From Bdellovibrio sp. NC01 (lineage in GTDB: Bacteria; Bdellovibrionota; Bdellovibrionia; Bdellovibrionales; Bdellovibrionaceae), in assembly GCF_006874625.1 (NCBI RefSeq), contig NZ_CP030034.1, positions 3,658,001-3,722,000 on the forward strand: 64,000 nucleotides of DNA. The letters run 5' to 3'. Made by a program: the position numbers and the translations under genes. Positions 1 to 64,000 of the stretch are shown one piece after another. The stretch's first letter is position 1; the number at the start of each line of letters is the position of its first letter. Under the pieces are notes generated by a model, which worked only from the letters and a program-made list of their open reading frames with translations, had not been told where the DNA came from and made no database searches.

Positions 1-158
<158 letters not shown>

Positions 159-197
159 TTAGTACCATAAGCGACTGTTTTTGTCTAAAACGGCCCC

Positions 198-1118
198 ATG
201 GACATGATCAAAAATCGCCTCGAAAAGAATTATAAGAAACTTAAAGCCTGGGCTGACCGCCAAAAAATCGAAGCTTACCGTCTGTATGATCGTGATATTC
301 CAGAATATCCCTACATCGTTGATATCTATAAAGATCACTATGTCATCTATGACAAATCGGATTTCATCAAAGACAAAGATAAAAACCATCTTCCGCACGT
401 TGTGGATGCTGTAAAAGCGCTGTTCAAATGCGAAGAAGACAAAGTGGTCGTAAAAAAACGCGAGCGCCAAGAAGGTTTGAATCAATACGAAAAGATCTCT
501 GCGAAAAATGAGACGATGTCGGTCCGCGAATCGCAAGCGCTGTTGAAAGTAAATCTGTACGATTATTTGGATACAGGTTTGTTCTTGGATCACCGTCCAA
601 TGCGCCAAAAAGTTTTTAAAACCGTAGAAGGTAAAAAGTTTTTAAACCTGTTCTGCTACACAGGTTCTGTCAGTGTATTTGCGGCCCTGGGTGGCGCCCG
701 CACGACAAGTGTGGACATGTCGCAAACATACTTGCGTTGGGCTCAAGACAACTTTGACTTGAATCAAATCGACCTAGGATCACATAGTTTTGTGAATGAA
801 AATGTCATCGAGTGGCTCCACCAAAATCGCCATTCTAAAAAATTCGACGTGATCTTTTTGGATCCGCCAACGTTTTCAAACTCAAAAAAGATGAATGAAA
901 GCTTCGAAGTCGAACGCGATCAGGACTTTCTTGTCGACAGTTGCATGCAAATGCTTTTACCAGAGGGCATTTTGTACTTTTCTAACAACAAAAGAAAATT
1001 CAAATTAAGCCCGAGCGTCCTGTCGAAGTACAAGGTCAAAGACATCACGGAAGAGTCGATTCCTCAAGATTTCCATGACAAAAAAATCCACAACTGTTTT
1101 GAGATTAAGAACTCTTAA
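198..1118 (+). CDS. RlmK-type class I SAM-dependent rRNA methyltransferase
   Basis: This 306-residue protein matches the C-terminal (RlmK) half of the RlmKL family, which makes m7G in the 23S rRNA peptidyl-transferase region. The N-terminal stretch with NRLEKNYKKLKAWA and the YRLYDRDIPEYPY segment (residues about 6-40) is typical of that half. A SAM-binding motif FCYTGSVSVFAALGGA lies near residue 153, followed by an acidic Asp in SVDMS, and the catalytic-type motif LDPPTFSNSKK is near residue 222. Family knowledge: in gammaproteobacteria this domain is fused to RlmL; here it stands alone. The start is the first ATG; a second in-frame ATG is two codons later and no strong ribosome-binding site separates them. 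Cytoplasmic. Confidence 0.8.
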   Translation: MDMIKNRLEKNYKKLKAWADRQKIEAYRLYDRDIPEYPYIVDIYKDHYVIYDKSDFIKDKDKNHLPHVVDAVKALFKCEEDKVVVKKRERQEGLNQYEKISAKNETMSVRESQALLKVNLYDYLDTGLFLDHRPMRQKVFKTVEGKKFLNLFCYTGSVSVFAALGGARTTSVDMSQTYLRWAQDNFDLNQIDLGSHSFVNENVIEWLHQNRHSKKFDVIFLDPPTFSNSKKMNESFEVERDQDFLVDSCMQMLLPEGILYFSNNKRKFKLSPSVLSKYKVKDITEESIPQDFHDKKIHNCFEIKNS

Positions 1119-1245
1119 CAGACCTTCGCACTCAGTAAGCTGATCATTCTCGGCGCCTCTGCTTCACTCATTGAAACAAATTTATTCCGCTGTTCTAGAC
1201 GGGCTTTCCGGCCCGCTAAGCGGACTATGCAAATGAGGTATAAGG

Positions 1246-2676
1246 ATGCGCTCTTTATTGAACATTTCTTTGGGTGTGGCTTTCGCCCTATCAACTTCGA
1301 CGTCAACTTCTGCCTGGGCTGCGACGGCAAAACCGCCAAGCAAACCCACAAAAGTACAACGCCCATCGCAATACGTGGTGATTAGTTTTGATGGTGGTTT
1401 AAATTTGGATCAGTGGAAAGCAATGCGCGGTTTCGTCGCAACTATGAAAAAAGCGAAGAAGCCAGTGAACTTCACTTATTTTGTAAGCGGCGTTTATTTC
1501 CTCTCGCATAACAACCGCATGGTTTATGCGCCACCAAAACACACTCAAGGCTATTCACTGATTGGCTTTGCTGAAGACAATCCCAAAGTCATCGCTGATC
1601 GTGTCGATCAATTAAACGGCGCTTTCAAAGAAGGGCAAGAAATCGCCTCTAAAGGCAATGGTCACTTCGATGCGGGCCAAGACGGTTGGAATGCTGAAGA
1701 CTGGGCTTCGGAGCTTAAACAATATGACGACTTGTTGTTTGGCGCTTTCTACAACAACAAAGCACAACCCAATCCGACAAATAAATTTCCTAAAGGCTAT
1801 GCTTTTGAAAGCAAAGACGTCGTAGGCTTCCGCGCACCATTTATGTCGACGACACCTGATTTATATCCAAGCTTGAAAGCTTACGGCTATAAATACGATG
1901 CTTCCGGCACAAGTGACGATCCTGTTTGGCCAGAAAAAGATGCGAACGGCATTTGGAAATACTCGACACCGGCGGTTGAGCTCGCAGGAACTGGTAAAAA
2001 AATTCTGAATATGGATTACAACTATTTCTATGCTCAATCGAAAGCCCAAGACGATTTGGCAAACAGAGAAAACTATCGCAAGCAAATGAAGGATTCTTAT
2101 CTGAATTACTTCAATCAAGCTTATTACGGCAATCGCGTTCCCGTTTTCATCGGTCACCACTTCGAGTTGTATAATGGCGGCGCTTACTGGGATGCCTTGC
2201 AAGATTTCACTAAAGACGTCTGTGGCAAAGCTGAAGTGAAATGTATCTCGTACAAACAGTACACAGAATGGTTAAGCTCTTTAAAAGAAGAGACACTGAA
2301 AGCATATAAGGCCGGTCAATTCGACGTTTTGCCAAAACCTAAAGACCTTGGCTACGTCCCTGCCCGTGCGCTCAATATCCAGCTGGATATCGCCAAGATC
2401 GGAGAGGACCTCAAAATCATCACGAACGGTTCCGACTTCCAAGAAGAAACGATGAAAGTCCTTTTGAAAGTGAACGGCAAAGTTTTGCCAGCCCAACATC
2501 ACGTCAATCTGGCTTTAATTCGTCGACACTTTCGCGCAGGCTCGAATGTAGAGATCTCGGCGGTGGTTTTAGACCGAAAAGGCCTTGAGCTGCAACGTGC
2601 TCGTCTTGTCGTGAAATCCGTGGGAACTCCGCAAGAAGAACTCGTGAAACTGTCTGAGGACGTCGCAAAGTTTTAG
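1246..2676 (+). CDS. secreted polysaccharide deacetylase family protein
   Basis: Protein of 476 residues with a signal peptide (residues 1-26, hydrophobic core then SAWAATA) and a NodB-type deacetylase fold. The opening motif is VVISFDGG (about residue 45), with FTYFVSGVYF after it, GNGHFDAG near 140 (a metal-His region) and VGFRAPF near 195, which fits the family's Arg/Pro motif. The family removes acetyl groups from chitin or peptidoglycan sugars. The domain occupies residues 40-360; a C-terminal beta-rich part (about 370-470) is unassigned. In Bdellovibrio, deacetylases of this superfamily mark prey peptidoglycan, but this is a different, longer protein and its substrate is not known. Start chosen by the GAGG at 1235 upstream of the ATG. 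Confidence 0.8.
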   Translation: MRSLLNISLGVAFALSTSTSTSAWAATAKPPSKPTKVQRPSQYVVISFDGGLNLDQWKAMRGFVATMKKAKKPVNFTYFVSGVYFLSHNNRMVYAPPKHTQGYSLIGFAEDNPKVIADRVDQLNGAFKEGQEIASKGNGHFDAGQDGWNAEDWASELKQYDDLLFGAFYNNKAQPNPTNKFPKGYAFESKDVVGFRAPFMSTTPDLYPSLKAYGYKYDASGTSDDPVWPEKDANGIWKYSTPAVELAGTGKKILNMDYNYFYAQSKAQDDLANRENYRKQMKDSYLNYFNQAYYGNRVPVFIGHHFELYNGGAYWDALQDFTKDVCGKAEVKCISYKQYTEWLSSLKEETLKAYKAGQFDVLPKPKDLGYVPARALNIQLDIAKIGEDLKIITNGSDFQEETMKVLLKVNGKVLPAQHHVNLALIRRHFRAGSNVEISAVVLDRKGLELQRARLVVKSVGTPQEELVKLSEDVAKF

Positions 2677-2766
2677 CTCTAATTCGCGCTTTTCAAAATT
2701 GAACTAAGTCTTTGATACTACGATTTTTTTCAAAGATTTGGTTTGAGTCCAAAATAATTCTTGTCA

Positions 2767-2794
2767 GGGGGGTAAAAAGATCCTAGAACCCCCC
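2767..2794. other. G/C hairpin in the leader of the speD-speE gene
   Basis: Seven G/T bases at 2767-2773 pair perfectly with 2788-2794, leaving a 14-base loop. It lies 52 bases before the TTG start of the polyamine gene. There is no U-run directly after it on the + strand, so it is not a canonical terminator for the deacetylase gene. Role unknown; a leader structure is one possibility. Confidence 0.5.
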
Positions 2795-2845
2795 TTCAAA
2801 TTACATTTTAAAAGAGAAACTTTTTGGCTTTTGGAGGGCACGGAA

Positions 2846-4135
2846 TTGAAAGCTTTAGGTCGCCATATTTTGGTTGAGTTCAGTGGTTGTAACGCAGAGG
2901 TATTAAACGACGTTTCGATCATTGAAAGAAGTATGATTGAGGCGGCTCAAATCGCAGGCGCTACGGTTATCAATTCCACTTTCCATCATTTCTCTCCATG
3001 GGGCGTGAGTGGCGTTGTTGTTATCCAAGAAAGCCATCTTGCGATTCATACATGGCCTGAATACAGATATGCAGCAGTGGATCTTTTCACTTGCGGCGAA
3101 TCTGTTGATCCATGGGTTTCTTTTGAACATTTGAAAAAAGCATTCCAAGCAAACTACTCTGCGATTGAAATGAATCGTGGTTCTTTGCACGTCATTCAAA
3201 AAACAGATTTCCAACCAAAAGTAATGCGCGAAAAACCTTCTTTCGATTTGTCTAAAGGTGCACAAATCGAACGCAACGTTTGGTTCACTGATAAAGATGA
3301 AAACCAAGCATTGTCTTTGCGCTACACAGGCGAAGTTTTGTTCGACGAAACAAATCCGTTCCAACGTGTTCGCGTTTTGGATTCTTACTCTCACGGTAAA
3401 TTCTTGGCGATCAACAACATGGTTATGTGCACAGAGCGTGATGAATTCCACTATCACGAAATGATCACTCACCCAGTGATGCAAACGCACGGTAACGCGA
3501 AAAACGTTTTGGTTATCGGTGGTGGCGACGGCGGAACTATTCGCGAGTTGTTCAAATACGACCAAATCGAAAAAGTCACGATGGTTGAAATCGATGAAGC
3601 TGTTGTTCGCGCTTCAAAAGCACACCTTCCAGGTATCGCTTCTGAGTTCGGCAATGCAAAATTGAATTTGATTATCGGTGACGGTATCCAATTCGTGAAA
3701 GACGCAAAACCAGGAACATACGATGTGATCATCGTAGATGGTTCGGACCCAGTAGGTCCTGCGCAAGGTTTATTCACTGCGGAGTTCTATAACAACTGTA
3801 AAACGGCATTGAAAGATGGCGGTTTGGTTGTGACTCAAGGTGAATCTCCAATGTTCCACGAAGGCACTTTCGTTGAATTGAATCACTGCTTGAAGGGCAT
3901 CTTCGGTAAGAACAGCGTACACACTATGTTGTTCCATGCGACAACTTACCCATCAGGTATGTGGAGCTTGCAAGTAGGTGTTAAAGGCTCAAGCCACCCT
4001 GCGAAAGACTTCAATAAAGACAAAGCGCGCCAATTCTCACTAGCCAAAGGTCTTAAGTACTACAATGAAGACCTTCACACGGCAGCATTTAGCCTTCCAA
4101 CATTCGTAAAAACGATGCTTGGCGATAATGCTTAA
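2846..4135 (+). CDS. speDE: fused S-adenosylmethionine decarboxylase / spermidine synthase
   Basis: Two enzymes in one 429-residue chain. Residues 1-125 are bacterial AdoMet decarboxylase (SpeD): [11 protein letters not shown] contains Ser63, expected to become the pyruvoyl group after self-cleavage, and Cys83 is in DLFTCG. Residues about 135-410 are spermidine synthase (SpeE): GGGDGG nucleotide loop, VEIDEAVV acidic loop and [10 protein letters not shown] active-site loop. Together they would make decarboxylated AdoMet and transfer its aminopropyl group to putrescine. Self-cleavage would leave the large SpeD subunit attached to SpeE. The start is the TTG at 2846, seven bases after GGAGGG (2833-2838); a TTG at 2831 would overlap that site. 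Stands alone between unrelated genes. Confidence 0.9.
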
Positions 4136-4173
4136 TTCATAGACCGCTTCTTGTTTTCATTATAGTTTCATTT

Positions 4174-4203
4174 ACGAGCCATTTCGCATTCGGAATGGCT
4201 CGT
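4174..4203. terminator. hairpin after speDE
   Basis: Ten-base perfect stem (ACGAGCCATT with AATGGCTCGT) and a ten-base loop, between speDE and sodB. The downstream T content is weak (ATCATTTGG), so termination is plausible but not certain. Confidence 0.5.
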
Positions 4204-4244
4204 ATCATTTGGAATTACATTTAAACTCAAACAGGAGGCGTTCA

Positions 4245-4865
4245 ATGTTCAAACTTCCACAACTCCCATACGCTAAAACTGATTTGGCTCCTTTGTTCAA
4301 CGAAGAACAAATGACTTATCACTACGACAAACATCACAAAGCGTATATCGACAATCTTAACAAGGCGATGGAAACAGATTCTTCTCTTAAAGGTAAATCT
4401 TTGGAAGAAATCGTAACTTCATCTTCAGGTGCGAACTTCAACAATTCAGCACAAGCATGGAACCACACATTCTTCTGGTTCAACATGGCTCCAAACGGAA
4501 AAGGTGGCGCGCCATCTGCTGATCTAGAAGCTGCGATCAAACGCGACTTCGGTTCAATGGATGAGTTGAAAGCTAAATTCGTTGACGGCGGTGTTAAAAC
4601 TTTCGGATCTGGCTGGATCTGGTTGTGCACTGATGCTTCAGGCAAATTGAGCTTGGTATCAACTTCAAACGCAGCAGTTCCATTCACAAACAACGGCCCA
4701 ACTCCATTGATGGTTGCTGACGTTTGGGAACACGCTTACTACGTTGATTACAGAAACCTTCGCGCAAAATACCTTGAGACTTTCTGGTCTCAAATCAACT
4801 GGGCATTCGTTTCTGAAAACTTCGCATCTAAAAAAGTTCGCGATTTGACGAAATCAATGACGTAA
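4245..4865 (+). CDS. sodB: iron superoxide dismutase
   Basis: Converts superoxide to oxygen and hydrogen peroxide. The protein is 206 residues, a normal length. Metal ligands are visible: His near 27 in MTYHYDKHH, His in AQAWNHTFFW (about 75), Asp and His in DVWEHAYYVDYRN (about 158-162). The Gln in the SAQAWNH motif and the GSGWIWL motif fit the iron-type rather than manganese-type branch. No signal peptide, so cytoplasmic. The start ATG at 4245 follows AGGAGG (4233-4238); an upstream in-frame ATG would skip that site. With katG at the right end, it gives the window two front-line oxidative-stress enzymes. Confidence 0.95.
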   Translation: MFKLPQLPYAKTDLAPLFNEEQMTYHYDKHHKAYIDNLNKAMETDSSLKGKSLEEIVTSSSGANFNNSAQAWNHTFFWFNMAPNGKGGAPSADLEAAIKRDFGSMDELKAKFVDGGVKTFGSGWIWLCTDASGKLSLVSTSNAAVPFTNNGPTPLMVADVWEHAYYVDYRNLRAKYLETFWSQINWAFVSENFASKKVRDLTKSMT

Positions 4866-4866
4866 T

Positions 4867-4957
4867 AGTCTTCACTAAATAGAAGACTCCTAAACTACTC
4901 CGGCGAAGCCGAAGGACAGATAGAAAAAAAAGGAGAATCTTTTGACTCTCCTTTTTT
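4867..4957 (+). terminator. sodB terminator region
   Basis: Two structures follow the sodB stop. AGTCTTC at 4867-4873 pairs with 4882-4888. A stronger intrinsic terminator lies at about 4925-4957: an A-run plus GGAGA (4932-4936) pairs with TCTCC (4947-4951) plus a T-run. Confidence 0.8.
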
Positions 4958-5109
4958 ATTTGGTTTTCAATACTGACGCCAAAGTCCAGGCGTTTTCCTA
5001 GTTCACTTTCATCTCACCCCGTCTAACAGAGAAAAATTCTCAGTTGCAGTTAGCCGAGATAACCTAAGCAAGTGGCTTCAGAATGAAGATGCTAACGAGG
5101 GGGCTCAGC

Positions 5110-5295
5110 ATGATTCTAACTAGAATTGTTTCGCAAGATGAATACTCTCATCTACAAGTGACAACTGAATTGCTCAAAAAACTGCAAGTGCTAGTCTGGC
5201 AAGATCCAAACACCAACGACATCCTGAAAGCTTTTTCGCATGAAGGAAAAGTTTGTCCCGTTATCGAAGCGTGCAGAAAGATTTTAGCCCGCTAG
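5110..5295 (+). CDS. small hypothetical protein, 61 residues
   Basis: A short ORF with a convincing ribosome-binding site (GAGGGGG ending at 5103) before the ATG at 5110. The product begins MILTRIVSQDEYSHLQ and is predicted soluble and helical, with two cysteine-free helical segments and one Cys in GKVCPVIEACRKI near the end (two cysteines in all). No family recognised. Terminators bracket it on the left, so it probably has its own promoter. If it is not real, 4958-5428 would be empty. Confidence 0.5.
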   Translation: MILTRIVSQDEYSHLQVTTELLKKLQVLVWQDPNTNDILKAFSHEGKVCPVIEACRKILAR

Positions 5296-5428
5296 AGTTG
5301 CTTTATCTTTGATCCTCAACATTTCACCAAGGGCGAGAACGTAATTACTTTTCGCTCATACAACGGTTCCGTACTTTGCACGCTTAAAAAATAAATTCAC
5401 GATGAAGCCACCTAAAAGGAGGTCCCTC

Positions 5429-5809
5429 GTGAAAGCATTATTCACTCTGTGTTTCGTAAGCTGTCTTTCGGTATTTGCGCAAGCGGCACCTGTCGATGCG
5501 CCACTCGCCTTTCCTTCAACAGAAATCGGTAGTCGCTCACATATGCGCTATGATTTGACAGCGCCCGCCGATGCAAGTCTTCTTGTCACAGCAATGACCT
5601 TGGACGGAACTAACTTTTGGGTTGAATCAAATTGTCTTGGCGAATTGCCAAAAGGTCTTACTTGCTATGTGGACGTGATGTTTGATCCCACGGAAGCCAA
5701 AAGTTATTCAAGCACGATGGTCATCACGACTTCCGTAGATACTTACACTCTTCATCTGACAGGCACAGGGACAACACCAGCGCCAAAGCCACCACGTCTT
5801 ACTGAATAA
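5429..5809 (+). CDS. exported choice-of-anchor D (Ig-like, ASH) domain protein
   Basis: A 126-residue protein with a signal peptide (residues 1-21, ending FAQAAP) and one Ig-like beta-sandwich of the choice-of-anchor D / ASH type. The family marks visible are LAFPSTEIGS at the start, a middle NFWVESNCLG, CYVDVMFDPTEAKSYSSTMVI, and the closing LHLTGTGT. Two cysteines could form a disulfide. Such domains usually occur as repeats in large surface proteins; a single free copy is unusual but not unique. The GTG start at 5429 follows AAAGGAGG at 5415-5422. Confidence 0.75.
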   Translation: MKALFTLCFVSCLSVFAQAAPVDAPLAFPSTEIGSRSHMRYDLTAPADASLLVTAMTLDGTNFWVESNCLGELPKGLTCYVDVMFDPTEAKSYSSTMVITTSVDTYTLHLTGTGTTPAPKPPRLTE

Positions 5810-5826
5810 CTTATTCATTTCGTAAC

Positions 5827-5856
5827 GATGGCTTAAGCTTTACGGTTTAAGCCATC
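5827..5856. terminator. bidirectional hairpin at convergent gene ends
   Basis: Perfect ten-base stem (GATGGCTTAA with TTAAGCCATC) and a ten-base loop. It lies after the rightward gene ending at 5809 and overlaps the last codons and stop (5840-5842) of the leftward FMN reductase gene. The right arm is followed by TTCT. Confidence 0.65.
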
Positions 5857-6427
5857 TTCTGCGTGGATCAGCTTTATCAACAGGCCATGTCGTCCATTCG
5901 ACTTTCAAATCACACGCATGGTAAAGATTTGCTAAAATCAAATGCGCATCATCCATCTGCCAAAAATCCTGGGCATGAGTGCTTTTCCCTTTTAGCGCAA
6001 TATCATTCACAAGCGAATAAACCATTCCACTCATTGGCGGGATCAAGAAGCCCATCGTTGAAAGAACGCCCTGTAAACGCGACAGCACGGATTTACCGCC
6101 CACGGAATGCATCAACACGAAGACTGCACAGGGCTTACCAACAAGCGCAGGCGTTGCCTCAAGCTCCGTCATCTGCTCAAGCAATTTTTGCATCGGACTG
6201 CCCCAAGAATCCCAGTAAGTCCCCGTGACAAAAATCACAGCCTGCGCCTTTTCAATTTTCTTTTTTAACGAAAGCCCATAAGCACTCTTCGCAAGATGAA
6301 TAACATCAAGACTCGCCTGCCCTTTGGTCATCTTTTCAAGATGTTTAATCAAGGTCGCACAATTCCCAGAGTTTCCATTGGGACTTCCGTTAAGAACCAA
6401 AATATCTCGAACTAAATTCTTCTTCAT
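5840..6427 (-). CDS. NADPH-dependent FMN reductase / flavodoxin-fold oxidoreductase
   Basis: A 195-residue flavodoxin-fold protein. The FMN phosphate loop LNGSPNGNSGN is at residues 12-22, and the second flavin loop is TGTYWDSWGSPMQKLLEQM near 80-98, as in FMN_red and NAD(P)H-dependent oxidoreductases. It probably reduces flavins or quinone-like substrates. The ATG at 6427 is preferred because it puts the FMN loop at the usual distance from the N-terminus; a TTG 12 codons upstream has no ribosome-binding site. It follows the secreted-protein operon by 49 bases on the same strand and may be read through from it. Confidence 0.8.
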   Translation of the reverse strand: MKKNLVRDILVLNGSPNGNSGNCATLIKHLEKMTKGQASLDVIHLAKSAYGLSLKKKIEKAQAVIFVTGTYWDSWGSPMQKLLEQMTELEATPALVGKPCAVFVLMHSVGGKSVLSRLQGVLSTMGFLIPPMSGMVYSLVNDIALKGKSTHAQDFWQMDDAHLILANLYHACDLKVEWTTWPVDKADPRRRWLKP

Positions 6428-6476
6428 GCCTAACAGGCTAGATATGTTTTTAGCTTCGGTCAAAAAGGTTTAAACA

Positions 6477-7124
6477 TTATCTCCAGATTACGGCATGCGA
6501 GTTCACAAGTTCGCCACCATCAATGCGAACCGCAACCGCATGAGTAATCGTCTGATCTGCAAAACTATTATCAGCACGCTTCGCGACGCCCAAAATCGAA
6601 TACTTAAAGTTCAATGTCAGAAATAACGCCTTACGATCAATCGATTTTAGGAATAACGAGCGACCACGCGGAGTCAAAGTCAATCCACAGGATTGTTCTT
6701 GCCCAATCAGACCAGCGTCGTGCACGCATTCGTTGTCAGCAATCAGGTCTGGAAGTTCGCCAGACATTTCTAGCGATGACTCAATAAACGGCAAGCCGCT
6801 GAACTGCGCTTGCGGATCCCTTTTCAAAATCTCTGCCTCAGCTGTCTTCAAATCTTCCGTTGTATAGGCTGCACCCAATACCATTTGAATATGGGCAATC
6901 TTTTGAAAAAGATTTTTTCTGTTTTCCGTATACATAAAGATAGCCTTGCCGTCATTCATCTTAGCCACCGTCACCACATTCGGAGCAACGTAAAAACGGT
7001 GTGGATCTTTATGATCTGGATAGATTGTGACGATACCACCATTGGCAACGTTTTCATTCACAACTGGCAGAGCCTTCGCACTGGCCGAATAAATCATCAG
7101 AAATAACGCTAAAATTGTTTTCAT
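6477..7124 (-). CDS. exported protein of unknown function, paralogue of the 8210-9229 product
   Basis: A 215-residue protein with a signal peptide (residues 1-18, ending ASAKALP). The mature N-terminus (NGGIVTIYPDHKDPHRFYVAPN) lines up with the product of 8210-9229 (NGILTLYKDSEDARKVYFFPN), and both continue with a beta segment and a helical block. Two cysteines (in NECVHD and EQSCGL) may form a disulfide. No known domain is recognised. It is the last gene of a four-gene operon; its ATG is one base after the stop of the lipoprotein gene, so translation is probably coupled. Confidence 0.7.
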   Translation of the reverse strand: MKTILALFLMIYSASAKALPVVNENVANGGIVTIYPDHKDPHRFYVAPNVVTVAKMNDGKAIFMYTENRKNLFQKIAHIQMVLGAAYTTEDLKTAEAEILKRDPQAQFSGLPFIESSLEMSGELPDLIADNECVHDAGLIGQEQSCGLTLTPRGRSLFLKSIDRKALFLTLNFKYSILGVAKRADNSFADQTITHAVAVRIDGGELVNSHAVIWR

Positions 7125-7125
7125 T

Positions 7126-7410
7126 TTATCTCTCACTCACGACACAGTCGTCTTTACATTCGATTGTTAAATTTTTATCCAAATACTGAGTCACTTGGTC
7201 TAACGTGCACAAAGTATTTCGGTTCACGAGAATCTTGGCATAACTTGAAACAAAATCTTGAGTTGTTGCACCGGAAAGAGCCAACACTTGTTCTTTAAGA
7301 TTTCCACAGTGGAGCTCCGTTTCTATGACACTTCCGCCACCTGAGTTGTCAGAAGATCGCTGACCACAAGCTGCCAAAAAAAGCACGGACAACAGAAAGA
7401 TCTTTTTCAT
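7126..7410 (-). CDS. small lipoprotein of unknown function
   Basis: A 94-residue protein with a signal sequence and lipobox LAAC (Cys at residue 15), so it should be lipid-anchored. The mature part starts with a serine/glycine linker and contains four more cysteines (HCGN, TLCTL, IECKDDC). No family recognised. Third gene of the operon; it is flanked by exported proteins with gaps of 7 and 1 bases, which suggests a shared envelope complex or pathway. Confidence 0.7.
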   Translation of the reverse strand: MKKIFLLSVLFLAACGQRSSDNSGGGSVIETELHCGNLKEQVLALSGATTQDFVSSYAKILVNRNTLCTLDQVTQYLDKNLTIECKDDCVVSER

Positions 7411-7417
7411 AAATCAC

Positions 7418-8197
7418 CTAATTTAGTTGAAGATCAAAATTGGTCGACAAAATGGCAGATTTATCTTGCGCGACGGAATCCACATAAACTCCCGACAAGT
7501 TCGCGGGATGTTCTTTGATCACCGGCTGCTTCATAAGATCCGCAAATGAATTGATTTGTGCAGGAGAAATTCCATAACACTTATCCAAAAGATCTTGCTT
7601 CAATGATGAAAAAGTTCTTTCGTTCTTCACAGATGCTGGCTTCTTAAAGTTCGCCAAATTATTAATAACATCTTTGACTGACTTGACACTTTCACCACCA
7701 CAAGCCGATTCATCCACTGTGACAGTTTCTAAAACCTGCTGTGAAAAATAGCTTGCGCGAATAGGCATCTGAAAATTCACTTGATCCTTCAAAAAATTAC
7801 GAAGCTCTTTGATTTTCTTAACCTGACTTACAGTCAGCATGATCTGCGAATTCAAATAAGGTCCCGTCTGCCCCTGACTGACTTTAAGGGTCTTCTTCAA
7901 ATTTGCCGCAGGAATTTCAAGATCGACCGTATCACTCACTGGATGAGCAATGACAGCTTGAATAGCGTAATTAGGATATTGCGCATTTAGCTGCAGAGAT
8001 TCGTTTTTGATGTCGTTACCGCGATAATCGAGAAATACCGTAAGCATTCCACCATCTGAATCCAAATCAACCAAGTTCAATTGCAACGTCGGAGTCACAG
8101 TGAAATACACTTTCGACTCTTGCTTATTGACTTCAAGAATTGAAGCTTGTGCGCTAAGTCCCGACAAAAACATCAATGTTGTAAATAATGATTTCAT
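7418..8197 (-). CDS. exported protein of unknown function
   Basis: A 259-residue protein with a signal peptide (residues 1-18, ending SAQAS). The N-terminal part has alternating hydrophobic residues typical of beta strands, including KVYFTVTPTLQLNLVDLDSDGG, which vaguely recalls the KVYFFPN strand of the neighbour at 8210-9229. Two cysteines near residues 166 and 208. No recognisable family. Second gene of the four-gene operon, 12 bases after the first. Confidence 0.65.
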   Translation of the reverse strand: MKSLFTTLMFLSGLSAQASILEVNKQESKVYFTVTPTLQLNLVDLDSDGGMLTVFLDYRGNDIKNESLQLNAQYPNYAIQAVIAHPVSDTVDLEIPAANLKKTLKVSQGQTGPYLNSQIMLTVSQVKKIKELRNFLKDQVNFQMPIRASYFSQQVLETVTVDESACGGESVKSVKDVINNLANFKKPASVKNERTFSSLKQDLLDKCYGISPAQINSFADLMKQPVIKEHPANLSGVYVDSVAQDKSAILSTNFDLQLN

Positions 8198-8209
8198 TTT
8201 TCGGTCTCC

Positions 8210-9229
8210 TTAGTTCGCGTCAGCATCGACAACAAGTTTTGAACGATACTGATCCAAATCTTTCAAAGTGATGGCAGTACAGAATTCGCGGTCTACGATG
8301 TCTTGTCTGTCCCATTTCCAAACTTCAGTTTTAAGTTCTTCTTTATGAACCCAACCAACACCGAAGTTAAACAGTCTGTTGCCAGAAGCTGTTGTCGTAG
8401 GACTTGCTGAAAGTTCCGGTTTAAACAGGCGCGCCGTAATTGTTTCAGAAATTTGATTTAGGTATTCCCACATCTGAGCATCACCACCCAGCATCTGTAC
8501 GCTGATCGTATTATCCTGTTTCAACTTCTCAACAATCGAACGGATATTCCACGAGAAGAAACCCCAACCGCCTGAATGGTTCGCTTCGAAATAGTCGTAC
8601 ACCCTGCGCATGTCGACTGTGATTTCTGCTTTCATATTTGGCCCAAGTCCTTGAACTGTGTAGCAATAGTCTGCCTTAAAAGCGGAGCCTCCCGGAGCTT
8701 TAGTTAGAAGGGCCTTAAAGGCTTTTGCTCCGATAGGAGTAAGAACGGCGTTGATGCCGATTTCATCTTCGGCGCGCCCGCCAACTTTTGAAAAGTTGAA
8801 TTCTTTAAATAACAAACTCAACGGCGGTTGAGATGTATCCGTTGAGGTCAAACCAATGATCGAAGATTTCACTGGCAACACAGCGACCTTCATTTCGGGA
8901 TGATCTTTCATATAGGAATTTAAAGCCGATAATTGATCTTCATCAGTACTTAGATGAGTCGACATCGACATGTAAGCGCCTTGATCGGTGCTATTGCCGC
9001 TAAGACCCCAATACACATAGTTGAATAAAGGAACGCCCTGTTTATCAACCGAGAATCTCGTACTGTTTGGAAAGAAGTAGACCTTGCGTGCGTCTTCACT
9101 GTCTTTATATAACGTCAGGATACCATTTTTGATCGTGCCTTCGGTTTCACCGAATCTCGGCAAGGCCGATGCTTTATTAGCCAGCGACATACCTAAAACA
9201 ACACTGATAAACGTACTTTTAAGTTTCAT
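8210..9229 (-). CDS. exported protein of unknown function, first gene of secreted operon
   Basis: A 339-residue protein with a signal peptide (residues 1-22, ending NKASALP). Its first 130 mature residues are related to the product of 6477-7124, which ends earlier; this copy has a longer C-terminal half containing a tryptophan-rich segment (GGWGFFSWNIRSIV) and FGVGWVHKEELKTEVWKW near the end. No Pfam-level family recognised. Probably periplasmic or secreted. It heads the operon 9229 to 6477; the preceding 410 bases contain the promoter region. Confidence 0.7.
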   Translation of the reverse strand: MKLKSTFISVVLGMSLANKASALPRFGETEGTIKNGILTLYKDSEDARKVYFFPNSTRFSVDKQGVPLFNYVYWGLSGNSTDQGAYMSMSTHLSTDEDQLSALNSYMKDHPEMKVAVLPVKSSIIGLTSTDTSQPPLSLLFKEFNFSKVGGRAEDEIGINAVLTPIGAKAFKALLTKAPGGSAFKADYCYTVQGLGPNMKAEITVDMRRVYDYFEANHSGGWGFFSWNIRSIVEKLKQDNTISVQMLGGDAQMWEYLNQISETITARLFKPELSASPTTTASGNRLFNFGVGWVHKEELKTEVWKWDRQDIVDREFCTAITLKDLDQYRSKLVVDADAN

Positions 9230-9405
9230 AATCCCATCCTTTCGCGATGCTACCGCCCGTATCGCAAAGAGGAAGCCAACGTGAAAGTCGCTTAAATTTG
9301 TTTTAAAAGCGCCCCCCGGACCAAAAGTCTCAAGATTGAGATATTCGTCCTAACAATCGACTCAACAGCAAAATTCCAAAAAAACAACAAGCCAATAAGA
9401 AAGGT

Positions 9406-9531
9406 AAAATCGGTCAAAAAGGTTCAGCCGCGAGGCGGAGGATTTTTCTCGAATCGGAGGCGTGGCAGCGCCACGTCGGAGAGAAGAGAAAGGTCCGACA
9501 ACGAAGTGGATGGGCCTTTTTCACCGATTTT
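9406..9531. repeat. 126-base element bounded by a 17-base inverted repeat
   Basis: AAAATCGGTCAAAAAGG at 9406-9422 is the reverse complement of 9515-9531 with one mismatch. Between the arms are a GCC-GCGA-GGC mini-hairpin with a GNRA-type loop (9427-9436) and a six-base perfect hairpin CGTGGC/GCCACG (9461-9475). The layout suits either a palindromic repeat (MITE-like) or a structured RNA. Confidence 0.65.
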
Positions 9532-9540
9532 AAAAAGGGA

Positions 9541-9566
9541 AAGGCGCTCTGAGGGTAGAGCGCCTT
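9541..9566 (-). terminator. terminator of the hpf-BON operon
   Basis: Nine-base perfect stem (AAGGCGCTC with GAGCGCCTT) and an eight-base loop. Read leftward it is followed by TCCCTTTTT, which fits an intrinsic terminator for the genes at 10624-9641. Confidence 0.8.
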
Positions 9567-9604
9567 CATTCTCATTTTGGAGGGATAAATAGGAAAGGAC
9601 CGCA

Positions 9605-9628
9605 CTATGTATTAAAGCCAGATAGCAT
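9605..9628 (-). other. seven-codon mini-ORF with strong ribosome-binding site
   Basis: Thirteen bases after the BON gene stop, GGAGG is followed by ATG and six sense codons (MLSGFNT) then TAG, ahead of the operon terminator. It may be chance. Confidence 0.25.
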
Positions 9629-9640
9629 CAAGGAACCTCC

Positions 9641-10195
9641 TTAATTAGTCGTGTCTTCAACTGCGTCGGAGTCTTTCGATTCTTGAAAGAACGCAGCGAA
9701 ATTTTTGTCAGTAATAAAAAGGGGAACTCGGCGAGGAGGTTCCAGAATCTGGATGAGATTGAGGACGTCCCTCACTCCCGAGAGTTCCCAAGCCGATGCA
9801 ACAGCCATCGCTTTTAATCGTGGGCGGAAGACTTCTCCGCGAAGAGTGACAACGGAATCGATAACATCAATTTCGATATGCTCTCCACCAAGTTTAATCA
9901 TTTCCGCCACCTGATTATTCAGAATATTTCTGATTTCTTCGTCGCTTCGGAAATAATCCGCGGGGACCACTATGCGATCCTCGATGGACCATACGCCTTC
10001 CGTATCAGAGACCACCTCAAGCGCGGCATTTTTCTTATATGCTGTATCGACAAAGCCTGTGACTATGACGTTACAACCACGAACGAAGACTTCAATATCA
10101 GCCACGCTCACTCTTTTGTCCCATTTCAAGCGATCGCGAATTTTGCGAGACAATTCGTTGTCGATTTGGTTTTTAAATAAAAGAGTATTCGTCAT
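9641..10195 (-). CDS. double BON-domain protein
   Basis: A 184-residue protein with two BON domains: residues about 10-80 (LSRKIRDRLKWDKRVSVADIEVFVRGCNVIVTG and following) and about 88-150 (EIRNILNNQVAEM to VRDVLNLIQILEPP). BON domains are thought to bind phospholipid or act in envelope stress proteins such as OsmY. There is no signal peptide, so this copy may act in the cytoplasm. The C-terminal 30 residues are acidic. It follows hpf by 30 bases on the same strand and is probably co-transcribed; it has a good upstream site (GGAGCAG). Confidence 0.8.
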   Translation of the reverse strand: MTNTLLFKNQIDNELSRKIRDRLKWDKRVSVADIEVFVRGCNVIVTGFVDTAYKKNAALEVVSDTEGVWSIEDRIVVPADYFRSDEEIRNILNNQVAEMIKLGGEHIEIDVIDSVVTLRGEVFRPRLKAMAVASAWELSGVRDVLNLIQILEPPRRVPLFITDKNFAAFFQESKDSDAVEDTTN

Positions 10196-10225
10196 TGGCT
10201 GCTCCTGTTGCTTCGGAAAACAGAT

Positions 10226-10624
10226 TTAAGCTGGTATTACACTTAATAATTGTTGTTCTTCGCCCCATTCAGGAACGTAATCCAACATCGGATCGTATTT
10301 ACGGTGATCACTTCGTTTTGAAGAGTGTCTTCTTAATACAGTTTTCAAAGAGGAAACTGTTAAAGCGACCGCACGTTTAAAACTTACATCAGACTTTCTG
10401 ATTTTGATCACCCCTTTGGATTTGGTAGGTTTCAAAATCACCTCACAAGTATAGCTTGGTTTGCGAGCTCCCGTTCTATGTCGATCGGTTTCAACTCGCA
10501 CTGTGAGGTGAGCGGCACTATCGTACTTGAAAAAGTTTCCGCAAGCGGCTTCAAGTCTTTCCATCAAAAAGTCTTCAAGGTTTTCAGTACGTGTGACGTC
10601 TCTGTAGTAGATGTCTGTTTGCAT
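10226..10624 (-). CDS. hpf: ribosome hibernation promoting factor family protein
   Basis: A 132-residue protein of the HPF/RaiA (YfiA) family, which binds the 30S decoding region and silences ribosomes in non-growing cells. The family's beta-alpha-beta-beta-beta-alpha order is seen: MQTDIYYRDV, helix with LEDFLMERLEAACG, LTVRVETDRH, YTCEVILKP, then the basic helix SFKRAVALTVSSLKTVLRRHSSK. It is longer than short HPF (about 95) and lacks the C-terminal dimerisation domain of long HPF. The ATG at 10624 follows AGGAGG by five bases; a longer frame 13 codons upstream is not supported. In a predator with a non-replicating attack phase, such a factor is a sensible fit (inference). Confidence 0.85.
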   Translation of the reverse strand: MQTDIYYRDVTRTENLEDFLMERLEAACGNFFKYDSAAHLTVRVETDRHRTGARKPSYTCEVILKPTKSKGVIKIRKSDVSFKRAVALTVSSLKTVLRRHSSKRSDHRKYDPMLDYVPEWGEEQQLLSVIPA

Positions 10625-10826
10625 ATCTACCTCCTGTGCTTTCATTATCGCTTTGATAGACACTTTTCTAAAATATATAAATTAAATGACATTCATAGGT
10701 TATTTCTATATATTGAAACCGGGCTCAGAGGGAAAAACTCATGATCTTCAGCACTTATAGCACTGCATCTTCAATGTGGTTGCAAAGTGGAGCCGAAAAA
10801 TGCTTGTTAGAAGGGGTCTAGTTTTT

Positions 10827-11750
10827 ATGTTCAACTACAACCACCTATATTACTTTTATGTAACGGCAAAGCTAGGCGGAGTCAGCAACGCCGCTTCCTA
10901 CCTGCACATTAGTCAACCGTCACTCAGTTCACAGCTAAAAGTATTCGAATCTTCATTGGGAAAAAAACTTTTCCGCAAAGAGGGAAGAAAATTGCAGCTG
11001 ACTGGTGAAGGAGAAAAAGCGTTCGCGTACGCACGTAAAATGTTTGATATCGCCGCTGACTTCGCAGAGTCGTTGAAGACTCCGACAGAGAAATTAAATC
11101 AGCGCATTCGTATCGGCATCAGTGATCAAGTGGAAAGGCCATTCATCGCCGATCTTCTGAGTCCCATTATTGCGACAAAACGAAAGGCGCAAGAGCGTAT
11201 TTTTTCAATAAGTTCTGGCAGCGATGAAGAATTGGGAAAAGCCTTACGTAGTCAGGAAATTGATCTTGTTCTGACAAACAGAACTGTCTATTCGGAAGAC
11301 GTGCAAGAGCTTGCATCTGTTGCGATGCCCGTGCGTTTGATGGTATCGACGCAAAATTTAAAAAACTTCAAAATGCGTATTTCAAAAAACACCACGGCTT
11401 CTGATTTTATTCAGGCAGCACCGTGGGGTTTTGTAATGCCATCAACGCGATTGAAATTGCGTCACGAAACGGACGTCTACATGCAAGAGATTAAAGCGCG
11501 TAAACGCATCGTCTTTGAGTCTGATATCATGTCTGTCGTCGGTCGTGCGATTGTCGATGGCGCAGGTTTTGGTTTTCTTCCAGTACCCTATATGCTGGAA
11601 GAAATAAAAATGGGCCTGATCAGTCAGATCGGCCCACGTAAAGGATATTGGGAACATAAATTATCTTTGGTCGCTCGCAAGGAATCCCATTATGACGAAG
11701 CGATCGAAGATGTACGTACCGCGGTTAAGTCGATGGAACGTTGGACTTAG
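10827..11750 (+). CDS. LysR-family regulator, NhaR-like
   Basis: A 307-residue LysR regulator. The winged-helix DNA-binding domain is at residues 1-60: FNYNHLYYFYVTAKLGGVSNAASYLHISQPSLSSQLKVFE, whose YNHLYYF opening is characteristic of NhaR and relatives. The effector domain occupies about 85-300. NhaR activates a Na+/H+ antiporter gene in E. coli, but no antiporter is near here, so the target is unknown. The start is ATG 10827, ten bases after AAGGGG. It diverges from hpf and converges with the peptidase gene, its stop overlapping that gene's stop by four bases. Confidence 0.8.
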   Translation: MFNYNHLYYFYVTAKLGGVSNAASYLHISQPSLSSQLKVFESSLGKKLFRKEGRKLQLTGEGEKAFAYARKMFDIAADFAESLKTPTEKLNQRIRIGISDQVERPFIADLLSPIIATKRKAQERIFSISSGSDEELGKALRSQEIDLVLTNRTVYSEDVQELASVAMPVRLMVSTQNLKNFKMRISKNTTASDFIQAAPWGFVMPSTRLKLRHETDVYMQEIKARKRIVFESDIMSVVGRAIVDGAGFGFLPVPYMLEEIKMGLISQIGPRKGYWEHKLSLVARKESHYDEAIEDVRTAVKSMERWT

Positions 11751-12991
11751 AACGGCTGGCGAGCCGTGCTATTAGCCAAGTCCATTGCAAACAACAATGC
11801 GATTTTTGTGTAAGCCACAGAGTGATTGAAGTTTGAATCCTTCGTCACAAGATCGCGTGCTGTGTGGATGTTTGAATTTGAATCGTTCATTTTAGATTCA
11901 AACGGCATCAACGTTGGGTAACCTTGTCTGTACCAAGAAGCGTGATCGCTGCAGCCGTATCCGCACTTATCGTCAACGATACGAGCTTTGATATAAGTTT
12001 CGTTATTCGCTTTCAAATAATCACGCAACCAAGAGCTAGTGAAGTCATTCATTGAACCGATCACGAGTTCACCAGAACCTGGGAACAGCGTCATATCCAA
12101 TTGAAGAACTGCAACAACATCTGCTTTTTGTGCTTTATAAGTTTTTGCGATCTCTGCTGAACCCAAAAGACCTGACTCTTCACCTGCGTACCAGAAGAAA
12201 TCAACAGTACGTTGTGGTTGAGCTTTTTGTGAAACGATACGAAGCGCTTCGTAAATATTTGAAGAACCCGAAGCGTTGTCATCAGCACCCGGAGCTTTAT
12301 CACCACCACCCCAAGACATGTTGATTGAATCCAAGTGACCACCCAGGACCACGATTTCGTTTGGTCTTTGGCTACCCGTCAAGCGCACACGAACTGATTT
12401 TTGTTTCGTGCTAGTGTGATCGATCAATGAAACTTCGTAAGGAATTTTAGAAGTTGCAAGCATCGCTTCCAAACGCTTCTTCATTTCTTCAACGTGGATG
12501 TTTGGTTGAGAAGCTTTGTTGTAACGAGTTGGGAAAGACGACAACCAGTTCACAGTCTCTTGCATGTTTGTGACGCTGATTTCATCAATTGCAGCCGTCA
12601 AAGCAGGATTTTGCTGGGCTACCAAAGCACGGAATGGAGCACGCTCGTACAAATCGTTCTTCTGTTTAAGCTCTGCCAAATTGCTCAACATTTTTGAAAA
12701 ACCCTCTGAAACCAGAGTTGTGCCCTGCATATCTTGGGAAACATCTTCAAAACCACCGCATTTGCCATTGGCGTGAGCGTATTCTTGAAGACGTTGTTGC
12801 ATTTGCGGAGTGACTACCGCATAACCCACTTGCGAAGATTCCTCTTTCGCTACGACTGGGATGTTCAACGCTTGAAGATCTTTAAGATCTGCCAAGATTG
12901 GTTTAGCCGTGAAATTTTCAAGAGTGGCTACATGAGCTTGAGCGGAAACTGCTGCGACGAATAAAAGAGCCGTCATGGCTGCTGTTTTCAT
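11747..12991 (-). CDS. secreted M28-family zinc aminopeptidase
   Basis: A 414-residue protein with a signal peptide (residues 1-19, ending VSAQAH). A prodomain-like region (20-150) precedes the M28 catalytic domain. Zinc and catalytic residues are visible: LGGHLDSI (His, Asp), GADDNASG (bridging Asp), AGEESGLLGS (Glu base and Glu ligand), QLDM (Asp) and SDHASWY / HTARD (final His). These match leucyl aminopeptidases of the bacterial secreted type. It would release N-terminal amino acids outside the cytoplasm, useful in prey digestion (inference). Cys residues in KCGGF and DKCGYGCSDH may form a disulfide. Confidence 0.92.
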   Translation of the reverse strand: MKTAAMTALLFVAAVSAQAHVATLENFTAKPILADLKDLQALNIPVVAKEESSQVGYAVVTPQMQQRLQEYAHANGKCGGFEDVSQDMQGTTLVSEGFSKMLSNLAELKQKNDLYERAPFRALVAQQNPALTAAIDEISVTNMQETVNWLSSFPTRYNKASQPNIHVEEMKKRLEAMLATSKIPYEVSLIDHTSTKQKSVRVRLTGSQRPNEIVVLGGHLDSINMSWGGGDKAPGADDNASGSSNIYEALRIVSQKAQPQRTVDFFWYAGEESGLLGSAEIAKTYKAQKADVVAVLQLDMTLFPGSGELVIGSMNDFTSSWLRDYLKANNETYIKARIVDDKCGYGCSDHASWYRQGYPTLMPFESKMNDSNSNIHTARDLVTKDSNFNHSVAYTKIALLFAMDLANSTARQPF

Positions 12992-13101
12992 ATTTCAGTC
13001 CTTTGAAAAGTGGATTGCTACGATTTAATGCTACGAATTTGTCCGCATGTTGGCAAAGAGAATTCGCTTATTTTTTCAACATGCATTAGGATACGGGGCC
13101 T

Positions 13102-14679
13102 ATGAACAACGAGATTTTATTAGTCACGCTGAACTCTTCTTACGCTCACTCTTCATTTGGTTTGCGATACCTTTATGCGAACCTTCAAGATCTACAGTCA
13201 CGTGCTCAAATCATCGAATTCACGACTGCCAAAGCTCCCCGCGATATTTGCGAAGCGCTGTTGGCAAAAAAACCTAAAGTGATTGGCCTTGGCGTATACA
13301 TTTGGAATGCCGATGAATCTTTGGAACTGGTTTCTTTATTGAAGAAAGTCAGCCCTGAAACAATCGTCGTTTTAGGGGGCCCTGAGGTCAGCCATGAAGC
13401 AGAGGGACAAAAAATCTGCCAGATCGCTGACTACACAATCAAGGGCGAAGGCGACTTCCTTTTCCATGAGTTTTGCCATAATTACCTGAATCTTGGTGTA
13501 CTTCCTGATCGCAAAATCATTTCAGGCCCTGTGCCAGACATTAAAACGATTCGTTCGCCTTATTCGTACTATACCGATGAGGATATCAAAAATCGTGTGA
13601 TCTATGTGGAAGTGTCACGTGGTTGCCCGTATCGCTGTGAATATTGCCTGTCGTCTTTAGACAAAGCCGTGCGCAGTTTCGATATTCCCGCATTCTTGGC
13701 AGATATCGAACAACTGCTTGAACGTGGTGCCCGCCAATTTAAGTTTATTGATCGTACTTTCAATTTAAGTCCGACAACGTGTACGACCATCTTGCAATTC
13801 TTTTTGGATCGCATTCATCTTGGTTTATTCCTGCATTTCGAAATGGTGCCGGATCGCTTGCCCAATGAAATTCGTGAGCTGATTAAAAAATTCCCTGCAG
13901 GTTCTTTGCAATTTGAAATCGGTATTCAAACTTGGAATACGGAAGTTGCAAAACTTGTGAGTCGTCGTAACGATCTTGAAAAAGTAAAAGACAATTTCAA
14001 ATTCCTTTCGACAGAAACTGGCGTCCATACTCACGCGGATCTTATCGTAGGTCTTCCTGGCGAAGATCTTGAAAGTTTCGCTCGTGGCTTCGACATTCTT
14101 TCAACGGTGACACCGGATGAAATTCAAGTCGGCATCCTGAAACGTCTAAAAGGCGCGCCGATTGCTCGTCACGATAAAGAGTGGGAAATGGTTTACGCCG
14201 ATCAACCGCCATTCCAAATCTTACGCACAAAAACGATGAGCTTTGAAACTTTGCAAAAGATGAATCGCTTTGCGAAGTTCTGGGACTTGTATGCGAATAG
14301 CGGGAACTTTAAAGCGTTCACAGCGATGTTGCGCGAACGCTCCACTCGTCGTGAAACTCCATCGTTCTTCTGGGAATTCTTCGCGTTTGTGGAGTTCATG
14401 TCGGCTCGTCACTCGCAACATTTTGGTATTTCTTTACAAAGCTTGTTTGAATCGGCGATGGCGTACTTGACTGACAGCTTACAGTGGAAGCCCGAAGACG
14501 CTCGCGATTTGATTTTAGTTGATTACCGCGCGACTGGAAAAATTGATTTACCAAAATTCTTGCGCGTCGGCGACATGGCTATGGAACAAAAGAAGCATGT
14601 CGATGCCAACGGCGAAAAAAGCAATCTTCCTAAAAGGCAGCAGCGACATTTGGCGAAAGCCGAGAATCAGTCTTCGTAA
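13102..14679 (+). CDS. B12-binding-domain radical SAM protein (DUF4080 type)
   Basis: A 525-residue protein. Residues 1-140 resemble the cobalamin-binding Rossmann fold (LLVTLNSSYAHSSFGLRYLYANL, then VIGLGVYIWN and VVLGGPEVS). The radical SAM core begins near 170 with RGCPYRCEYCLSS, a CxxxCxxC cluster binding a 4Fe-4S centre. A C-terminal DUF4080-like domain (about 375-500) follows, and the tail is basic. The family is B12-dependent, but its substrate is unknown. Its last 50 bases overlap the tail of the leftward membrane protein gene. Confidence 0.85.
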   Translation: MNNEILLVTLNSSYAHSSFGLRYLYANLQDLQSRAQIIEFTTAKAPRDICEALLAKKPKVIGLGVYIWNADESLELVSLLKKVSPETIVVLGGPEVSHEAEGQKICQIADYTIKGEGDFLFHEFCHNYLNLGVLPDRKIISGPVPDIKTIRSPYSYYTDEDIKNRVIYVEVSRGCPYRCEYCLSSLDKAVRSFDIPAFLADIEQLLERGARQFKFIDRTFNLSPTTCTTILQFFLDRIHLGLFLHFEMVPDRLPNEIRELIKKFPAGSLQFEIGIQTWNTEVAKLVSRRNDLEKVKDNFKFLSTETGVHTHADLIVGLPGEDLESFARGFDILSTVTPDEIQVGILKRLKGAPIARHDKEWEMVYADQPPFQILRTKTMSFETLQKMNRFAKFWDLYANSGNFKAFTAMLRERSTRRETPSFFWEFFAFVEFMSARHSQHFGISLQSLFESAMAYLTDSLQWKPEDARDLILVDYRATGKIDLPKFLRVGDMAMEQKKHVDANGEKSNLPKRQQRHLAKAENQSS

Positions 14680-15160
14680 GAAAGACTGAAGCCAGAAGCA
14701 AAATAAAACTAGAAATCATCAGCGCGCACCGCCAGTACATGAAATGCAGCCACTGCGTGCGCACGTAAGACCAGTCCGATGGCGCGCCTTCCACTCGCCA
14801 GGCATTAATGATGCGGTTTAACGGGAAATTTCCATTCCACGACATCACCAGCTCGTCCAAAATACATAACAGCGCAAAGAGTACGAAGAAGAATTCAAAC
14901 TCGCGCCATTCTTTGCGTAAAGCGACTAATAGTGATCCCAGGATCAACACCAGAAAACCACAGAGCAGCGGCGTCCATGAAAGGAAAGACCTTTGCATCG
15001 ATTCATGAAATGCGATGTACGAAGACGCCGACAACTTCTCGATTGCTGATCCTACGCCCAGCACGAAGGCGAATGAGTTTCCAGCAAGAAGCCCCACGAT
15101 GAGGAGACTTACGTACTTCATCAAATGTTTAAAATTCATGGAAGCTATATACCTGTTCAT
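14630..15160 (-). CDS. four-helix membrane protein, DUF1772-like
   Basis: About 176 residues with four hydrophobic segments (roughly residues 15-35, 58-80, 86-105, 145-168). The segment GNFPLNRIINAWRV...DWSYVRTQWLHFMYWR before the last helix matches the conserved loop of DUF1772 (anthrone-oxygenase-like) proteins. Function unknown. Start uncertain: in-frame ATGs at 15160 and 15139, neither with a strong ribosome-binding site. Its 3' end overlaps the radical SAM gene by 50 bases, tail to tail. Confidence 0.65.
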   Translation of the reverse strand: MNRYIASMNFKHLMKYVSLLIVGLLAGNSFAFVLGVGSAIEKLSASSYIAFHESMQRSFLSWTPLLCGFLVLILGSLLVALRKEWREFEFFFVLFALLCILDELVMSWNGNFPLNRIINAWRVEGAPSDWSYVRTQWLHFMYWRCALMISSFILLLASVFLTKTDSRLSPNVAAAF

Positions 15161-15207
15161 ATTGGCAAACCACACGTTTCAAGTTTGTTATGTCCATTAA
15201 AAAATGT

Positions 15208-15978
15208 TTACTGCTCGCGCAACTTCTTCGCGTACCCCACATATGTAGTTAGCGGTTTCTTTTGAAAGCGAAAACGAAATCCCTCTGCGACTTCTCCGCT
15301 CCACAATAATTTCCAAAAGGCTCTCTGAAATATGACTGGAGTTGTCCCTCTAATCGTTTGCACGTCCATGCCGGCGTTATCAATCCACTCAATCACTTCT
15401 GATGGTTTTCTGAAAAGCGAATACACGTGCAAATCATGAGGTGTGTTCTTTACGAACCACTCCATCCCTTTAAGCGTGAATAAATAACACCATGGATTGC
15501 GATTGAAGGTGTGAAAGAAGAACAAGCCTCCGGGACGTAACACTCGCGAAATTTCAAAAATTATTTTTTCGGGATCGGTCACGTGTTCCAGAAGATCTAA
15601 TGCGACAACGACATCAAAACTTTCGCGCGGATAAGCGAGGTTGTAAGCGTCACCGACTTCATAACGAACCGACTTTGTTGCATCATGCAGTTCTGCGACC
15701 TTTAAAGCTTCCGGCGCGATGTCTATACCAGTAATTGTATGACCCGCTTTGGCTGCTTCATTGCTAAAGAATCCTGCCCCACAGCCTACATCTAAGATTT
15801 CGGCGTGATAGCCGATGTATTTACGAATCTCTGCAAGAATCCAGGGAGTGGTTAGATCATTCTGATGCCGCAACAACGCGACAGGATCGTCGGTGGCCTT
15901 GTACCACCGTTCTCCAAGCTCCTTGTAAAGATCGTTATTCACGACCTCGTTATCGGCTTTCACTAGATCGTTTATCAT
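15208..15978 (-). CDS. ubiG: UbiG-like class I methyltransferase
   Basis: A 256-residue SAM-dependent methyltransferase. Motif I is ILDVGCGAGFFSNEAAKAG (about residues 61-79), motif post I is ITGIDIAPEAL, and DVVVALDLLEHV and VLRPGGLFFFHTFNRNPW follow. The N-terminal ERWYKATDDPVALLRHQNDL resembles the UbiG entry segment. UbiG makes two O-methylations in ubiquinone synthesis; whether this organism makes ubiquinone cannot be seen here, so a related O-methyltransferase is possible. Divergent from the small membrane gene at 16088. Confidence 0.7.
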   Translation of the reverse strand: MINDLVKADNEVVNNDLYKELGERWYKATDDPVALLRHQNDLTTPWILAEIRKYIGYHAEILDVGCGAGFFSNEAAKAGHTITGIDIAPEALKVAELHDATKSVRYEVGDAYNLAYPRESFDVVVALDLLEHVTDPEKIIFEISRVLRPGGLFFFHTFNRNPWCYLFTLKGMEWFVKNTPHDLHVYSLFRKPSEVIEWIDNAGMDVQTIRGTTPVIFQRAFWKLLWSGEVAEGFRFRFQKKPLTTYVGYAKKLREQ

Positions 15979-16087
15979 GCGCCCCCACTCTTCAAACTAT
16001 CAAGAGAGGTGCGGTGGTTTAAAGCCAGCAGAAGTCTAGTGATAAGAATCATTTACCTTCGACAGCGTTTAACGATAGACTGCTTGC

Positions 16088-16462
16088 ATGTTGGATTACA
16101 TCGAGATTGGTTGTCGCTGGATATTCGCTGTGCAAATGGTGTTTTGGGGCCTTAATGGCTTCTTTCACTGGTTTCAGATTCCACCCTCAAGTGAAGGAGT
16201 GGATCGCTTTGTAAAGGCATGTATCGACGCTAAGTTCATTATGCCAACAGTGAAAACTATCGAGATTGTGTGCGGAATATTTCTGATCTGCAAATTTGCG
16301 GTGCTACTGAATATTTTAATCTTCGCACCGATTGTGTTTGTGATTACTCTCTTACACCTGATCCATAATCCAAAACCTTGGGCTGTTGTCCTGCCCATAA
16401 GTCTTCCTTACTTGATCATGTTTGCGTGGCACCTTCAGCCGTTGATAACAACTTCGCTTTAG
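16088..16462 (+). CDS. small DoxX-like membrane protein
   Basis: 124 residues with four predicted membrane helices (about 8-27, 52-73, 76-93, 98-118). The pattern RWIFAVQMVFWGLNGFFHW followed by a short soluble loop with FVKACIDAKFIMPTVKTIEIVCG is like DoxX-family proteins, where the second helix begins after a short amphipathic helix. Function unknown. It converges with the TM2 gene, three bases between stops. Confidence 0.65.
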   Translation: MLDYIEIGCRWIFAVQMVFWGLNGFFHWFQIPPSSEGVDRFVKACIDAKFIMPTVKTIEIVCGIFLICKFAVLLNILIFAPIVFVITLLHLIHNPKPWAVVLPISLPYLIMFAWHLQPLITTSL

Positions 16463-16465
16463 ATC

Positions 16466-16876
16466 TTAGCCATTCACTTCAGAGACTTGATCGTTCAATG
16501 TCCAGAAGTCATAAAGGTAACCCAGAGTGAACAGGCCACCCGTTAGCAACCAGATAATTCCAGACACCCATTTTCCCATATAGAATCTGTGCACTCCGAA
16601 AACGCCTAAGAACGTCAGCAAGATCCAACACAAGTTGTAATCGATCTTGCCTGATTTAAAACGTTTTCCTGCAGCGCGATCCATGCTTGGAATAAGAAAC
16701 AGATCAACAAGCCAACCGATACCCAAAAGACCGAATGTGCAAAACCAGATCGTGCCTGACACAGGTTTACCGTAATAAAAACGGTGTGAACCCATAAAGC
16801 CAAAGATCCACAATACATATCCGATCACGACCGAATGAGTTTCGTTATTTGCGGCTGTCGCTTGTTGTGTTTCCAT
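16466..16876 (-). CDS. double TM2-domain membrane protein
   Basis: 136 residues with two TM2 domains: residues about 15-65 (IFGFMGSHRFYYGKPVSGTIWFCTFGLLGIGWLVDLF) and 80-130 (FLGVFGVHRFYMGKWVSGIIWLLTGGLFTLGYLYDFW). Each has the GxHRFY.GK turn followed by GxxxxDxF/W. Their biochemical role is not known. The gene begins directly after the stop of the exported protein at 16877-17320, so the two are a transcription and translation pair. Confidence 0.9.
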   Translation of the reverse strand: METQQATAANNETHSVVIGYVLWIFGFMGSHRFYYGKPVSGTIWFCTFGLLGIGWLVDLFLIPSMDRAAGKRFKSGKIDYNLCWILLTFLGVFGVHRFYMGKWVSGIIWLLTGGLFTLGYLYDFWTLNDQVSEVNG

Positions 16877-17320
16877 CTATTGTCCTTGTGTAAAAAGACG
16901 ACCCGTAATTACGTAAATTACGACATCATCCGTACCATACCAAATTTCTTTATAATCCATGTGCAAACCATCAACTGTAATATCCGTTTTCACACGTACA
17001 GTGGGGCTATAAGGCTCAATCCATACATAGCGATTGCCATCAACGCTGCCGACAACTTCGCCGTCGATAGAAAGCTCATTACCATTTCTGATAAGATCTT
17101 GAGGTGGAAGATCCAACGCCACCATTCCGCAATCGAATTTGCCTTTAATGCGTTGAACTTTATTAGCACTTTCTTTAAAGCTCAAAGTCATCACATCACA
17201 GTGAGTTCCCGCGCCATCAAATGTCCATTCGCCCCAACCAGTCCACTGACCACCTAAAGCGGCATGAGAAACGGAAGCTCCGCATACGATGAACAAACTT
17301 ACCAAAAGATTTTTAAACAT
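16877..17320 (-). CDS. small exported protein of unknown function
   Basis: 147 residues with a signal peptide (1-20, ending SVSHAALG). The mature part is beta-rich (GGQWTGWGEWTFDGAGTHC and following), with a pair of cysteines at THC and FDC that may form a disulfide, suggesting a small lipocalin-like or barrel fold (inference only). Strong ribosome-binding site GGAGGGGG precedes the ATG. Adjacent to the TM2 gene with no spacing. Confidence 0.7.
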   Translation of the reverse strand: MFKNLLVSLFIVCGASVSHAALGGQWTGWGEWTFDGAGTHCDVMTLSFKESANKVQRIKGKFDCGMVALDLPPQDLIRNGNELSIDGEVVGSVDGNRYVWIEPYSPTVRVKTDITVDGLHMDYKEIWYGTDDVVIYVITGRLFTQGQ

Positions 17321-17385
17321 GGATTCCCCCTCCAGATTTACCGATTACAATAAGTAAACTATGGCAAAGGGCACAGATGCAAGAC

Positions 17386-17862
17386 TTAAAGCCCCGTCAA
17401 CGAGATTTGATTCGCGATCTCGTCAAGGCTTTGCACATCTAAAATTGTTAATGGGGAATGCTTCTTTTCTTCTTTTTCAAGATGCTGCGCTAAGAACCAC
17501 AGCAAATCTTCCGCAGTGATAATGCCCGCAAGTTCGCGGCGCTCATCGGAAATCAACAGGCATGAAATTTTCTTTTCGATCATGCGCAGAATTGCTTGGC
17601 GCAAAGGAGTGTCTTCATCAACCCACTCCACCGGGACCGACATAAACGTCTCGACGTGAAATTTCGAAAGATCTTTTAAATAAGAAAAATCCTTGCTGGT
17701 CAGAACACCAACAATCGCGCCTTGATTATCGACTATCGGTAAATGACGAACTCGCAGATCGCGCATGACTTCGACCGCGTCTTCCAAACTACGACCGACT
17801 GGAATTGTGACCACTTTCTTTGTCATGACATCTTTTGCATGAGCTGGTTCGATAGCGGTCAT
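17386..17862 (-). CDS. CBS-pair protein
   Basis: 158 residues, almost entirely a tandem CBS pair (about 9-66 and 70-128): DVMTKKVVTIPVGRSLEDAVEVM ... HLPIVDNQGAIVGVLTSKD and FMSVPVEWVDEDTPLRQAILRM ... CLLISDERRELAGIITAEDLL. CBS pairs bind adenosine nucleotides and sense energy state. No catalytic domain is attached. The ATG is 13 bases after the trpS stop with AGGAGG between, so it should share the trpS transcript and its leader control. Confidence 0.9.
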   Translation of the reverse strand: MTAIEPAHAKDVMTKKVVTIPVGRSLEDAVEVMRDLRVRHLPIVDNQGAIVGVLTSKDFSYLKDLSKFHVETFMSVPVEWVDEDTPLRQAILRMIEKKISCLLISDERRELAGIITAEDLLWFLAQHLEKEEKKHSPLTILDVQSLDEIANQISLTGL

Positions 17863-17875
17863 AATTCCTCCTTGG

Positions 17876-18871
17876 CTAATAGACGATACCCATCGCTGAT
17901 CTTACCTCTAAAAGAGTTGTCGCAGCCACTTGTCGTGCGTTGTTTGTGCCATTTCGCAAAAGATCTTTCACAAAAGCAGGATCTTTTTGATATTGCTCAC
18001 GGCGTTGGCGCATTGGCGCAATCAGTGCTTCCAAAATTTCGACAAGTCTTTTTTTCAACACACCATCACCCAAACCCCCGCGGCGATAATGTGCTTTTAA
18101 TTCTTCAACTTCAGTTTGATTTGCATCAAAGACATCTAAGAATGAAAACACGACATTGCCTTCAACCGTGCCGGGATCGCTGACTTTCAAATGATTTGGA
18201 TCGGTGTACATCAAGTTTACTTTTTTGCGAATATCATCTGCTGAATCGCCCAGGTAAATAGCGTTACCCAGTGATTTACTCATCTTCGCTTTGCCATCAA
18301 TGCCTGGCAGTCTGCCGACAGTGCCGATCAACGATTTCACTTCTTTCAAAGTTTCAGCTTTGTACAAAAAGTTGAAACGTTTTGCGATTTCATTGGTCTG
18401 TTCAATCATCGGGCTTTGATCTTCACCCACGGGCACAAGATCCGCTTTGAAAGCCAAGATGTCTGCCGCTTGCGAAATCGGATAACAGAAGAATCCTGTT
18501 GGGATTGAATCCTTCATATTCTTCTGACGAATTTCATCTTTAATAGTTGGATTACGTTCTAAACGTGCGACTGTGACTAAATTTAAAAAGTAACAAGTCA
18601 GTTCGTAAAGTTCCGGCACTTGTGATTGGATAAAAAACGTATTAAGTGCTGGATCTAATCCCGTCGCTAGATAATCAAGCATCACTTGTTCAACGTTATT
18701 TCTAACTAAAGAAGGATTGTCGTAATTATCTGTCAGCGCTTGGTAGTCTGCGATGATCACGAATTGTTTGTAATCGTTTTGTAGTTTCACACGATTTTGC
18801 AACGAGCCCACGAAGTGCCCTAAATGCAACGGACCTGTCGGACGATCTCCGGTAAGAATAACTGGTTTCAT
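17876..18871 (-). CDS. trpS: tryptophanyl-tRNA synthetase
   Basis: 331-residue class I synthetase that charges tRNA-Trp. The HIGH-type signature is [11 protein letters not shown] (residues 13-23) and the KMSKS signature is present exactly as KMSKS near residue 199. [13 protein letters not shown] and [16 protein letters not shown] are typical of bacterial TrpRS. A ribosome-binding site AGAGGA lies before the ATG. The 142-base leader contains a Trp-rich leader ORF (18951-19013). The CBS gene follows in the same operon. Confidence 0.95.
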
Positions 18872-18922
18872 AGTTTCCTCTAATGGAAGTTTTTAAGCGA
18901 ATTTCGAAAATGAAAAGTCGGA

Positions 18923-18968
18923 TGCCGTGATGACGGCAAAAAACAGAGAATTAGTGGCGCCAGCGCCA
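18923..18968 (-). promoter_or_regulatory. paired hairpins in the trpS leader
   Basis: Hairpin 1 (18955-18968, TGGCG/CGCCA with the Trp codons in it) and hairpin 2 (TGCCGT/ACGGCA around 18923-18938) are separated by the leader stop codon and a six-T run. Hairpin 2 is not followed by a strong U-run, so the exact attenuation mechanism is not evident. Confidence 0.45.
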
Positions 18969-19013
18969 ACCAAGAACGAATGCAGAATGTTTGAAGAAAA
19001 CTGCGTCTGCCAT
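18951..19013 (-). CDS. TrpL-like leader peptide upstream of trpS
   Basis: 20-codon ORF, MADAVFFKHSAFVLGWRWRH, ending 79 bases before the trpS ATG. Its C-terminal part (AFVLGWRWR) resembles the E. coli TrpL leader (IFVLKGWWR). The two Trp codons sit inside a GC-rich hairpin (18955-18968) and a second hairpin follows at 18923-18938. The ATG lies seven bases after a promoter -10 hexamer, so the message would be leaderless. By analogy, ribosome pausing at the Trp codons would report uncharged tRNA-Trp and alter trpS expression. Confidence 0.7.
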   Translation of the reverse strand: MADAVFFKHSAFVLGWRWRH

Positions 19014-19049
19014 GAGGCTATAATATCATTATATGAAGTGTCTTTTCAA
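19014..19049 (-). promoter_or_regulatory. trpS promoter
   Basis: Read leftward: TTGAAA (-35, 19049-19044), an 18-base spacer, TATTAT (-10, 19025-19020), then six bases to the leader ATG. The spacer includes the stop codon of the upstream epimerase gene. An overlapping TATAAT at 19033-19028 is an alternative -10. Confidence 0.6.
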
Positions 19050-20414
19050 GGGCAGGTAATGCCGTTTGATGTATCTTTTAAATTCCGTCATGACCCATAA
19101 ATGAAATAAAGCTTGGCTATAAGTATAAACGTACCAAGGTAAACGCGGTTTAAAATCATGGATGGCGGCAAGACATGCTTCGCCCCCCAGAACTTCGCGG
19201 AACTCTAAGCGCCCCCGGCCGGTTTTTTGCGACAACGCGCCCCCGCGCACATAGAAAAGCTGACGATTCTTCCAACTACGATCCGGGGCATACTCTAATT
19301 CTAAAAGTTTAAATGCGGGGAACACACTTGAAAACGTAACCCAGCGGCCGTCGACATCGACCTTCACGATAAATGGTCTTAGTTTTGGCAAGAACTCCAT
19401 ATAAGCCTTCGCCATGTCTTCAGCACTCCACCCTGCCGGGAGCGGCAAACGCTGAACAGAGCGGGCCATATAGCGACCGACGTCAGGTGTTTTAAATGCA
19501 TGAGGCGCCTGCTGCCCGCTATAATTTTCAAGTGCTTCTTTTAAAGCGTCTTCAATTCCCAAAGGTTTCACGCCTGGAATTTCAAATTTCTTTTGTGAAC
19601 GCGCGACGAGTGAAAACTTCAAACTTTCAATGAGTGGATCGACTAAACCCTTGGGCGCTCCGGTGATGCCACACACCCATAACGCAGAAATATGTGGAGT
19701 CAGGAACGGCACCGGAATGCATTTACGTTTTAAACCTTTGATGTCAGCAAGTTTCAACATCATATCGCGATAACTTAAAATATCAGGGCCGCCTAAATCG
19801 AATGTTTCATTGTAGTATTCTGGTTTTCCTAAAACATATTCAATGCTGTCACACACGTCCTTTAAAGCCACGGGCTGATTCATCGTACTTGTCCAAGAAG
19901 GACATAACATCACCGGCAAACGCTCGACCAATCTTGCCATGATATGAAACGACGAACCTTCAGAACCGATCACCACGGCTGCTCTGAAAATAGTTGCGGG
20001 AACTTTGCTGCGATTAAAAACTTCTTCGACTTCTTGGCGACTGGCCAAGTGTTTCGACGGGGCCCCTTGATTTTCGGGAATAAGGCCACCCAGGTAAATA
20101 ATCTGTTTTACTTCAGCACGTTCCGCGGCTTTCACGAAGTTATCGGCAACAATTAAATCGAAATCTTCAAAAGTGCCTTGCGATAGGTGAGATGAAGGTC
20201 GCATCGAGTGCACGAGGTAGATCGCAACATCCGCGCCTTCTAAGCCTTTTTCAGAATCAATAAGGCTAAAGAGATCGCAGTTACGCCACTCAATATTAGG
20301 ATTATCGCTTTTCTTATTCGCGCGACTAAGAGCAATCAATTGATGATCTTTGGAAAGCTTCTGCAAAAGCGCTTTACCAACGAAACCGCTCGCGCCAGCA
20401 ATTGCGATCTTCAT
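19029..20414 (-). CDS. NAD(P)-binding epimerase-like protein with C-terminal DUF2867-like part
   Basis: 461 residues. Residues 1-300 are an extended-SDR/NmrA-like Rossmann domain: IAGASGFVGKALLQKLS (GxxGxxG, residues 5-21), AIYLVHSM, IIYLGGLIPE, and RAAVVIGSEGSSF. Residues about 315-450 form a second domain of the kind often fused to such proteins (DUF2867-like, SRPBCC-related), ending in a segment rich in aromatic residues. Substrate unknown; possibly a cofactor or lipid-linked sugar (inference). Its stop codon lies inside the trpS promoter. Confidence 0.75.
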   Translation of the reverse strand: MKIAIAGASGFVGKALLQKLSKDHQLIALSRANKKSDNPNIEWRNCDLFSLIDSEKGLEGADVAIYLVHSMRPSSHLSQGTFEDFDLIVADNFVKAAERAEVKQIIYLGGLIPENQGAPSKHLASRQEVEEVFNRSKVPATIFRAAVVIGSEGSSFHIMARLVERLPVMLCPSWTSTMNQPVALKDVCDSIEYVLGKPEYYNETFDLGGPDILSYRDMMLKLADIKGLKRKCIPVPFLTPHISALWVCGITGAPKGLVDPLIESLKFSLVARSQKKFEIPGVKPLGIEDALKEALENYSGQQAPHAFKTPDVGRYMARSVQRLPLPAGWSAEDMAKAYMEFLPKLRPFIVKVDVDGRWVTFSSVFPAFKLLELEYAPDRSWKNRQLFYVRGGALSQKTGRGRLEFREVLGGEACLAAIHDFKPRLPWYVYTYSQALFHLWVMTEFKRYIKRHYLPLKRHFI

Positions 20415-20496
20415 AGCACCTTCTTTCTCGTCTTATTACAGCACTCTAGCTGCAAAGAGGAAAGATCCAAGACAAACTTCCAGTGCATTCTAGCAA

Positions 20497-22053
20497 TTAT
20501 TGTTTTAGCTCAGCCAACAGATCCCAACCGTATTTCTCGATCTTTGCGTCACCAATACCATGGATGTATTTAAGCTGATTGATGCTTTGCGGATTTTCGA
20601 TCGCTAAGTGCTTTAACGTTTTATCTGTCAAAACGACGAATGCCGGGGCATCGATTTCTTTAGCTTTTTCTTTACGCCATTTTTTTAGAAGTTGGAAGCG
20701 TGCTTCTTGTTCTTCATCCAAAAGCGATTCTTCAGGCTGTCCTTTGCGTGACTTCGTCTTAGCTTTTGTTTTTACTGCTTTCAATTCCGCGACCGGAGCT
20801 TTAGGAGCTTCTGGCACTGGAATTCGACGAGTTGACGTCGGTATGCAGCTATCGCAGTGACCACAGTTTTCTAATCGTTGCGCATCTTTGTAGTAAGTTA
20901 GAATTTCAGCATGACGGCACTCGCCGCCTTCTGAATAGTTCACAAGCGCTTCTAAGTTTCTCCAACGAGCATTTTTGATTTCCTGAGGAGCTTCCGAACT
21001 TGTGATGAAGTAACCTTGCAAGCCCTTATCTTTACGCGAGTAAAGCATTAAGCAAGTCGATTCTAAGCCATCGCGACCTGCACGACCCATCTCTTGATAA
21101 AGAGCATCGATATTTGCTGGCATTTGATAATGCACGACCAAACGGACATTCGGTTGGTCAATCCCCATTCCGAAGGCGTTCGTTGCAACCAGAATTCGTA
21201 AAGCGCCACGCTCGTATGCATCTTGTGTGGCGGAACGATCTTCATTCGTCATGCCGGCGTGGTAGTAACCGACATTTGAAAATTTCTTTTGTAAAAAGCC
21301 AGCAAGACTTTCAGTTACCTTGCGAGTTCCACAATAAACGATGATACGGCCTTGAGGATTGCGCTTGATGGCTTCAATCAACATCAAAGCTTTCGCTTCT
21401 TCATCAGCACAGAATTCAACTTGATAATACAGATTAGGACGATAGAACCCGTGAACGTGACGTCGTGGTTCTTTCAACGTCAGATGCTTTTCGATATCGG
21501 CAAGAACTGTCGGTGTTGCCGACGCTGTTAATGCCAAAATCGGAACATCCGGGCGAATTGATTTTAAAATACGCAGTTGTGCATACTCTTCACGGAAGTC
21601 ATGACCCCATTGCGATACGCAGTGAGCTTCATCGATTGCAAACAACGCTAAAGGACGCTTTTGAATCCAACGTTGAAAGCCTTCCTTCTGTGCGCGCTCT
21701 GGTGAAAGATACAGAATGTAAGCGCCGCCACGTTCAATGGCTGCGAACACTTCACGCTTTTCGTTATCCGTTTGACCAGAATATAAGGCTCCCGCAGGAA
21801 TACCTTTTTTCTGTAAAGAGGCGACCTGATCTTTCATCAATGCGATTAACGGTGAAATAACGATCACCAATTTTTGCTGTGCCATCGCCGGTAATTGGTA
21901 ACACAAAGACTTACCACCACCCGTTGGCAAAACCGCAAGAACGTCTTTTCCCGATAGTGAATCCGATATGATTTCTTTTTGACCGATCCGAAACGCATCA
22001 AGACCAAACGAAGATTTAAGAATATTATCTAGAGGAAAAAGATCAGAGCTCAT
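20497..22053 (-). CDS. recQ: RecQ DNA helicase lacking the winged-helix domain
   Basis: 518-residue SF2 helicase. Motifs in order: FRIGQKEII (motif 0), LPTGGGKSLCYQLPA (I), ISPLIALMKDQ (Ia), DEAHCVSQWGHDFR (II plus aromatic loop), LTASAT (III), VYCGTRK (IV), and DQPNVRLVVHYQMPANIDALYQEMGRAGRDG (V-VI). Zinc cysteines are at GECRHAEI and CGHCDSC. The canonical winged-helix RQC segment is missing: a lysine-rich linker runs straight to a C-terminal HRDC domain (about 440-518). The ATG at 22053 is preferred over a TTG seven codons upstream. Unwinds 3'-tailed DNA in recombination repair. Confidence 0.92.
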   Translation of the reverse strand: MSSDLFPLDNILKSSFGLDAFRIGQKEIISDSLSGKDVLAVLPTGGGKSLCYQLPAMAQQKLVIVISPLIALMKDQVASLQKKGIPAGALYSGQTDNEKREVFAAIERGGAYILYLSPERAQKEGFQRWIQKRPLALFAIDEAHCVSQWGHDFREEYAQLRILKSIRPDVPILALTASATPTVLADIEKHLTLKEPRRHVHGFYRPNLYYQVEFCADEEAKALMLIEAIKRNPQGRIIVYCGTRKVTESLAGFLQKKFSNVGYYHAGMTNEDRSATQDAYERGALRILVATNAFGMGIDQPNVRLVVHYQMPANIDALYQEMGRAGRDGLESTCLMLYSRKDKGLQGYFITSSEAPQEIKNARWRNLEALVNYSEGGECRHAEILTYYKDAQRLENCGHCDSCIPTSTRRIPVPEAPKAPVAELKAVKTKAKTKSRKGQPEESLLDEEQEARFQLLKKWRKEKAKEIDAPAFVVLTDKTLKHLAIENPQSINQLKYIHGIGDAKIEKYGWDLLAELKQ

Positions 22054-22156
22054 TGGCCACCACTTTCGTTGCAAATCGCAGGACTTGCAACGAAGAATCT
22101 TGATTTTCTAAAGATCTTTTTTTAGAAGAAGCTGGGACGACTCCCAGCTTCGGACA

Positions 22157-23110
22157 TCAGTACTTACTGGCGTGATTTAAAAGTTCAATATCCGCGTCAG
22201 AAAGCTTGATTTCAGTTGCTTTTAACAATTCCTCAAGCTGATTCACGGAAGTCGCACTTGCAATAGGGGCCGTTACACTCTTACGTGCAATCAACCATGC
22301 GATTGACACCGCTGCTGGAGTGGTAAAGTGTTTCGCAGAAACCTCATCTAATGCCTTCAGAATATCATAACCGCGAGCATTCAAATAAGACGTCGCCTTA
22401 GCTCCGCGTGCACTTTTATGCACATCTTCGGCTGTGCGATATTTACCCGTTAAGAAACCACTCGCTAAAGAATAGTAATTAATAACGCCAATGCCTTTTT
22501 CTAAACACAATGGTTCCAATTCTTTTTCAAAATCGGCACGGTCGTACAAATTATACTGCGGCTGCAAAGTTGAATACGGAATGTAACCCCAACGTTCACT
22601 GAGGGTTAAAGCTTCAGCCAAACGTTTTGCAGAAAAATTTGAAGCGCCGATAGCACGAATCTTACCTTGTGCACGAAGCTTGTCGTAAGTTTCTAGAGTT
22701 TCTTCTTGCGGGATCGTTTCATCATCACGATGTGATTGATAAAGATCGATGTAATCAGTTTGCAAACGACGTAAAGAATCTTCCACCGCTTGCGTGATGT
22801 ACAAAGGAGCCAAGCCCTTTTTGCCATCACCCATGTCCATGCCCACTTTGGTAGCGATCACGACTTTGTCGCGATTACCACGAAGCTTTAGCCATTTACC
22901 AATGATTGTCTCAGACTCGCCGCCTTTATTGCCTTCTTTCCAACGTGAATAAACGTCAGCGGTATCAATGAAATTGAAACCGGCAGCAACAAATGCATCC
23001 AGAATTTTGAAAGAGGTTGCTTCATCGATGGTCCAACCAAAAACGTTACCACCAAGAGTGAAAGGGGCGACTTCAATTCCTGACTTACCTAAAGGGCGCT
23101 TCGCTAGCAT
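22157..23110 (-). CDS. aldo/keto reductase
   Basis: 317-residue (beta/alpha)8 NADPH-dependent oxidoreductase. Catalytic residues are visible: Asp in FIDTADVYSRW, Tyr of the same motif, Lys in VIATKVGMDMG, His in LYQSHRDDE. The C-terminal nucleotide-binding part has TAPIASATSVNQLEELL. Such enzymes reduce aldehydes and ketones, often lipid-peroxidation products. No operon partners. Confidence 0.92.
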   Translation of the reverse strand: MLAKRPLGKSGIEVAPFTLGGNVFGWTIDEATSFKILDAFVAAGFNFIDTADVYSRWKEGNKGGESETIIGKWLKLRGNRDKVVIATKVGMDMGDGKKGLAPLYITQAVEDSLRRLQTDYIDLYQSHRDDETIPQEETLETYDKLRAQGKIRAIGASNFSAKRLAEALTLSERWGYIPYSTLQPQYNLYDRADFEKELEPLCLEKGIGVINYYSLASGFLTGKYRTAEDVHKSARGAKATSYLNARGYDILKALDEVSAKHFTTPAAVSIAWLIARKSVTAPIASATSVNQLEELLKATEIKLSDADIELLNHASKY

Positions 23111-23181
23111 AAAGACTCCTTGAGACCTTCAAGCTTACGCCCCTAAAGCAGGAATGCAATAAGCACCGCAAATTTGCAGTA

Positions 23182-23904
23182 CTAATCTTTTTTATGAATA
23201 TTTAAATTACCGGAACCGGCTTTAAATACGATTTTGAATTTGCCCTTAGTTGACTCACCAAGTTCATTGTTCGTTTTACCAACGCCCATTTTCGCATCGA
23301 TGGAAACTTTAGAATCCGACGGCATATAAATATCCGCGTCGCCAGTTCCTGTTTTTACTTCAAGCTCGCCTTTTTTAGGAGCCACCGCATAAGTCAGTTT
23401 GTGCGCACCCGTTCCTGCAAAGAAATGAGCGTCGCCTTTCAAACCTTTTACTGTCGTCGAGCCTGAACCCATTTTACCGTCGATCTTTTCAATTTCTGAA
23501 TCGATGGAAACGTCGCCGGCACCCACTTTATAATCAATCGCACCTTTTGTGTTGATGATAGTCAGATTCCCAGAACCTTGGCGAATGTTCATATTCACTG
23601 CTGTCGGAACGTTGATTGTGAAATTCACAACGCAGTCTTTGCGCAAGAAGCTTTTTTGATCGACCTTCACAGTCACTTCAGTGCCTTCTTGCGAAATCTC
23701 CATGCGGCAGTCCGCAGGAAATTTTTCTTGGTCGGCAACCACGATCATTTTTGGATTATCGACACCAGTAATGTTGATCACGCCCGCCATGTTTTCAACA
23801 ACCAAAGACTTTACGTATTTAGCATCGAATTCTTTCGTCTCTGTTTTTGCGGCAAAAGCTGAAAAGGAAAATGTAGTAGTAAGAGCTAAGAATAGATATT
23901 TCAC
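23182..23904 (-). CDS. exported GIN/DUF4097-type beta-repeat protein
   Basis: 240 residues with a signal peptide (1-18, ending FSAFAAK). The mature chain is a repetitive beta structure of about 20-residue turns, each marked by a Gly-x-Gly: GSGNLTIINTKG, GAGDVSIDSEI, GSGSTTVKGLKG, GTGAHKLTY, GTGDADIYMPSDS, GVGKTNNELGEST and GSGNLNIHKKD. This matches the DUF4097 / head-GIN adhesin-like fold. Predicted surface or periplasmic; function unknown. Confidence 0.75.
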   Translation of the reverse strand: MKYLFLALTTTFSFSAFAAKTETKEFDAKYVKSLVVENMAGVINITGVDNPKMIVVADQEKFPADCRMEISQEGTEVTVKVDQKSFLRKDCVVNFTINVPTAVNMNIRQGSGNLTIINTKGAIDYKVGAGDVSIDSEIEKIDGKMGSGSTTVKGLKGDAHFFAGTGAHKLTYAVAPKKGELEVKTGTGDADIYMPSDSKVSIDAKMGVGKTNNELGESTKGKFKIVFKAGSGNLNIHKKD

Positions 23905-24008
23905 GGCAACGGACTCCTTCGATGTCGACTTCTAAGAGTAGACAGAGTCCTTTGGAGTATCAACTAAATTAAAATTAGGTCCGTGCGGCCAATGGAATCA
24001 ATAAAGAA

Positions 24009-24776
24009 CTAACTCGCCAATGCTTTGTTAGCCTTCTTCAGACGCTGCGCCAGAGTCTTAACCAAAGCTTTCGCCCAGGAAGGCTTCGAGAAAATAACAT
24101 TCTCTAGCGAGCTCATAGGAATTTCTATCAGCTCAACATCGGTGACGGCCTCCACAGTTGCGGAACGAGGCTCACGATTAAAGTGTCCCATCTCGCCCAC
24201 GAACTCACCCGAGGCGATATCACCCAAGTTCACACGACTGCCTTCCGTACTGTCGGTATAGGCACGCAAAGTACCGTTCTTCACGATATAAACGACTTGT
24301 GTATTTTCGCCCTCTTTGAAAAGAACGTCACCCTTCGTCAAATGCACCAAACGGAAGTCCGCTTGTTTGTTTTCACTTTGTGCTGTTTTTGGAGAAATAA
24401 TTTTCGCGACAACATCAATGATTGCTTCAGCACGATCAGGCTCTGTCAGATACTGGATTCTACCAGTTTTTGATTCATTCGGATACATGCCCTGGTCAGC
24501 GACATACGACATGATGACGATGTGCACGCCAGCATTGGTTTTTTCTTTCATGATTTTCGCGACGATTTCCATACCCGAACTGCGCGGTAAGTATTCATCA
24601 ACAAAGATGATCTTCGGTCGGACGTTTTCTAGTTTGTATTTGATGTCAAACCAGTCACACGCATGAAACACGCTAGTGTTCGCAAAGTTTTTACTGAGTG
24701 TATCAGTAATAAAATCAATACGTCCGTGATCGCCACTGACAATAAAAAAAGTGTTTTTATCAGAATTACGAGACAT
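24009..24776 (-). CDS. receiver domain fused to cyclic-nucleotide-binding domain
   Basis: 255 residues. Residues 8-125 are a receiver-like domain: FIVSGDHGRID, PKIIFVDEYLPRSSGMEI (the Asp in FVDE would be the phospho-site) and VIMSYVADQ. The switch Lys is replaced (YLTEPD rather than a KP motif), so phosphorylation may be lost. Residues 140-250 are a CRP-type cNMP-binding domain: VLFKEGENTQVVYIVKNG, GEFVGEMGHFNREPRSATVEAVTDVELIEI. There is no helix-turn-helix, so it is not a transcription factor. Its partner and output are unknown. Confidence 0.85.
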   Translation of the reverse strand: MSRNSDKNTFFIVSGDHGRIDFITDTLSKNFANTSVFHACDWFDIKYKLENVRPKIIFVDEYLPRSSGMEIVAKIMKEKTNAGVHIVIMSYVADQGMYPNESKTGRIQYLTEPDRAEAIIDVVAKIISPKTAQSENKQADFRLVHLTKGDVLFKEGENTQVVYIVKNGTLRAYTDSTEGSRVNLGDIASGEFVGEMGHFNREPRSATVEAVTDVELIEIPMSSLENVIFSKPSWAKALVKTLAQRLKKANKALAS

Positions 24777-24938
24777 ATCAAAACCTTCCGTAGCTAATTC
24801 GCGTTACCAATTGATATTATGACTTGCTCTTGGACAACTCACAAGATTTTGACAATGTCCGAGCGTCCTCTGTCTAAGAGTGATTCACAATTGCGATCAA
24901 TTTTTCGGCTAACTGTCTCGGAATAAGATTTTGCTTCC

Positions 24939-25505
24939 CTATTCTGCACTTGAAGAGATGTTCGTTTTCGTTGACGTGCCTTCGACTTTTTCTTTCAAGT
25001 TATCCAGGCTTTTTTGCAAGGCTTTGCCCATCAACGAATCCATCAAATAACCCATAATTTTGTACATCGGATTTGCGCCCATGTCCCCGGCGTTAACCCA
25101 AATCACTTTCGTACCATCGGTATCAGGTCGCATATTAATCGAGCCATACATTACGAAGCCTCCCCCTTGCATCGAGATCTCGTAGTCGATCCCGTTGTTA
25201 GGATCAGCTTTTGTGATTTTCTGAACTCTGTTACCGCCGCTCTTCGAATGCAGAATGCGAATGGCACCGTCGCCGACTTCGGGACCTTGATATTCATAAC
25301 TCATATCGCGTTCCTCTTGATCGATGGCGCTAAATTGTGGCCAGCCGTTTTTTAAATTCGCAATGTAGGGATAAATACGATCAGGGGTTGCCTTGATCAC
25401 AACATGCCTTTCAACCCGCCAATGCGACGGCAGAAAGAAACCGATCGCAACCAAAATTAGAATAGCGCCAAGAGCTGAACCTAATAGAAATTTAACGACT
25501 TTCAT
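24939..25505 (-). CDS. membrane-anchored SRPBCC (START-like) protein
   Basis: 188 residues. A single N-terminal membrane segment (residues 4-24) is followed by an SRPBCC fold with HVVIKATPDRIYPYIANLKNGWPQFS, the polyketide-cyclase signature. Family members bind hydrophobic ligands. The ATG at 25505 follows GGAGAG; the frame extends further upstream but without support. Same family as the three genes at 45826-47389. Confidence 0.85.
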   Translation of the reverse strand: MKVVKFLLGSALGAILILVAIGFFLPSHWRVERHVVIKATPDRIYPYIANLKNGWPQFSAIDQEERDMSYEYQGPEVGDGAIRILHSKSGGNRVQKITKADPNNGIDYEISMQGGGFVMYGSINMRPDTDGTKVIWVNAGDMGANPMYKIMGYLMDSLMGKALQKSLDNLKEKVEGTSTKTNISSSAE

Positions 25506-25667
25506 ATGCACTCTCCGTCGTAGTTCTATGTTAGTCGCTTCGGGTCGCAGAGACATTCTGTGTGTTCGCAAGATTTTTACCGTCTGGTTGCCAAAGATCA
25601 TCAGAAAAACAATTATCGAATCCAAAGTACAGACCTACAATGCAGGCAAATGCGAAAGGAAGTGCAG

Positions 25668-25922
25668 ATGAAAAATCTAATATTGATCATGGCAATTCTT
25701 AGCGTGATGACAATTGCACAGGCTGAAGAGACCGTTTCATCGAAAGCCAAAGAAACAGCTCACGATGTGAAACGCGAAAGCAAAAAAGGTCTCCACAGAG
25801 TGCAAGAAGCCACATGCACAGAAAACGATGCGAAATGCATGGCCAAGAAGGCCGGCAATCGTGTCGAAGAGGGAGCTGACTACACGAAGGATAAAGTGAA
25901 CGAAGCAACTGATAAGAAGTAA
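25668..25922 (+). CDS. small exported LEA-like helical protein
   Basis: 84 residues with a signal peptide (1-18, ending IAQAEE). The mature 65 residues are charged and helical, with repeats such as KAKETAHDVKRESKKG, KKAGNRVEEGADYTKDKVNEATDKK. Such low-complexity KE/D/T patterns are typical of LEA-like stress proteins. Two cysteines occur in ATCTENDAKCM. ATG 25668 follows AAAGGAAG. Function inferred from composition only. Confidence 0.6.
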   Translation: MKNLILIMAILSVMTIAQAEETVSSKAKETAHDVKRESKKGLHRVQEATCTENDAKCMAKKAGNRVEEGADYTKDKVNEATDKK

Positions 25923-25968
25923 CTCTATCGACGCAGTAGAGTTGGGTTTAAATGTTTGGATGCAAAAC

Positions 25969-26520
25969 TTATTTCGACTGCGATTTCCCTTGGGTTTTTC
26001 GACGTAATAAATCAAAGAGCGCAATGGAAGTCGCAGTCGCAACGTTTAACGAATTCGCCATTCCCGCCATGGGAATATAAATACGCTGATCGGCAAGTTC
26101 TAAAAATTCTGCCGACACTCCTGTAAGCTCACTACCAATAATTAAAACCGTCTTTTCTGATAAGATGCTGTCGTAATAAACGACTGAATCATCACACAGC
26201 TCTAGCGCCAGCAACTTATAACCTTGTGCCTTATAGCTTTTCAGAACGGAAAGACCGTCAGTAACCATTTCATGAGGCACCCACTCTGCAACACCCTTCG
26301 CCGTCGCAAGTGCCTTCTTGCCGTCAATACGCGCTAAAGCGTCGAAACTAAGAACCTTCTCTACCAGGCCCGCATCGGCAACTCGTAAAATAGCACCCAA
26401 ATTGTGGTTGTTTAAAAGTCGATCCAAAAACAAAACGATCTTATTGCGTTCAATTTTTTTGAATTCTTCACGATTGATTTTCGTCGCACGCAATTCCTGC
26501 GTTGTCAGTGCCTTAGCCAT
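25969..26520 (-). CDS. SpoU/TrmH-family RNA 2'-O-methyltransferase
   Basis: 183 residues with the knotted SPOUT fold. Motif 1 is LNNHNLGAILRVADA, motif 2 is VLIIGSELTGVS, and motif 3 is IPMAGMANSLNVATATSIALFDLLRR. The short length, with no N-terminal extension, fits TrmH-like tRNA or rRNA methylases; the target nucleotide is not clear. The start is the ATG at 26520; the longer frame would run back into the terminator of the upstream gene. Confidence 0.9.
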   Translation of the reverse strand: MAKALTTQELRATKINREEFKKIERNKIVLFLDRLLNNHNLGAILRVADAGLVEKVLSFDALARIDGKKALATAKGVAEWVPHEMVTDGLSVLKSYKAQGYKLLALELCDDSVVYYDSILSEKTVLIIGSELTGVSAEFLELADQRIYIPMAGMANSLNVATATSIALFDLLRRKTQGKSQSK

Positions 26521-26560
26521 ATCGGAATTGTAGTGGTGACCAGGCAAAAAAGGGAAATAA

Positions 26561-26585
26561 AAAACCCGCTTCAAGAGCGGGTTTT
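26561..26585 (-). terminator. terminator of the secreted HExxH gene
   Basis: Nine-base stem AAAACCCGC/GCGGGTTTT with a seven-base loop, followed leftward by TTATTTCC. It lies just after the stop of the gene at 26592-27608 and before the SpoU gene start. Confidence 0.85.
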
Positions 26586-26591
26586 CTAAGA

Positions 26592-27608
26592 CTATTGAAT
26601 TAAACCTTTGATTGGAATCGGTAAGCGAATGATTTTATACCACGGATCACGGTACTGATTCATTTGCACAGAGCTATTATCAATAACCCATTTGCCGTTC
26701 TTTTTATTTGCCGTGAAATTGATCGAGACTTTGTAGTCGTTGTTTCTGATGCCTACGTCCATTTTATAAACGCAGTTATTGGAAACATTCCCGATAACGT
26801 TCACGCGCAATGTATCGCTTTTCTCGCTCAATTTATCCCAGTGCACATTATGCAATAAAGAACCTGCTGGTTTTTTGCTTAGCAACTGCAAATCTGGAAT
26901 AGGTAAAATCGGAATTGGAATTGTGATTTCGTAGCACATCGCAGTTTCTTCATAGATTTTGCTGATGTCGATCACATCATCACCGACGTTCAATAGAACT
27001 TCTGGAAACGATGAATTCAAGCTGGGATTAAACACGCTGACAGAAAATTCTGACGTCCAAGGAATCAATGGCGTTGAAATAAACTTCTGCTGCATCAACA
27101 TCGATACGCGTACGCCAACTAAATCCAATTCTTCATGAGTATAGTTGCCGTAGTGATGACCCATTTCATGAATCAGGATCGCTGTTGCTTCTGGAATTGA
27201 AGTTGGATCGTATTGATCTGCCTCATTCTTGCTGTAAAGAAGATCGGAGTTGATATAGATCGGGCTACCCACGGAGCTTCCCGTTTTTGCGACACGCACT
27301 AAACCGTCGATAATAAAGAAACCTGGCGATTTCGTTTCAGAAGCGAAGAACAACTGTTGCGTTTTTCTTTCTTCAGGAAGACCCGCAAGAATTTGTCCTA
27401 GGATGTAGCGCTGAGAAGAAGTAAGTTTGCACGCCGATGTTTTCAAGCACAGCTCGATGTATTTATCGAGTTTTTCATAAGCGTAAAGCACGTTCTTTTC
27501 AGAAAGACCGCCACCGTTGTTCACCATATCGCCACCGCGACGCGCGAACGCATTGAAACTTGCAGCAGAAAGAAGTACGGCCAGTAGAAGGCGACTTACG
27601 TTGATCAT
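26592..27608 (-). CDS. secreted HExxH metalloprotease-like protein
   Basis: 338 residues with a signal peptide (1-22, ending NAFARRG) and then the motif GGDMVNNGGG. Residues about 145-165 contain ILIHEMGHHYGNYTHEE, an HExxH zinc-binding motif with a further His and Glu close by; spacing differs by one from the metzincin HExxHxxGxxH. No family is recognised and the C-terminal half looks beta-rich. The start ATG overlaps the stop of the DUF4423 regulator gene by four bases (ATGA), so the two are translationally coupled. Confidence 0.7.
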   Translation of the reverse strand: MINVSRLLLAVLLSAASFNAFARRGGDMVNNGGGLSEKNVLYAYEKLDKYIELCLKTSACKLTSSQRYILGQILAGLPEERKTQQLFFASETKSPGFFIIDGLVRVAKTGSSVGSPIYINSDLLYSKNEADQYDPTSIPEATAILIHEMGHHYGNYTHEELDLVGVRVSMLMQQKFISTPLIPWTSEFSVSVFNPSLNSSFPEVLLNVGDDVIDISKIYEETAMCYEITIPIPILPIPDLQLLSKKPAGSLLHNVHWDKLSEKSDTLRVNVIGNVSNNCVYKMDVGIRNNDYKVSINFTANKKNGKWVIDNSSVQMNQYRDPWYKIIRLPIPIKGLIQ

Positions 27609-28372
27609 TTTTTATCCTCCGTCGAAGACGTTAGCTTCGTAATTGGAAACAACTGAAACGAGAGCGTATAAACTTCTGTAGCGGTCTCGTCTTCTAGCAG
27701 ATCAGCTATCTTTTTACGAGTTTTAGTTAAAAGCTCTTTGGCGAGTGGCAGTTTTTCAGGGTTCACTGGCATCGTAATGGAACCAAATTCCCGCGTATTA
27801 ACGGGATCACGATGCAATGATGACTCTGCCAAATGTAAATTCTGATTGTGGTGCTTTCTAATTGCAGCTGAAGGAATATCGCGTGACGTTCCGATGGGTT
27901 TGGAAGTTCTTACCATCTTATTACGATTTTTCTTAATCAGCTCAAGACTGAGTAAACGCTCTAGTGCTTCACTCGCTTCGACCTTCTTGATTCCTAACCG
28001 ATCTGCAATCCATTTCGGATCCGCTTGGTTATCTTTAAGCTTCGCTAAATTTAAAATTGCAATGTAATGCCAATCCGCGATCAGTCGGAAAGTTAATTCA
28101 TCTAGATAAGTACGATCATCAACTTCTGCACGTGATGATTGATCTTTATAATCTGCCCACAACTTTTCTTTTTCTAGAGGAGAAACAAACAATCTCTCCA
28201 TCACTTTTTCCAAGTTTGATTTAGAAAGAGAACGCTTATCTGCAAGAACGTCTGAAAGTGTCGTAGCGCCAATATTCAGATCGCGAGCAAACGCACGAAG
28301 AGAGTAAGACGAATTTCTTGTCTGTCTTTTCGCAAGTTCTGATAGCAGTAAATTTTTTACAGTGATTTCCAT
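27605..28372 (-). CDS. DUF4423/TIGR02147-family transcriptional regulator
   Basis: 255 residues. The N-terminal helix-turn-helix region is SYSLRAFARDLNIGATTLSDVLADKRSLS (residues about 23-51), and the middle IADWHYIAILNLAKL plus WIADRLGIKKVEASEALERLLSLELIKK matches the DUF4423/TIGR02147 family, which is abundant in Bdellovibrio and Fibrobacter. The start at ATG 28372 follows AAGGTG. Two palindromic sites lie 39-87 bases upstream (28411-28459), so autoregulation is likely. The coupled secreted HExxH gene is probably its target. Confidence 0.8.
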   Translation of the reverse strand: MEITVKNLLLSELAKRQTRNSSYSLRAFARDLNIGATTLSDVLADKRSLSKSNLEKVMERLFVSPLEKEKLWADYKDQSSRAEVDDRTYLDELTFRLIADWHYIAILNLAKLKDNQADPKWIADRLGIKKVEASEALERLLSLELIKKNRNKMVRTSKPIGTSRDIPSAAIRKHHNQNLHLAESSLHRDPVNTREFGSITMPVNPEKLPLAKELLTKTRKKIADLLEDETATEVYTLSFQLFPITKLTSSTEDKK

Positions 28373-28410
28373 GCACCTTATATATGTCGAACATGTTTTA
28401 AATGCAAGAT

Positions 28411-28431
28411 ATCGGAACACTTTGTCCCGAT
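28411..28431. promoter_or_regulatory. operator 1 of the DUF4423 regulator (predicted)
   Basis: 21-base site: ATCGGAACA-CTT-TGTCCCGAT, a palindrome with one mismatch in the arms. A copy of the arm TCGAACA at 28387 may be a degraded third site. Confidence 0.65.
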
Positions 28432-28438
28432 TTTTAAT

Positions 28439-28459
28439 GTCGGGACAGATTGTCCCGAC
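28439..28459. promoter_or_regulatory. operator 2 of the DUF4423 regulator (predicted)
   Basis: 21-base perfect palindrome, GTCGGGACA-GAT-TGTCCCGAC. Its centre is 28 bases from that of operator 1. It lies between divergent genes, so it may affect both. Confidence 0.75.
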
Positions 28460-28564
28460 CACCCCCTAGACACCGCAAAACACCTGAAGTACTTATGGCC
28501 CATACCCGCAAGCAATGCGGAAAACAAAGGTAAGTAAAAACACTAAACTCAAAAGGAGTTCGAA

Positions 28565-29050
28565 ATGAAAAAGGTATTATTGGCAATCGCGATGGTTTTG
28601 GGAACTGCAACAGCCAACGCTTCTATTGAAGCACCAGCATGGGCTTGTAACTTGGCTTTCAAAGGTGAAGCACAAGGTTTCAAAGTTATCCTAGGTAGCT
28701 ACCACTATGAAGGCCAAGGCGACTTGAACTGCGTAAGCCTTACAGGTCAAACAGCACACTACCCAGTGCGTGTAACAATGAAAGCAAAACCGCTTTCTCC
28801 ACAAGTGGCTTTCGGTCGTATGGAACTTTCAGGTCAAGCTGCAGAAATTGCTTTGTTTGACACAAACCCTGAATCAATCCTTGGCACATACTATGTTGCT
28901 CAAGCACAAGCAGCTGTATTGGGTGGCGTTGGTTTGATCACTGCAACTCGTATTGATTTGCCAACTATGGCCTTGAAAGTTTCATTGCAATTCGCAAAAG
29001 GTTTCGGTGTGAACCTTGGTGTAAACCGCATGGAAATTTCTCTTCGTTAA
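28565..29050 (+). CDS. small exported protein of unknown function
   Basis: 161 residues with a signal peptide (1-20, ending TANAS). The mature chain has two cysteines (AWACNL and LNCVSL), likely a disulfide, and regularly spaced beta strands. No family recognised. Strong ribosome-binding site AAAAGGAG eight bases before the ATG. Codon use is strongly biased to frequent codons, which hints at high expression (inference). It is divergent from the DUF4423 regulator and shares its operator region. Confidence 0.7.
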   Translation: MKKVLLAIAMVLGTATANASIEAPAWACNLAFKGEAQGFKVILGSYHYEGQGDLNCVSLTGQTAHYPVRVTMKAKPLSPQVAFGRMELSGQAAEIALFDTNPESILGTYYVAQAQAAVLGGVGLITATRIDLPTMALKVSLQFAKGFGVNLGVNRMEISLR

Positions 29051-29071
29051 TTGTTAGTTTGTTAATTGGTT

Positions 29072-29120
29072 CCTTCTTGTCGGAAGGTTGGAGAGGTTGG
29101 TGGTGTGGTGCTACCAACCT
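29072..29120 (+). terminator. terminator region after 28565-29050
   Basis: CCTTC/GGAAG hairpin at 29072-29087, then AGGTTGGT (29094-29101) pairing with ACCAACCT (29113-29120) followed by TTCCTTTTTG and TTTTTTA. Confidence 0.75.
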
Positions 29121-29279
29121 TTCCTTTTTGTTTTTTATTCGCTCTTAGTCTTGTGGCACTTGCAGGATTTTGAGGGATTTTACATGTCAGTTATCTAACG
29201 TGGGCCAGGAAAAGAAATCGCCATGTCCACGCGGGAGTACACTGATGACAAGTAAAACCCTTAACCCTTGAGGTGTGGC

Positions 29280-29927
29280 ATGAAAAAGAACCATCAACTA
29301 ACATCTCTGCTTGTAGCTTTTTTCCTTTCAACAGGTTTTTCATTCTCGGCTCATGCAGCTGACAATAATTCCGAAGATACGACAAACGTTCTTGAAGAGA
29401 TCAATCCGTTCGATCCAAACATTGAGCAAACATTGGAACAAATCGACGCCATCTATGAACGCGAAACTGGTAAATCAGCTCACTTACCAGAAGAGTTCAT
29501 TGACAGTATTGTCGGCGTTTATGGTGGGTGTTCTAGAGAAACTTGCGCTGTGTGGGCACAAGTTGTTAAGTCGACACAAACAATGTACTTGTACGTGAAC
29601 GGCAGTCTTCGTGGATCTTGGGCTGTATCGACTGGTATGTCAGGTTACGGTACACCTAACTTTGACAGACATCCAGATGGACGTATTTATGACAGATATT
29701 CTTCTGCCAAATACCCAGGTGGCGACTGGAATGGATTAGGCAATATGCCCTACGCTGTGTTTATCACAGGTGGGTTCGCACTTCATGGCACTCCAAAAGG
29801 TAATTGGCCTAAACTTGGAACGCGCGCTTCTCACGGTTGTATTCGTATGCATCCAGATAATGCTTACATGTTCAATCGCTTAGTGCGCGCCAACGGTAAA
29901 TCCAATGTGTGGATCACCGTTCAGTAG
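29280..29927 (+). CDS. exported L,D-transpeptidase (YkuD family)
   Basis: 215 residues with a signal peptide (1-27, ending FSAHAAD). The YkuD catalytic region covers residues about 85-213, with HGTP near 163 and the active-site ASHGCIRMHPDNA near 183-195 (Cys nucleophile, His). Such enzymes form 3-3 peptidoglycan cross-links or attach proteins. Bdellovibrio L,D-transpeptidases are known to modify its own and prey peptidoglycan; whether this one does is not shown. The ATG at 29280 follows TTGAGG. Preceded by an unassigned linker rich in acidic residues. Confidence 0.9.
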   Translation: MKKNHQLTSLLVAFFLSTGFSFSAHAADNNSEDTTNVLEEINPFDPNIEQTLEQIDAIYERETGKSAHLPEEFIDSIVGVYGGCSRETCAVWAQVVKSTQTMYLYVNGSLRGSWAVSTGMSGYGTPNFDRHPDGRIYDRYSSAKYPGGDWNGLGNMPYAVFITGGFALHGTPKGNWPKLGTRASHGCIRMHPDNAYMFNRLVRANGKSNVWITVQ

Positions 29928-29937
29928 AGAATAAAAA

Positions 29938-30438
29938 TTAAAGAAGACGACTCGAAGTGACTTGAGCGGGCATAGCTGTTCCGCTCCACTTCGTTGTTTG
30001 ACGAGAACCGTTGCGGATTTTTTCTGACTTAATATCGATGTCGATGATGGCGTTGTATTCACCCAACACAGCCAGGAACGCCAACTTCATTAAAACTTCT
30101 TCTTTTTCGGCACAGTCTTTTACCGTGAATGGTTTATCTGTGCGCTTGAAGTTGCGAGTCACTTTGCTGTCAGCAGTGAAGAATGTGATGATACCCTTCG
30201 CCGCTCTGACGACTTTTTCATAGTCGTTGATCGCTGGCTGAACTTTGCTATCGAAGCATGAGTTGCAATAAGTTGTGTGCTTTAGATCTTTTGGGATCTC
30301 TGGCAAATATAAAAACTGTGCTTCATCTAAGAATTGAGCACAATATTTACAAACAGCGCTTTCGCATGAACCACATACCAACGTGGCCTTCGGTTTTAAG
30401 CAAGTACAGCAATTTTCCATAGGCTCGCAAGCTATCAT
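29938..30438 (-). CDS. cysteine-rich zinc-binding protein of unknown function
   Basis: 166 residues. The N-terminal 70 residues contain three CxxC-type pairs: CCTC, VCGSCESAVCKYC and YCNSC, a pattern like a zinc ribbon or B-box. The remaining part (80-166) is mixed alpha-beta, with VLMKLAFLAVLGEYNAIIDIDIKSE. No family assigned. Start ATG 30438 is preceded by GGGGAG; a second ATG six codons in is also possible. Stops ten bases after the transpeptidase gene on the other strand. Confidence 0.65.
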   Translation of the reverse strand: MIACEPMENCCTCLKPKATLVCGSCESAVCKYCAQFLDEAQFLYLPEIPKDLKHTTYCNSCFDSKVQPAINDYEKVVRAAKGIITFFTADSKVTRNFKRTDKPFTVKDCAEKEEVLMKLAFLAVLGEYNAIIDIDIKSEKIRNGSRQTTKWSGTAMPAQVTSSRLL

Positions 30439-30515
30439 GGGCTCCCCGTTTTAGCTATCTCAGACTTGCCAAAGGGCTGTCAGGCTGGCACTTTCCCTCT
30501 GTACCGAGGAAAAAT

Positions 30516-31004
30516 ATGCAAAAAAATGTGACTATTCGCCCAGCCTTAGCCTCTGAATGCAAAGACATCCTTCATTTTATCACTCAGCTTGCTATTTATG
30601 AAAAGCTTGAACATGAGGTCGTTGCGACAGAAGAGATTCTAAAAAAGAATCTGTTTGGTGAAAACAAGTCGGCCGAGGTTCTTTTTTTAGAAGAAAATGG
30701 GGTTAAAGCCGGTTTTGCACTTTTCTTTCAAAGCTTTTCTACGTTCTTAGGTCTTCCCGGTATTTACTTAGAAGATCTGTTTGTCTTGCCCGAACATCGT
30801 GGCAAAGGTTACGGCAAAAAGTTGTTAGCCTTCCTGGCAAAAACTGCTGTCGATCGTGGGTGCGGTCGTTTGGAGTGGTCCGTTCTTGATTGGAATAAAC
30901 CTGCGATTGATTTCTATCTTTCAGTTGGTTCAAAACCCATGGATGAGTGGACTGTTCATCGTATGACCGGCGAAAATCTAAAAAAGTTCGCAGCACTTTC
31001 ATAA
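30516..31004 (+). CDS. GNAT acetyltransferase, spermidine/spermine N1-acetyltransferase-like
   Basis: 162-residue GNAT enzyme. The acetyl-CoA loop is VLPEHRGKGYGKKLL (about residues 92-106). The LEDLFV and WSVLDWNKPAIDFYLSVGSKPMDEW stretches match spermidine/spermine N1-acetyltransferases closely. Such enzymes inactivate polyamines. Taken with speDE in the same window, this suggests control of polyamine levels, although the genes are 26 kb apart. Cytoplasmic; starts at ATG 30516 after GAGGAA. Confidence 0.8.
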   Translation: MQKNVTIRPALASECKDILHFITQLAIYEKLEHEVVATEEILKKNLFGENKSAEVLFLEENGVKAGFALFFQSFSTFLGLPGIYLEDLFVLPEHRGKGYGKKLLAFLAKTAVDRGCGRLEWSVLDWNKPAIDFYLSVGSKPMDEWTVHRMTGENLKKFAALS

Positions 31005-31091
31005 ATGTTAATGAAGTGAACTCGCAATTCAGTAGGCAGACATCAGATTCCAAATTATAACTAGATAACACCTGCAAGGAGTTGTCTGTTC

Positions 31092-31856
31092 ATGGAACTG
31101 CTGTCAAATCCACAAATCTGGATTGCGTTCTTCACATTGTTTGCTCTGGAACTTGTTCTTGGTATCGATAACATCATCTTTATTTCCATCCTGGCGGGAA
31201 AACTTCCTAAGGAACAACAAAACAAAGCACGCATCACTGGTTTGGGACTTGCCGTCTTCACGCGAATTTTGCTTTTGTTATCGTTGTCGTGGATTATCGG
31301 TTTAACCGCACCACTGTTCGCCGTATTCGATCACGAAATTTCGGGTCGCGATTTGATTTTATTATTGGGCGGTCTATTCCTGATCGTCAAAAGCACTTTG
31401 GAAATTCATCACAAACTTGAAGGTGTCGAAGGCAGTCAGTCTAATAAAGTTGCGCATTCGTTCAATGCCGTGATTTTCCAGATCCTACTCTTGGACATCG
31501 TATTTTCACTGGATTCAGTGATTACTGCCGTCGGTATGGTGAATCAGATCTCTGTGATGATTGCCGCCGTTGTCGCTTCGACACTGGTTATGATTTTCTC
31601 TGCGAAACCGATCAGTGATTTCGTGGACTCTCATCCGTCACTAAAGATCCTGGCTTTAAGTTTCTTATTGATGATCGGTTTTACATTGATCGTTGAATCG
31701 ATGGAAATGCACATTCCTAAGGGTTATGTGTACTTCGCTATGGCGTTCTCTATCGGTGTGGAAATGTTAAATATTCGCATGCGCAAGAAAGCGCCTGTTA
31801 AAGAAGAGCCGGTGAAATTGCGCGAACGAGTCGCCGAAGACTCGTCCACTCACTAA
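31092..31856 (+). CDS. TerC-family membrane protein
   Basis: 254 residues with seven or so membrane helices. The LELVLGIDNIIFISILAGKLP motif (residues about 19-38) and ILLLDIVFSLDSVITAVGM (about 131-149) carry the two conserved Asp residues of TerC/YjbE proteins. Implicated in metal ion (manganese) export or homeostasis in other bacteria. The stop overlaps the stop of the DUF488 gene by four bases. Ribosome-binding site GGAG precedes the ATG. Confidence 0.9.
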   Translation: MELLSNPQIWIAFFTLFALELVLGIDNIIFISILAGKLPKEQQNKARITGLGLAVFTRILLLLSLSWIIGLTAPLFAVFDHEISGRDLILLLGGLFLIVKSTLEIHHKLEGVEGSQSNKVAHSFNAVIFQILLLDIVFSLDSVITAVGMVNQISVMIAAVVASTLVMIFSAKPISDFVDSHPSLKILALSFLLMIGFTLIVESMEMHIPKGYVYFAMAFSIGVEMLNIRMRKKAPVKEEPVKLRERVAEDSSTH

Positions 31857-32359
31857 GCAGCTTTCTTGTTTTTCTTAAGGGGCTTGCCGAACATGCCAAG
31901 GTTTGCCTCTTCAGGAAGAACGTTCAGATCTATGATCTTGACCCTCTTCATTTTTTTGATTTCTTCCGTCACAAAATGACGATGACAATCACAGGCGTCG
32001 GCTTCGTAACACAACAAAGCGGCTTTTTTTGTCTTGCCAGCGATTTGCAGGATATTTGTTAGTTCATTCTTTTGTTCAGGAATAATTTCTTCGACATAGT
32101 CAGCAAACATTTTAGCGCGCGAAATCAGTTTAGCCTTTTGCTTTTTTCGCCACGCCGAGGGCACACCCAAAGCGCCGATATGCACATACTCGATTTTTTG
32201 CGCTTCCAAATTCTCTTTCAAGCGGGATTTGGAAAAACCTTTCTTTCTGCTGACGGGATTTTTGCGAATATCGATAACACAGGTCACCTCGTGCTCTTTT
32301 AATCCTGCTAAGAATTGTTCAATATCGCAGCCTTCATAACCCACAGTATATAACGTCAT
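31853..32359 (-). CDS. DUF488 protein
   Basis: 168 residues, typical DUF488: LYTVGYEGCDIEQFLAGLKEHEV at the N-terminus, VIDIRKNPVSRKKGFSKSRL, and LLCYEADACDCHRHFV near 115-130 with Cys and His. The biochemical role is unknown. Its ATG overlaps the stop of the DUF3750 gene by one base, so it is in the UDG-DUF3750-DUF488 operon. C-terminus is lysine rich. Confidence 0.9.
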   Translation of the reverse strand: MTLYTVGYEGCDIEQFLAGLKEHEVTCVIDIRKNPVSRKKGFSKSRLKENLEAQKIEYVHIGALGVPSAWRKKQKAKLISRAKMFADYVEEIIPEQKNELTNILQIAGKTKKAALLCYEADACDCHRHFVTEEIKKMKRVKIIDLNVLPEEANLGMFGKPLKKNKKAA

Positions 32360-33153
32360 TAGTTCTCCTTCGTTTCAACTTGTGCGGGAATTTGTGGCGT
32401 GTGCGACGCTACATCTTCTGGCGCAAAAAGCTGACGATCTTTAAAACCTAAACGTCCTACGAATGGAAGTTTGATCGCCGGTCTGGCGAAATCAACTCCA
32501 AAGCTCATTCCAAGAATATTAACTTCAAGTCCTTCTGCTAATCCAACCGTTGCCCCCAACAGACCGAATAACGACACTTGCACACCCGTGCCTGATTCGG
32601 TGATTCCCAGGGGTTGGCCTTTACCGATCCAATCTTTGCCGATCGCATTTGCTGGCAGTGTTGCATACATGCCTGGCGTGTTACGCATTACCCATGACAC
32701 GAAAGTGTTGCTATTGGGTCCTGGGTAAATGCGGTACGAATTTGGATAAGGATATGTTTCAATCGCTTTCAACACGTGGGGAATCATGGCTTCTGCTTCT
32801 TCACCACGCAGATCGAAATGCAATGTTGGATCGTTACCGAACCAACGTTGATCTGGCATGCGATGTGTTTCGCGAATCACTGGAATTCCCTGATCGGCGT
32901 AATAGCCCATGACCTCATACACACTATAGTGACTGGCATTTTTTTCTTTTATCGCGACCCACGAATGCACGGCTAAATTGCCTTTCCATCCATAAGTGCG
33001 CGCGGAATAAACTTGAACAATCGCACGCGAGTCTTGCGCGGCCGTGGGCGCGATACCCACTGAACTGCGATCCGCCGTGCGCCAATCTTGTGACCAGCCC
33101 GTTGTTGTTTTAAATAAAAGCATTGTTGAAATAAGCATAGTTTTAAATCTCAC
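32359..33153 (-). CDS. exported DUF3750 protein
   Basis: 264 residues. Signal peptide 1-21 (LLFKTTTGWSQD), then the DUF3750 core: WRTADRSSVGIAP, KGNLAVHSWVAIKEKNAS, PDQRWFGNDPTLHFDLRGEEAEAMI and YPYPNSYRIYPGPNSNTFVSWV. A PGPNSNTF motif and the surrounding His/Ser pattern are characteristic. Function unknown, presumably periplasmic or outer membrane. The GTG start at 33153 follows AGGAAGG and overlaps the UDG gene by 11 bases. Confidence 0.85.
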   Translation of the reverse strand: MRFKTMLISTMLLFKTTTGWSQDWRTADRSSVGIAPTAAQDSRAIVQVYSARTYGWKGNLAVHSWVAIKEKNASHYSVYEVMGYYADQGIPVIRETHRMPDQRWFGNDPTLHFDLRGEEAEAMIPHVLKAIETYPYPNSYRIYPGPNSNTFVSWVMRNTPGMYATLPANAIGKDWIGKGQPLGITESGTGVQVSLFGLLGATVGLAEGLEVNILGMSFGVDFARPAIKLPFVGRLGFKDRQLFAPEDVASHTPQIPAQVETKEN

Positions 33154-33775
33154 TTAAACCTTCCTGCCAGGCCGAGTGTGAACTCAACAGGCTTAGAGCT
33201 TTCTTAAGTTTCTTTTTGCCTTCATCCGTATGGGGCCATGTCGAAACTCCACTGGGATGAGGCAAACAAATAACTTCCACGTCTTGACCATGGAAATTTG
33301 TTTTTAGTTTTTTCCCTACCACATCAGATAAGCCTTTTGATTTGGGAAAAACTTTTGCTCCTAGCACTTCGGTAATTGCGACTCTGCCGACAGCAATAAT
33401 CAACTGTGGCTTCAGCACTGCCACTTCTTCCTTTAGATGCTGACGACACATTTCAATTTCTTCTTTACTAGGCTCACGGTCGCCCTTTCCTGACTTGCCT
33501 GGAAAGCAACGTGCGACCGCTGCCATATAAACCTGTGCACGAAAACTTTCTTCGTCAACCCCTGTGCCTTGCTCGATCCATTTAAATAAAGTTTTTCCTG
33601 CGGTGTATGCGAAAGGTTTTCCAAACGTCGCTTCATGCACGCCCGGAGCTTGGCCAATCAACATCACGCGCGTATCCACGGCAGGCCCATGCACAGGAGT
33701 GCCGCACATCTGTGGGCACTGTCTGCATTTCTGTAAGTTGTGATGAATAGCTTTGAGCTTTTTTAAGACTGACAT
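33143..33775 (-). CDS. family 4-type uracil-DNA glycosylase
   Basis: 210 residues. Iron-sulfur-type cysteines at C17-x2-C20, plus Cys in VARCFPG and EEIEMCRQ. The glycosylase motif 1 is LIGQAPGVHEATFGKPF, and motif 2 is CLPHPSGVSTWPH. It removes uracil from DNA to start base-excision repair. No strong ribosome-binding site before the ATG. First gene of the operon with DUF3750 and DUF488. A second UDG-superfamily protein (UdgX-like) occurs at 41040. Confidence 0.85.
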   Translation of the reverse strand: MSVLKKLKAIHHNLQKCRQCPQMCGTPVHGPAVDTRVMLIGQAPGVHEATFGKPFAYTAGKTLFKWIEQGTGVDEESFRAQVYMAAVARCFPGKSGKGDREPSKEEIEMCRQHLKEEVAVLKPQLIIAVGRVAITEVLGAKVFPKSKGLSDVVGKKLKTNFHGQDVEVICLPHPSGVSTWPHTDEGKKKLKKALSLLSSHSAWQEGLSEI

Positions 33776-33835
33776 GGATAGCTAAGAATAGCGGAAATCT
33801 GCTGTGGGCGCTACTTAGCTAGACGTACATCCACG

Positions 33836-35020
33836 TCAGTGAAGATTTCCTAAACAAGATTCAAGAATGTCCATGGCTTCTGCGGCCGTCTTTCTTCCCA
33901 CAGTCAAAGCGGGAAACATCGTAAAACCATCGTCAGCTTCAGATAAAATCAGACCACGTTCAAGAGCACGCTTACAAATTTGGGCTCCGTAGAATTTACT
34001 TTCGAATTTCACTCCGATCGCCATGCCCTTCACGCGAATATCGGCGTGATGTTTAAACTGCATGGCGTTCAATCTTCTTTCGATATACTCACTCACTTTT
34101 TCAACGTGACGGAACAAGTTTTCTTGATGAAATTGAAAATAGCGAATTGTCGCAAGCGCTGCAGTCACGCTGCGGGGATGCCAGCCATAAGTTGGAAAGG
34201 AAATGTCCTCACCTTGATATGATTTTGCAACTGTTGAAGTCATCACGCACGCACCCATCGGAGCAACCCCGCTGGTAATGGCTTTCGCAAGACATATAAT
34301 GTCTGGTTTTAATTTGTAGTGTTCACTTGCAAACATTTTTCCAGTTCTGCCAAAACCCGTTGCAACTTCATCAATGATTAACAATGTTCCGTACTTCTTA
34401 CACATCTGCTGCAAGCCCGACATGAATTCTTCACTGGGAATTTCAACGCATAAGTTGCAAACGATTGGCTCCATAATAAAAGCGGCAACACGTTTTGTGC
34501 GCAAAAACTTTTCCACTTGATCCAAAGCCTGTCCATCTAAGGGCGGGTGAACTCGGTGACAGCGAAACAACGGATTCCAATCTTCAAATGGAGGCGAACC
34601 CACAGCACGCGCTGCCATTGAATCACCATGATAAGCATTCTCGACGGAAACAAACTCGGTGCGTTCGGTATGAGCGACCGCTGCTTGCAACGCAATCTCG
34701 ACAGCTTCTGTGCCGCCAGTGGCCCGAAAGCACTTGCCCATATTCCCCGGTGCCATCTTAACTAAGATCTGCGCAAGCTCTCCCCATCCTTTGTAGAGTT
34801 GATGAGTCGCAATGTATTCGGGCCCTTTGAAGCGCATCATCGCATCTTCGATCGCATAGTGGGACCAACCCAAGTTTCCTACGCACCAGCCCATATTGAA
34901 ATCAATCAGACGTCGCCCATCCGCTGTCATCACGAAACTGCCTTTGGATCTTACAACTTCAAAGTCGACTTTTGAACTTTCACGTCCCAAATATTTATCT
35001 TCTTGATGTTGTAAGTTCAT
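33836..35020 (-). CDS. class III PLP-dependent aminotransferase
   Basis: 394 residues. The glycine-rich and PLP motifs are seen: GSFVMTADGRRLIDFNMGWCVGNLG, CFRATGGTEAVEIALQAA, IIDEVATGFGRTGKM (Asp pairs with the PLP ring) and CLAKAITSGVAPMGA (catalytic Lys). The substrate is not clear; the family covers ornithine, acetylornithine, GABA and glutamate-semialdehyde enzymes. The ATG at 35020 follows GGAGGTGGGT; the longer frame is not used. Divergent from the PqiA-type gene, with 140 bases between the two starts. Confidence 0.88.
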   Translation of the reverse strand: MNLQHQEDKYLGRESSKVDFEVVRSKGSFVMTADGRRLIDFNMGWCVGNLGWSHYAIEDAMMRFKGPEYIATHQLYKGWGELAQILVKMAPGNMGKCFRATGGTEAVEIALQAAVAHTERTEFVSVENAYHGDSMAARAVGSPPFEDWNPLFRCHRVHPPLDGQALDQVEKFLRTKRVAAFIMEPIVCNLCVEIPSEEFMSGLQQMCKKYGTLLIIDEVATGFGRTGKMFASEHYKLKPDIICLAKAITSGVAPMGACVMTSTVAKSYQGEDISFPTYGWHPRSVTAALATIRYFQFHQENLFRHVEKVSEYIERRLNAMQFKHHADIRVKGMAIGVKFESKFYGAQICKRALERGLILSEADDGFTMFPALTVGRKTAAEAMDILESCLGNLH

Positions 35021-35160
35021 ACCCACCTCCATTGCTGACAAATGGCAAAGCGTTTTGATTCAGGTTATTGCTCAAAGATAGTCGCTTCATGCTCTTCAGA
35101 CATCATGCATATTCACATCGGACCTCCATGAAATTAAGTCGATATAAGAGAATGTTCATA

Positions 35161-35709
35161 ATGAGTAAACAGAAGATCAATCCTCACTCTACGACCTTGT
35201 GTCTGGCGTTTTCGCTAACGGCTTTAATTTTTTATGTGCCTGCGAATATGTTTCCATTCATGAGTATAGAGCTTTATGGTCGCCAGACGACGTCAACTAT
35301 TTGGGGCGGCATCGTACAGCTTGCCGACTCGGGCTCGTGGCCTATTGCGATTGTGATCTTTTTAGCAAGTATACTTATTCCGCTTTTAAAACTACTCATT
35401 CTGTTTTACTTGGCACTGACAGCGCACACTCATGAAAATCCCAAATTTAAAACCAGACTTTATCAAATCGTAGAATCAATTGGTCGTTGGTCAATGCTTG
35501 ATATTTTTCTTCTAGCAATTTTAGTTGCGATTCTTAAGCTGGGCCACTGGGCCCACGCAGAGCCGCGCTTAGGCTCGTTATTATTTTTAATGGTCGTCAT
35601 TTTTACGATGTTGGCATCTGCTTACTTCGATCCCAAACTTCTGCAATCCGACTTATCTGAAACAGAGTCACTAGGAAACGAGGCCTATGAAAAAAGAAAC
35701 GATCAGTGA
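35161..35709 (+). CDS. PqiA-family inner-membrane protein, single-domain form
   Basis: 182 residues with four membrane helices. The segment FYVPANMFPFMSIELYGRQTTSTIWGGIVQLADSGSWPIAIVIF matches the PqiA core. Full PqiA has two copies of this domain; this has only one. It is followed by the MCE protein PqiB-like gene, overlapping by 23 bases. The pair probably transports lipid across the envelope. Confidence 0.85.
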   Translation: MSKQKINPHSTTLCLAFSLTALIFYVPANMFPFMSIELYGRQTTSTIWGGIVQLADSGSWPIAIVIFLASILIPLLKLLILFYLALTAHTHENPKFKTRLYQIVESIGRWSMLDIFLLAILVAILKLGHWAHAEPRLGSLLFLMVVIFTMLASAYFDPKLLQSDLSETESLGNEAYEKRNDQ

Positions 35710-36544
35710 AGGAATCGAAAAGATTTCTTCAAAATGGTATATCTGGTTTTTCCCCGTAGTCGCTTTCATCATTACGGCGGTTTTAATGTGGCGATACTTT
35801 GAAGGTGTCGGGCCAAAAATTAAAATATACTTCGATGACGGCGCCAACATTCAGGCCGAGCGTACTCGCATTACCTATCGTGGTGTCACGATAGGTATGG
35901 TCAATAAAGTCAGCATCTCTGATGATAATAAGGAAGTTATCGCTTACGCGACTTTACAAAAAGACGCTGAAGATTTCGCTGTTGAAGGAACAAAATTTTG
36001 GATCGTAACTCCGAAGGTAAGCATCCAAGGTATCAGCGGTTTAGAAACGCTCATTCAAGGACCTTACATTGCAACTCAACCAGGCAAAGGTGCTAAGACC
36101 AAAACTTTTAAAGGAAAACTGGAAAGCGAATCCAACGATCCCTTGGAAGATACTGTGCCTTATCATCTTGAAACCACCAACGTGGAGTCGATAAATCCTG
36201 GTGACTCAGTCACATATCGAGGAATGAAGATTGGATCCGTGACAAAAGTAAATCTATCGAAATCCGCGCAAACGATTTTAGTACAAATCAACGTTCAAGA
36301 TAAATTTGTCAGACTAGTTCGGTCCAACACTGTCTTCTGGCGCAAAGTGGGGATTCAAGCAAAGCTTGGATTATTTAAGTCCGAGGTAAAAATAAATTCT
36401 TTAGATTCGATTATTCACGGCGGAATCGATATGTTTACACCCGAGCCCCCGGGTGAAATTTCCAAATGGGGAAGCAAGTTTGTTTTGTATGATGGACCAC
36501 CGAAAGATTATCAGAAGTGGAATCCAAAACTTGAGGCAAAATAA
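35687..36544 (+). CDS. PqiB-like MCE-domain protein
   Basis: 285 residues. One N-terminal membrane helix (about 17-36) then two MCE/MlaD domains: about residues 43-130 (KIYFDDGANIQAERTRITYRGVTIG) and 165-245 (VESINPGDSVTYRGMKIGSVTKV). E. coli PqiB has three MCE domains and forms a needle-like lipid tunnel; this shorter form has two. Co-translated with the PqiA-like gene. No PqiC gene is nearby. Confidence 0.85.
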   Translation: MKKETISEGIEKISSKWYIWFFPVVAFIITAVLMWRYFEGVGPKIKIYFDDGANIQAERTRITYRGVTIGMVNKVSISDDNKEVIAYATLQKDAEDFAVEGTKFWIVTPKVSIQGISGLETLIQGPYIATQPGKGAKTKTFKGKLESESNDPLEDTVPYHLETTNVESINPGDSVTYRGMKIGSVTKVNLSKSAQTILVQINVQDKFVRLVRSNTVFWRKVGIQAKLGLFKSEVKINSLDSIIHGGIDMFTPEPPGEISKWGSKFVLYDGPPKDYQKWNPKLEAK

Positions 36545-36570
36545 AAAGCCCCGTTTTTCACGGGGCTCAC
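36545..36570. terminator. bidirectional terminator
   Basis: AGCCCCGT at 36547-36554 pairs with ACGGGGCT at 36560-36567, with a five-base loop, between the convergent PqiB-like and DUF2239 genes. Confidence 0.85.
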
Positions 36571-36571
36571 G

Positions 36572-37159
36572 TTAGTCAGCAAATGCAGATTTAGCCAATT
36601 TCTTTGCATGATCGCGAACATCTTTAGGCCAGCCAGAAATTTGTTTTGCAAATTTCTCTTTATCTTTGGCGTACAGTGCGCGTAAAGCCTCTTCATAGTT
36701 CGGCAAATCACCCGCCATCACATGCATGAACTTATAGGTCGCATCTTGTGACATACGAATTTGGTCTTTCGCGAAATTCTTTTTACGTGCTTCTTCAACA
36801 AGCTTACGCAACGTCACTGATGCCCCACCCGGCTGACGTGATAACCAATCCCACTGCGCTGGAAGAAGAGTCACTTCGCGTGGCACGACTCCAAGCTTTG
36901 GTCGCCCCGGGCCTTTGACCACTTCAGCTTCCGCTTCTTCTGAGGGGAAGAGACCTTCTAATCTTTTCGCCAGTGACTCTGCCGTGCCACGCAAGTCGAT
37001 ATCTACTTGCTCGCCCGTGAGATCGTTAAAAATCAGAACTGTGGTGCGCGTTTCTTTTTTTAAATGTTCTTTTACTTCGGTCGCAACGTCTTTGATATCA
37101 CCCGTCGTGATTCGGTCGCTGCCCGAAAATGCTGTGAAAGTTTGTTTTAGAGTTTCCAT
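36572..37159 (-). CDS. DUF2239 protein
   Basis: 195 residues of DUF2239. Marks are KQTFTAFSGSDRITTGDI, LIFNDLTGEQVDIDLRGT, KGPGRPKLGVVPREVTLLPAQWDWLSRQPGGAS and the YKFMHVMAGDLPNYEEALRALY motif. Function unknown. Cytoplasmic. Followed leftward by terminator; the MFS gene lies 11 bases upstream in the same direction and may share the transcript. Confidence 0.85.
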   Translation of the reverse strand: METLKQTFTAFSGSDRITTGDIKDVATEVKEHLKKETRTTVLIFNDLTGEQVDIDLRGTAESLAKRLEGLFPSEEAEAEVVKGPGRPKLGVVPREVTLLPAQWDWLSRQPGGASVTLRKLVEEARKKNFAKDQIRMSQDATYKFMHVMAGDLPNYEEALRALYAKDKEKFAKQISGWPKDVRDHAKKLAKSAFAD

Positions 37160-37170
37160 TTTTAAAACCT

Positions 37171-38421
37171 CTATGAAGCTGCGGAATTCGCTTGGCGTCT
37201 TTCCCGCACAGCTTTGTTAATGAAAATCATCAATCCTAAGGCGATACAGATCGTGCCCAACATCACATAACCAACACGGTCGAAGTGCTCAAGCTTCCCA
37301 TCAGCACCACGCATGACAATCATCCCCGCCACAACTGATGCCAAACCACCGGCCACTTGTTGAATCGAAGCACTGACTGACATGTAAGCGCCACGACTTG
37401 TTTGCTCTGGCACACCCGACATGATTGTTTGGGCTGGAATCATGCGCGAGAAAATCCCGATGAACATGATCACATTCACAACCACCACGGCTGCCAATGG
37501 TGTCACACCCAAATGCGTATAGATGATAACCATCACCGCACTAAGCATTGATCCAAAGATGAACGTTTTTAAGTTACCGAATGAATCGCACAGTCGACCC
37601 ACCAAAGGCCCGATCAAGATCGAAAAACATCCAGTAATTAGATAAATCATCGGAAGCTTTTCTAGAGCAATTCCAAGATTATTCACGGTGAAGGCACTAC
37701 CGAATGGCAACAACATAAAGCCACCGATTGATAAGAACGCCACCGCTAAGTACGAAGTCGTATACTGTGTATTCGTGATCGTACCAAGCAAGTGATGCAG
37801 CGGATGTTTATCCACTTTATACTGCAAATGCTCATTCACGGGTTTCATCTTAAACCAAATGATAAAACCAACGATGGTGCTGACCGCAACGATCATCAAA
37901 AACGGCGCGTGCCATCCGAAATGATTCGACAAAAACAATCCTGACGGCAAACCCAAAATCTGGCTGGCAGCAAATGCTGTCTGCAAGAAGCCCATCACAC
38001 GTCCACGCATGTGCATTGGAAAAATATCCGTTGTAATTGCCATCACGATGGAACCAATCACACCACCAAAAAGGCCCGTGATAATTCTAGCTGCTAATAA
38101 CATTTCATAATTAGGAGCCAAAGCGCAGAACAATGTTCCTGCGACAAAGCCCAGATAAAAGAACATCAACATGTTCTTGCGATCAAAACGATCCGCAAAG
38201 CCCGCCGCAAGAAAGCCTGAAATCCCTGCGCTGAATGCGTAAGCCGATACGACTAAACCAAATTGCGCTGTCGTGATGTTCAATGCAGGCATCATCGTCG
38301 CGCCCAATGGCGACATGATCATGAAGTCCAAAATGATTGTGAACTGCAAGAACGCTAGGATAGCGATAATAAATTTCTGATAACTATCAAACTTGGCAAC
38401 TGGTGCCGCTGTCTTTTCCAC
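37171..38421 (-). CDS. MFS transporter
   Basis: 416 residues with 12 membrane helices. The MFS motif A is GFADRFDRKNML (about 78-89), and GRVMGFLQTAFAASQILGLPSGLFLS is motif C-like. This pattern suits a drug or sugar efflux transporter. The GTG start at 38421 follows AGGGAAGG. Two palindromic TTACCCGGGTAA-type sites lie upstream (38454-38499), so expression is probably repressed by a regulator, although the nearest candidate (Rrf2) has a different expected site. Confidence 0.85.
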   Translation of the reverse strand: MEKTAAPVAKFDSYQKFIIAILAFLQFTIILDFMIMSPLGATMMPALNITTAQFGLVVSAYAFSAGISGFLAAGFADRFDRKNMLMFFYLGFVAGTLFCALAPNYEMLLAARIITGLFGGVIGSIVMAITTDIFPMHMRGRVMGFLQTAFAASQILGLPSGLFLSNHFGWHAPFLMIVAVSTIVGFIIWFKMKPVNEHLQYKVDKHPLHHLLGTITNTQYTTSYLAVAFLSIGGFMLLPFGSAFTVNNLGIALEKLPMIYLITGCFSILIGPLVGRLCDSFGNLKTFIFGSMLSAVMVIIYTHLGVTPLAAVVVVNVIMFIGIFSRMIPAQTIMSGVPEQTSRGAYMSVSASIQQVAGGLASVVAGMIVMRGADGKLEHFDRVGYVMLGTICIALGLMIFINKAVRERRQANSAAS

Positions 38422-38453
38422 AGAGTGTCCCTTCCCTCTTCGGTATGAACTAT

Positions 38454-38470
38454 TATTACCCGGGTAAAAT
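38454..38470. promoter_or_regulatory. operator site A before the MFS gene
   Basis: TTACCCGGGTAA perfect core (38456-38467), flanked by AT-rich bases. Upstream of the MFS start by 35 bases. Confidence 0.65.
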
Positions 38471-38479
38471 AAAAAAGTC

Positions 38480-38499
38480 AATATTACCCGGATAATATT
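38480..38499. promoter_or_regulatory. operator site B before the MFS gene
   Basis: 20-base palindrome AATATTACCC/GGATAATATT with one mismatch; centres of A and B are 28 bases apart. Same core motif as site A. Confidence 0.65.
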
Positions 38500-38558
38500 A
38501 TTAGGGCCCAAAAGTTCAGGCTGAGACTTGAATGAATTCAATAGTTTAAATTGATTAC

Positions 38559-39047
38559 TTAGGTGATTTTAGACTGGACCCACTCAATATTTTTTTCGAT
38601 CACATCTTTAGGAAGATCGTTCATGAGTTGGTTGACGAGATCGGCAAGTGAAACAGCCTCAAGCTCTTTACGCCAAGCTTCGTCGGCTTTGTACATCACT
38701 TTGGCGATCTGGCAGGGTTTCGCGAAGACCGTTTTCGCAGGTTTGCACGGATTGTTTTTACGAATCTCCGTACACTGGAATGTTGAGGAACGTCCTTCAA
38801 CTGCTTCCACGATTTCTAAGAAATTAATTTTCGTTGCAGGACGCGCAAGACGATAACCTCCGCGCGGTCCTAGGGTTGTATCGACAAGGCCCGCTTGCGA
38901 TAACGCTTGCATGGCCTTAGAGAGATATTCTTTAGGAACTCCGTGAAACTCTGCCAAGTCTTTTGTGGCAATGTATGCGCCCTCTGGCAAAGTCGCCAGA
39001 AAAGTACAACAGTGTAGTGCCCATTCAACTTGGTTTCGTAAAATCAC
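38559..39047 (-). CDS. Rrf2-family regulator
   Basis: 162 residues. N-terminal helix-turn-helix (IATKDLAEFHGVPKEYLSKAMQALSQAGLVDTTLGPRGGYRLAR) followed by a regulatory part with three cysteines (FQCTEI, NNPCKP, AKPCQI) in an Rrf2-like pattern that may hold an iron-sulfur cluster. Spacing is C-x8-C-x10-C, unlike IscR. GTG start. It is adjacent to the AhpD-like gene (39049-39528), separated by one base, and the operator at 39541-39567 lies before that pair, so autoregulation is probable. Confidence 0.8.
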   Translation of the reverse strand: MILRNQVEWALHCCTFLATLPEGAYIATKDLAEFHGVPKEYLSKAMQALSQAGLVDTTLGPRGGYRLARPATKINFLEIVEAVEGRSSTFQCTEIRKNNPCKPAKTVFAKPCQIAKVMYKADEAWRKELEAVSLADLVNQLMNDLPKDVIEKNIEWVQSKIT

Positions 39048-39048
39048 T

Positions 39049-39528
39049 TTAGTTCATTCCCGCCTTATCAAGGCCAAAAAATTTATCGGCAGATCCCGGA
39101 ACTGATCTGAAGCTTACGCTTAGACGATTCCAGAAATTGATCATACCAATTGCGAACGTTAAGTCAGACAAATCTTTATCAGAGAATTGTTGTTTAACGC
39201 GATTGTACACTTCATCGGAAATACCATGCTCACCTAGCTTAGTCACGGCTTCTGTCCATTCCAGCGCCGCTCTTTCGCGCTCTGAAAATAGATTTGATTC
39301 ACGCCATACGATGATGTGGTGAACGCGAAGATCTCTTTCGCCGTGGATACGTGCTTCTTTGACGTGCATGTCGATGCAAAATGCACAGCCATTCAGTTGT
39401 GAAGCGCGAATATCAATAAGATCGATGATCGTTGCACCTAGTTCGGATTTTCTTACTAAAGCTGCAAGCTCTGTCATCTTCTTTACAAACTCTGGGGACT
39501 CTTGATTGTAGTTAACTCGTAAGCTCAT
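39049..39528 (-). CDS. AhpD-like carboxymuconolactone decarboxylase family protein
   Basis: 159 residues. The catalytic CxxC is in LNGCAFCIDMHVKEA (about residues 46-60), the AhpD-type peroxidatic pair, with a following His. Such proteins are peroxidase-type reductases linked to oxidative defence. Helical throughout. Start ATG 39528 follows GGAGGTG. Forms an operon with the Rrf2 gene directly downstream; the palindrome is 13 bases upstream of the start. Confidence 0.85.
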   Translation of the reverse strand: MSLRVNYNQESPEFVKKMTELAALVRKSELGATIIDLIDIRASQLNGCAFCIDMHVKEARIHGERDLRVHHIIVWRESNLFSERERAALEWTEAVTKLGEHGISDEVYNRVKQQFSDKDLSDLTFAIGMINFWNRLSVSFRSVPGSADKFFGLDKAGMN

Positions 39529-39540
39529 GGGCTCACCTCC

Positions 39541-39567
39541 AATTAAGGATATTATATATCCTTAATT
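39541..39567. promoter_or_regulatory. 27-base perfect palindrome, Rrf2-type operator
   Basis: AATTAAGGATAT-TAT-ATATCCTTAATT, 12-base arms with a three-base centre, perfect. It sits 13 bases before the ahpD-like ATG. Confidence 0.8.
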
Positions 39568-39762
39568 AAAACCTTCGCAATCGGAATTTTGAAACGGTCA
39601 GTTTGGTTATAAAAAAAGTTAAAGAAATTAGTAGCTTGAGGACGTAAAATATTTTATCGAGTTTACTTAAACGGCACTTTGAGCGGATCAAGTTGACTCG
39701 ACTTTTCTCTCGATACGCGCAAAAAGTTGCAAAGACCTTATGTGTAAGTTATATGTAAATTC

Positions 39763-41040
39763 ATGAGTCTTCCCGACTGGAATTTAATAAAGTCCAAACT
39801 TTCGATCCTTGCCGATGCAGCAAAGTACGATGCTTCGTGCTCTAGCAGTGGTTCGCACCGAAAACGTGATGCCAAAGGCATGGGAAACGTCGAGGGCATG
39901 GGAATTTGCCATAGCTATGCACCAGATGGTCGCTGCATCAGCTTGCTTAAAATTCTTATGACGAACTTTTGCATTTTCGATTGCAAATACTGCGTCAACC
40001 GCGTGTCGAGCGATGTGAAACGAGCGAAGTTTTCACCAGACGAAATTGTCACGCTGACATTAGAATTCTATCGCCGCAATTATATTGAAGGTTTGTTTTT
40101 AAGTTCGGGCATTATTGAAAGTTCTGATGCGACGATGGAAAAATTAATCCAGGTCGCAAAGACTTTGCGCCAAGTGCATCGTTTTAATGGATACATTCAT
40201 TTGAAAGTCGTTGCGGGCTCTTCACAAGAGCTCATCGAAGAGGCCGGCTTATGGGCCGATCGTGTCAGTGCAAATGTTGAAATGCCCGTGCAAAAAGATT
40301 TGGATATTTTAGCTCCAGCTAAAACGATTGAGTCTGCCACGACTTCGATGAATCAAATTGCCGAAAAAGTTAGTGAAGCCAAAGAGGAACAGAAAAAATC
40401 TTTCCGCTTCCGCGCCCCCAAGTTCGCACCTGCGGGTCAAACGACACAAATGATCGTAGGCGCGACTGGCAGCACGGATTCTTTGATCTTAAATTCCTCA
40501 CAAAGTCTTTATAGAAAATATGCTTTACGTCGTGTTTATTATTCAGCTTACAGCCCGATTCCTCATTCGGATGTGTTATTACCAACGGAGCAACCGCAAT
40601 TAGTTCGTGAAAATCGTCTGTATCAAGCCGATTGGCTTTTACGTTTTTATAACTTTGAAGCGCAAGAACTTGTGAATGATGAAAATCCTGATTTGCCACT
40701 GGATATGGACCCGAAATCGGCGTGGGCGTTACGCAATCGTCAGTATTTTCCGGTCGACGTGAATTCTGCGGCACGCGAACAGCTTTTGCGCGTGCCCGGC
40801 CTTGGTGTTCGCAATGTCGAGCGTATTTTACAGATGCGACCTCATCGTAAGATCTCTCTGTTGGATTTAGGGAAACTTCGTGTGCCACTGAAACGAACGA
40901 AGTATTTCGTAATTACTTCTGATCATAATCCTGATGTGTTTTTATTAGACTCACAGCACTTGAAAAAGAACATCGCCCCAGAAAGCACTCAGTTGTCACT
41001 GTTTGATATAAAACAGACAGCCGTCTCTGGAGAAATTTGA
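39763..41040 (+). CDS. radical SAM protein of the TIGR03916 DNA repair family
   Basis: 425 residues. Radical SAM cluster CIFDCKYC (C-x3-C-x2-C at about residues 70-77). Spore-photoproduct-lyase-like core: GLFLSSGIIESSDATMEKLIQ, HLKVVAGSSQELIEEA. A helix-hairpin-helix pair is at 333-360 (LLRVPGLGVRNVERILQM), which fits DNA binding. Family TIGR03916, annotated as putative DNA modification/repair radical SAM protein. Its stop overlaps the start of the next gene by one base (TGATG), so the two act together. Confidence 0.85.
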   Translation: MSLPDWNLIKSKLSILADAAKYDASCSSSGSHRKRDAKGMGNVEGMGICHSYAPDGRCISLLKILMTNFCIFDCKYCVNRVSSDVKRAKFSPDEIVTLTLEFYRRNYIEGLFLSSGIIESSDATMEKLIQVAKTLRQVHRFNGYIHLKVVAGSSQELIEEAGLWADRVSANVEMPVQKDLDILAPAKTIESATTSMNQIAEKVSEAKEEQKKSFRFRAPKFAPAGQTTQMIVGATGSTDSLILNSSQSLYRKYALRRVYYSAYSPIPHSDVLLPTEQPQLVRENRLYQADWLLRFYNFEAQELVNDENPDLPLDMDPKSAWALRNRQYFPVDVNSAAREQLLRVPGLGVRNVERILQMRPHRKISLLDLGKLRVPLKRTKYFVITSDHNPDVFLLDSQHLKKNIAPESTQLSLFDIKQTAVSGEI

Positions 41041-42416
41041 TGGAACTGGATTTTGAAACATGGCGAATCGAGGCACGCTCGTTGTTACAAAAGGGCGTTC
41101 CACCTCACTTAACTTCGTGGGAACTGACACAATCTTTTTTCACAATTGCTGATTCAGAATTAAAACCTCTGCCATCACCAAAGGTTCCTAAAGAATTCAT
41201 GGAGCTTGCAGCATTGGTTGCCTGTGCTCGCGATCCGCAGCGCTGGGCTTTGTTATATCGTTTGATTTTCCGTTTGAATCACGAGAATGCAAAATTATTA
41301 AATGTCGTTGTGGACGAAGATGTGCATAAAGCCCAACTGCTTGCCAAGTCCGTCAGCAAAGACATTCATAAGATGCATGCCTTCGTGCGCTTTAAAAAGG
41401 CAGTGATTGATGGCCAAGAAACCTACGTGGCGTGGCATAAGGCCGAACATTATATAGTGAAACTTGCGACGCCTTTTTTCGTACGTCGTTTTGGTGATAA
41501 GCCTTGGTCTATTTTTACTCCGGATGGTTCCGCCCACTGGAATATGGAAACTTTATCTTTTTCAGAAGGCATGAGCCAAAGTGATTTCGAACATGATGAT
41601 CCATTCGATGAAGTTTGGAAAACATATTATCGCTCGATCTATAATCCCGCCCGTCTGAAAATTAAAATGATGAAGCAGGAAATGTCGCCAAAATATTGGT
41701 CCAGTCTTCCTGAAGCGGAAATCATTCACGAACTTATTCGCGAAACGCCCCAACGTTTGCAGAATATGTCGCAGACTGAAAAGTTTTTAGCGCAGGTGCC
41801 TGATACTTTTGATTGGAGTGAAGTCAAAAAATCGGCTCTTTCTTGCAATGCTTGTCCGCTTGCGAGTCAAGCAACACAAACTGTTTTTGGTGAAGGCAAT
41901 TTGCATGCGGAATTAATGATCGTCGGCGAACAACCCGGCGATGAAGAAGATTTGTCTGGTAGCGCCTTCGTGGGGCCTGCGGGTCAAGTTCTGGCGCAAG
42001 CTCTAGAAAAAGCAGGCGTTGCGCGCGAATCTATTTACCTCACTAACGCTGTTAAACATTTTAAGTGGACACCTGCAAATGCCAGTGCTGGTGGTGGCAA
42101 AGCACGTATTCACAAAAAAGCTTCCGGATCAGAGATGCATGCGTGTAAGCCGTGGCTTGAAAAAGAAATTGAATTGGTAAAACCTAAAGTGATCTTGGCT
42201 TTGGGTGCGACTGCAGGCATAGCTTTGTATGGTCGCTTGGTGCAAATTCAAAAAGAACGTGGCAAAGTTCGTACCGATAGTGCTTACGCTAAAACACTTT
42301 TGATTTCATGGCACCCGTCCGCGATTTTACGCGCCACGAACAGTGACGAAGCCTCATTGCGCTTTAATGATCTTGTGAGCGATATTCAAAGCGCGTTGGC
42401 TGCGACGAAAAGCTAA
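41040..42416 (+). CDS. UdgX-like uracil-DNA binding domain fused to DUF4130/TIGR03915
   Basis: 458 residues. The N-terminal 240 residues match TIGR03915 (DUF4130): PQRWALLYRLIFRLNHENAKLL, then HAFVRFKK and AEHYIVKLATPFFVRRFGDKPWSIFTPDGS. The C-terminal 200 residues form a UDG-superfamily domain of the UdgX branch: VGEQPGDEED (starting near residue 296) and FVGPAGQVL, WHPSAILRA, and the UdgX loop KARIH (residues 354-358) with His358. In UdgX this His attacks the uracil site covalently; the usual loop is KRRIH, so one Arg is Ala here. The pair with TIGR03916 is a known genomic association. Confidence 0.88.
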   Translation: MELDFETWRIEARSLLQKGVPPHLTSWELTQSFFTIADSELKPLPSPKVPKEFMELAALVACARDPQRWALLYRLIFRLNHENAKLLNVVVDEDVHKAQLLAKSVSKDIHKMHAFVRFKKAVIDGQETYVAWHKAEHYIVKLATPFFVRRFGDKPWSIFTPDGSAHWNMETLSFSEGMSQSDFEHDDPFDEVWKTYYRSIYNPARLKIKMMKQEMSPKYWSSLPEAEIIHELIRETPQRLQNMSQTEKFLAQVPDTFDWSEVKKSALSCNACPLASQATQTVFGEGNLHAELMIVGEQPGDEEDLSGSAFVGPAGQVLAQALEKAGVARESIYLTNAVKHFKWTPANASAGGGKARIHKKASGSEMHACKPWLEKEIELVKPKVILALGATAGIALYGRLVQIQKERGKVRTDSAYAKTLLISWHPSAILRATNSDEASLRFNDLVSDIQSALAATKS

Positions 42417-42524
42417 GTGTTGATGTAACACATCTGACATTATTCACCATGTTTTACTACAGTACAGACATCTTCTCGACCGTCCTTCTGCGCGCCTATT
42501 TTATTCTATTCTTAGGGGAAGAAT

Positions 42525-43565
42525 ATGCGCACAGAAACCGTTCCTTTAAAAGAACGTAGACCTGCTACTCGCAAAAAAGCGACCAAAAAATCAATCGCGA
42601 GTAAGACCGAACTCATTACTAACGAAAACTTTTTGCCGGCTTTGCTAAAACTTCTATCTAAAGCAAAAAAGACGATCGATATTTTGCAATTTTCATTTGC
42701 GATCGGAAGTGTCAAGGGTGTGCTAGCAACGAAGACTGCGCCTTATAAAATTGCGGAAAAGCTAGCTCAGATTAAAGAAAAACACGGCGATAAAATTAAA
42801 ATTCGTCTGTTCATTGAAGGTCGTCGTGAAACGGCGGATCGCAATCGCGTGACTGCAAACTTCTTAAAAAAGGCCGGCATTGAAGTCCGTTACGGCTCCA
42901 CTCATGCAAAAGGATTTTGTATTGATGGCCGTTACGTGTTGTTTGGCTCTACAAATCTGACGCAACAATCGATCACAAAAAATCACGAGACAAATTTGCT
43001 TTTAGACGATCCGAAGGCTGCTTCTGGTTTCGACGCTTACTTTATGCACTTATGGAAAGGTGGTAAACATGGCGGGATCATTCTTGATCCCCCGATGATT
43101 GCGGATGGTGGTTTCAAAGATGTTTTAGTGAACCTCATCGACACCGCGAAGATGCGTTTAGAATTTTCAATTTACTTCTTTATTCACACAGAAATTGAAG
43201 AGGCTTTGATTCGTGCGCATGAACGTGGCGTGAAAATCACAGGTTTTATTCATCAGCACAATAGCTTTGGGATTTGGTACGTGCGCCGTACTCGTGATAC
43301 CGCAAATCGACTTCTTCAAGCCGGAATCAGCGATTTGCATTTCGGGCCCAGTCACCTTTTCACTCATTCTAAATTTATCGTGAAGGATCGTAAGGAAGTT
43401 ATGCTCGGTACTGGCAACTGGTTGGTAGAAGACGTTAAAACTCATCCGCAAATTTATATTCACTTGCACGATGCGGTTCTGGCCAAAAAGTTAAGTCAAC
43501 ATCTTGCACAGACGTTGAAGGAAGAAAAGAAACGGGGCCTTTCAGCCCCGCATCTAAAACATTAA
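42525..43565 (+). CDS. phospholipase D-superfamily protein
   Basis: 346 residues. Two HKD motifs: HAKGFCIDGRYVLFGSTNLT (about residues 125-144) and HSKFIVKDRKEVMLGTGNW (about 280-298). An N-terminal basic stretch (RRPATRKKATKKS) has no signal peptide, so it is probably cytoplasmic and may bind nucleic acid. Substrate could be phospholipid or DNA; the family includes both. It follows the two DNA-repair genes, which hints at a DNA-related nuclease or tyrosyl-DNA-phosphodiesterase-like role (inference). Ribosome-binding site AGGGGAAGA. Confidence 0.85.
   Translation: MRTETVPLKERRPATRKKATKKSIASKTELITNENFLPALLKLLSKAKKTIDILQFSFAIGSVKGVLATKTAPYKIAEKLAQIKEKHGDKIKIRLFIEGRRETADRNRVTANFLKKAGIEVRYGSTHAKGFCIDGRYVLFGSTNLTQQSITKNHETNLLLDDPKAASGFDAYFMHLWKGGKHGGIILDPPMIADGGFKDVLVNLIDTAKMRLEFSIYFFIHTEIEEALIRAHERGVKITGFIHQHNSFGIWYVRRTRDTANRLLQAGISDLHFGPSHLFTHSKFIVKDRKEVMLGTGNWLVEDVKTHPQIYIHLHDAVLAKKLSQHLAQTLKEEKKRGLSAPHLKH
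43533..43550 (-). terminator. terminator of the SDR gene, inside the PLD gene end
   Basis: CGGGGC (43533-43538) pairs with GCCCCG (43545-43550). Read leftward the stem is followed by TTTCTTTTCTTCC, so it terminates the leftward SDR gene; the hairpin is within the coding end of the PLD gene. Confidence 0.65.
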
Positions 43566-44356
43566 TTTAATTTATAGCGAGCCGCTGGTTGTGAGCGCGA
43601 AAGATTTGGGCCCAAAGCTTGGCGAGCACTGATAAAGTTTTGCCAATCTTTTTCTTCTGGCAAAGACGGAATCGTGATCTGTTCATTTTTATCAAGACCA
43701 ACAAGAGCGGCATCGACCATGTCTTCTGCTGACATCACCATTTCTGAAGGCAAGTGGCTGAGTGGGAAACCGGAACGATCCCAAAGCTCTGTGCTTGTTG
43801 CCCCAGGAAGAACCGCTTGCACTCGCACACCTGAATCTTTCACTTCGGCTTGCAGCGCTTGTGTGAAATTCAAAACGTAGGCTTTGCTACCGCTGTATGC
43901 CGCACCAATCAACTCTGGATTTAGCGCCACAACAGATGCGATGTTGATGATCGTGCCCGCTTTACGGGCTACGAAGCTTGGCACAACTGCAACCGTTAAA
44001 CGTGTTAATGCCGTGATATTCAGATTAATTAAATTTTCTAAAGTATCTGCATTGGCTGCGGCGATGGGACCCGCTGAAGCCATACCTGCATTATTGACCA
44101 GCATCGAAATCGCAGCGTCGGTTTTTAAACGCTCTTCCAATTTCACAACATCCGTGTGTTTTGTTAAATCAGCACGAAGAATTTCAACTTCAATTCCATA
44201 AGAAGCTGTCAATTTGCTTGCGAGTTTTTTCATGCGCTCTTCATCGCGTGCTACTAAAAGCAAATTATAGCCACGTTTCGCCAAACGATCTGCGTAAATG
44301 GCACCGATACCTGAAGAAGCTCCTGTTACAACTGCTGTTCCGTTTTTATTGCTCAT
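43562..44356 (-). CDS. short-chain dehydrogenase/reductase
   Basis: 264 residues. Rossmann motifs TGASSGIG (about 11-18), NNAG (about 90) and the catalytic YSGSK (about 155). Belongs to classical SDRs. Substrate unknown; likely a stress or detoxification oxidoreductase because of the adjacent regulator. Divergent from the TetR gene at 44467 with two shared operators (44394-44444). Start follows AAGGATG. Confidence 0.9.
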   Translation of the reverse strand: MSNKNGTAVVTGASSGIGAIYADRLAKRGYNLLLVARDEERMKKLASKLTASYGIEVEILRADLTKHTDVVKLEERLKTDAAISMLVNNAGMASAGPIAAANADTLENLINLNITALTRLTVAVVPSFVARKAGTIINIASVVALNPELIGAAYSGSKAYVLNFTQALQAEVKDSGVRVQAVLPGATSTELWDRSGFPLSHLPSEMVMSAEDMVDAALVGLDKNEQITIPSLPEEKDWQNFISARQALGPNLSRSQPAARYKLN

Positions 44357-44393
44357 AAAATCATCCTTATATTGGTTTTAAATACTCTTTTAT

Positions 44394-44411
44394 GTAAACC
44401 GATCTGTTTAC
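44394..44411. promoter_or_regulatory. TetR operator 1 (SDR/TetR intergenic)
   Basis: GTAAAC-CGATCT-GTTTAC, perfect six-base arms around a six-base centre, 38 bases before the SDR start. Confidence 0.8.
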
Positions 44412-44426
44412 ATCACAAGATCGAAG

Positions 44427-44444
44427 GTAAACTAAACAGTTTAC
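44427..44444. promoter_or_regulatory. TetR operator 2 (SDR/TetR intergenic)
   Basis: GTAAAC-TAAACA-GTTTAC, perfect six-base arms around a six-base centre, 23 bases before the TetR start. Centres of the two sites are 33 bases apart, about three turns of the helix. Confidence 0.8.
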
Positions 44445-44466
44445 TTCGTCAAGGACTTGGGTTAAA

Positions 44467-45060
44467 ATGTTTCATATGGATACAAATACTAATAATTCCG
44501 ATAACTTAGATAAACGCCAGGCCATCATACAAAAGGCCTATGAGGTTTTTTACAAAGAAGGATTTCATGCTGCTGGCGTGGACTCGCTCTTAGACGGGAC
44601 CGGGATCTCGAAGCGTACTTTGTATAAGTATTTCGCTTCTAAAGAGGAATTAATCCAAGCCGTTATCGAGCATTATAGCAATTTGCAGTTCAAGGCTTTA
44701 GAGACTTACCTTGCAGACCATTCTTCTCCTGCAAAAAAAATCTTGGCGCTCTTTGATTGGCTCAGTGAAATGGTTGCGACTAGAAATCCTAATGGCTGCT
44801 TGGCTATCAATGCGAAGATGGAATATGCACATAAGCATGACGCGATTGAGGGACAAAGCTCTCTGCATTTTTCTGCATTTTATGAATTAATTTATGACCT
44901 TTGCAAAGCGGCTCACTGCCATGATGCCAAAAAAGTTGCAAAGCAGATTCACATCTTATTCCAAGGAGCTGTCGTCGGAGGCCAAACAGAAGGCAACCCC
45001 GAAATCGCGCAACTCGCAAAAGGTGTCGCGAAGTCTTTATTGGAACAAGCGCTTCACTAG
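44467..45060 (+). CDS. TetR-family regulator of the SDR
   Basis: 197 residues. N-terminal helix-turn-helix, IIQKAYEVFYKEGFHAAGVDSLLDGTGISKRTLYKYFASKEELIQAVI (residues about 18-65). The ligand-binding part is FDWLSEMVATRNPNGCLAINAKMEYA. Pair of operators upstream. ATG 44467 follows AAGGACTTGGG; a second ATG at 44476 is possible. It ends at 45060, four bases over the end of the next TetR gene, which is on the other strand. Confidence 0.9.
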   Translation: MFHMDTNTNNSDNLDKRQAIIQKAYEVFYKEGFHAAGVDSLLDGTGISKRTLYKYFASKEELIQAVIEHYSNLQFKALETYLADHSSPAKKILALFDWLSEMVATRNPNGCLAINAKMEYAHKHDAIEGQSSLHFSAFYELIYDLCKAAHCHDAKKVAKQIHILFQGAVVGGQTEGNPEIAQLAKGVAKSLLEQALH

Positions 45061-45677
45061 ATGCGGTAAGGCTCGAGATGCTCTTTCAAAGCGGCATGCA
45101 GAGATTGCAGGACTTTTCTATCTCTTAAAGTCTTGCCCATACCGTAGGCTCCCTCTTGTGCTGTAACGATATACTGGGCCATCTGAGAGGCATTAAGATT
45201 CTTGTGAAGATGGCCTTCTTGTTTGCCGCGCTCAAGATGTTCGCGCGTCCCATCGATCCACATATTCATAACCGAACTTAAGATCTCGCGAAACTTTGGA
45301 TCGACTGTCGACATTTCCTGGCAAAGATTATTTAGCGGACAACCGCAACCCAAAAACTCTTCGGGGATTTCAACGATATTCTTTTTAAAGCAGTGAAGAA
45401 TTCCCTGCACCGGATCTTTATATGCACGCAAAGGTTTAATCCAACGGTCCATCATCATCTCGCGCAGTAATTCATCTGCATAAGCGTAACCAAGAGCATT
45501 CTTCGTAGGAAAGTGATGAAAGAACGCACCTTTCGTCATCTTCGTCTTTTTTACGATCTGATCAACGCTAACACCTTGAAAGCTGTTCTGATAAATCTCA
45601 AGAAAAGACACCTCAAGAATATGCTTCCTTGTTTTCTCGGCATCTCTTTTTTGCAGTCTTTCCATTGTCTTACCCAT
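45057..45677 (-). CDS. TetR/AcrR-family regulator of the SRPBCC operon
   Basis: About 206 residues. Helix-turn-helix at ILEVSFLEIYQNSFQGVSVDQIVKKTKMTKGAFFHHFPTKNAL (about residues 20-62). The ligand domain has GILHCFKKNIVEIPEEFLGCGCPLNNLCQEMS (with CGC and C pairs). Divergent from the SRPBCC genes at 45826 with a pair of similar palindromes between (45701-45719 and 45775-45796). The ATG at 45677 is chosen because the ORF further upstream would run into operator 1; a second ATG at 45665 has a GGGATGGG site. Confidence 0.88.
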   Translation of the reverse strand: MGKTMERLQKRDAEKTRKHILEVSFLEIYQNSFQGVSVDQIVKKTKMTKGAFFHHFPTKNALGYAYADELLREMMMDRWIKPLRAYKDPVQGILHCFKKNIVEIPEEFLGCGCPLNNLCQEMSTVDPKFREILSSVMNMWIDGTREHLERGKQEGHLHKNLNASQMAQYIVTAQEGAYGMGKTLRDRKVLQSLHAALKEHLEPYRI

Positions 45678-45700
45678 CCCATGTCTTAATTTGCGGCAAC

Positions 45701-45719
45701 ACATACCGTGCGGTATCTT
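45701..45719. promoter_or_regulatory. TetR operator, regulator side
   Basis: ACATACCG-TG-CGGTATCTT; the core ATACCG/CGGTAT is perfect. It lies 24 bases before the TetR start. Confidence 0.75.
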
Positions 45720-45774
45720 ATAATTACTACATTAATATCATAAAATCCTTCATTTTTCTATTGAGTTTCAAATT

Positions 45775-45796
45775 TAACATACCGTATAGTATGTTA
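45775..45796. promoter_or_regulatory. TetR operator, SRPBCC-operon side
   Basis: Eight-base perfect arms TAACATAC/GTATGTTA around a six-base centre CGTATA. It shares ACATACCGT with the first operator. It is 30 bases before the SRPBCC start. Confidence 0.8.
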
Positions 45797-45825
45797 AGAA
45801 CACCTTATTAAACTTAGGAGTAACC

Positions 45826-46308
45826 ATGCTTAAACCTCAAGATGCACCTATCAATCCCGAATTAGATCTAGTGCTTGAAAAGATTCTTCCCCTTCCAAAG
45901 GAAAAGGTTTGGAAAGCGTGGACGACTCCAGAAATTTTAGTGCAATGGTTTTGTCCTAAGCCATGGAAAACAACAGAAGCAAAAATCAATCTTTATCCTG
46001 GCGGTCATTTCTTCACGAACATGCAATCACCTGAAGGAGAAAATTATCCAAATGTCGGTTGCTTCCTTGAAGTTGTCGAAAATCATCGTCTTGTGTGGAC
46101 AGACGCCTTATTGGAAGGCTACCGCCCTTCTGAAAACAGCTTCATGACGGCTGTTTTGATTCTTGAAGATCATCCACAAGGAACTAAATATAAAGCTATC
46201 GCTCGCCATAGAAATGCTGAAGACAGAAAAAAGCATGAGGACATGGGATTCCTACAAGGCTGGTCGACGTGCGCCGAGCAACTTGTTGAAGTTATGAAAA
46301 GCAAGTAG
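45826..46308 (+). CDS. SRPBCC (AHSA1-type) protein 1
   Basis: 160 residues. AHSA1 family: LEKILPLPKEKVWKAWTTPEILVQWFCPKPW and the GGHFFTNMQSPEGENYPNVG segment, ending with WSTCAEQLVEVM. Binds hydrophobic ligands in other members; no catalytic function evident. Start follows AGGAG. First of three consecutive SRPBCC genes with gaps of 6 and 10 bases. Confidence 0.88.
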   Translation: MLKPQDAPINPELDLVLEKILPLPKEKVWKAWTTPEILVQWFCPKPWKTTEAKINLYPGGHFFTNMQSPEGENYPNVGCFLEVVENHRLVWTDALLEGYRPSENSFMTAVLILEDHPQGTKYKAIARHRNAEDRKKHEDMGFLQGWSTCAEQLVEVMKSK

Positions 46309-46314
46309 GCCAAG

Positions 46315-46851
46315 ATGAAGACCGCATTCATTACTATCATCAGTATCTCTGTCGTGATTTTTCTGGTCATTGCTATCACAGGACGCATGACTAAAACAGT
46401 TGTCGTCAGTCGCACTTTTAATGCACCACTTGAAACGGTGTGGACGCGTTGGAATGACACGGAATCGATTAAACAGTACTGGGGACCAAAAAATTACACT
46501 GCTCCCAAAATTGAAAATGACTTCCGTGAGGGCGGATCATTTTTATTCGCAATGCGCTCACCAAGCGGTGAGACTTTTTATAATGCGGGTAAGTACACGC
46601 AAATTATTCCAAAAGAAAAAATCGCGGCCACTCTTTCATTCGCAGATGAAAACGGAAACCTCATTCCCGGTTCTGAAGTGAAAGCGCCAGGTCACTGGCC
46701 CGATGCGGTTAATGTCACAGTGACTTTCAAAGATGTTGGTGGCAAAACTGAAGTGACTGTTCAAGAAGATGGTATTCCAGCTCTTATGTACATTTTGGCA
46801 AAGATGGGCTGGCAGCAGCAGATGGATAAATTCGAACTCCTTGTGAAGTAG
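46315..46851 (+). CDS. membrane-anchored SRPBCC (AHSA1-type) protein 2
   Basis: 178 residues. N-terminal membrane helix (residues 3-23), then AHSA1 domain with VVVSRTFNAPLETVWTRWNDTESIKQYWGPKNYTAP, MRSPSGETFYNAGKYTQI and ending with WQQQMDKFELLV. The domain would lie outside or inside the membrane depending on orientation; the helix resembles a signal anchor. Second of three. Confidence 0.85.
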   Translation: MKTAFITIISISVVIFLVIAITGRMTKTVVVSRTFNAPLETVWTRWNDTESIKQYWGPKNYTAPKIENDFREGGSFLFAMRSPSGETFYNAGKYTQIIPKEKIAATLSFADENGNLIPGSEVKAPGHWPDAVNVTVTFKDVGGKTEVTVQEDGIPALMYILAKMGWQQQMDKFELLVK

Positions 46852-46861
46852 AGGTAAAGAC

Positions 46862-47389
46862 ATGATTAAAATAGTTGGACTGGTTGTTGTCGCATTGCTT
46901 GTGATTTTTATTGTGTTCATCGCAACTCGTGCTCCGCACTTTCATTATGAACGCAGCGGTGTGATCAATGCTCCCGCGGAGAAAATCTTTCCGTACTTAA
47001 GCACTTTCCAAGGCGGTCATGCGTGGTCACCTTTCGAACGTATCGATCCCAACATGAAAATGAAAGTGATCGGCGACGACGGTAAAGTGGGAACAGTGAT
47101 GGAGTTCGATGGCAATAAAGACGCTGGCTCTGGCAAATTGGAGATTTTGAAAATTACTCCAAGCACAGAAGTGGACATGCGACTTATTATGGTAAAGCCA
47201 TTCCCGGCAGATAATTTGATCGAATACCGTCTGACTCCAGAAGGCACAGGCACAAAACTTACATGGTCAATGTCCGGCGAAAACGGTTTCTTTGGCAAAA
47301 TGATCACCGTCTTTATCGATTGCGATAAAATGATCGGTGATCAAATGAATCAAGGAATCAAAAACCTAAAAGAAGTTGTCGAACGCTAA
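46862..47389 (+). CDS. membrane-anchored SRPBCC protein 3 (polyketide-cyclase type)
   Basis: 175 residues. N-terminal helix (2-22) then polyketide_cyc2-type SRPBCC: HYERSGVINAPAEKIFPYLSTFQGGHAWSPFERIDPNMKM. The motif W-S-P-F is shared with the 24939 product. Third gene of the TetR-controlled operon. Followed by a hairpin terminator at 47402-47428. Confidence 0.85.
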   Translation: MIKIVGLVVVALLVIFIVFIATRAPHFHYERSGVINAPAEKIFPYLSTFQGGHAWSPFERIDPNMKMKVIGDDGKVGTVMEFDGNKDAGSGKLEILKITPSTEVDMRLIMVKPFPADNLIEYRLTPEGTGTKLTWSMSGENGFFGKMITVFIDCDKMIGDQMNQGIKNLKEVVER

Positions 47390-47401
47390 CGCGCTGTAGA
47401 C

Positions 47402-47428
47402 CCGAAAAAGTGCCAGACACTTTTTCGG
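47402..47428. terminator. perfect 11-base-pair hairpin between convergent genes
   Basis: CCGAAAAAGTG at 47402-47412 and CACTTTTTCGG at 47418-47428, loop CCAGA. It serves as terminator in both directions. The centre AAAGTGCCAGACACTTT is a recurring motif in many bacterial genomes. Confidence 0.8.
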
Positions 47429-47434
47429 CGCCTT

Positions 47435-48175
47435 TTAAAGGTTGCGTTTAAAAAGAGCTAGCAGGTCGGTGAAGTGTTTTTTCTCGCCGGCCGCGTTGTA
47501 GGCTGGCAGATCTTTCATTGTCCAGCCGTGATGACAGTCTTTGTATAAGATCGAGTGATTTTTAAAGTTCACATGCTTCAGAACTTCTTCAAGTGCTGTG
47601 ATTTGTTCTGCTGGCATTGATTTATCATGGTCGGCGTGACCGATGTATACTTCCGCTTTCATTTTTGGGAAATAACGGTGCGGGCTCGTTTCTTGATCTG
47701 TGCATAAGCCCCCCGCATGGAAACTTGCTACCGCTTTGAATTCTTCTGGATAATTTCCTGCCGCACGAATTGCAAGTCCTCCGCCCATGCAGTAACCAAC
47801 CGCTCCGATTTTGCTCGAATCCACGTTCGGTTGTGCTTTCGCGAAATCTAAATAGTATTGAACATCCCTTTTACCCATATCAACGTGATGCTGATGAGCG
47901 ATGGCAATAACCTCTTTGATTACTTCCGGGAAGCCCGCTGGTAAAATAGAGTAATCTGCGATCGGTACGCGCTTTGTACGATAAAAAATATTCGGCGCCA
48001 TCACGAAGTAACCCGCTTCCGCGATATGATCAGCCATGTCGTAAATGCGTTGGCGCAAACCCACCGCATCCATATACAACAACACGATGGGAAGATTCTT
48101 TTTCCCCTCTGGAAAAGAAATGTAAGTATCGCAAATGCCTTCTGGTGTTTTCAGTTCAATAAGTTTTTTATTCAT
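47435..48175 (-). CDS. dienelactone hydrolase family protein
   Basis: 246-residue alpha/beta hydrolase. The Cys nucleophile is in GAVGYCMGGGLA (about residues 124-135), with IGHADHDK (Asp) and CHHGWTM (His) completing the triad. Such enzymes hydrolyse lactones in aromatic degradation. Convergent with the SRPBCC operon. No other pathway genes are nearby. Confidence 0.88.
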   Translation of the reverse strand: MNKKLIELKTPEGICDTYISFPEGKKNLPIVLLYMDAVGLRQRIYDMADHIAEAGYFVMAPNIFYRTKRVPIADYSILPAGFPEVIKEVIAIAHQHHVDMGKRDVQYYLDFAKAQPNVDSSKIGAVGYCMGGGLAIRAAGNYPEEFKAVASFHAGGLCTDQETSPHRYFPKMKAEVYIGHADHDKSMPAEQITALEEVLKHVNFKNHSILYKDCHHGWTMKDLPAYNAAGEKKHFTDLLALFKRNL

Positions 48176-48247
48176 GAGCTCATGTTACTCCTCACAAAAG
48201 AGAACTGCACGGTGCACTGAGATGTGCTTAGTCAGGCTTGCTAATTA

Positions 48248-49270
48248 TTAACGAGTGCCCGCTTTTCTTCGGTCAATCAAGTCCTTTAAAACCGAACGAA
48301 ACGCACCATCGTATTTAACCTTACGCATCCACTCTTCCAGAGAGCGCACACGATCTGGCAAAATTTTATCCAGCATTTCGTAATCACGAGTCACAATGTC
48401 ATCATGCCATGCGGACCACCAGCCTGAAAAATTCTCCCAATAAGTTTGTCCCGTCGTCACTTTAGCGTCGGATGTTTGTGCCCAGGCCGCCGGTGCATTT
48501 TCTGGCATTGGAGATTTCGCAAAAAACTCCTGCAAACTTAAGTCAATAAACACAGCCTTTTTCCCTGTGACTCGTTGAACACAATCGACGAGATTTTTCC
48601 AATCGACATGTTCTGTCGCGACCTCTAAATCAAGACCGTCTGATTTTTGCGGGTGATCGAAGATCCAGCGCGCATATTTACCGATATCTTCCAAATGCAC
48701 CATCGGCACGTGTCCCTTGCCAATCGGATGCGCGTAAACAAGAGTGCCATCTTCTTGCACCTTCGGCACAAATACACCGTCAAATAACATTTCCATATAC
48801 GGGCCCGATGTCAGAACAGAAACTTTCATCGCCTTTGTTTTATTCTGCAAAATAAAATCAGCAACGCGCCCCTTTGCATCATAGTGCCCGCAGCGATATT
48901 TTGAATTGTAACCGCCCTTTTTAACTAAATAATCAAGACTGCCCCACACATAATGTTTGATGCCAGTTTCGATGGCGATTTCAAAAGTCCTGATGCCCCA
49001 ATAAGTTTCATTGATTTCACCAATCGCAAAGCCATCAAGATTGCAATAGACACCATCGACCTGTCTGAAGGCCGCATAAATATCTTTTTCGTTCAGCGTG
49101 TTCCCTTGAAATGCAGAGACACCTGGAAGGCTTAATAGTTCCTGCGCATGTTCTGAAGACGGATTGCGCGTAAAGATGACCACTTCATATTTTTTATCGT
49201 GTGCTAAGGCCCTAACAACTGCCGAACCTTGCGCTCCTGTAGCCCCGATGACCAGGATCTTCTTAACCAT
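48248..49270 (-). CDS. NmrA-family NAD(P)-binding protein
   Basis: 340 residues. Rossmann motif ILVIGATGAQGSAVVRALAHD (about 5-25), the NmrA-type GxxGxxG, with VDGVYCNLDGF and VSVLTSGPYMEML later, and VPMVHLEDIGKYARWIFD. NmrA proteins sense NADP or act as quinone reductases. Paired with MarR at 49428; two palindromes lie between. Start follows GGAG. Confidence 0.85.
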   Translation of the reverse strand: MVKKILVIGATGAQGSAVVRALAHDKKYEVVIFTRNPSSEHAQELLSLPGVSAFQGNTLNEKDIYAAFRQVDGVYCNLDGFAIGEINETYWGIRTFEIAIETGIKHYVWGSLDYLVKKGGYNSKYRCGHYDAKGRVADFILQNKTKAMKVSVLTSGPYMEMLFDGVFVPKVQEDGTLVYAHPIGKGHVPMVHLEDIGKYARWIFDHPQKSDGLDLEVATEHVDWKNLVDCVQRVTGKKAVFIDLSLQEFFAKSPMPENAPAAWAQTSDAKVTTGQTYWENFSGWWSAWHDDIVTRDYEMLDKILPDRVRSLEEWMRKVKYDGAFRSVLKDLIDRRKAGTR

Positions 49271-49314
49271 AAATTGAACTCCTTATTGAAATAAGACGTC
49301 TTTGCGTCACATCC

Positions 49315-49336
49315 TTATGTTGTATATACAACATAA
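49315..49336. promoter_or_regulatory. MarR operator 1
   Basis: 22-base perfect palindrome (TTATGTTGTAT and its complement). Lies 45 bases before the NmrA start. Confidence 0.8.
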
Positions 49337-49395
49337 AAGCCCTATTTGTATAGGTCACTGGACGTTTTATCGCTCTAGAACGTTTACAGGCCTTG

Positions 49396-49411
49396 TGTTG
49401 CATATACAACA
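49396..49411. promoter_or_regulatory. MarR operator 2
   Basis: TGTTGCAT/ATACAACA, 16 bases with one mismatch, matching the core of operator 1. Seventeen bases before the MarR start. Centres are 78 bases apart. Confidence 0.75.
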
Positions 49412-49427
49412 GTGATAAGGTTTTATT

Positions 49428-49874
49428 ATGAGACCCGAGAACACTTCATTAAAAAAACAGGCGCGCGAAGTGCAAAAAGGCTGTGCTGGCTTTAAACTGC
49501 GCATGCTTAATCGCATTGTGAACGCTATCTATGATGCAGAGCTTGCGCCGTACAATTTGACCCTCAGTCAGTTGAACGTCTTGACTGTCATTATTCAAGC
49601 GGGCCCTATTTCTCCAGCACGTATTGGGAGCGCGATTCGCTTAGAGCGCTCAACCCTGTCGCGCAACCTGAAGTTGTTAGAGGACGCTGGTTGGGTGCAC
49701 ATCGAAGGCGCTGGGCGCGGTTTGCAAGTAGAGATCACTAAAGCTGGCGAAAGCCTTTACGAAAAATGTTTGGTAGGTTGGAAAAAAGCGCAAAAGACTA
49801 TTCAAAAAGAATTCGATAGCGACGGACTTGATGCAATGAATGTGCTTTTTTCGAAAGTTGTAGAACACAATTAA
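49428..49874 (+). CDS. MarR-family regulator
   Basis: 148 residues. Winged helix: LTLSQLNVLTVIIQAGPISPARIGSAIRLERSTLSRNLKLLEDAGWVHIE (residues about 42-92). Its operators flank the divergent promoters, so it should repress itself and the NmrA gene. The Cys at GCAGF near the N-terminus and CLVG may sense oxidants (inference). Stop lies 16 bases before the hybrid kinase gene end. Confidence 0.88.
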   Translation: MRPENTSLKKQAREVQKGCAGFKLRMLNRIVNAIYDAELAPYNLTLSQLNVLTVIIQAGPISPARIGSAIRLERSTLSRNLKLLEDAGWVHIEGAGRGLQVEITKAGESLYEKCLVGWKKAQKTIQKEFDSDGLDAMNVLFSKVVEHN

Positions 49875-49890
49875 CTATAAGCCGCAGCTT

Positions 49891-52284
49891 TTAAACTGCG
49901 GCTACATGCTTAAGCCATTTCAGAAGAATCGCACGCACTTTTTTCTTATCAAGAGGCTTCGAAATAAAGTCATCCATCCCACTTGCCAAAGTTTTGTCAC
50001 GATCTTCTTTCATAGCGTTTGCAGTCATTGCGATGATCGGAATTTTATTATTAACAATGGTCGCACTTGTACGGATGAAATGAGTGGCTTCATAACCATC
50101 CATCTCAGGCATATGACAATCCATTAAAATGACATCATAAGGGCGACTGTTTAAAGCTTCGATAACTTCTTTGCCATTGGCAGCGATATCACAGCGTAAA
50201 CCTAAATGCTCAAGTATCTTTGTAATGATAACTTGATTGATCTGATTATCTTCGGCGATCAGAATGCGCCAAGGTTTTTCACGCTCTGGGAATTGTTCTT
50301 GTGAAGACGTTACTTCGGTCTGAACGATTTCAGTTTGGCCCGGTTGTAGACAAACTGTGAACCAGAAATTAGATCCTTTACCGATCTCAGAGACAACGCC
50401 CATTTCACCTGACATCAATTCTGCAAGACGTTTACTAATCGACAAACCAAGTCCCGTGCCGCCATATTTGCGTGTTGTAGATACGTCAGCTTGGACAAAC
50501 TCTTGAAATAAAGAATCGATCGACTCTTTCGAAATACCAATGCCGGTGTCGATAATTTCAAATTTTAAGTGTACAGCTTTGGCATCTTGAGCCAAACATG
50601 AAGCCTTAATTTGCACGGAACCTTCACTTGTGAATTTCAAAGCATTACCGATCAAATTCACAAAGATCTGACGAATACGACCCGGATCCCCTTTCACCGA
50701 CGCAGGAAAGTTCGGCGCGATCGACAAAGACAATTTAATGTCCTTTTGTTTTGCAGAGTAAATGAATGACTTCTGAATATCTTGTAAAGTGCTGACAACA
50801 TCAAAGTTTACTTGTTCAAACGTCAAATGACCTGACTCGATTTTCGAGAAATCCAAAACGTCGTTCACCAAAGTCAAAAGCGAGTCAGCAGATGTCTTAA
50901 TCGCATTACCGTATTCACGTTGCTCTGACTCCAAGTGGCCATCAAGTAGCAAACCTGTCATACCAAGAATACCATTCAGCGGAGTGCGAATTTCATGCGA
51001 CATATTAGCCAAAAATCGTGACTTCGCTTGCGTTGCTTTGTTGGCTTTTTCCGATGAAACCCTCAGCTCAGCCTGGGCCTGTTCAAGCTCTTTGATCAAT
51101 TTAACTTTTTCAGTAAATTCTTGGGCGCGCGCTAACTCACCCGACAAGAAGCCTGTGATAATCTTCAAAGCATTCAACATTTCTTCAGGAAAGAAATACG
51201 GTTTTGAAGAATAGTTTTTCAGAACGCCAATTGTTCTTCCGTGATGCATCAGCGGAACCACAATCATCGAGCGGACGTTCACTTTACGACATGCCTCAAT
51301 GTTGACGCGTGGATCTTCTTCAGACTCTTCACAATTTAGGGCTTCATTTTTTTCTAGGCACAGACCAGAAAAGCTTCCCACTTTGGCGATATGTAAGCCT
51401 AAGAACGGGGTGGCGGCACCATATACGTGGTGATAGACAAGATCATCACCTTCTTCAATCTCAATGATCGCGCCGTCGGCCCCTGTTAGGCGGGCCGATA
51501 ACTTAACAACCAAATCCATTATGGATTTCGAATCAAGAGCTTCCGCTGAACCAATTTCATTTTGAATTGCTATAACTTGCGCGGAAATTTTGCCCTGGTT
51601 TTCTAAAGAGGCATTTGCTTCACTTAATGATCGCAAAATTGAAGTGCGCTTCTTTTGATTGCGGTACAGAAGGAAAAATAGAAATAAGATAAAACCTATT
51701 TCAACGATACTTCCAAGGAACAATACCGAAGCCCCACGCGCCACAATGTTTTCCATCCATGTGTCGCGATCAGTGACAGCCCTAAATTGTTCGTCGACCA
51801 GTGACTGCAACAGGTTACGCAGCTCCCACATGTAGGCTTGTCCGTCACCAGTGCTGACTAGTTTCAAAGCTTCAGCAGACTTACCTTTTTTCTTAAGCTC
51901 AATGGTTGTCGCAAGCTCTTCCATTTTTTTGTTCATGAGCTGTTCGACACGTTTAATTTCTTCGGTTGAAATTTTCTGATCAGTGAAACGAGATTCAAGC
52001 TCTCTAAAGGCGCCAGGAATTTTTTCGACCGCTTCTTTATATGGATTTAGATAAGTTTCATTGCCGGTTAAAAGATAACCGCGTTGCCCCGTCTCTGCAT
52101 CGGTAAGGAAGTTTTCTAAGTTGCTAATTTGGTAAGCGTTATCACGGGCTTCAGAGCGCAAGTTGCTGATTCTTAAAATCTCGCGCAAGCTTTTTTGCTG
52201 GAAAATACCGATACCAATAATTGTGATTGTACTCACGGTCAGATAAACCGCAAGACGCCTTACGAATCTGTTCGCTATAGTCAT
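49891..52284 (-). CDS. hybrid sensor histidine kinase (CHASE3-GAF-HisKA-HATPase-REC)
   Basis: 797 residues. TM1 (about 12-29), a CHASE3 periplasmic domain (about 40-180; [23 protein letters not shown] is diagnostic), TM2 (about 186-207), a GAF domain (about 240-385), then HisKA with His in [18 protein letters not shown], HATPase_c ([29 protein letters not shown]) and a receiver ([25 protein letters not shown] with phospho-Asp, SKPLDKK). No separate DNA-binding partner. Starts four bases over the end of the metallo-hydrolase gene. Confidence 0.93.
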
Positions 52285-53612
52285 CCAAGTTCCTTCTTAA
52301 TAACTCGCATTTGCGCTTTCTGATAGCTGCCGAAAGCTCCATTGTATAAAGCTCTTAACAGCGGATCATCGACCACATTCGCCTCAGCAATTTCCGCATT
52401 TGGCGGTACGCCATCGTTCACACGCACATACATCGAGGTCAACGACTCTCCATTTTCAAGGGCACCATAAACACGAGTAAATGGCACTTCGGTCGTCCAT
52501 TCGGGATTATTAATTTCGACGACAGGTTTCATTTCATCGCCATCAATCAAGAAATTAAACTCAGTCGCGACACCCATCGAATCATATAATGATAATTTCC
52601 ATCGGCGCGGCACTTGCCAGTATTCATCATCGGAAGCACCCAATTCCAAATGGCGAGAAATGATTTCTTCTTGGCAAAAGGTCATCACTCTTTGCATTTG
52701 TTCAACAGACAATGCTGGAAAGTAACGAGCTATTTCTGCCGTCGCAGGTGGAATAAGGCCTGCCTTAAACTCGTAATCAACATTTTGCTCACCACTAGCT
52801 TGAACCCAAGAAAGTTTTCCTGATTCAACGAAGCCGTCTTTGCTTAAAACGAAAGTTCTTCCCGGCATTATCGGAGTCACGAAAGTATTTGGAAGATTTT
52901 CCTTTATCTCTGTCGAGAACTGCTTATAGGAAATTGGAAAAAAGGCATTGTTATACCAAGACCATATTTCGAAACGGAACTGACAAGAACTTGGAACAAG
53001 ATATTTAGGTCTCAATTCTTGAAGTTGTTCCAACCACTCCGGTGGCAATGACAAGACCGCGGGATTTGCGTGTTTCGGAGCAATCACTTCCACTTCGCGC
53101 ATCGTTTGAAACGGCCACATGATAAGATCCCACTTATATTGGCCCAACGTATGGACAGTGTCGTAATCAATCCATGAATCAACCACGTTCAGAACATTCA
53201 AACCACCCGCTTGTACATGAAACATCGAATCGACATCTTCATCTAAAGCTTTCCGTGGTGTGACCGTGATATCCCCAATGGTCACCGCCTGATTCAAAGT
53301 CAAAGGATAGACATTCGTAAATCCTAATTGCTTGATCAAAGTGAACATCTCTTCAAAAAGGCAGAACATATAAATCGGTGTCGACCGATCCAGGTAATTC
53401 AAACTTTCCATCGAGCAGTGATCGTCATGATAATGCGAAATAAAAACGGCATCGAACTTAAGCCGTTTTATTTCTTCATGGACAAAGCGCACCTCAGGAA
53501 ACGCATAACAATTACGGCTAAATGGATTCTCAAATAGCGGATCGCACGCAATCGTGGTTGCTCCGCTTTCGAAAACATAGCCTGCGTGCAGAATGCGTGA
53601 GATCTTTAACAT
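52281..53612 (-). CDS. metallo-beta-lactamase-fold protein
   Basis: 443 residues. MBL signature [15 protein letters not shown] (HxHxDH at about residues 58-63). C-terminal half (250-440) is unassigned and may be substrate specific. UlaG-like members hydrolyse lactones; others act on nucleotides or phosphodiesters. Part of a four-gene operon: DUF2945, ATL, this gene, kinase. Confidence 0.8.
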
Positions 53613-53618
53613 CGCATT

Positions 53619-53987
53619 CTACTCGGAAAACATCCGTGGCGATTTTGTAGCTGCCTTTTTCTTGGAGGGCTGCTTCGTCCACTGAAATTCGCTCATATCG
53701 ATTTCGTTATCGCCGTCGAATTCAACACCCTCTTTTTCTAAAAGTTTCTTTTGCTGCTTAAATTCACTTGTGCCTTCGGGAAAAGAAATCTTACCTTTCG
53801 CATTTAAAATACGATGCCACGGCAGATTGTGTGCTTTTGAAGAAGAATGCAAAATCCACGAGACGCCCCGTGAGCCCTGCGGTTTTCCTGCAAGTTTCGC
53901 GATCTGTCCATAGGTTGCAACTTTTCCCTTGGGAACCTGTTGAATAAGCTCAATGACTTTTTTCGAAAAGGCGGATTGTTCGCTCAT
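53619..53987 (-). CDS. alkyltransferase-like protein (MGMT fold, PWHR)
   Basis: 122 residues. DNA-binding domain of MGMT: VIELIQQVPKGKVATYGQIAKLAGKPQGSRGVSWIL, with an RG and a following LPWHRILNAKGKIS. MGMT has PCHRV; here Cys is Trp, the hallmark of alkyltransferase-like (ATL) proteins, which bind O6-alkylguanine but do not dealkylate it and signal to nucleotide excision repair. C-terminal tail is lysine rich. In the operon with the MBL and kinase genes, six bases ahead of the MBL gene. Confidence 0.92.
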   Translation of the reverse strand: MSEQSAFSKKVIELIQQVPKGKVATYGQIAKLAGKPQGSRGVSWILHSSSKAHNLPWHRILNAKGKISFPEGTSEFKQQKKLLEKEGVEFDGDNEIDMSEFQWTKQPSKKKAATKSPRMFSE

Positions 53988-54014
53988 GAGTTGAAACTAA
54001 CTCAACCTCACGAT

Positions 54015-54248
54015 TTAGGCACGGGCTTTCGTCAACTCGGTGTGGGATTTTAAAACATCGCTGCCCGCTTGCGACCTAACAAGATAAGCGGGCCTTTCTG
54101 GTGAACCATTTCGTTTAAATAAAGTGCCACGAAATTCCCGTTCAATGGGCTTAACGTAAACTTTTTTAACGAAGCCCTTTACCGGGCGTCCCATCCAATT
54201 CCATTGCACCAGGTCCCCGGGATTAAAAAATTTAAGTGCTGTTTTCAT
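54015..54248 (-). CDS. DUF2945 (tudor-like) small protein
   Basis: 77 residues. DUF2945 marks: PGDLVQWNWMGRPVKGFVKKVY, KPIEREFRGTLFKRNGSPERPAYLV and AGSDVLKSHTELTKA. Function unknown. The ATG at 54248 follows GGAGATTC. First gene of the operon leading to ATL; divergent from xth. Confidence 0.85.
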   Translation of the reverse strand: MKTALKFFNPGDLVQWNWMGRPVKGFVKKVYVKPIEREFRGTLFKRNGSPERPAYLVRSQAGSDVLKSHTELTKARA

Positions 54249-54391
54249 ATCTGAATCTCCAATTGGTTTTTTATATGCGACGACATCCAAATCTTGGACC
54301 GAGCGTCCAGATTGAGTTTTAAGACCGAAAGCCACACAGCGTTCCGAGTTCTGGCCTTGTGTTTTTTGGGGCCTCCGCCTATTGTCGAGAC

Positions 54392-55165
54392 ATGAAATTG
54401 ATCTCTTGGAATGTAAATGGTTTGCGCTCGGTCCATCGTAAAAACTTCCGCGAATGGTTTGAAAAAGAAAAAGCCGATGTCGTCTGTCTACAAGAAATTA
54501 AAATTAGCGAAGATGCGATCAAAGAGGATGAAACGTTTTATCATCCCGCCCGCTATTCTTCCGCGTGGGCCTATGCCGAAAAGGCTGGGTATTCTGGATT
54601 AGCTCTTTATTCTAAAAAAGAGCCCGATGACGTTCGTGTTGGTTTAGGAATTCCGAAGTTTGATAAAGAAGGTCGCTGGTTGGAAGCGGATTTCGGTCCT
54701 ATCACCGTGATCAACAGTTACTTCCCAAATTCGCAACGTGATCATGCGCGTTTGCCTTTTAAGCTTGAGTTCTGTGCGGCTGCGGAAAAACGCCTACAAG
54801 CTTTACGTAAAAAAGGTCGCGAGGTTATTATTTGTGGTGATTTCAATATCGCCCACAAAGAGATCGATCTTAAAAATCCAAAGACCAATACAAAAAACGC
54901 AGGCTTTCTTCCTGAAGAGCGCGCGTGGCTTGATCAATTCCTGACGAAGCACGAATGGGTTGATAGTTTTCGCAAATTTGAAAAAGGTCCCGATCACTAC
55001 ACATGGTGGAGCTATCGCCCCGGAGTTCGCGAAAAGAATGTGGGTTGGCGCTTAGACTACTTCCTTGTGAATAAGGAAGCTTCGGATCGTTTGAAAGCCG
55101 CAGCTCACTGTCCTGATGTGATGGGCTCGGATCACTGCCCGGTTCGTTTGACTCTTAAAAAGTAA
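54392..55165 (+). CDS. xth: exodeoxyribonuclease III / AP endonuclease
   Basis: 257-residue EEP-fold nuclease. Motifs: MKLISWNVNGLRS, VCLQEIKI (Glu), NSYFPNSQRDHARLPFKLEF, GDFNIAHKEIDL (Asp, Asn), WRLDYFLVNKE, and the final GSDHCPVRLTL (catalytic Asp-His). It nicks at abasic sites in base-excision repair, fitting the neighbouring repair genes. Start ATG 54392; the 11-codon longer frame has no ribosome-binding site. Confidence 0.95.
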   Translation: MKLISWNVNGLRSVHRKNFREWFEKEKADVVCLQEIKISEDAIKEDETFYHPARYSSAWAYAEKAGYSGLALYSKKEPDDVRVGLGIPKFDKEGRWLEADFGPITVINSYFPNSQRDHARLPFKLEFCAAAEKRLQALRKKGREVIICGDFNIAHKEIDLKNPKTNTKNAGFLPEERAWLDQFLTKHEWVDSFRKFEKGPDHYTWWSYRPGVREKNVGWRLDYFLVNKEASDRLKAAAHCPDVMGSDHCPVRLTLKK

Positions 55166-55172
55166 CTGAAAG

Positions 55173-55206
55173 AAAACTCCCCCGACAAAATCGAGGGAGT
55201 TTTTTT
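55173..55206. terminator. terminator between xth and the QorB-like gene
   Basis: AAAACTCCC at 55173-55181 pairs with GGGAGTTTT at 55195-55203, followed by a T-run; serves xth in particular. Confidence 0.85.
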
Positions 55207-55208
55207 AT

Positions 55209-56060
55209 TTAAGCGAGTGCGTTTTTCAAAACAGCTTGTAATGACGTCAATGGACGATGAATAAGATTTTCTAGATCATTTTTCTCCATCGCCAATTCTC
55301 CACGAGAAATCCCTTCGTCAGAATCAGCAAGCATGTGCGCTACTGGTGCTGGCAAACCGAAACTTGCAAGAAGCTTTTCGTAATCGGCAGCAGGCATGTC
55401 TTTGTATTCGACTTTTTTACCACTGACTTTTGAAAGCTCTTCTGCAAACTGAGGCATTGAAAATCCTTTGCCCGACAGTTCATAGATCGTGTTGGTTTTG
55501 CCTTCCCCTAATAAAACTGAAGCGGCCGCAGCCGCATAATCTGCGCGTGATGCAGGATTAAATGTCGCCCCTTTAGTTGCACCAGCAACCACCCCGTGTG
55601 CGATTGTCGCTTGTAAATTGCCTGTGTAGTTTTCTAAGTACCAGTCGTTACGAAGAATCACGAAGGGAATGCCAGAAGCTTGAATCGCTTTTTCCGTCGC
55701 CAAGTGCTCTGTCGCTAACATCATTTTACTCGTGTCAGCTTTAGTGATGCTAGTATAAGCGATCAACTTAACGCCCGCTTTTTTTGCCGCGGCAACTGCA
55801 TTGGCATGTTGCTCGATGCGTTTCCCAACTTCACTTCCCGAGATCAAAAGAAGTTTATCTACTCCGGCGAAGGCTTTTTCTAAGGACTCAACCGATTCAT
55901 AGTTACCGACACGAAGTTCGATTCCTTTAGCAGCTAAATCCTGAGCTTTATTTTTATCTCTAACTAACGCGACGATCGTTTTGGGATTCGTACCACGCTC
56001 TAAAAGGTCGTTAATAACCAATTTACCTAAATGTCCTGTTGCACCTGTCACTGCGATCAT
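55209..56060 (-). CDS. QorB-like SDR / NmrA-type quinone reductase
   Basis: 283 residues. Rossmann motif VTGATGHLGKLVINDLLERG, then LLISGSEVGKR, YTSITKADTS, and VILRNDWYLENY, a sequence of the QorB (NAD(P)H:quinone oxidoreductase, NmrA-like) group. Adjacent to an HxlR regulator of the type that controls quinone reductases in other bacteria. Start ATG 56060 follows AGGAG. Confidence 0.85.
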   Translation of the reverse strand: MIAVTGATGHLGKLVINDLLERGTNPKTIVALVRDKNKAQDLAAKGIELRVGNYESVESLEKAFAGVDKLLLISGSEVGKRIEQHANAVAAAKKAGVKLIAYTSITKADTSKMMLATEHLATEKAIQASGIPFVILRNDWYLENYTGNLQATIAHGVVAGATKGATFNPASRADYAAAAASVLLGEGKTNTIYELSGKGFSMPQFAEELSKVSGKKVEYKDMPAADYEKLLASFGLPAPVAHMLADSDEGISRGELAMEKNDLENLIHRPLTSLQAVLKNALA

Positions 56061-56115
56061 AAATTCTCCTTTGCAATAAGATACAAACCATCGAATTAGT
56101 GCTATACTACTCCTG

Positions 56116-56136
56116 GTACTTACATTAAGTAAGTAC
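56116..56136. promoter_or_regulatory. HxlR operator
   Basis: GTACTTAC-ATTAA-GTAAGTAC, perfect eight-base arms around a five-base centre, between the divergent qorB-like and hxlR genes. Confidence 0.85.
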
Positions 56137-56185
56137 GCACTATTTTGTTAGTACCCCACTTTTTGATATTACTAAGGAGTTTCCA

Positions 56186-56512
56186 GTGGTTAAGGCTAAG
56201 TCCCAAAAGTCCAAAGTGATACCTTGCCCGGTCACGGCGATTGTTGAAATCATCGGCGGAAAGTGGAAACCGATGATCGTATTTAATTTATTAACGGGCA
56301 AAAAACGCTTTAATGAATTGCAACGCTTATCGGGAAATCCGTCAGCACGTGTTTTGACAATTCAATTGCGCGAGCTTGAAGAGGATCGCATTGTTAAGCG
56401 TGAAGTGTTCGATCAGATACCTCCGAAAGTGGAGTACTCTCTGACCGCAAGAGGCAAAAGTTTGAACGAAGTTTTAGAAGTGATGGCCCAATGGGGCAAG
56501 CAGCACGGTTAA
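56186..56512 (+). CDS. HxlR-family regulator
   Basis: 108 residues. HxlR motif CPVTAIVEIIGGKWKPMIVFNLLTGKKRFNELQRL...SARVLTIQLRELEEDRIVKREV. The single Cys near residue 14 in the PCPVTA motif is the conserved redox-sensing Cys (YodB, QorR). The GTG start follows AAGGAG. It should repress itself and the qorB-like gene. Stop overlaps the FBP-like gene by four bases. Confidence 0.9.
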   Translation: MVKAKSQKSKVIPCPVTAIVEIIGGKWKPMIVFNLLTGKKRFNELQRLSGNPSARVLTIQLRELEEDRIVKREVFDQIPPKVEYSLTARGKSLNEVLEVMAQWGKQHG

Positions 56513-57027
56513 TCTTCTTCGCGCTTGTAGTTGCTGATGTTTTCAAACAACTTTTCCATGCGCGTGTAAAGATCTGTGATGTATTTCTCTGGGTCTTTAC
56601 CACCACGATCCGCCATGTCTTCAATCTTTTCGATGCAGCTAATGTCATGGCAAATGAAATACGAAGTACTGACGTTAGCGCTCATTGCCACCGACAACAA
56701 ACCGATGTCTTCTGATGTGCCATAGGAATTGCACCAGCTGCACAAGCCACCAACGGGTTCACCTGTAGAGGCTGTGCGTTTGAACGCAACTCCACGAGGC
56801 ATGTCCCAGTTTTTACCTTTGAAAATCAGATATGTGTAAACGCCAGAAGATTCTTTCCAGGTAAAATAGGAACGAATGTTCAACGGATATTCCATGCGCT
56901 CTGGCAGAACTAATTTCTTTTGATCTCTAGGTCGAAAAGTTTCGATCAATTCTTTTTCAGAATGGATTGTATAGAAGTTCTCTGTTTCAAAATTTCTGAT
57001 TTGCGACGGCATAGTTAATTCAAGCAT
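56509..57027 (-). CDS. FBP-domain (elongation factor G-binding, treble-clef) protein
   Basis: 172 residues. C-terminal treble-clef zinc finger of FBP_C: GLCSWCNSYGTSEDIG and SYFICHDISCIEKI (four Cys, residues about 93-132). Family knowledge: FusB-type proteins bind EF-G and confer fusidic acid resistance, and FBP_C also occurs in stand-alone proteins of unknown role. Start at 57027 or 57012; no strong ribosome-binding site. Confidence 0.75.
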   Translation of the reverse strand: MLELTMPSQIRNFETENFYTIHSEKELIETFRPRDQKKLVLPERMEYPLNIRSYFTWKESSGVYTYLIFKGKNWDMPRGVAFKRTASTGEPVGGLCSWCNSYGTSEDIGLLSVAMSANVSTSYFICHDISCIEKIEDMADRGGKDPEKYITDLYTRMEKLFENISNYKREED

Positions 57028-57221
57028 ACATTACCGACTTTGTGGAGACCAACTTCCACTCTGCCGGGCTTTCGGCAGCTACCAGCATGTCGGTAATTCG
57101 CCTGTCGAAATCACGGCATTTCCGCTCTCAAAACGCATATATTTGAGTACAGAGCTGTTTATAGGTGGCACGTCCGATGCTTTACCTAAAGACATCACTA
57201 ACAAATATCCCGGGAGAGTTT

Positions 57222-58337
57222 ATGAAAATCCAAAATTTACTTTTAACTTCAAGCCTACTTATCAGCACTTCAGCTTTCGCGAGCGTTTTGAAAGTAACTA
57301 CAGGTGAAGATTCAGTGGCTGGTTCTTTGCGTGCCGCAGTGGCCTCTGCACAACCGGGTGACACTGTTGAAATCGATTCTAAAGTTTCGCGCGTTATGAT
57401 TAAAGACGGCGAAATTCTTTTAACAAAAAGTGTAGCAATCACTTCCAATGCACGTACGAAGGAAGATCGCCCAACGATTGATGGTATGGGAAGAAATCGA
57501 ATTTTCTTAGCGGTCGGTCGTAATCTCAACCTTGAATTTTCTAATTTGAACTTCTCCAATGCAAACACAACTAGCATTGAAGTTAACGAAGAACATAGCC
57601 AGATGAACGTCGACGGCCGAAGCTATTACATTCCGCAAACCATGGGCTCTGTTTTACTTCTAGTGGGGCCACGTAACGTTGTTAAAATTCACGATTCAGA
57701 AATTTCTAACAACCAATCTTTGAACGGCGCCATCACTAGCAGTAACGATCCAACTGAGCAGCCTTGGACTTCAATTGTGATCGAGCGCACGATCTTTAAG
57801 AATAATTCTACCGAGTACCGCGGCGGCGCCATCTACTCATTTTGGACAAATCTCAAATTTAACAACGTCATCTTCGACAGCAATACCGCTAAAGAAGGTG
57901 GCGCGGTTGCCAATAACGCCGGCTGCATGAATGTTAAGAATACGACGTTTGTTAACAATAGCGCCGGTAAATCAGGCGGCGCCATTTTCAATTTAGGATC
58001 TTTACGAATGGTCAATAATCAAATCAAAAACAATACAGCAGAAAATGCAGGCGGCATCTTTAGCGGTTACGTTCTTCAATTATCCAATAATACGGTTACT
58101 GAAAATCGTTCTTCAGATCCACACAATGTCAACAGCTCTGACATGGGAGATATCTTCGACTTGACGAGCAACGGTGGCAACATCATCGGAAGAATGACTT
58201 TAGATCATCATGCCGGCAATAAAATTCATTTCGAGCAAACAGACATGGTGAATGGTCTCGTGAATCCAACGTCGCTGAACCAAGATGGCAGATTTGAGCC
58301 AGGCCTTCCGCCGTGCGCACTTGAAGAAATTAAATAG
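57222..58337 (+). CDS. exported right-handed beta-helix protein
   Basis: 371 residues with a signal peptide (1-19, ending SAFASV). N-terminal CSLREA-like KVTTGEDSVAGSLRAAVASAQPGDTVEI, then beta-helix turns with repeated N-rich GGAI: EYRGGAIYSFW, KEGGAVANNAG, KSGGAIFNLG and ENAGGIFSG. Beta-helix repeats occur in adhesins and polymorphic outer-membrane proteins; this lacks an autotransporter domain. A Cys near residue 240 (NNAGCMN) and CALE at the end. Start follows GGGAGAG. Confidence 0.8.
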   Translation: MKIQNLLLTSSLLISTSAFASVLKVTTGEDSVAGSLRAAVASAQPGDTVEIDSKVSRVMIKDGEILLTKSVAITSNARTKEDRPTIDGMGRNRIFLAVGRNLNLEFSNLNFSNANTTSIEVNEEHSQMNVDGRSYYIPQTMGSVLLLVGPRNVVKIHDSEISNNQSLNGAITSSNDPTEQPWTSIVIERTIFKNNSTEYRGGAIYSFWTNLKFNNVIFDSNTAKEGGAVANNAGCMNVKNTTFVNNSAGKSGGAIFNLGSLRMVNNQIKNNTAENAGGIFSGYVLQLSNNTVTENRSSDPHNVNSSDMGDIFDLTSNGGNIIGRMTLDHHAGNKIHFEQTDMVNGLVNPTSLNQDGRFEPGLPPCALEEIK

Positions 58338-58368
58338 AATGTTATCCGCGCCGGCTAAGACACCGGCG

Positions 58369-58833
58369 CTAAGAATTTTGAATCTTTTCGATTGCGTTAC
58401 CAACAGAGTCTTCAAGAATATCGATCACACTTTCAAATAAGTCCGCTCCACCAAAATAAGGATCGGGAACTTCAGTAACTTTAAAAATCGTGCAGTGATC
58501 GGTGATAACACTCAGTTTATGCAGATATTCTTGTGGGCAAATGCGTTTTAGATTTTCTAAGTTCGATCGGTCCATCGCATAGATATGATCGAATGTCTTA
58601 AAGTCTTCGACCGTCACTTTTCTGGAAATGCTGGTAACGTCATACCCGCGCTTTGCTGCATGAGAAATACTCCGTGGATCCGCTTTTTCTCCATCATGAT
58701 AACCAGAAGTTCCCGCAGAATCACAGAACCAATTCAGTCCACGCTTTTTTAACTCCGCCACCGCAACAGCTTCCGCCGTCGGCGAGCGACAAATATTTCC
58801 CAGGCATACAAAGAGAAGTTTTTTATCTTTCAT
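58369..58833 (-). CDS. low-molecular-weight protein tyrosine phosphatase
   Basis: 154 residues. Signature VCLGNICRSPTAEAV (Cys10, C-x5-R) and the general-acid EVPDPYFGG. Dephosphorylates phosphotyrosine proteins, usually partnered with a BY-kinase, which is not seen here. Convergent with the beta-helix gene. It is 19 bases downstream of the NTase-GNAT gene and possibly on the same transcript. Confidence 0.93.
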   Translation of the reverse strand: MKDKKLLFVCLGNICRSPTAEAVAVAELKKRGLNWFCDSAGTSGYHDGEKADPRSISHAAKRGYDVTSISRKVTVEDFKTFDHIYAMDRSNLENLKRICPQEYLHKLSVITDHCTIFKVTEVPDPYFGGADLFESVIDILEDSVGNAIEKIQNS

Positions 58834-58852
58834 AGCAATAAGAATAAAAGAC

Positions 58853-60037
58853 CTAAGCTGAATAGACTAGAAATCTTTCATTATTGCGAACATATTCAGA
58901 GATAAGTCTCATCTCGAGCTTAAGAGGGATTTTCTGTGAACGGATATTGCTTTCTTTCACAGTAATTTTCGCATTCACCCAGCCCTTGTCTTTCATCTCT
59001 GCCATCAGAAGATGAAGAGTCCTCTGAATGAAACCTCTTCCTTCAAATTTTTCATCGATCCAATACCCAAATTCATAACTTCCGTCAGGCATATTTAAAG
59101 AATGGATAGACACGGCCCCAGCGAATTGATCCTCATAAAATATTTGATAATGGAAGGCTTCACCAGCTTCCCACTGTTTTCGTGCCTTTTCCCCGAAACG
59201 AATTTGATCGTCTAAATTTTGAATGTTCTTTGGCCAAGACAGAAACTTTTCAAGACGTGGACGTTGCGCCAAAACCCTCGATAGAACTTCAGCGTTGTGT
59301 TCATCATTATGTCTTCTTACCTGAATTTCTTCCGAAGCAAGAAGTTCTGCGGGTTTTATTTCAGCCAGATTCATTAAAAACTCGTTTGTCTGGTCGGCCC
59401 AAGCCACATAATCACCTTTTTGGAATAGTTCAAAGTCTGGAAGAGAAGACACGATTTTATCGAAATGTTTCGTTGCGGGAATAGCTCCATAAAGTGAAAG
59501 AGCCACAAATTCAATAATCAAAATACGTACATTAGAATCATTCGCCGCAAGAGCAGATTTAACTGCAAAAAATCTCTCTTTCATTTCATTTTGTATTTCA
59601 GACGAGGAAGGAAGATAACTTTCAACAAAGAGATTCATGTCAACAGATTCGAAGACGACTTGACGATGTAAGATACTGAACGTCAAACCGGGTTGCATAG
59701 CTTGATAAATTAATAGATCTTGAAACGCCTCAAGACCATGATGATATATTTCGATTTTTCTAAAGTCCGATAACTTTAAGGCATCGCGCAAGATGACTTC
59801 ATTGGCATCGAAGAAAGTCCACTCTGTTTTTCCAAAAAAAGTATTCGTCAGAGCTGCTAGAATTTCTGTTCGCATCTGCAAACTTGGTTTCTCGGCCCAA
59901 ACAAGTACAAGATCTATGTCCGAACTATTTGTAAAAAAGGGCGTGTTAAATGAGCCCCCAATGTAAGAGTAGAGCAGGTTCGCTTGAAATCTCTCTAGAA
60001 CTTTTCTGATCTTTAAATGAATTTCCGGCTTAGTCAT
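58853..60037 (-). CDS. nucleotidyltransferase - GNAT acetyltransferase fusion
   Basis: 394 residues. N-terminal pol-beta-type nucleotidyltransferase: SYIGGSF (G28, S29), TNSSDIDLVLVW (D40 and D42). Middle helical part (120-235). C-terminal GNAT of the RimJ/RimL kind, about 235-394: FHYQIFYEDQFAGAVSIHSL, FGYWIDEKFEGRGFIQRTLHLLMAEM and VKESNIRSQKIPLKLEM. Substrate unknown; the two activities on one chain hint at nucleotidyl- and acetyl- modification of one substrate class, as in antibiotic or RNA/protein modification. Overlaps the JmjC gene by eight bases. Looks more AT-rich than its neighbours. Confidence 0.8.
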   Translation of the reverse strand: MTKPEIHLKIRKVLERFQANLLYSYIGGSFNTPFFTNSSDIDLVLVWAEKPSLQMRTEILAALTNTFFGKTEWTFFDANEVILRDALKLSDFRKIEIYHHGLEAFQDLLIYQAMQPGLTFSILHRQVVFESVDMNLFVESYLPSSSEIQNEMKERFFAVKSALAANDSNVRILIIEFVALSLYGAIPATKHFDKIVSSLPDFELFQKGDYVAWADQTNEFLMNLAEIKPAELLASEEIQVRRHNDEHNAEVLSRVLAQRPRLEKFLSWPKNIQNLDDQIRFGEKARKQWEAGEAFHYQIFYEDQFAGAVSIHSLNMPDGSYEFGYWIDEKFEGRGFIQRTLHLLMAEMKDKGWVNAKITVKESNIRSQKIPLKLEMRLISEYVRNNERFLVYSA

Positions 60038-60590
60038 TGTAAATTCCAAACGAATAGTGAAATGAATCTTCTTCAGTGGCTATACATTCATGCGGCATTC
60101 CAGTTGGAAGATACAAACAATCTCGGTACCGAAGTACCAATCTTCTCGCCGGCATCTTACTTGTCCAATTAGGTAAATTTTCTTTTTCATCAATGAGCAA
60201 AGTTTCATATGTCGCTGATTTTCGGAATGGCATCCAAGTCTTCCATCTTTTAGAGCCTTCGATCTGGATAACGTATACATCATGTAAATCATAATGAGCC
60301 GGAAGCCCCTGCTGGTGAGCGGGTGTCCAATAAGCATTACATTGGACTCGTTTTTTTAGGAGTTCACTTAATAAGTTGCAAGCGGTCTTAACGCTTTCAA
60401 ATTCCTTTTCCACGGAAGTAAATGCCCACGTCGAAGTCGCAGAGCACTCAGACGAGTGGATAAAATTACTCTCATTAGTTTCGATGTGACGAATACGAGA
60501 TGCGAAGGACTCGTTTATAGAGGCATGATTTTTCAAATCGTTAGAACTTGGGAGGACGACGTCTTTTAAAAAAATATTATAAGCTTTCAT
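60030..60590 (-). CDS. minimal JmjC / ribosomal-oxygenase-like 2-oxoglutarate oxygenase
   Basis: 186 residues. The JmjC core matches the YcfD/NO66/MINA group: NAYWTPAHQQGLPAHYDLHD with H99-Y-D101 (iron ligands) and VYVIQIEGSKRWKTW, and LPTGMPHECIA with H167 as the third ligand. Those enzymes hydroxylate ribosomal proteins and are about 370 residues with a dimerisation and winged helix part; this has only the core. Followed by the NTase-GNAT gene, overlapping eight bases, and by the phosphatase gene. AT-rich. Confidence 0.8.
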   Translation of the reverse strand: MKAYNIFLKDVVLPSSNDLKNHASINESFASRIRHIETNESNFIHSSECSATSTWAFTSVEKEFESVKTACNLLSELLKKRVQCNAYWTPAHQQGLPAHYDLHDVYVIQIEGSKRWKTWMPFRKSATYETLLIDEKENLPNWTSKMPARRLVLRYRDCLYLPTGMPHECIATEEDSFHYSFGIYND

Positions 60591-60615
60591 AAATCGGTCC
60601 TTCGCATCTATTCAA

Positions 60616-61083
60616 TTATTTTCCATCCATATCGCATTTCAAAACGTAGCGCTCTGCCAGCTGGCGTGCTTTCTCAATTTTTGTACGATCAAATTTATTC
60701 AAATCATGAGCGGCGAATTTTACACGAACTAACTCTTCTTCGACGTTAAGAATTCTTACTTCAATGCCGTCGACGGTCGCTACTTCCATAATGTCTTGAA
60801 TCATTTCGGGTGTAACAAGAACGGAACCATCTTTTTCAAATCTTTCCACTCCTGCTTCATTCAGATAAGAAAGTGTCTCGACAGCCTGTTTTGGATCGAA
60901 TCCCACAATACGCTTTTGAATAATTCTTTCGGCCATTTGAGCTGGCGATTGTTGAACGTGAGTCACCTCTTCATTTGTTTCAGAAGGCGCGAAGTCGTTC
61001 AATGCTGCTTGCGCAGAAGAAGCGATCAGGCTGTGAAGGCTTAGAGTCCCGAAAATAGCTGATTTTAATACTTTTGAGTTCAT
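60616..61083 (-). CDS. exported protein of unknown function
   Basis: 155 residues with a signal peptide (1-27, ending SSAQAAL). The mature chain is helical and beta mixed, with a single Cys near the C-terminus (LKCDMDGK). No family recognised. Start follows GGAGAAAAC. It is 25 bases upstream of the JmjC gene and could be first in that transcript, although its composition is different. Confidence 0.65.
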   Translation of the reverse strand: MNSKVLKSAIFGTLSLHSLIASSAQAALNDFAPSETNEEVTHVQQSPAQMAERIIQKRIVGFDPKQAVETLSYLNEAGVERFEKDGSVLVTPEMIQDIMEVATVDGIEVRILNVEEELVRVKFAAHDLNKFDRTKIEKARQLAERYVLKCDMDGK

Positions 61084-61221
61084 GTTTTCTCCTTTGAAGG
61101 TTTGTTTGGAGAATCCATAAAGCTAAGGATGTGCCATCACTTTTGATGACTCAAATGCGATATATTGAAGCTGAAGTGTTTTGTCCGTCCGAAACCGGAG
61201 AACTCCGTCTCCGATCTGGGA

Positions 61222-61416
61222 TTAATGAGTGCCGTCGGGGTCGCGCATCTTTTTCATTACCATCGCTATGGTTTCAAAGTCGATATTCGCGCGCTTCATC
61301 AGGGATTTTGCTTTATCGAAGTCGTCAGAATCGATTGCTTCAAAGAAGGCATCAAGTTTACCGATCTCCGATAACTTTTCTAAAACAAGGGTTCCTTCAA
61401 AATCTTGTTCGTCCAT
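61222..61416 (-). CDS. small acidic protein, 64 residues
   Basis: 64 residues, starting MDEQDFEGTLVLEKLSEIG, with about 17 acidic residues and a likely helical bundle. It has a good ribosome-binding site (TAGGAG) nine bases before the ATG and is eight bases after the methyltransferase stop, so it is in the same operon. No family recognised. It may bind or regulate the methyltransferase (inference). Confidence 0.6.
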   Translation of the reverse strand: MDEQDFEGTLVLEKLSEIGKLDAFFEAIDSDDFDKAKSLMKRANIDFETIAMVMKKMRDPDGTH

Positions 61417-61424
61417 CGCGTCTC

Positions 61425-62282
61425 CTATGTTGAAGCGACTAAGAATTCTTCGCCGGTTGCTGGGATTAGACCGTCTGTTCTGCCTGCGAAATAACGTTTT
61501 ACTAAATCGTCGCGAGAAACGACTTTCGTTTTTTTAAAACCTGCTTCTTTCGCAAGTTCCAATATCTCTGTGGGACGGAAAAAGCTAATGAACGGAGTTC
61601 CCGCTGCCGCCGCACGTGCACTGACCTTCACCATATCTTCGCGCTCTAAAGGATCGAGCAGATCTAACGGCAACATGAATGTCATCGCAAAGATGGAACC
61701 TGGAGCCATGGTTGCAATCTCGCGCCAGCTTTTAAAGTTTGCTTCACGAGTTAAATACATCGCAACACCCGTTGAAACCACAATCGCTGGTTGATCGGCT
61801 TTAAAGCCGTGACGAACTAACTTCTCTCTCCAGGATTCGCCGGCTTCGAAATCGACAGGTACTAAATGGAGGTTATTAGAAATCCCATAGCCTGTATTCA
61901 TCAAACGTTGGCGCTTCCATTCTTGTGTCGCTGGCATATCGATTTCATAAACTTCAACTTTAGACGCAAGGTCAGGACGTCGTTGCACAAATGTATCAAG
62001 GCCTGCTCCAAGAATCACATATTGAGTAATTCCGTGTTCTGCCTGTTCAGTCACAAGATCTTCGATGTAACGAGCGCGACCAACAATGCTTGCTCTATAA
62101 CCGCGAGTCCATCCCGGAGCCATATCAGGACGTTGTCTCCAGCTATCATCGCTGCCAACTAGTTTTAAACCGACAGTATCATCAAGCACGTAAGGATATG
62201 CATCGACTTGTGTGTGAAGTGCGCGCCACAAGGCTGTACGAACTGCGGTGTGATCAGGAATAGTTGCTTTATTGTCAGCCAT
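61425..62282 (-). CDS. Ppm1/LCMT-type class I methyltransferase (TIGR00027-like)
   Basis: 285 residues. Motif I is YVILGAGLDTFVQRRPDL (about residues 88-105); VYEIDMPATQEWKRQRL is the acidic loop; VDFEAGESWREKLVRHGF and AIVVSTGVAMYLTREA fit leucine carboxyl methyltransferase / TIGR00027 methyltransferases. These use SAM to methylate carboxyl or hydroxyl groups. Start follows AAAAGGAT. The small acidic gene follows directly. Confidence 0.88.
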   Translation of the reverse strand: MADNKATIPDHTAVRTALWRALHTQVDAYPYVLDDTVGLKLVGSDDSWRQRPDMAPGWTRGYRASIVGRARYIEDLVTEQAEHGITQYVILGAGLDTFVQRRPDLASKVEVYEIDMPATQEWKRQRLMNTGYGISNNLHLVPVDFEAGESWREKLVRHGFKADQPAIVVSTGVAMYLTREANFKSWREIATMAPGSIFAMTFMLPLDLLDPLEREDMVKVSARAAAAGTPFISFFRPTEILELAKEAGFKKTKVVSRDDLVKRYFAGRTDGLIPATGEEFLVAST

Positions 62283-62357
62283 AAAAATCCTTTTCTAACG
62301 ACACTCTCAAAATTAAATCATCCCGTTGTGATCGGCAATAAGATGCCAGACCAAAAA

Positions 62358-62388
62358 AACAAAAGGCGATCAATTTGACCGCCTTTTG
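62358..62388 (-). terminator. katG terminator
   Basis: CAAAAGGCG/CGCCTTTTG stem (62360-62368 with 62380-62388), 11-base loop. Leftward it is followed by TTTTTTTGG, about 20 bases after the katG stop. Confidence 0.88.
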
Positions 62389-62409
62389 TTTTCTAATAAC
62401 CATTTAATC

Positions 62410-64000
<1,591 letters not shown>

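Follow-up and report, generated by a model that had tools for sequence, protein, structure and literature searches.

In Escherichia coli, the trpL leader governs biosynthesis genes, has a Shine-Dalgarno sequence and operates by a switch between 2:3 and 3:4 pairing. Trp leaders have also been described upstream of trpS, the gene for tryptophanyl-tRNA synthetase (TrpRS). The trpS gene of Streptomyces lividans is preceded by a mapped leaderless leader, MMTRTCTQLWRAA followed by a stop (TrpL2), with two hairpins and no U-tract (PMC8079986). Candidate trpS attenuators had been predicted in Streptomyces in 2005, including one at trpS2 in S. avermitilis (PMC1262725), and the title of Vecchione and Sello 2010 (cited in PMC4787780) announces ribosome-mediated attenuation of the gene for an auxiliary, antibiotic-resistant TrpRS in S. 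coelicolor. Two properties of such enzymes are given in a review, namely that TrpRS II is induced by radiation damage and that Streptomyces TrpRS1 is indolmycin-resistant (PMC9437257). Outside Streptomyces, ribosome profiling in Caulobacter crescentus found that the trpS mRNA carries a small translated leader CDS (PMC4117421). Our search of the literature found no report of a Trp leader before trpS in Bdellovibrio. Here we describe a short ORF upstream of trpS that we consider likely to be a leaderless Trp leader gene, by which an auxiliary trpS would be made inducible by a shortage of charged tRNA-Trp.

The candidate leader ORF and its promoter

The window is the whole 64,000-nucleotide stretch of DNA that was analysed. 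Its relevant features are listed in the direction of transcription:

19029..20414, minus strand: SDR-like gene (NAD-binding, 461 aa), upstream, whose 3′ end holds the -35 box
19044..19049, minus strand: -35 box TTGAAA
19020..19025, minus strand: -10 box TATTAT, with an 18-base spacer and an extended TG
18951..19013, minus strand: Trp leader ORF, ATG start, 20 aa (MADAVFFKHSAFVLGWRWRH), TAA stop, predicted leaderless
18960..18968, minus strand: Trp codons 16 and 18 (TGG CGC TGG)
18951..18973, minus strand: hairpin 1; the 5′ arm and loop hold the Trp codons, the 3′ arm the stop codon
18923..18938, minus strand: hairpin 2, TGCCGT-CATC-ACGGCA, with no U-tract directly after it
18876..18881, minus strand: Shine-Dalgarno sequence of trpS, AGAGGA
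17876..18871, minus strand: trpS, putative auxiliary TrpRS (TrpRS II type), 331 aa
17386..17862, minus strand: CBS-domain protein, 13 bases past trpS, possibly co-transcribed

A short ORF whose Trp codons lie close to its stop is present in the 5′ region of trpS, on the same strand. Between positions 19049 and 18869 the minus strand reads TTGAAA, 18 bases, TATTAT, 6 bases, ATG, 20 codons, TAA, 79 bases and the ATG of trpS. An earlier, sequence-only reading had placed a 20-codon Trp-ending ORF between a promoter and trpS; its sequence and coordinates (19013..18951, minus) were right, and the proposed TTGAAA-18-TATTAT promoter, with the A of the leader ATG as the seventh base after the -10 box and no Shine-Dalgarno sequence, was confirmed by sequence. 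No Shine-Dalgarno sequence is evident before the leader ATG in the window or in the leaders of the three related genomes described below (G034, G024 and G021). A second -10 candidate, a perfect TATAAT at 19033-19028, comes without any -35 box. The -35 box of the leader promoter sits within the last codons of the SDR-like gene, whose stop lies 3 bases before the -10 box, and therefore read-through from that gene is possible besides transcription from the leader promoter.

Such an ORF is rare by chance. When the 157-base gap upstream of trpS was put through 5000 dinucleotide shuffles, 0.1% of the sequences had an ATG ORF with Trp twice among its last eight residues, and none (0/5000) had one with Trp twice among its last six. 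A promoter match of 10/12 at the same distance was found at only 0.14% of the 2142 ATGs of the window.

trpS and its orthologues in the family

The product of the window trpS is a TrpRS (TIGR00233 above cut-off), and its closest solved structures are of TrpRS II (2a4m and 1yi8; E about 1e-123). A second trpS, 39% identical to the window copy, lies elsewhere in the same genome (G000:C1:1934615-1935580, locus L106) and the window gene is therefore an additional copy. By its sequence and by the divergent second trpS, the window gene is predicted to encode an auxiliary TrpRS (TrpRS II / TrpRS1 type), a point that goes beyond the earlier reading. The other gene is presumably the housekeeping copy. 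It and its equivalents (L096-L103, L108-L110) stand directly behind another gene, without a leader of their own. Among active-site residues, the window clade has Gln in place of the His43 that Geobacillus TrpRS and the housekeeping copy share, a difference that was given no weight. In G014 and G005 (L104, L105) the sole trpS is of a third type, 33-34% identical; the patchy distribution of trpS types across one genus suggests replacements. As to gene order, seven species (the window and six relatives) have the SDR-like gene directly upstream of trpS and the CBS gene behind it. No CBS match was present in the available flanks of the other three leader-bearing loci.

No trpA scored above cut-off in any of the 66 family genomes, with all 14 control genomes positive, so the organism is probably unable to make Trp. 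In its own genome, trpE (TIGR00564) gave a single match far below cut-off. The gene covered across the family was trpA.

Orthologues of trpS were sought in the genus (24 genomes), the family (66) and the class (144), which yielded 19 with at least 64% identity, all in this family. Querying the 24 genus genomes with the leader DNA returned short chance-level matches only, and homologous leaders were therefore located via trpS. A separate protein scan for trpS returned mostly Betaproteobacteria and Acinetobacter, with no locus from the family, and was used as the outgroup. The earlier reading had staked itself on conservation in relatives, and homologous leaders with Trp codons near the stop do precede 4/19 orthologues, in three genera: those of the window, of G034, of G024 and of G021, that is, of two other genera and of one other species of the window's genus besides the window itself. 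The three related leaders are MELTSTLHTPFLSVNWRLRA in G034, ending NWRLRA before its stop, MLMINRSSLISFGLFWWRFVA in G024, ending WWRFVA, and MLRSLISSFLSFSWWR in G021, ending SWWR. ATG leaders with at least two Trp near the end numbered three; shuffled sequences gave 0.19 on average and 2 at most. Moreover, the leader DNA alignments of the window genome (G000) with G034 and of G024 with G021 were each better than all 500 shuffles. The spacing of -35 box, -10 box and ATG is common to the window (10/12 match), G034 (TTGCGA-17-TATACT, 7 bases before the leader ATG; 9/12) and G024 (TTGATT-17-TAAATT, 6 bases before the leader ATG; 8/12), which, judged from the DNA alone, is as expected of a leaderless start. 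No promoter match at this ATG spacing is present in G021, where a further frame of the leader region is open as well.

The leader is absent in 15/19 orthologues, including that of the closest relative, G023 (TrpRS 87% identical), where a promoter-like TTGAAT-17-TATTTT lies directly ahead of the trpS Shine-Dalgarno sequence and a leader would not fit. In G011, G013, G015, G016 and G020 the SDR gene ends within about 6-14 bases of trpS. Other arrangements were also seen ahead of trpS. Four species (L090, L091, L092, L093) share a conserved 23-codon ORF, MIRWMILLASLVYFVDTLVAIQL, about 110-185 bases before trpS, with a conserved stretch downstream of it and no Trp near its end. In G017 (L095) trpS itself is seemingly leaderless, with TATACT 6 bases before its GTG start.

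A trpS tree united the 19 family genes (94/94). Its deepest split places G034 and G021 in one subclade and G000 and G024 in the other, such that the two best-supported leader alignments (G000-G034 and G024-G021) cross this split. Leader-bearing genes do not form one clade, and leader presence requires 4 changes on the tree, the same as for shuffled labels; ancestry with repeated loss therefore rests on the leader alignment. The simplest reading is that the leader would be ancestral and was lost several times, and independent gain or exchange of leaders is possible, being compatible with the tree. All four leader-bearing genomes have a separate trpS besides. The leader occurs in 4/10 genomes with two trpS versus 0/9 genomes with only this trpS (one-sided Fisher test, p about 0.05), an association that is suggestive only, the nine single-trpS genomes representing only two lineages on the tree.

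Hairpins and possible routes of control

Both hairpins of the earlier reading were recovered (hairpin 1, 18973-18951; hairpin 2, 18938-18923), and its remark that no clean terminator was visible held as well. Hairpin 1 has a counterpart in G034, G024 and G021. Its 5′ arm is formed or adjoined by a Trp codon in each of the four leaders, the stop codon falls in the loop, in the 3′ arm or just past it, and a second hairpin follows shortly downstream. Rfam gave no relevant match in the window region or at six trpS loci. When the four leaders were aligned with MAFFT, structure being disregarded, the Trp codons came out misplaced, and this alignment was left out of pair counting. We then modelled the stalled ribosome on the window sequence by constrained folding, taking minimum free energy (MFE) structures only. 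When we blocked the positions that a ribosome would cover on stalling at one or the other Trp codon, hairpin 1 was lost and hairpin 2 was unchanged, and no competing antiterminator pairing formed in these modelled stall states. Since hairpin 2 is unchanged, the classical exchange of 2:3 for 3:4 pairing was not found in the window by MFE.

We infer translation of the leader, pausing and the direction of control. Transcription would start at or beside the A of the leader ATG, and ribosomes would load straight onto the 5′ end of the mRNA. With Trp-tRNA plentiful, the ribosome would cross the two Trp codons and leave at the stop, hairpin 1 would close and trpS would stay low. With Trp-tRNA scarce, because a Trp auxotroph is starved of Trp or the housekeeping TrpRS is inhibited, the ribosome would pause at codon 16 or 18 and keep hairpin 1 open, and the message would reach trpS. 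Pausing on the Trp codons would presumably block an event that otherwise reduces trpS expression. For this output step, Rho-dependent termination is our first guess, followed by weak intrinsic termination at hairpin 2 or a pause there; translation initiation is a further candidate. After the leader stop, C exceeds G in the window and G034 and not in G024 or G021, and thus the reading of a Rho site remains a guess. A fuller scheme can be offered tentatively, as a possibility about which we are doubtful: a leaderless leader whose output is non-classical, by Rho or by translation, may control a backup, possibly inhibitor-insensitive TrpRS in a Trp auxotroph, and may have been ancestral in the family and dropped wherever the backup became the sole TrpRS.

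Classical attenuation of the E. coli trpL type, in which hairpin 2 would be an intrinsic terminator and a 2:3 antiterminator would form when the ribosome stalls on the Trp codons, seems to us unlikely. It would suit the position of the Trp codons within the first hairpin, as in trpL, the second hairpin of G021 (GGGG-UAAG-CCCC, then UUUUUAUU) and the strong terminators of several betaproteobacterial trpS leaders, for example ATGCCGCC...GGCGGCAT-TTT. However, no intrinsic terminator was found between the leader ORF and trpS in the window, G034 has a weak terminator match only, and hairpin 2 is not swapped for another pairing in the modelled window stall states.

It is improbable that the ORF arose by chance, its two TGG codons stemming from a GC-rich palindrome, GGCGCTGGCGCC, and having no part in the control of trpS. 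Although this palindrome alone provides most of TGG CGC TGG CGC, the closest relative has no leader, and the fold energy of the whole window leader is ordinary relative to shuffles (z -0.94), the ORF was matched by only 0.1% of shuffled sequences, related leaders that align significantly are present in a second species of the genus and in two further genera, and the rare geometry of promoter and ATG recurs in G034 and G024. Translational coupling or re-initiation only, by which the leader would raise trpS translation and tRNA charging would not be sensed, is very improbable even though re-initiation has been proposed as common at leader genes (PMC4833913), because there are 79 bases between the leader stop and the trpS start, trpS has its own Shine-Dalgarno sequence, and the Trp codons would have no reason to keep their place in all four leaders.

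Taken together, these data support the earlier reading in which a Trp leader would control trpS. If right, leader-peptide control of an aminoacyl-tRNA synthetase would be extended to a lineage seemingly unable to make Trp, which would therefore sense the charging of tRNA, as opposed to the output of a pathway. The leaderless Trp leaders that Streptomyces has before auxiliary trpS would also seem to have counterparts in a distant phylum. The arrangement points to a simple strategy by which a backup enzyme is induced when Trp runs short or TrpRS is inhibited, and the sister species without the leader are natural controls for testing it.

Comparison with known trpS and trp leaders

The comparison with Caulobacter crescentus, where a small translated CDS also precedes trpS, covers its position. 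With E. coli trpL the window leader shares the Trp codons in the first hairpin and charged tRNA-Trp as the presumed signal. It differs in controlling, as we propose, trpS, in having no evident Shine-Dalgarno sequence and in that a terminator and antiterminator were not found. We take the resemblance to E. coli TrpL as a common logic and not as homology.

In Betaproteobacteria (Cupriavidus, Herbaspirillum, Chromobacterium and others), leaders ending in Trp-Arg stand before trpS genes whose products are 60-65% identical to that of the window, and a Trp-ending ORF was present at 21/79 trpS loci against a shuffle mean of 1.15. Trp-rich leaders ending in WWRA or WWWRL were noted at L005, L010, L018, L020-L024, L027, L034, L036, L037, L039, L044, L048, L049, L053, L056, L077 and L079, some 120-210 bases ahead of the match to trpS. 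A clear intrinsic terminator follows in 10 of the 20 examined, being strong in Cupriavidus and Oxalobacteraceae. Unlike in the window, two or three Trp codons stand in a row in the betaproteobacterial leaders, and the leader region is longer.

The closest precedent is the trpS leader of Streptomyces, the anatomy of which is nearly the same. Both precede trpS, carry W-R near the stop and have two hairpins and no U-tract, with a leaderless start that is mapped in S. lividans and predicted here. As in the S. coelicolor case, so far as the title of Vecchione and Sello 2010 tells (cited in PMC4787780), the controlled gene would be that of an auxiliary TrpRS. In contrast to Streptomyces, the window belongs to a different phylum with no homology of leader sequence shown, has two Trp codons in the leader and a CBS gene behind trpS, and comes from a host apparently without trpA. 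A Trp leader before an auxiliary trpS is of a kind known from Streptomyces, and the lineage is new.
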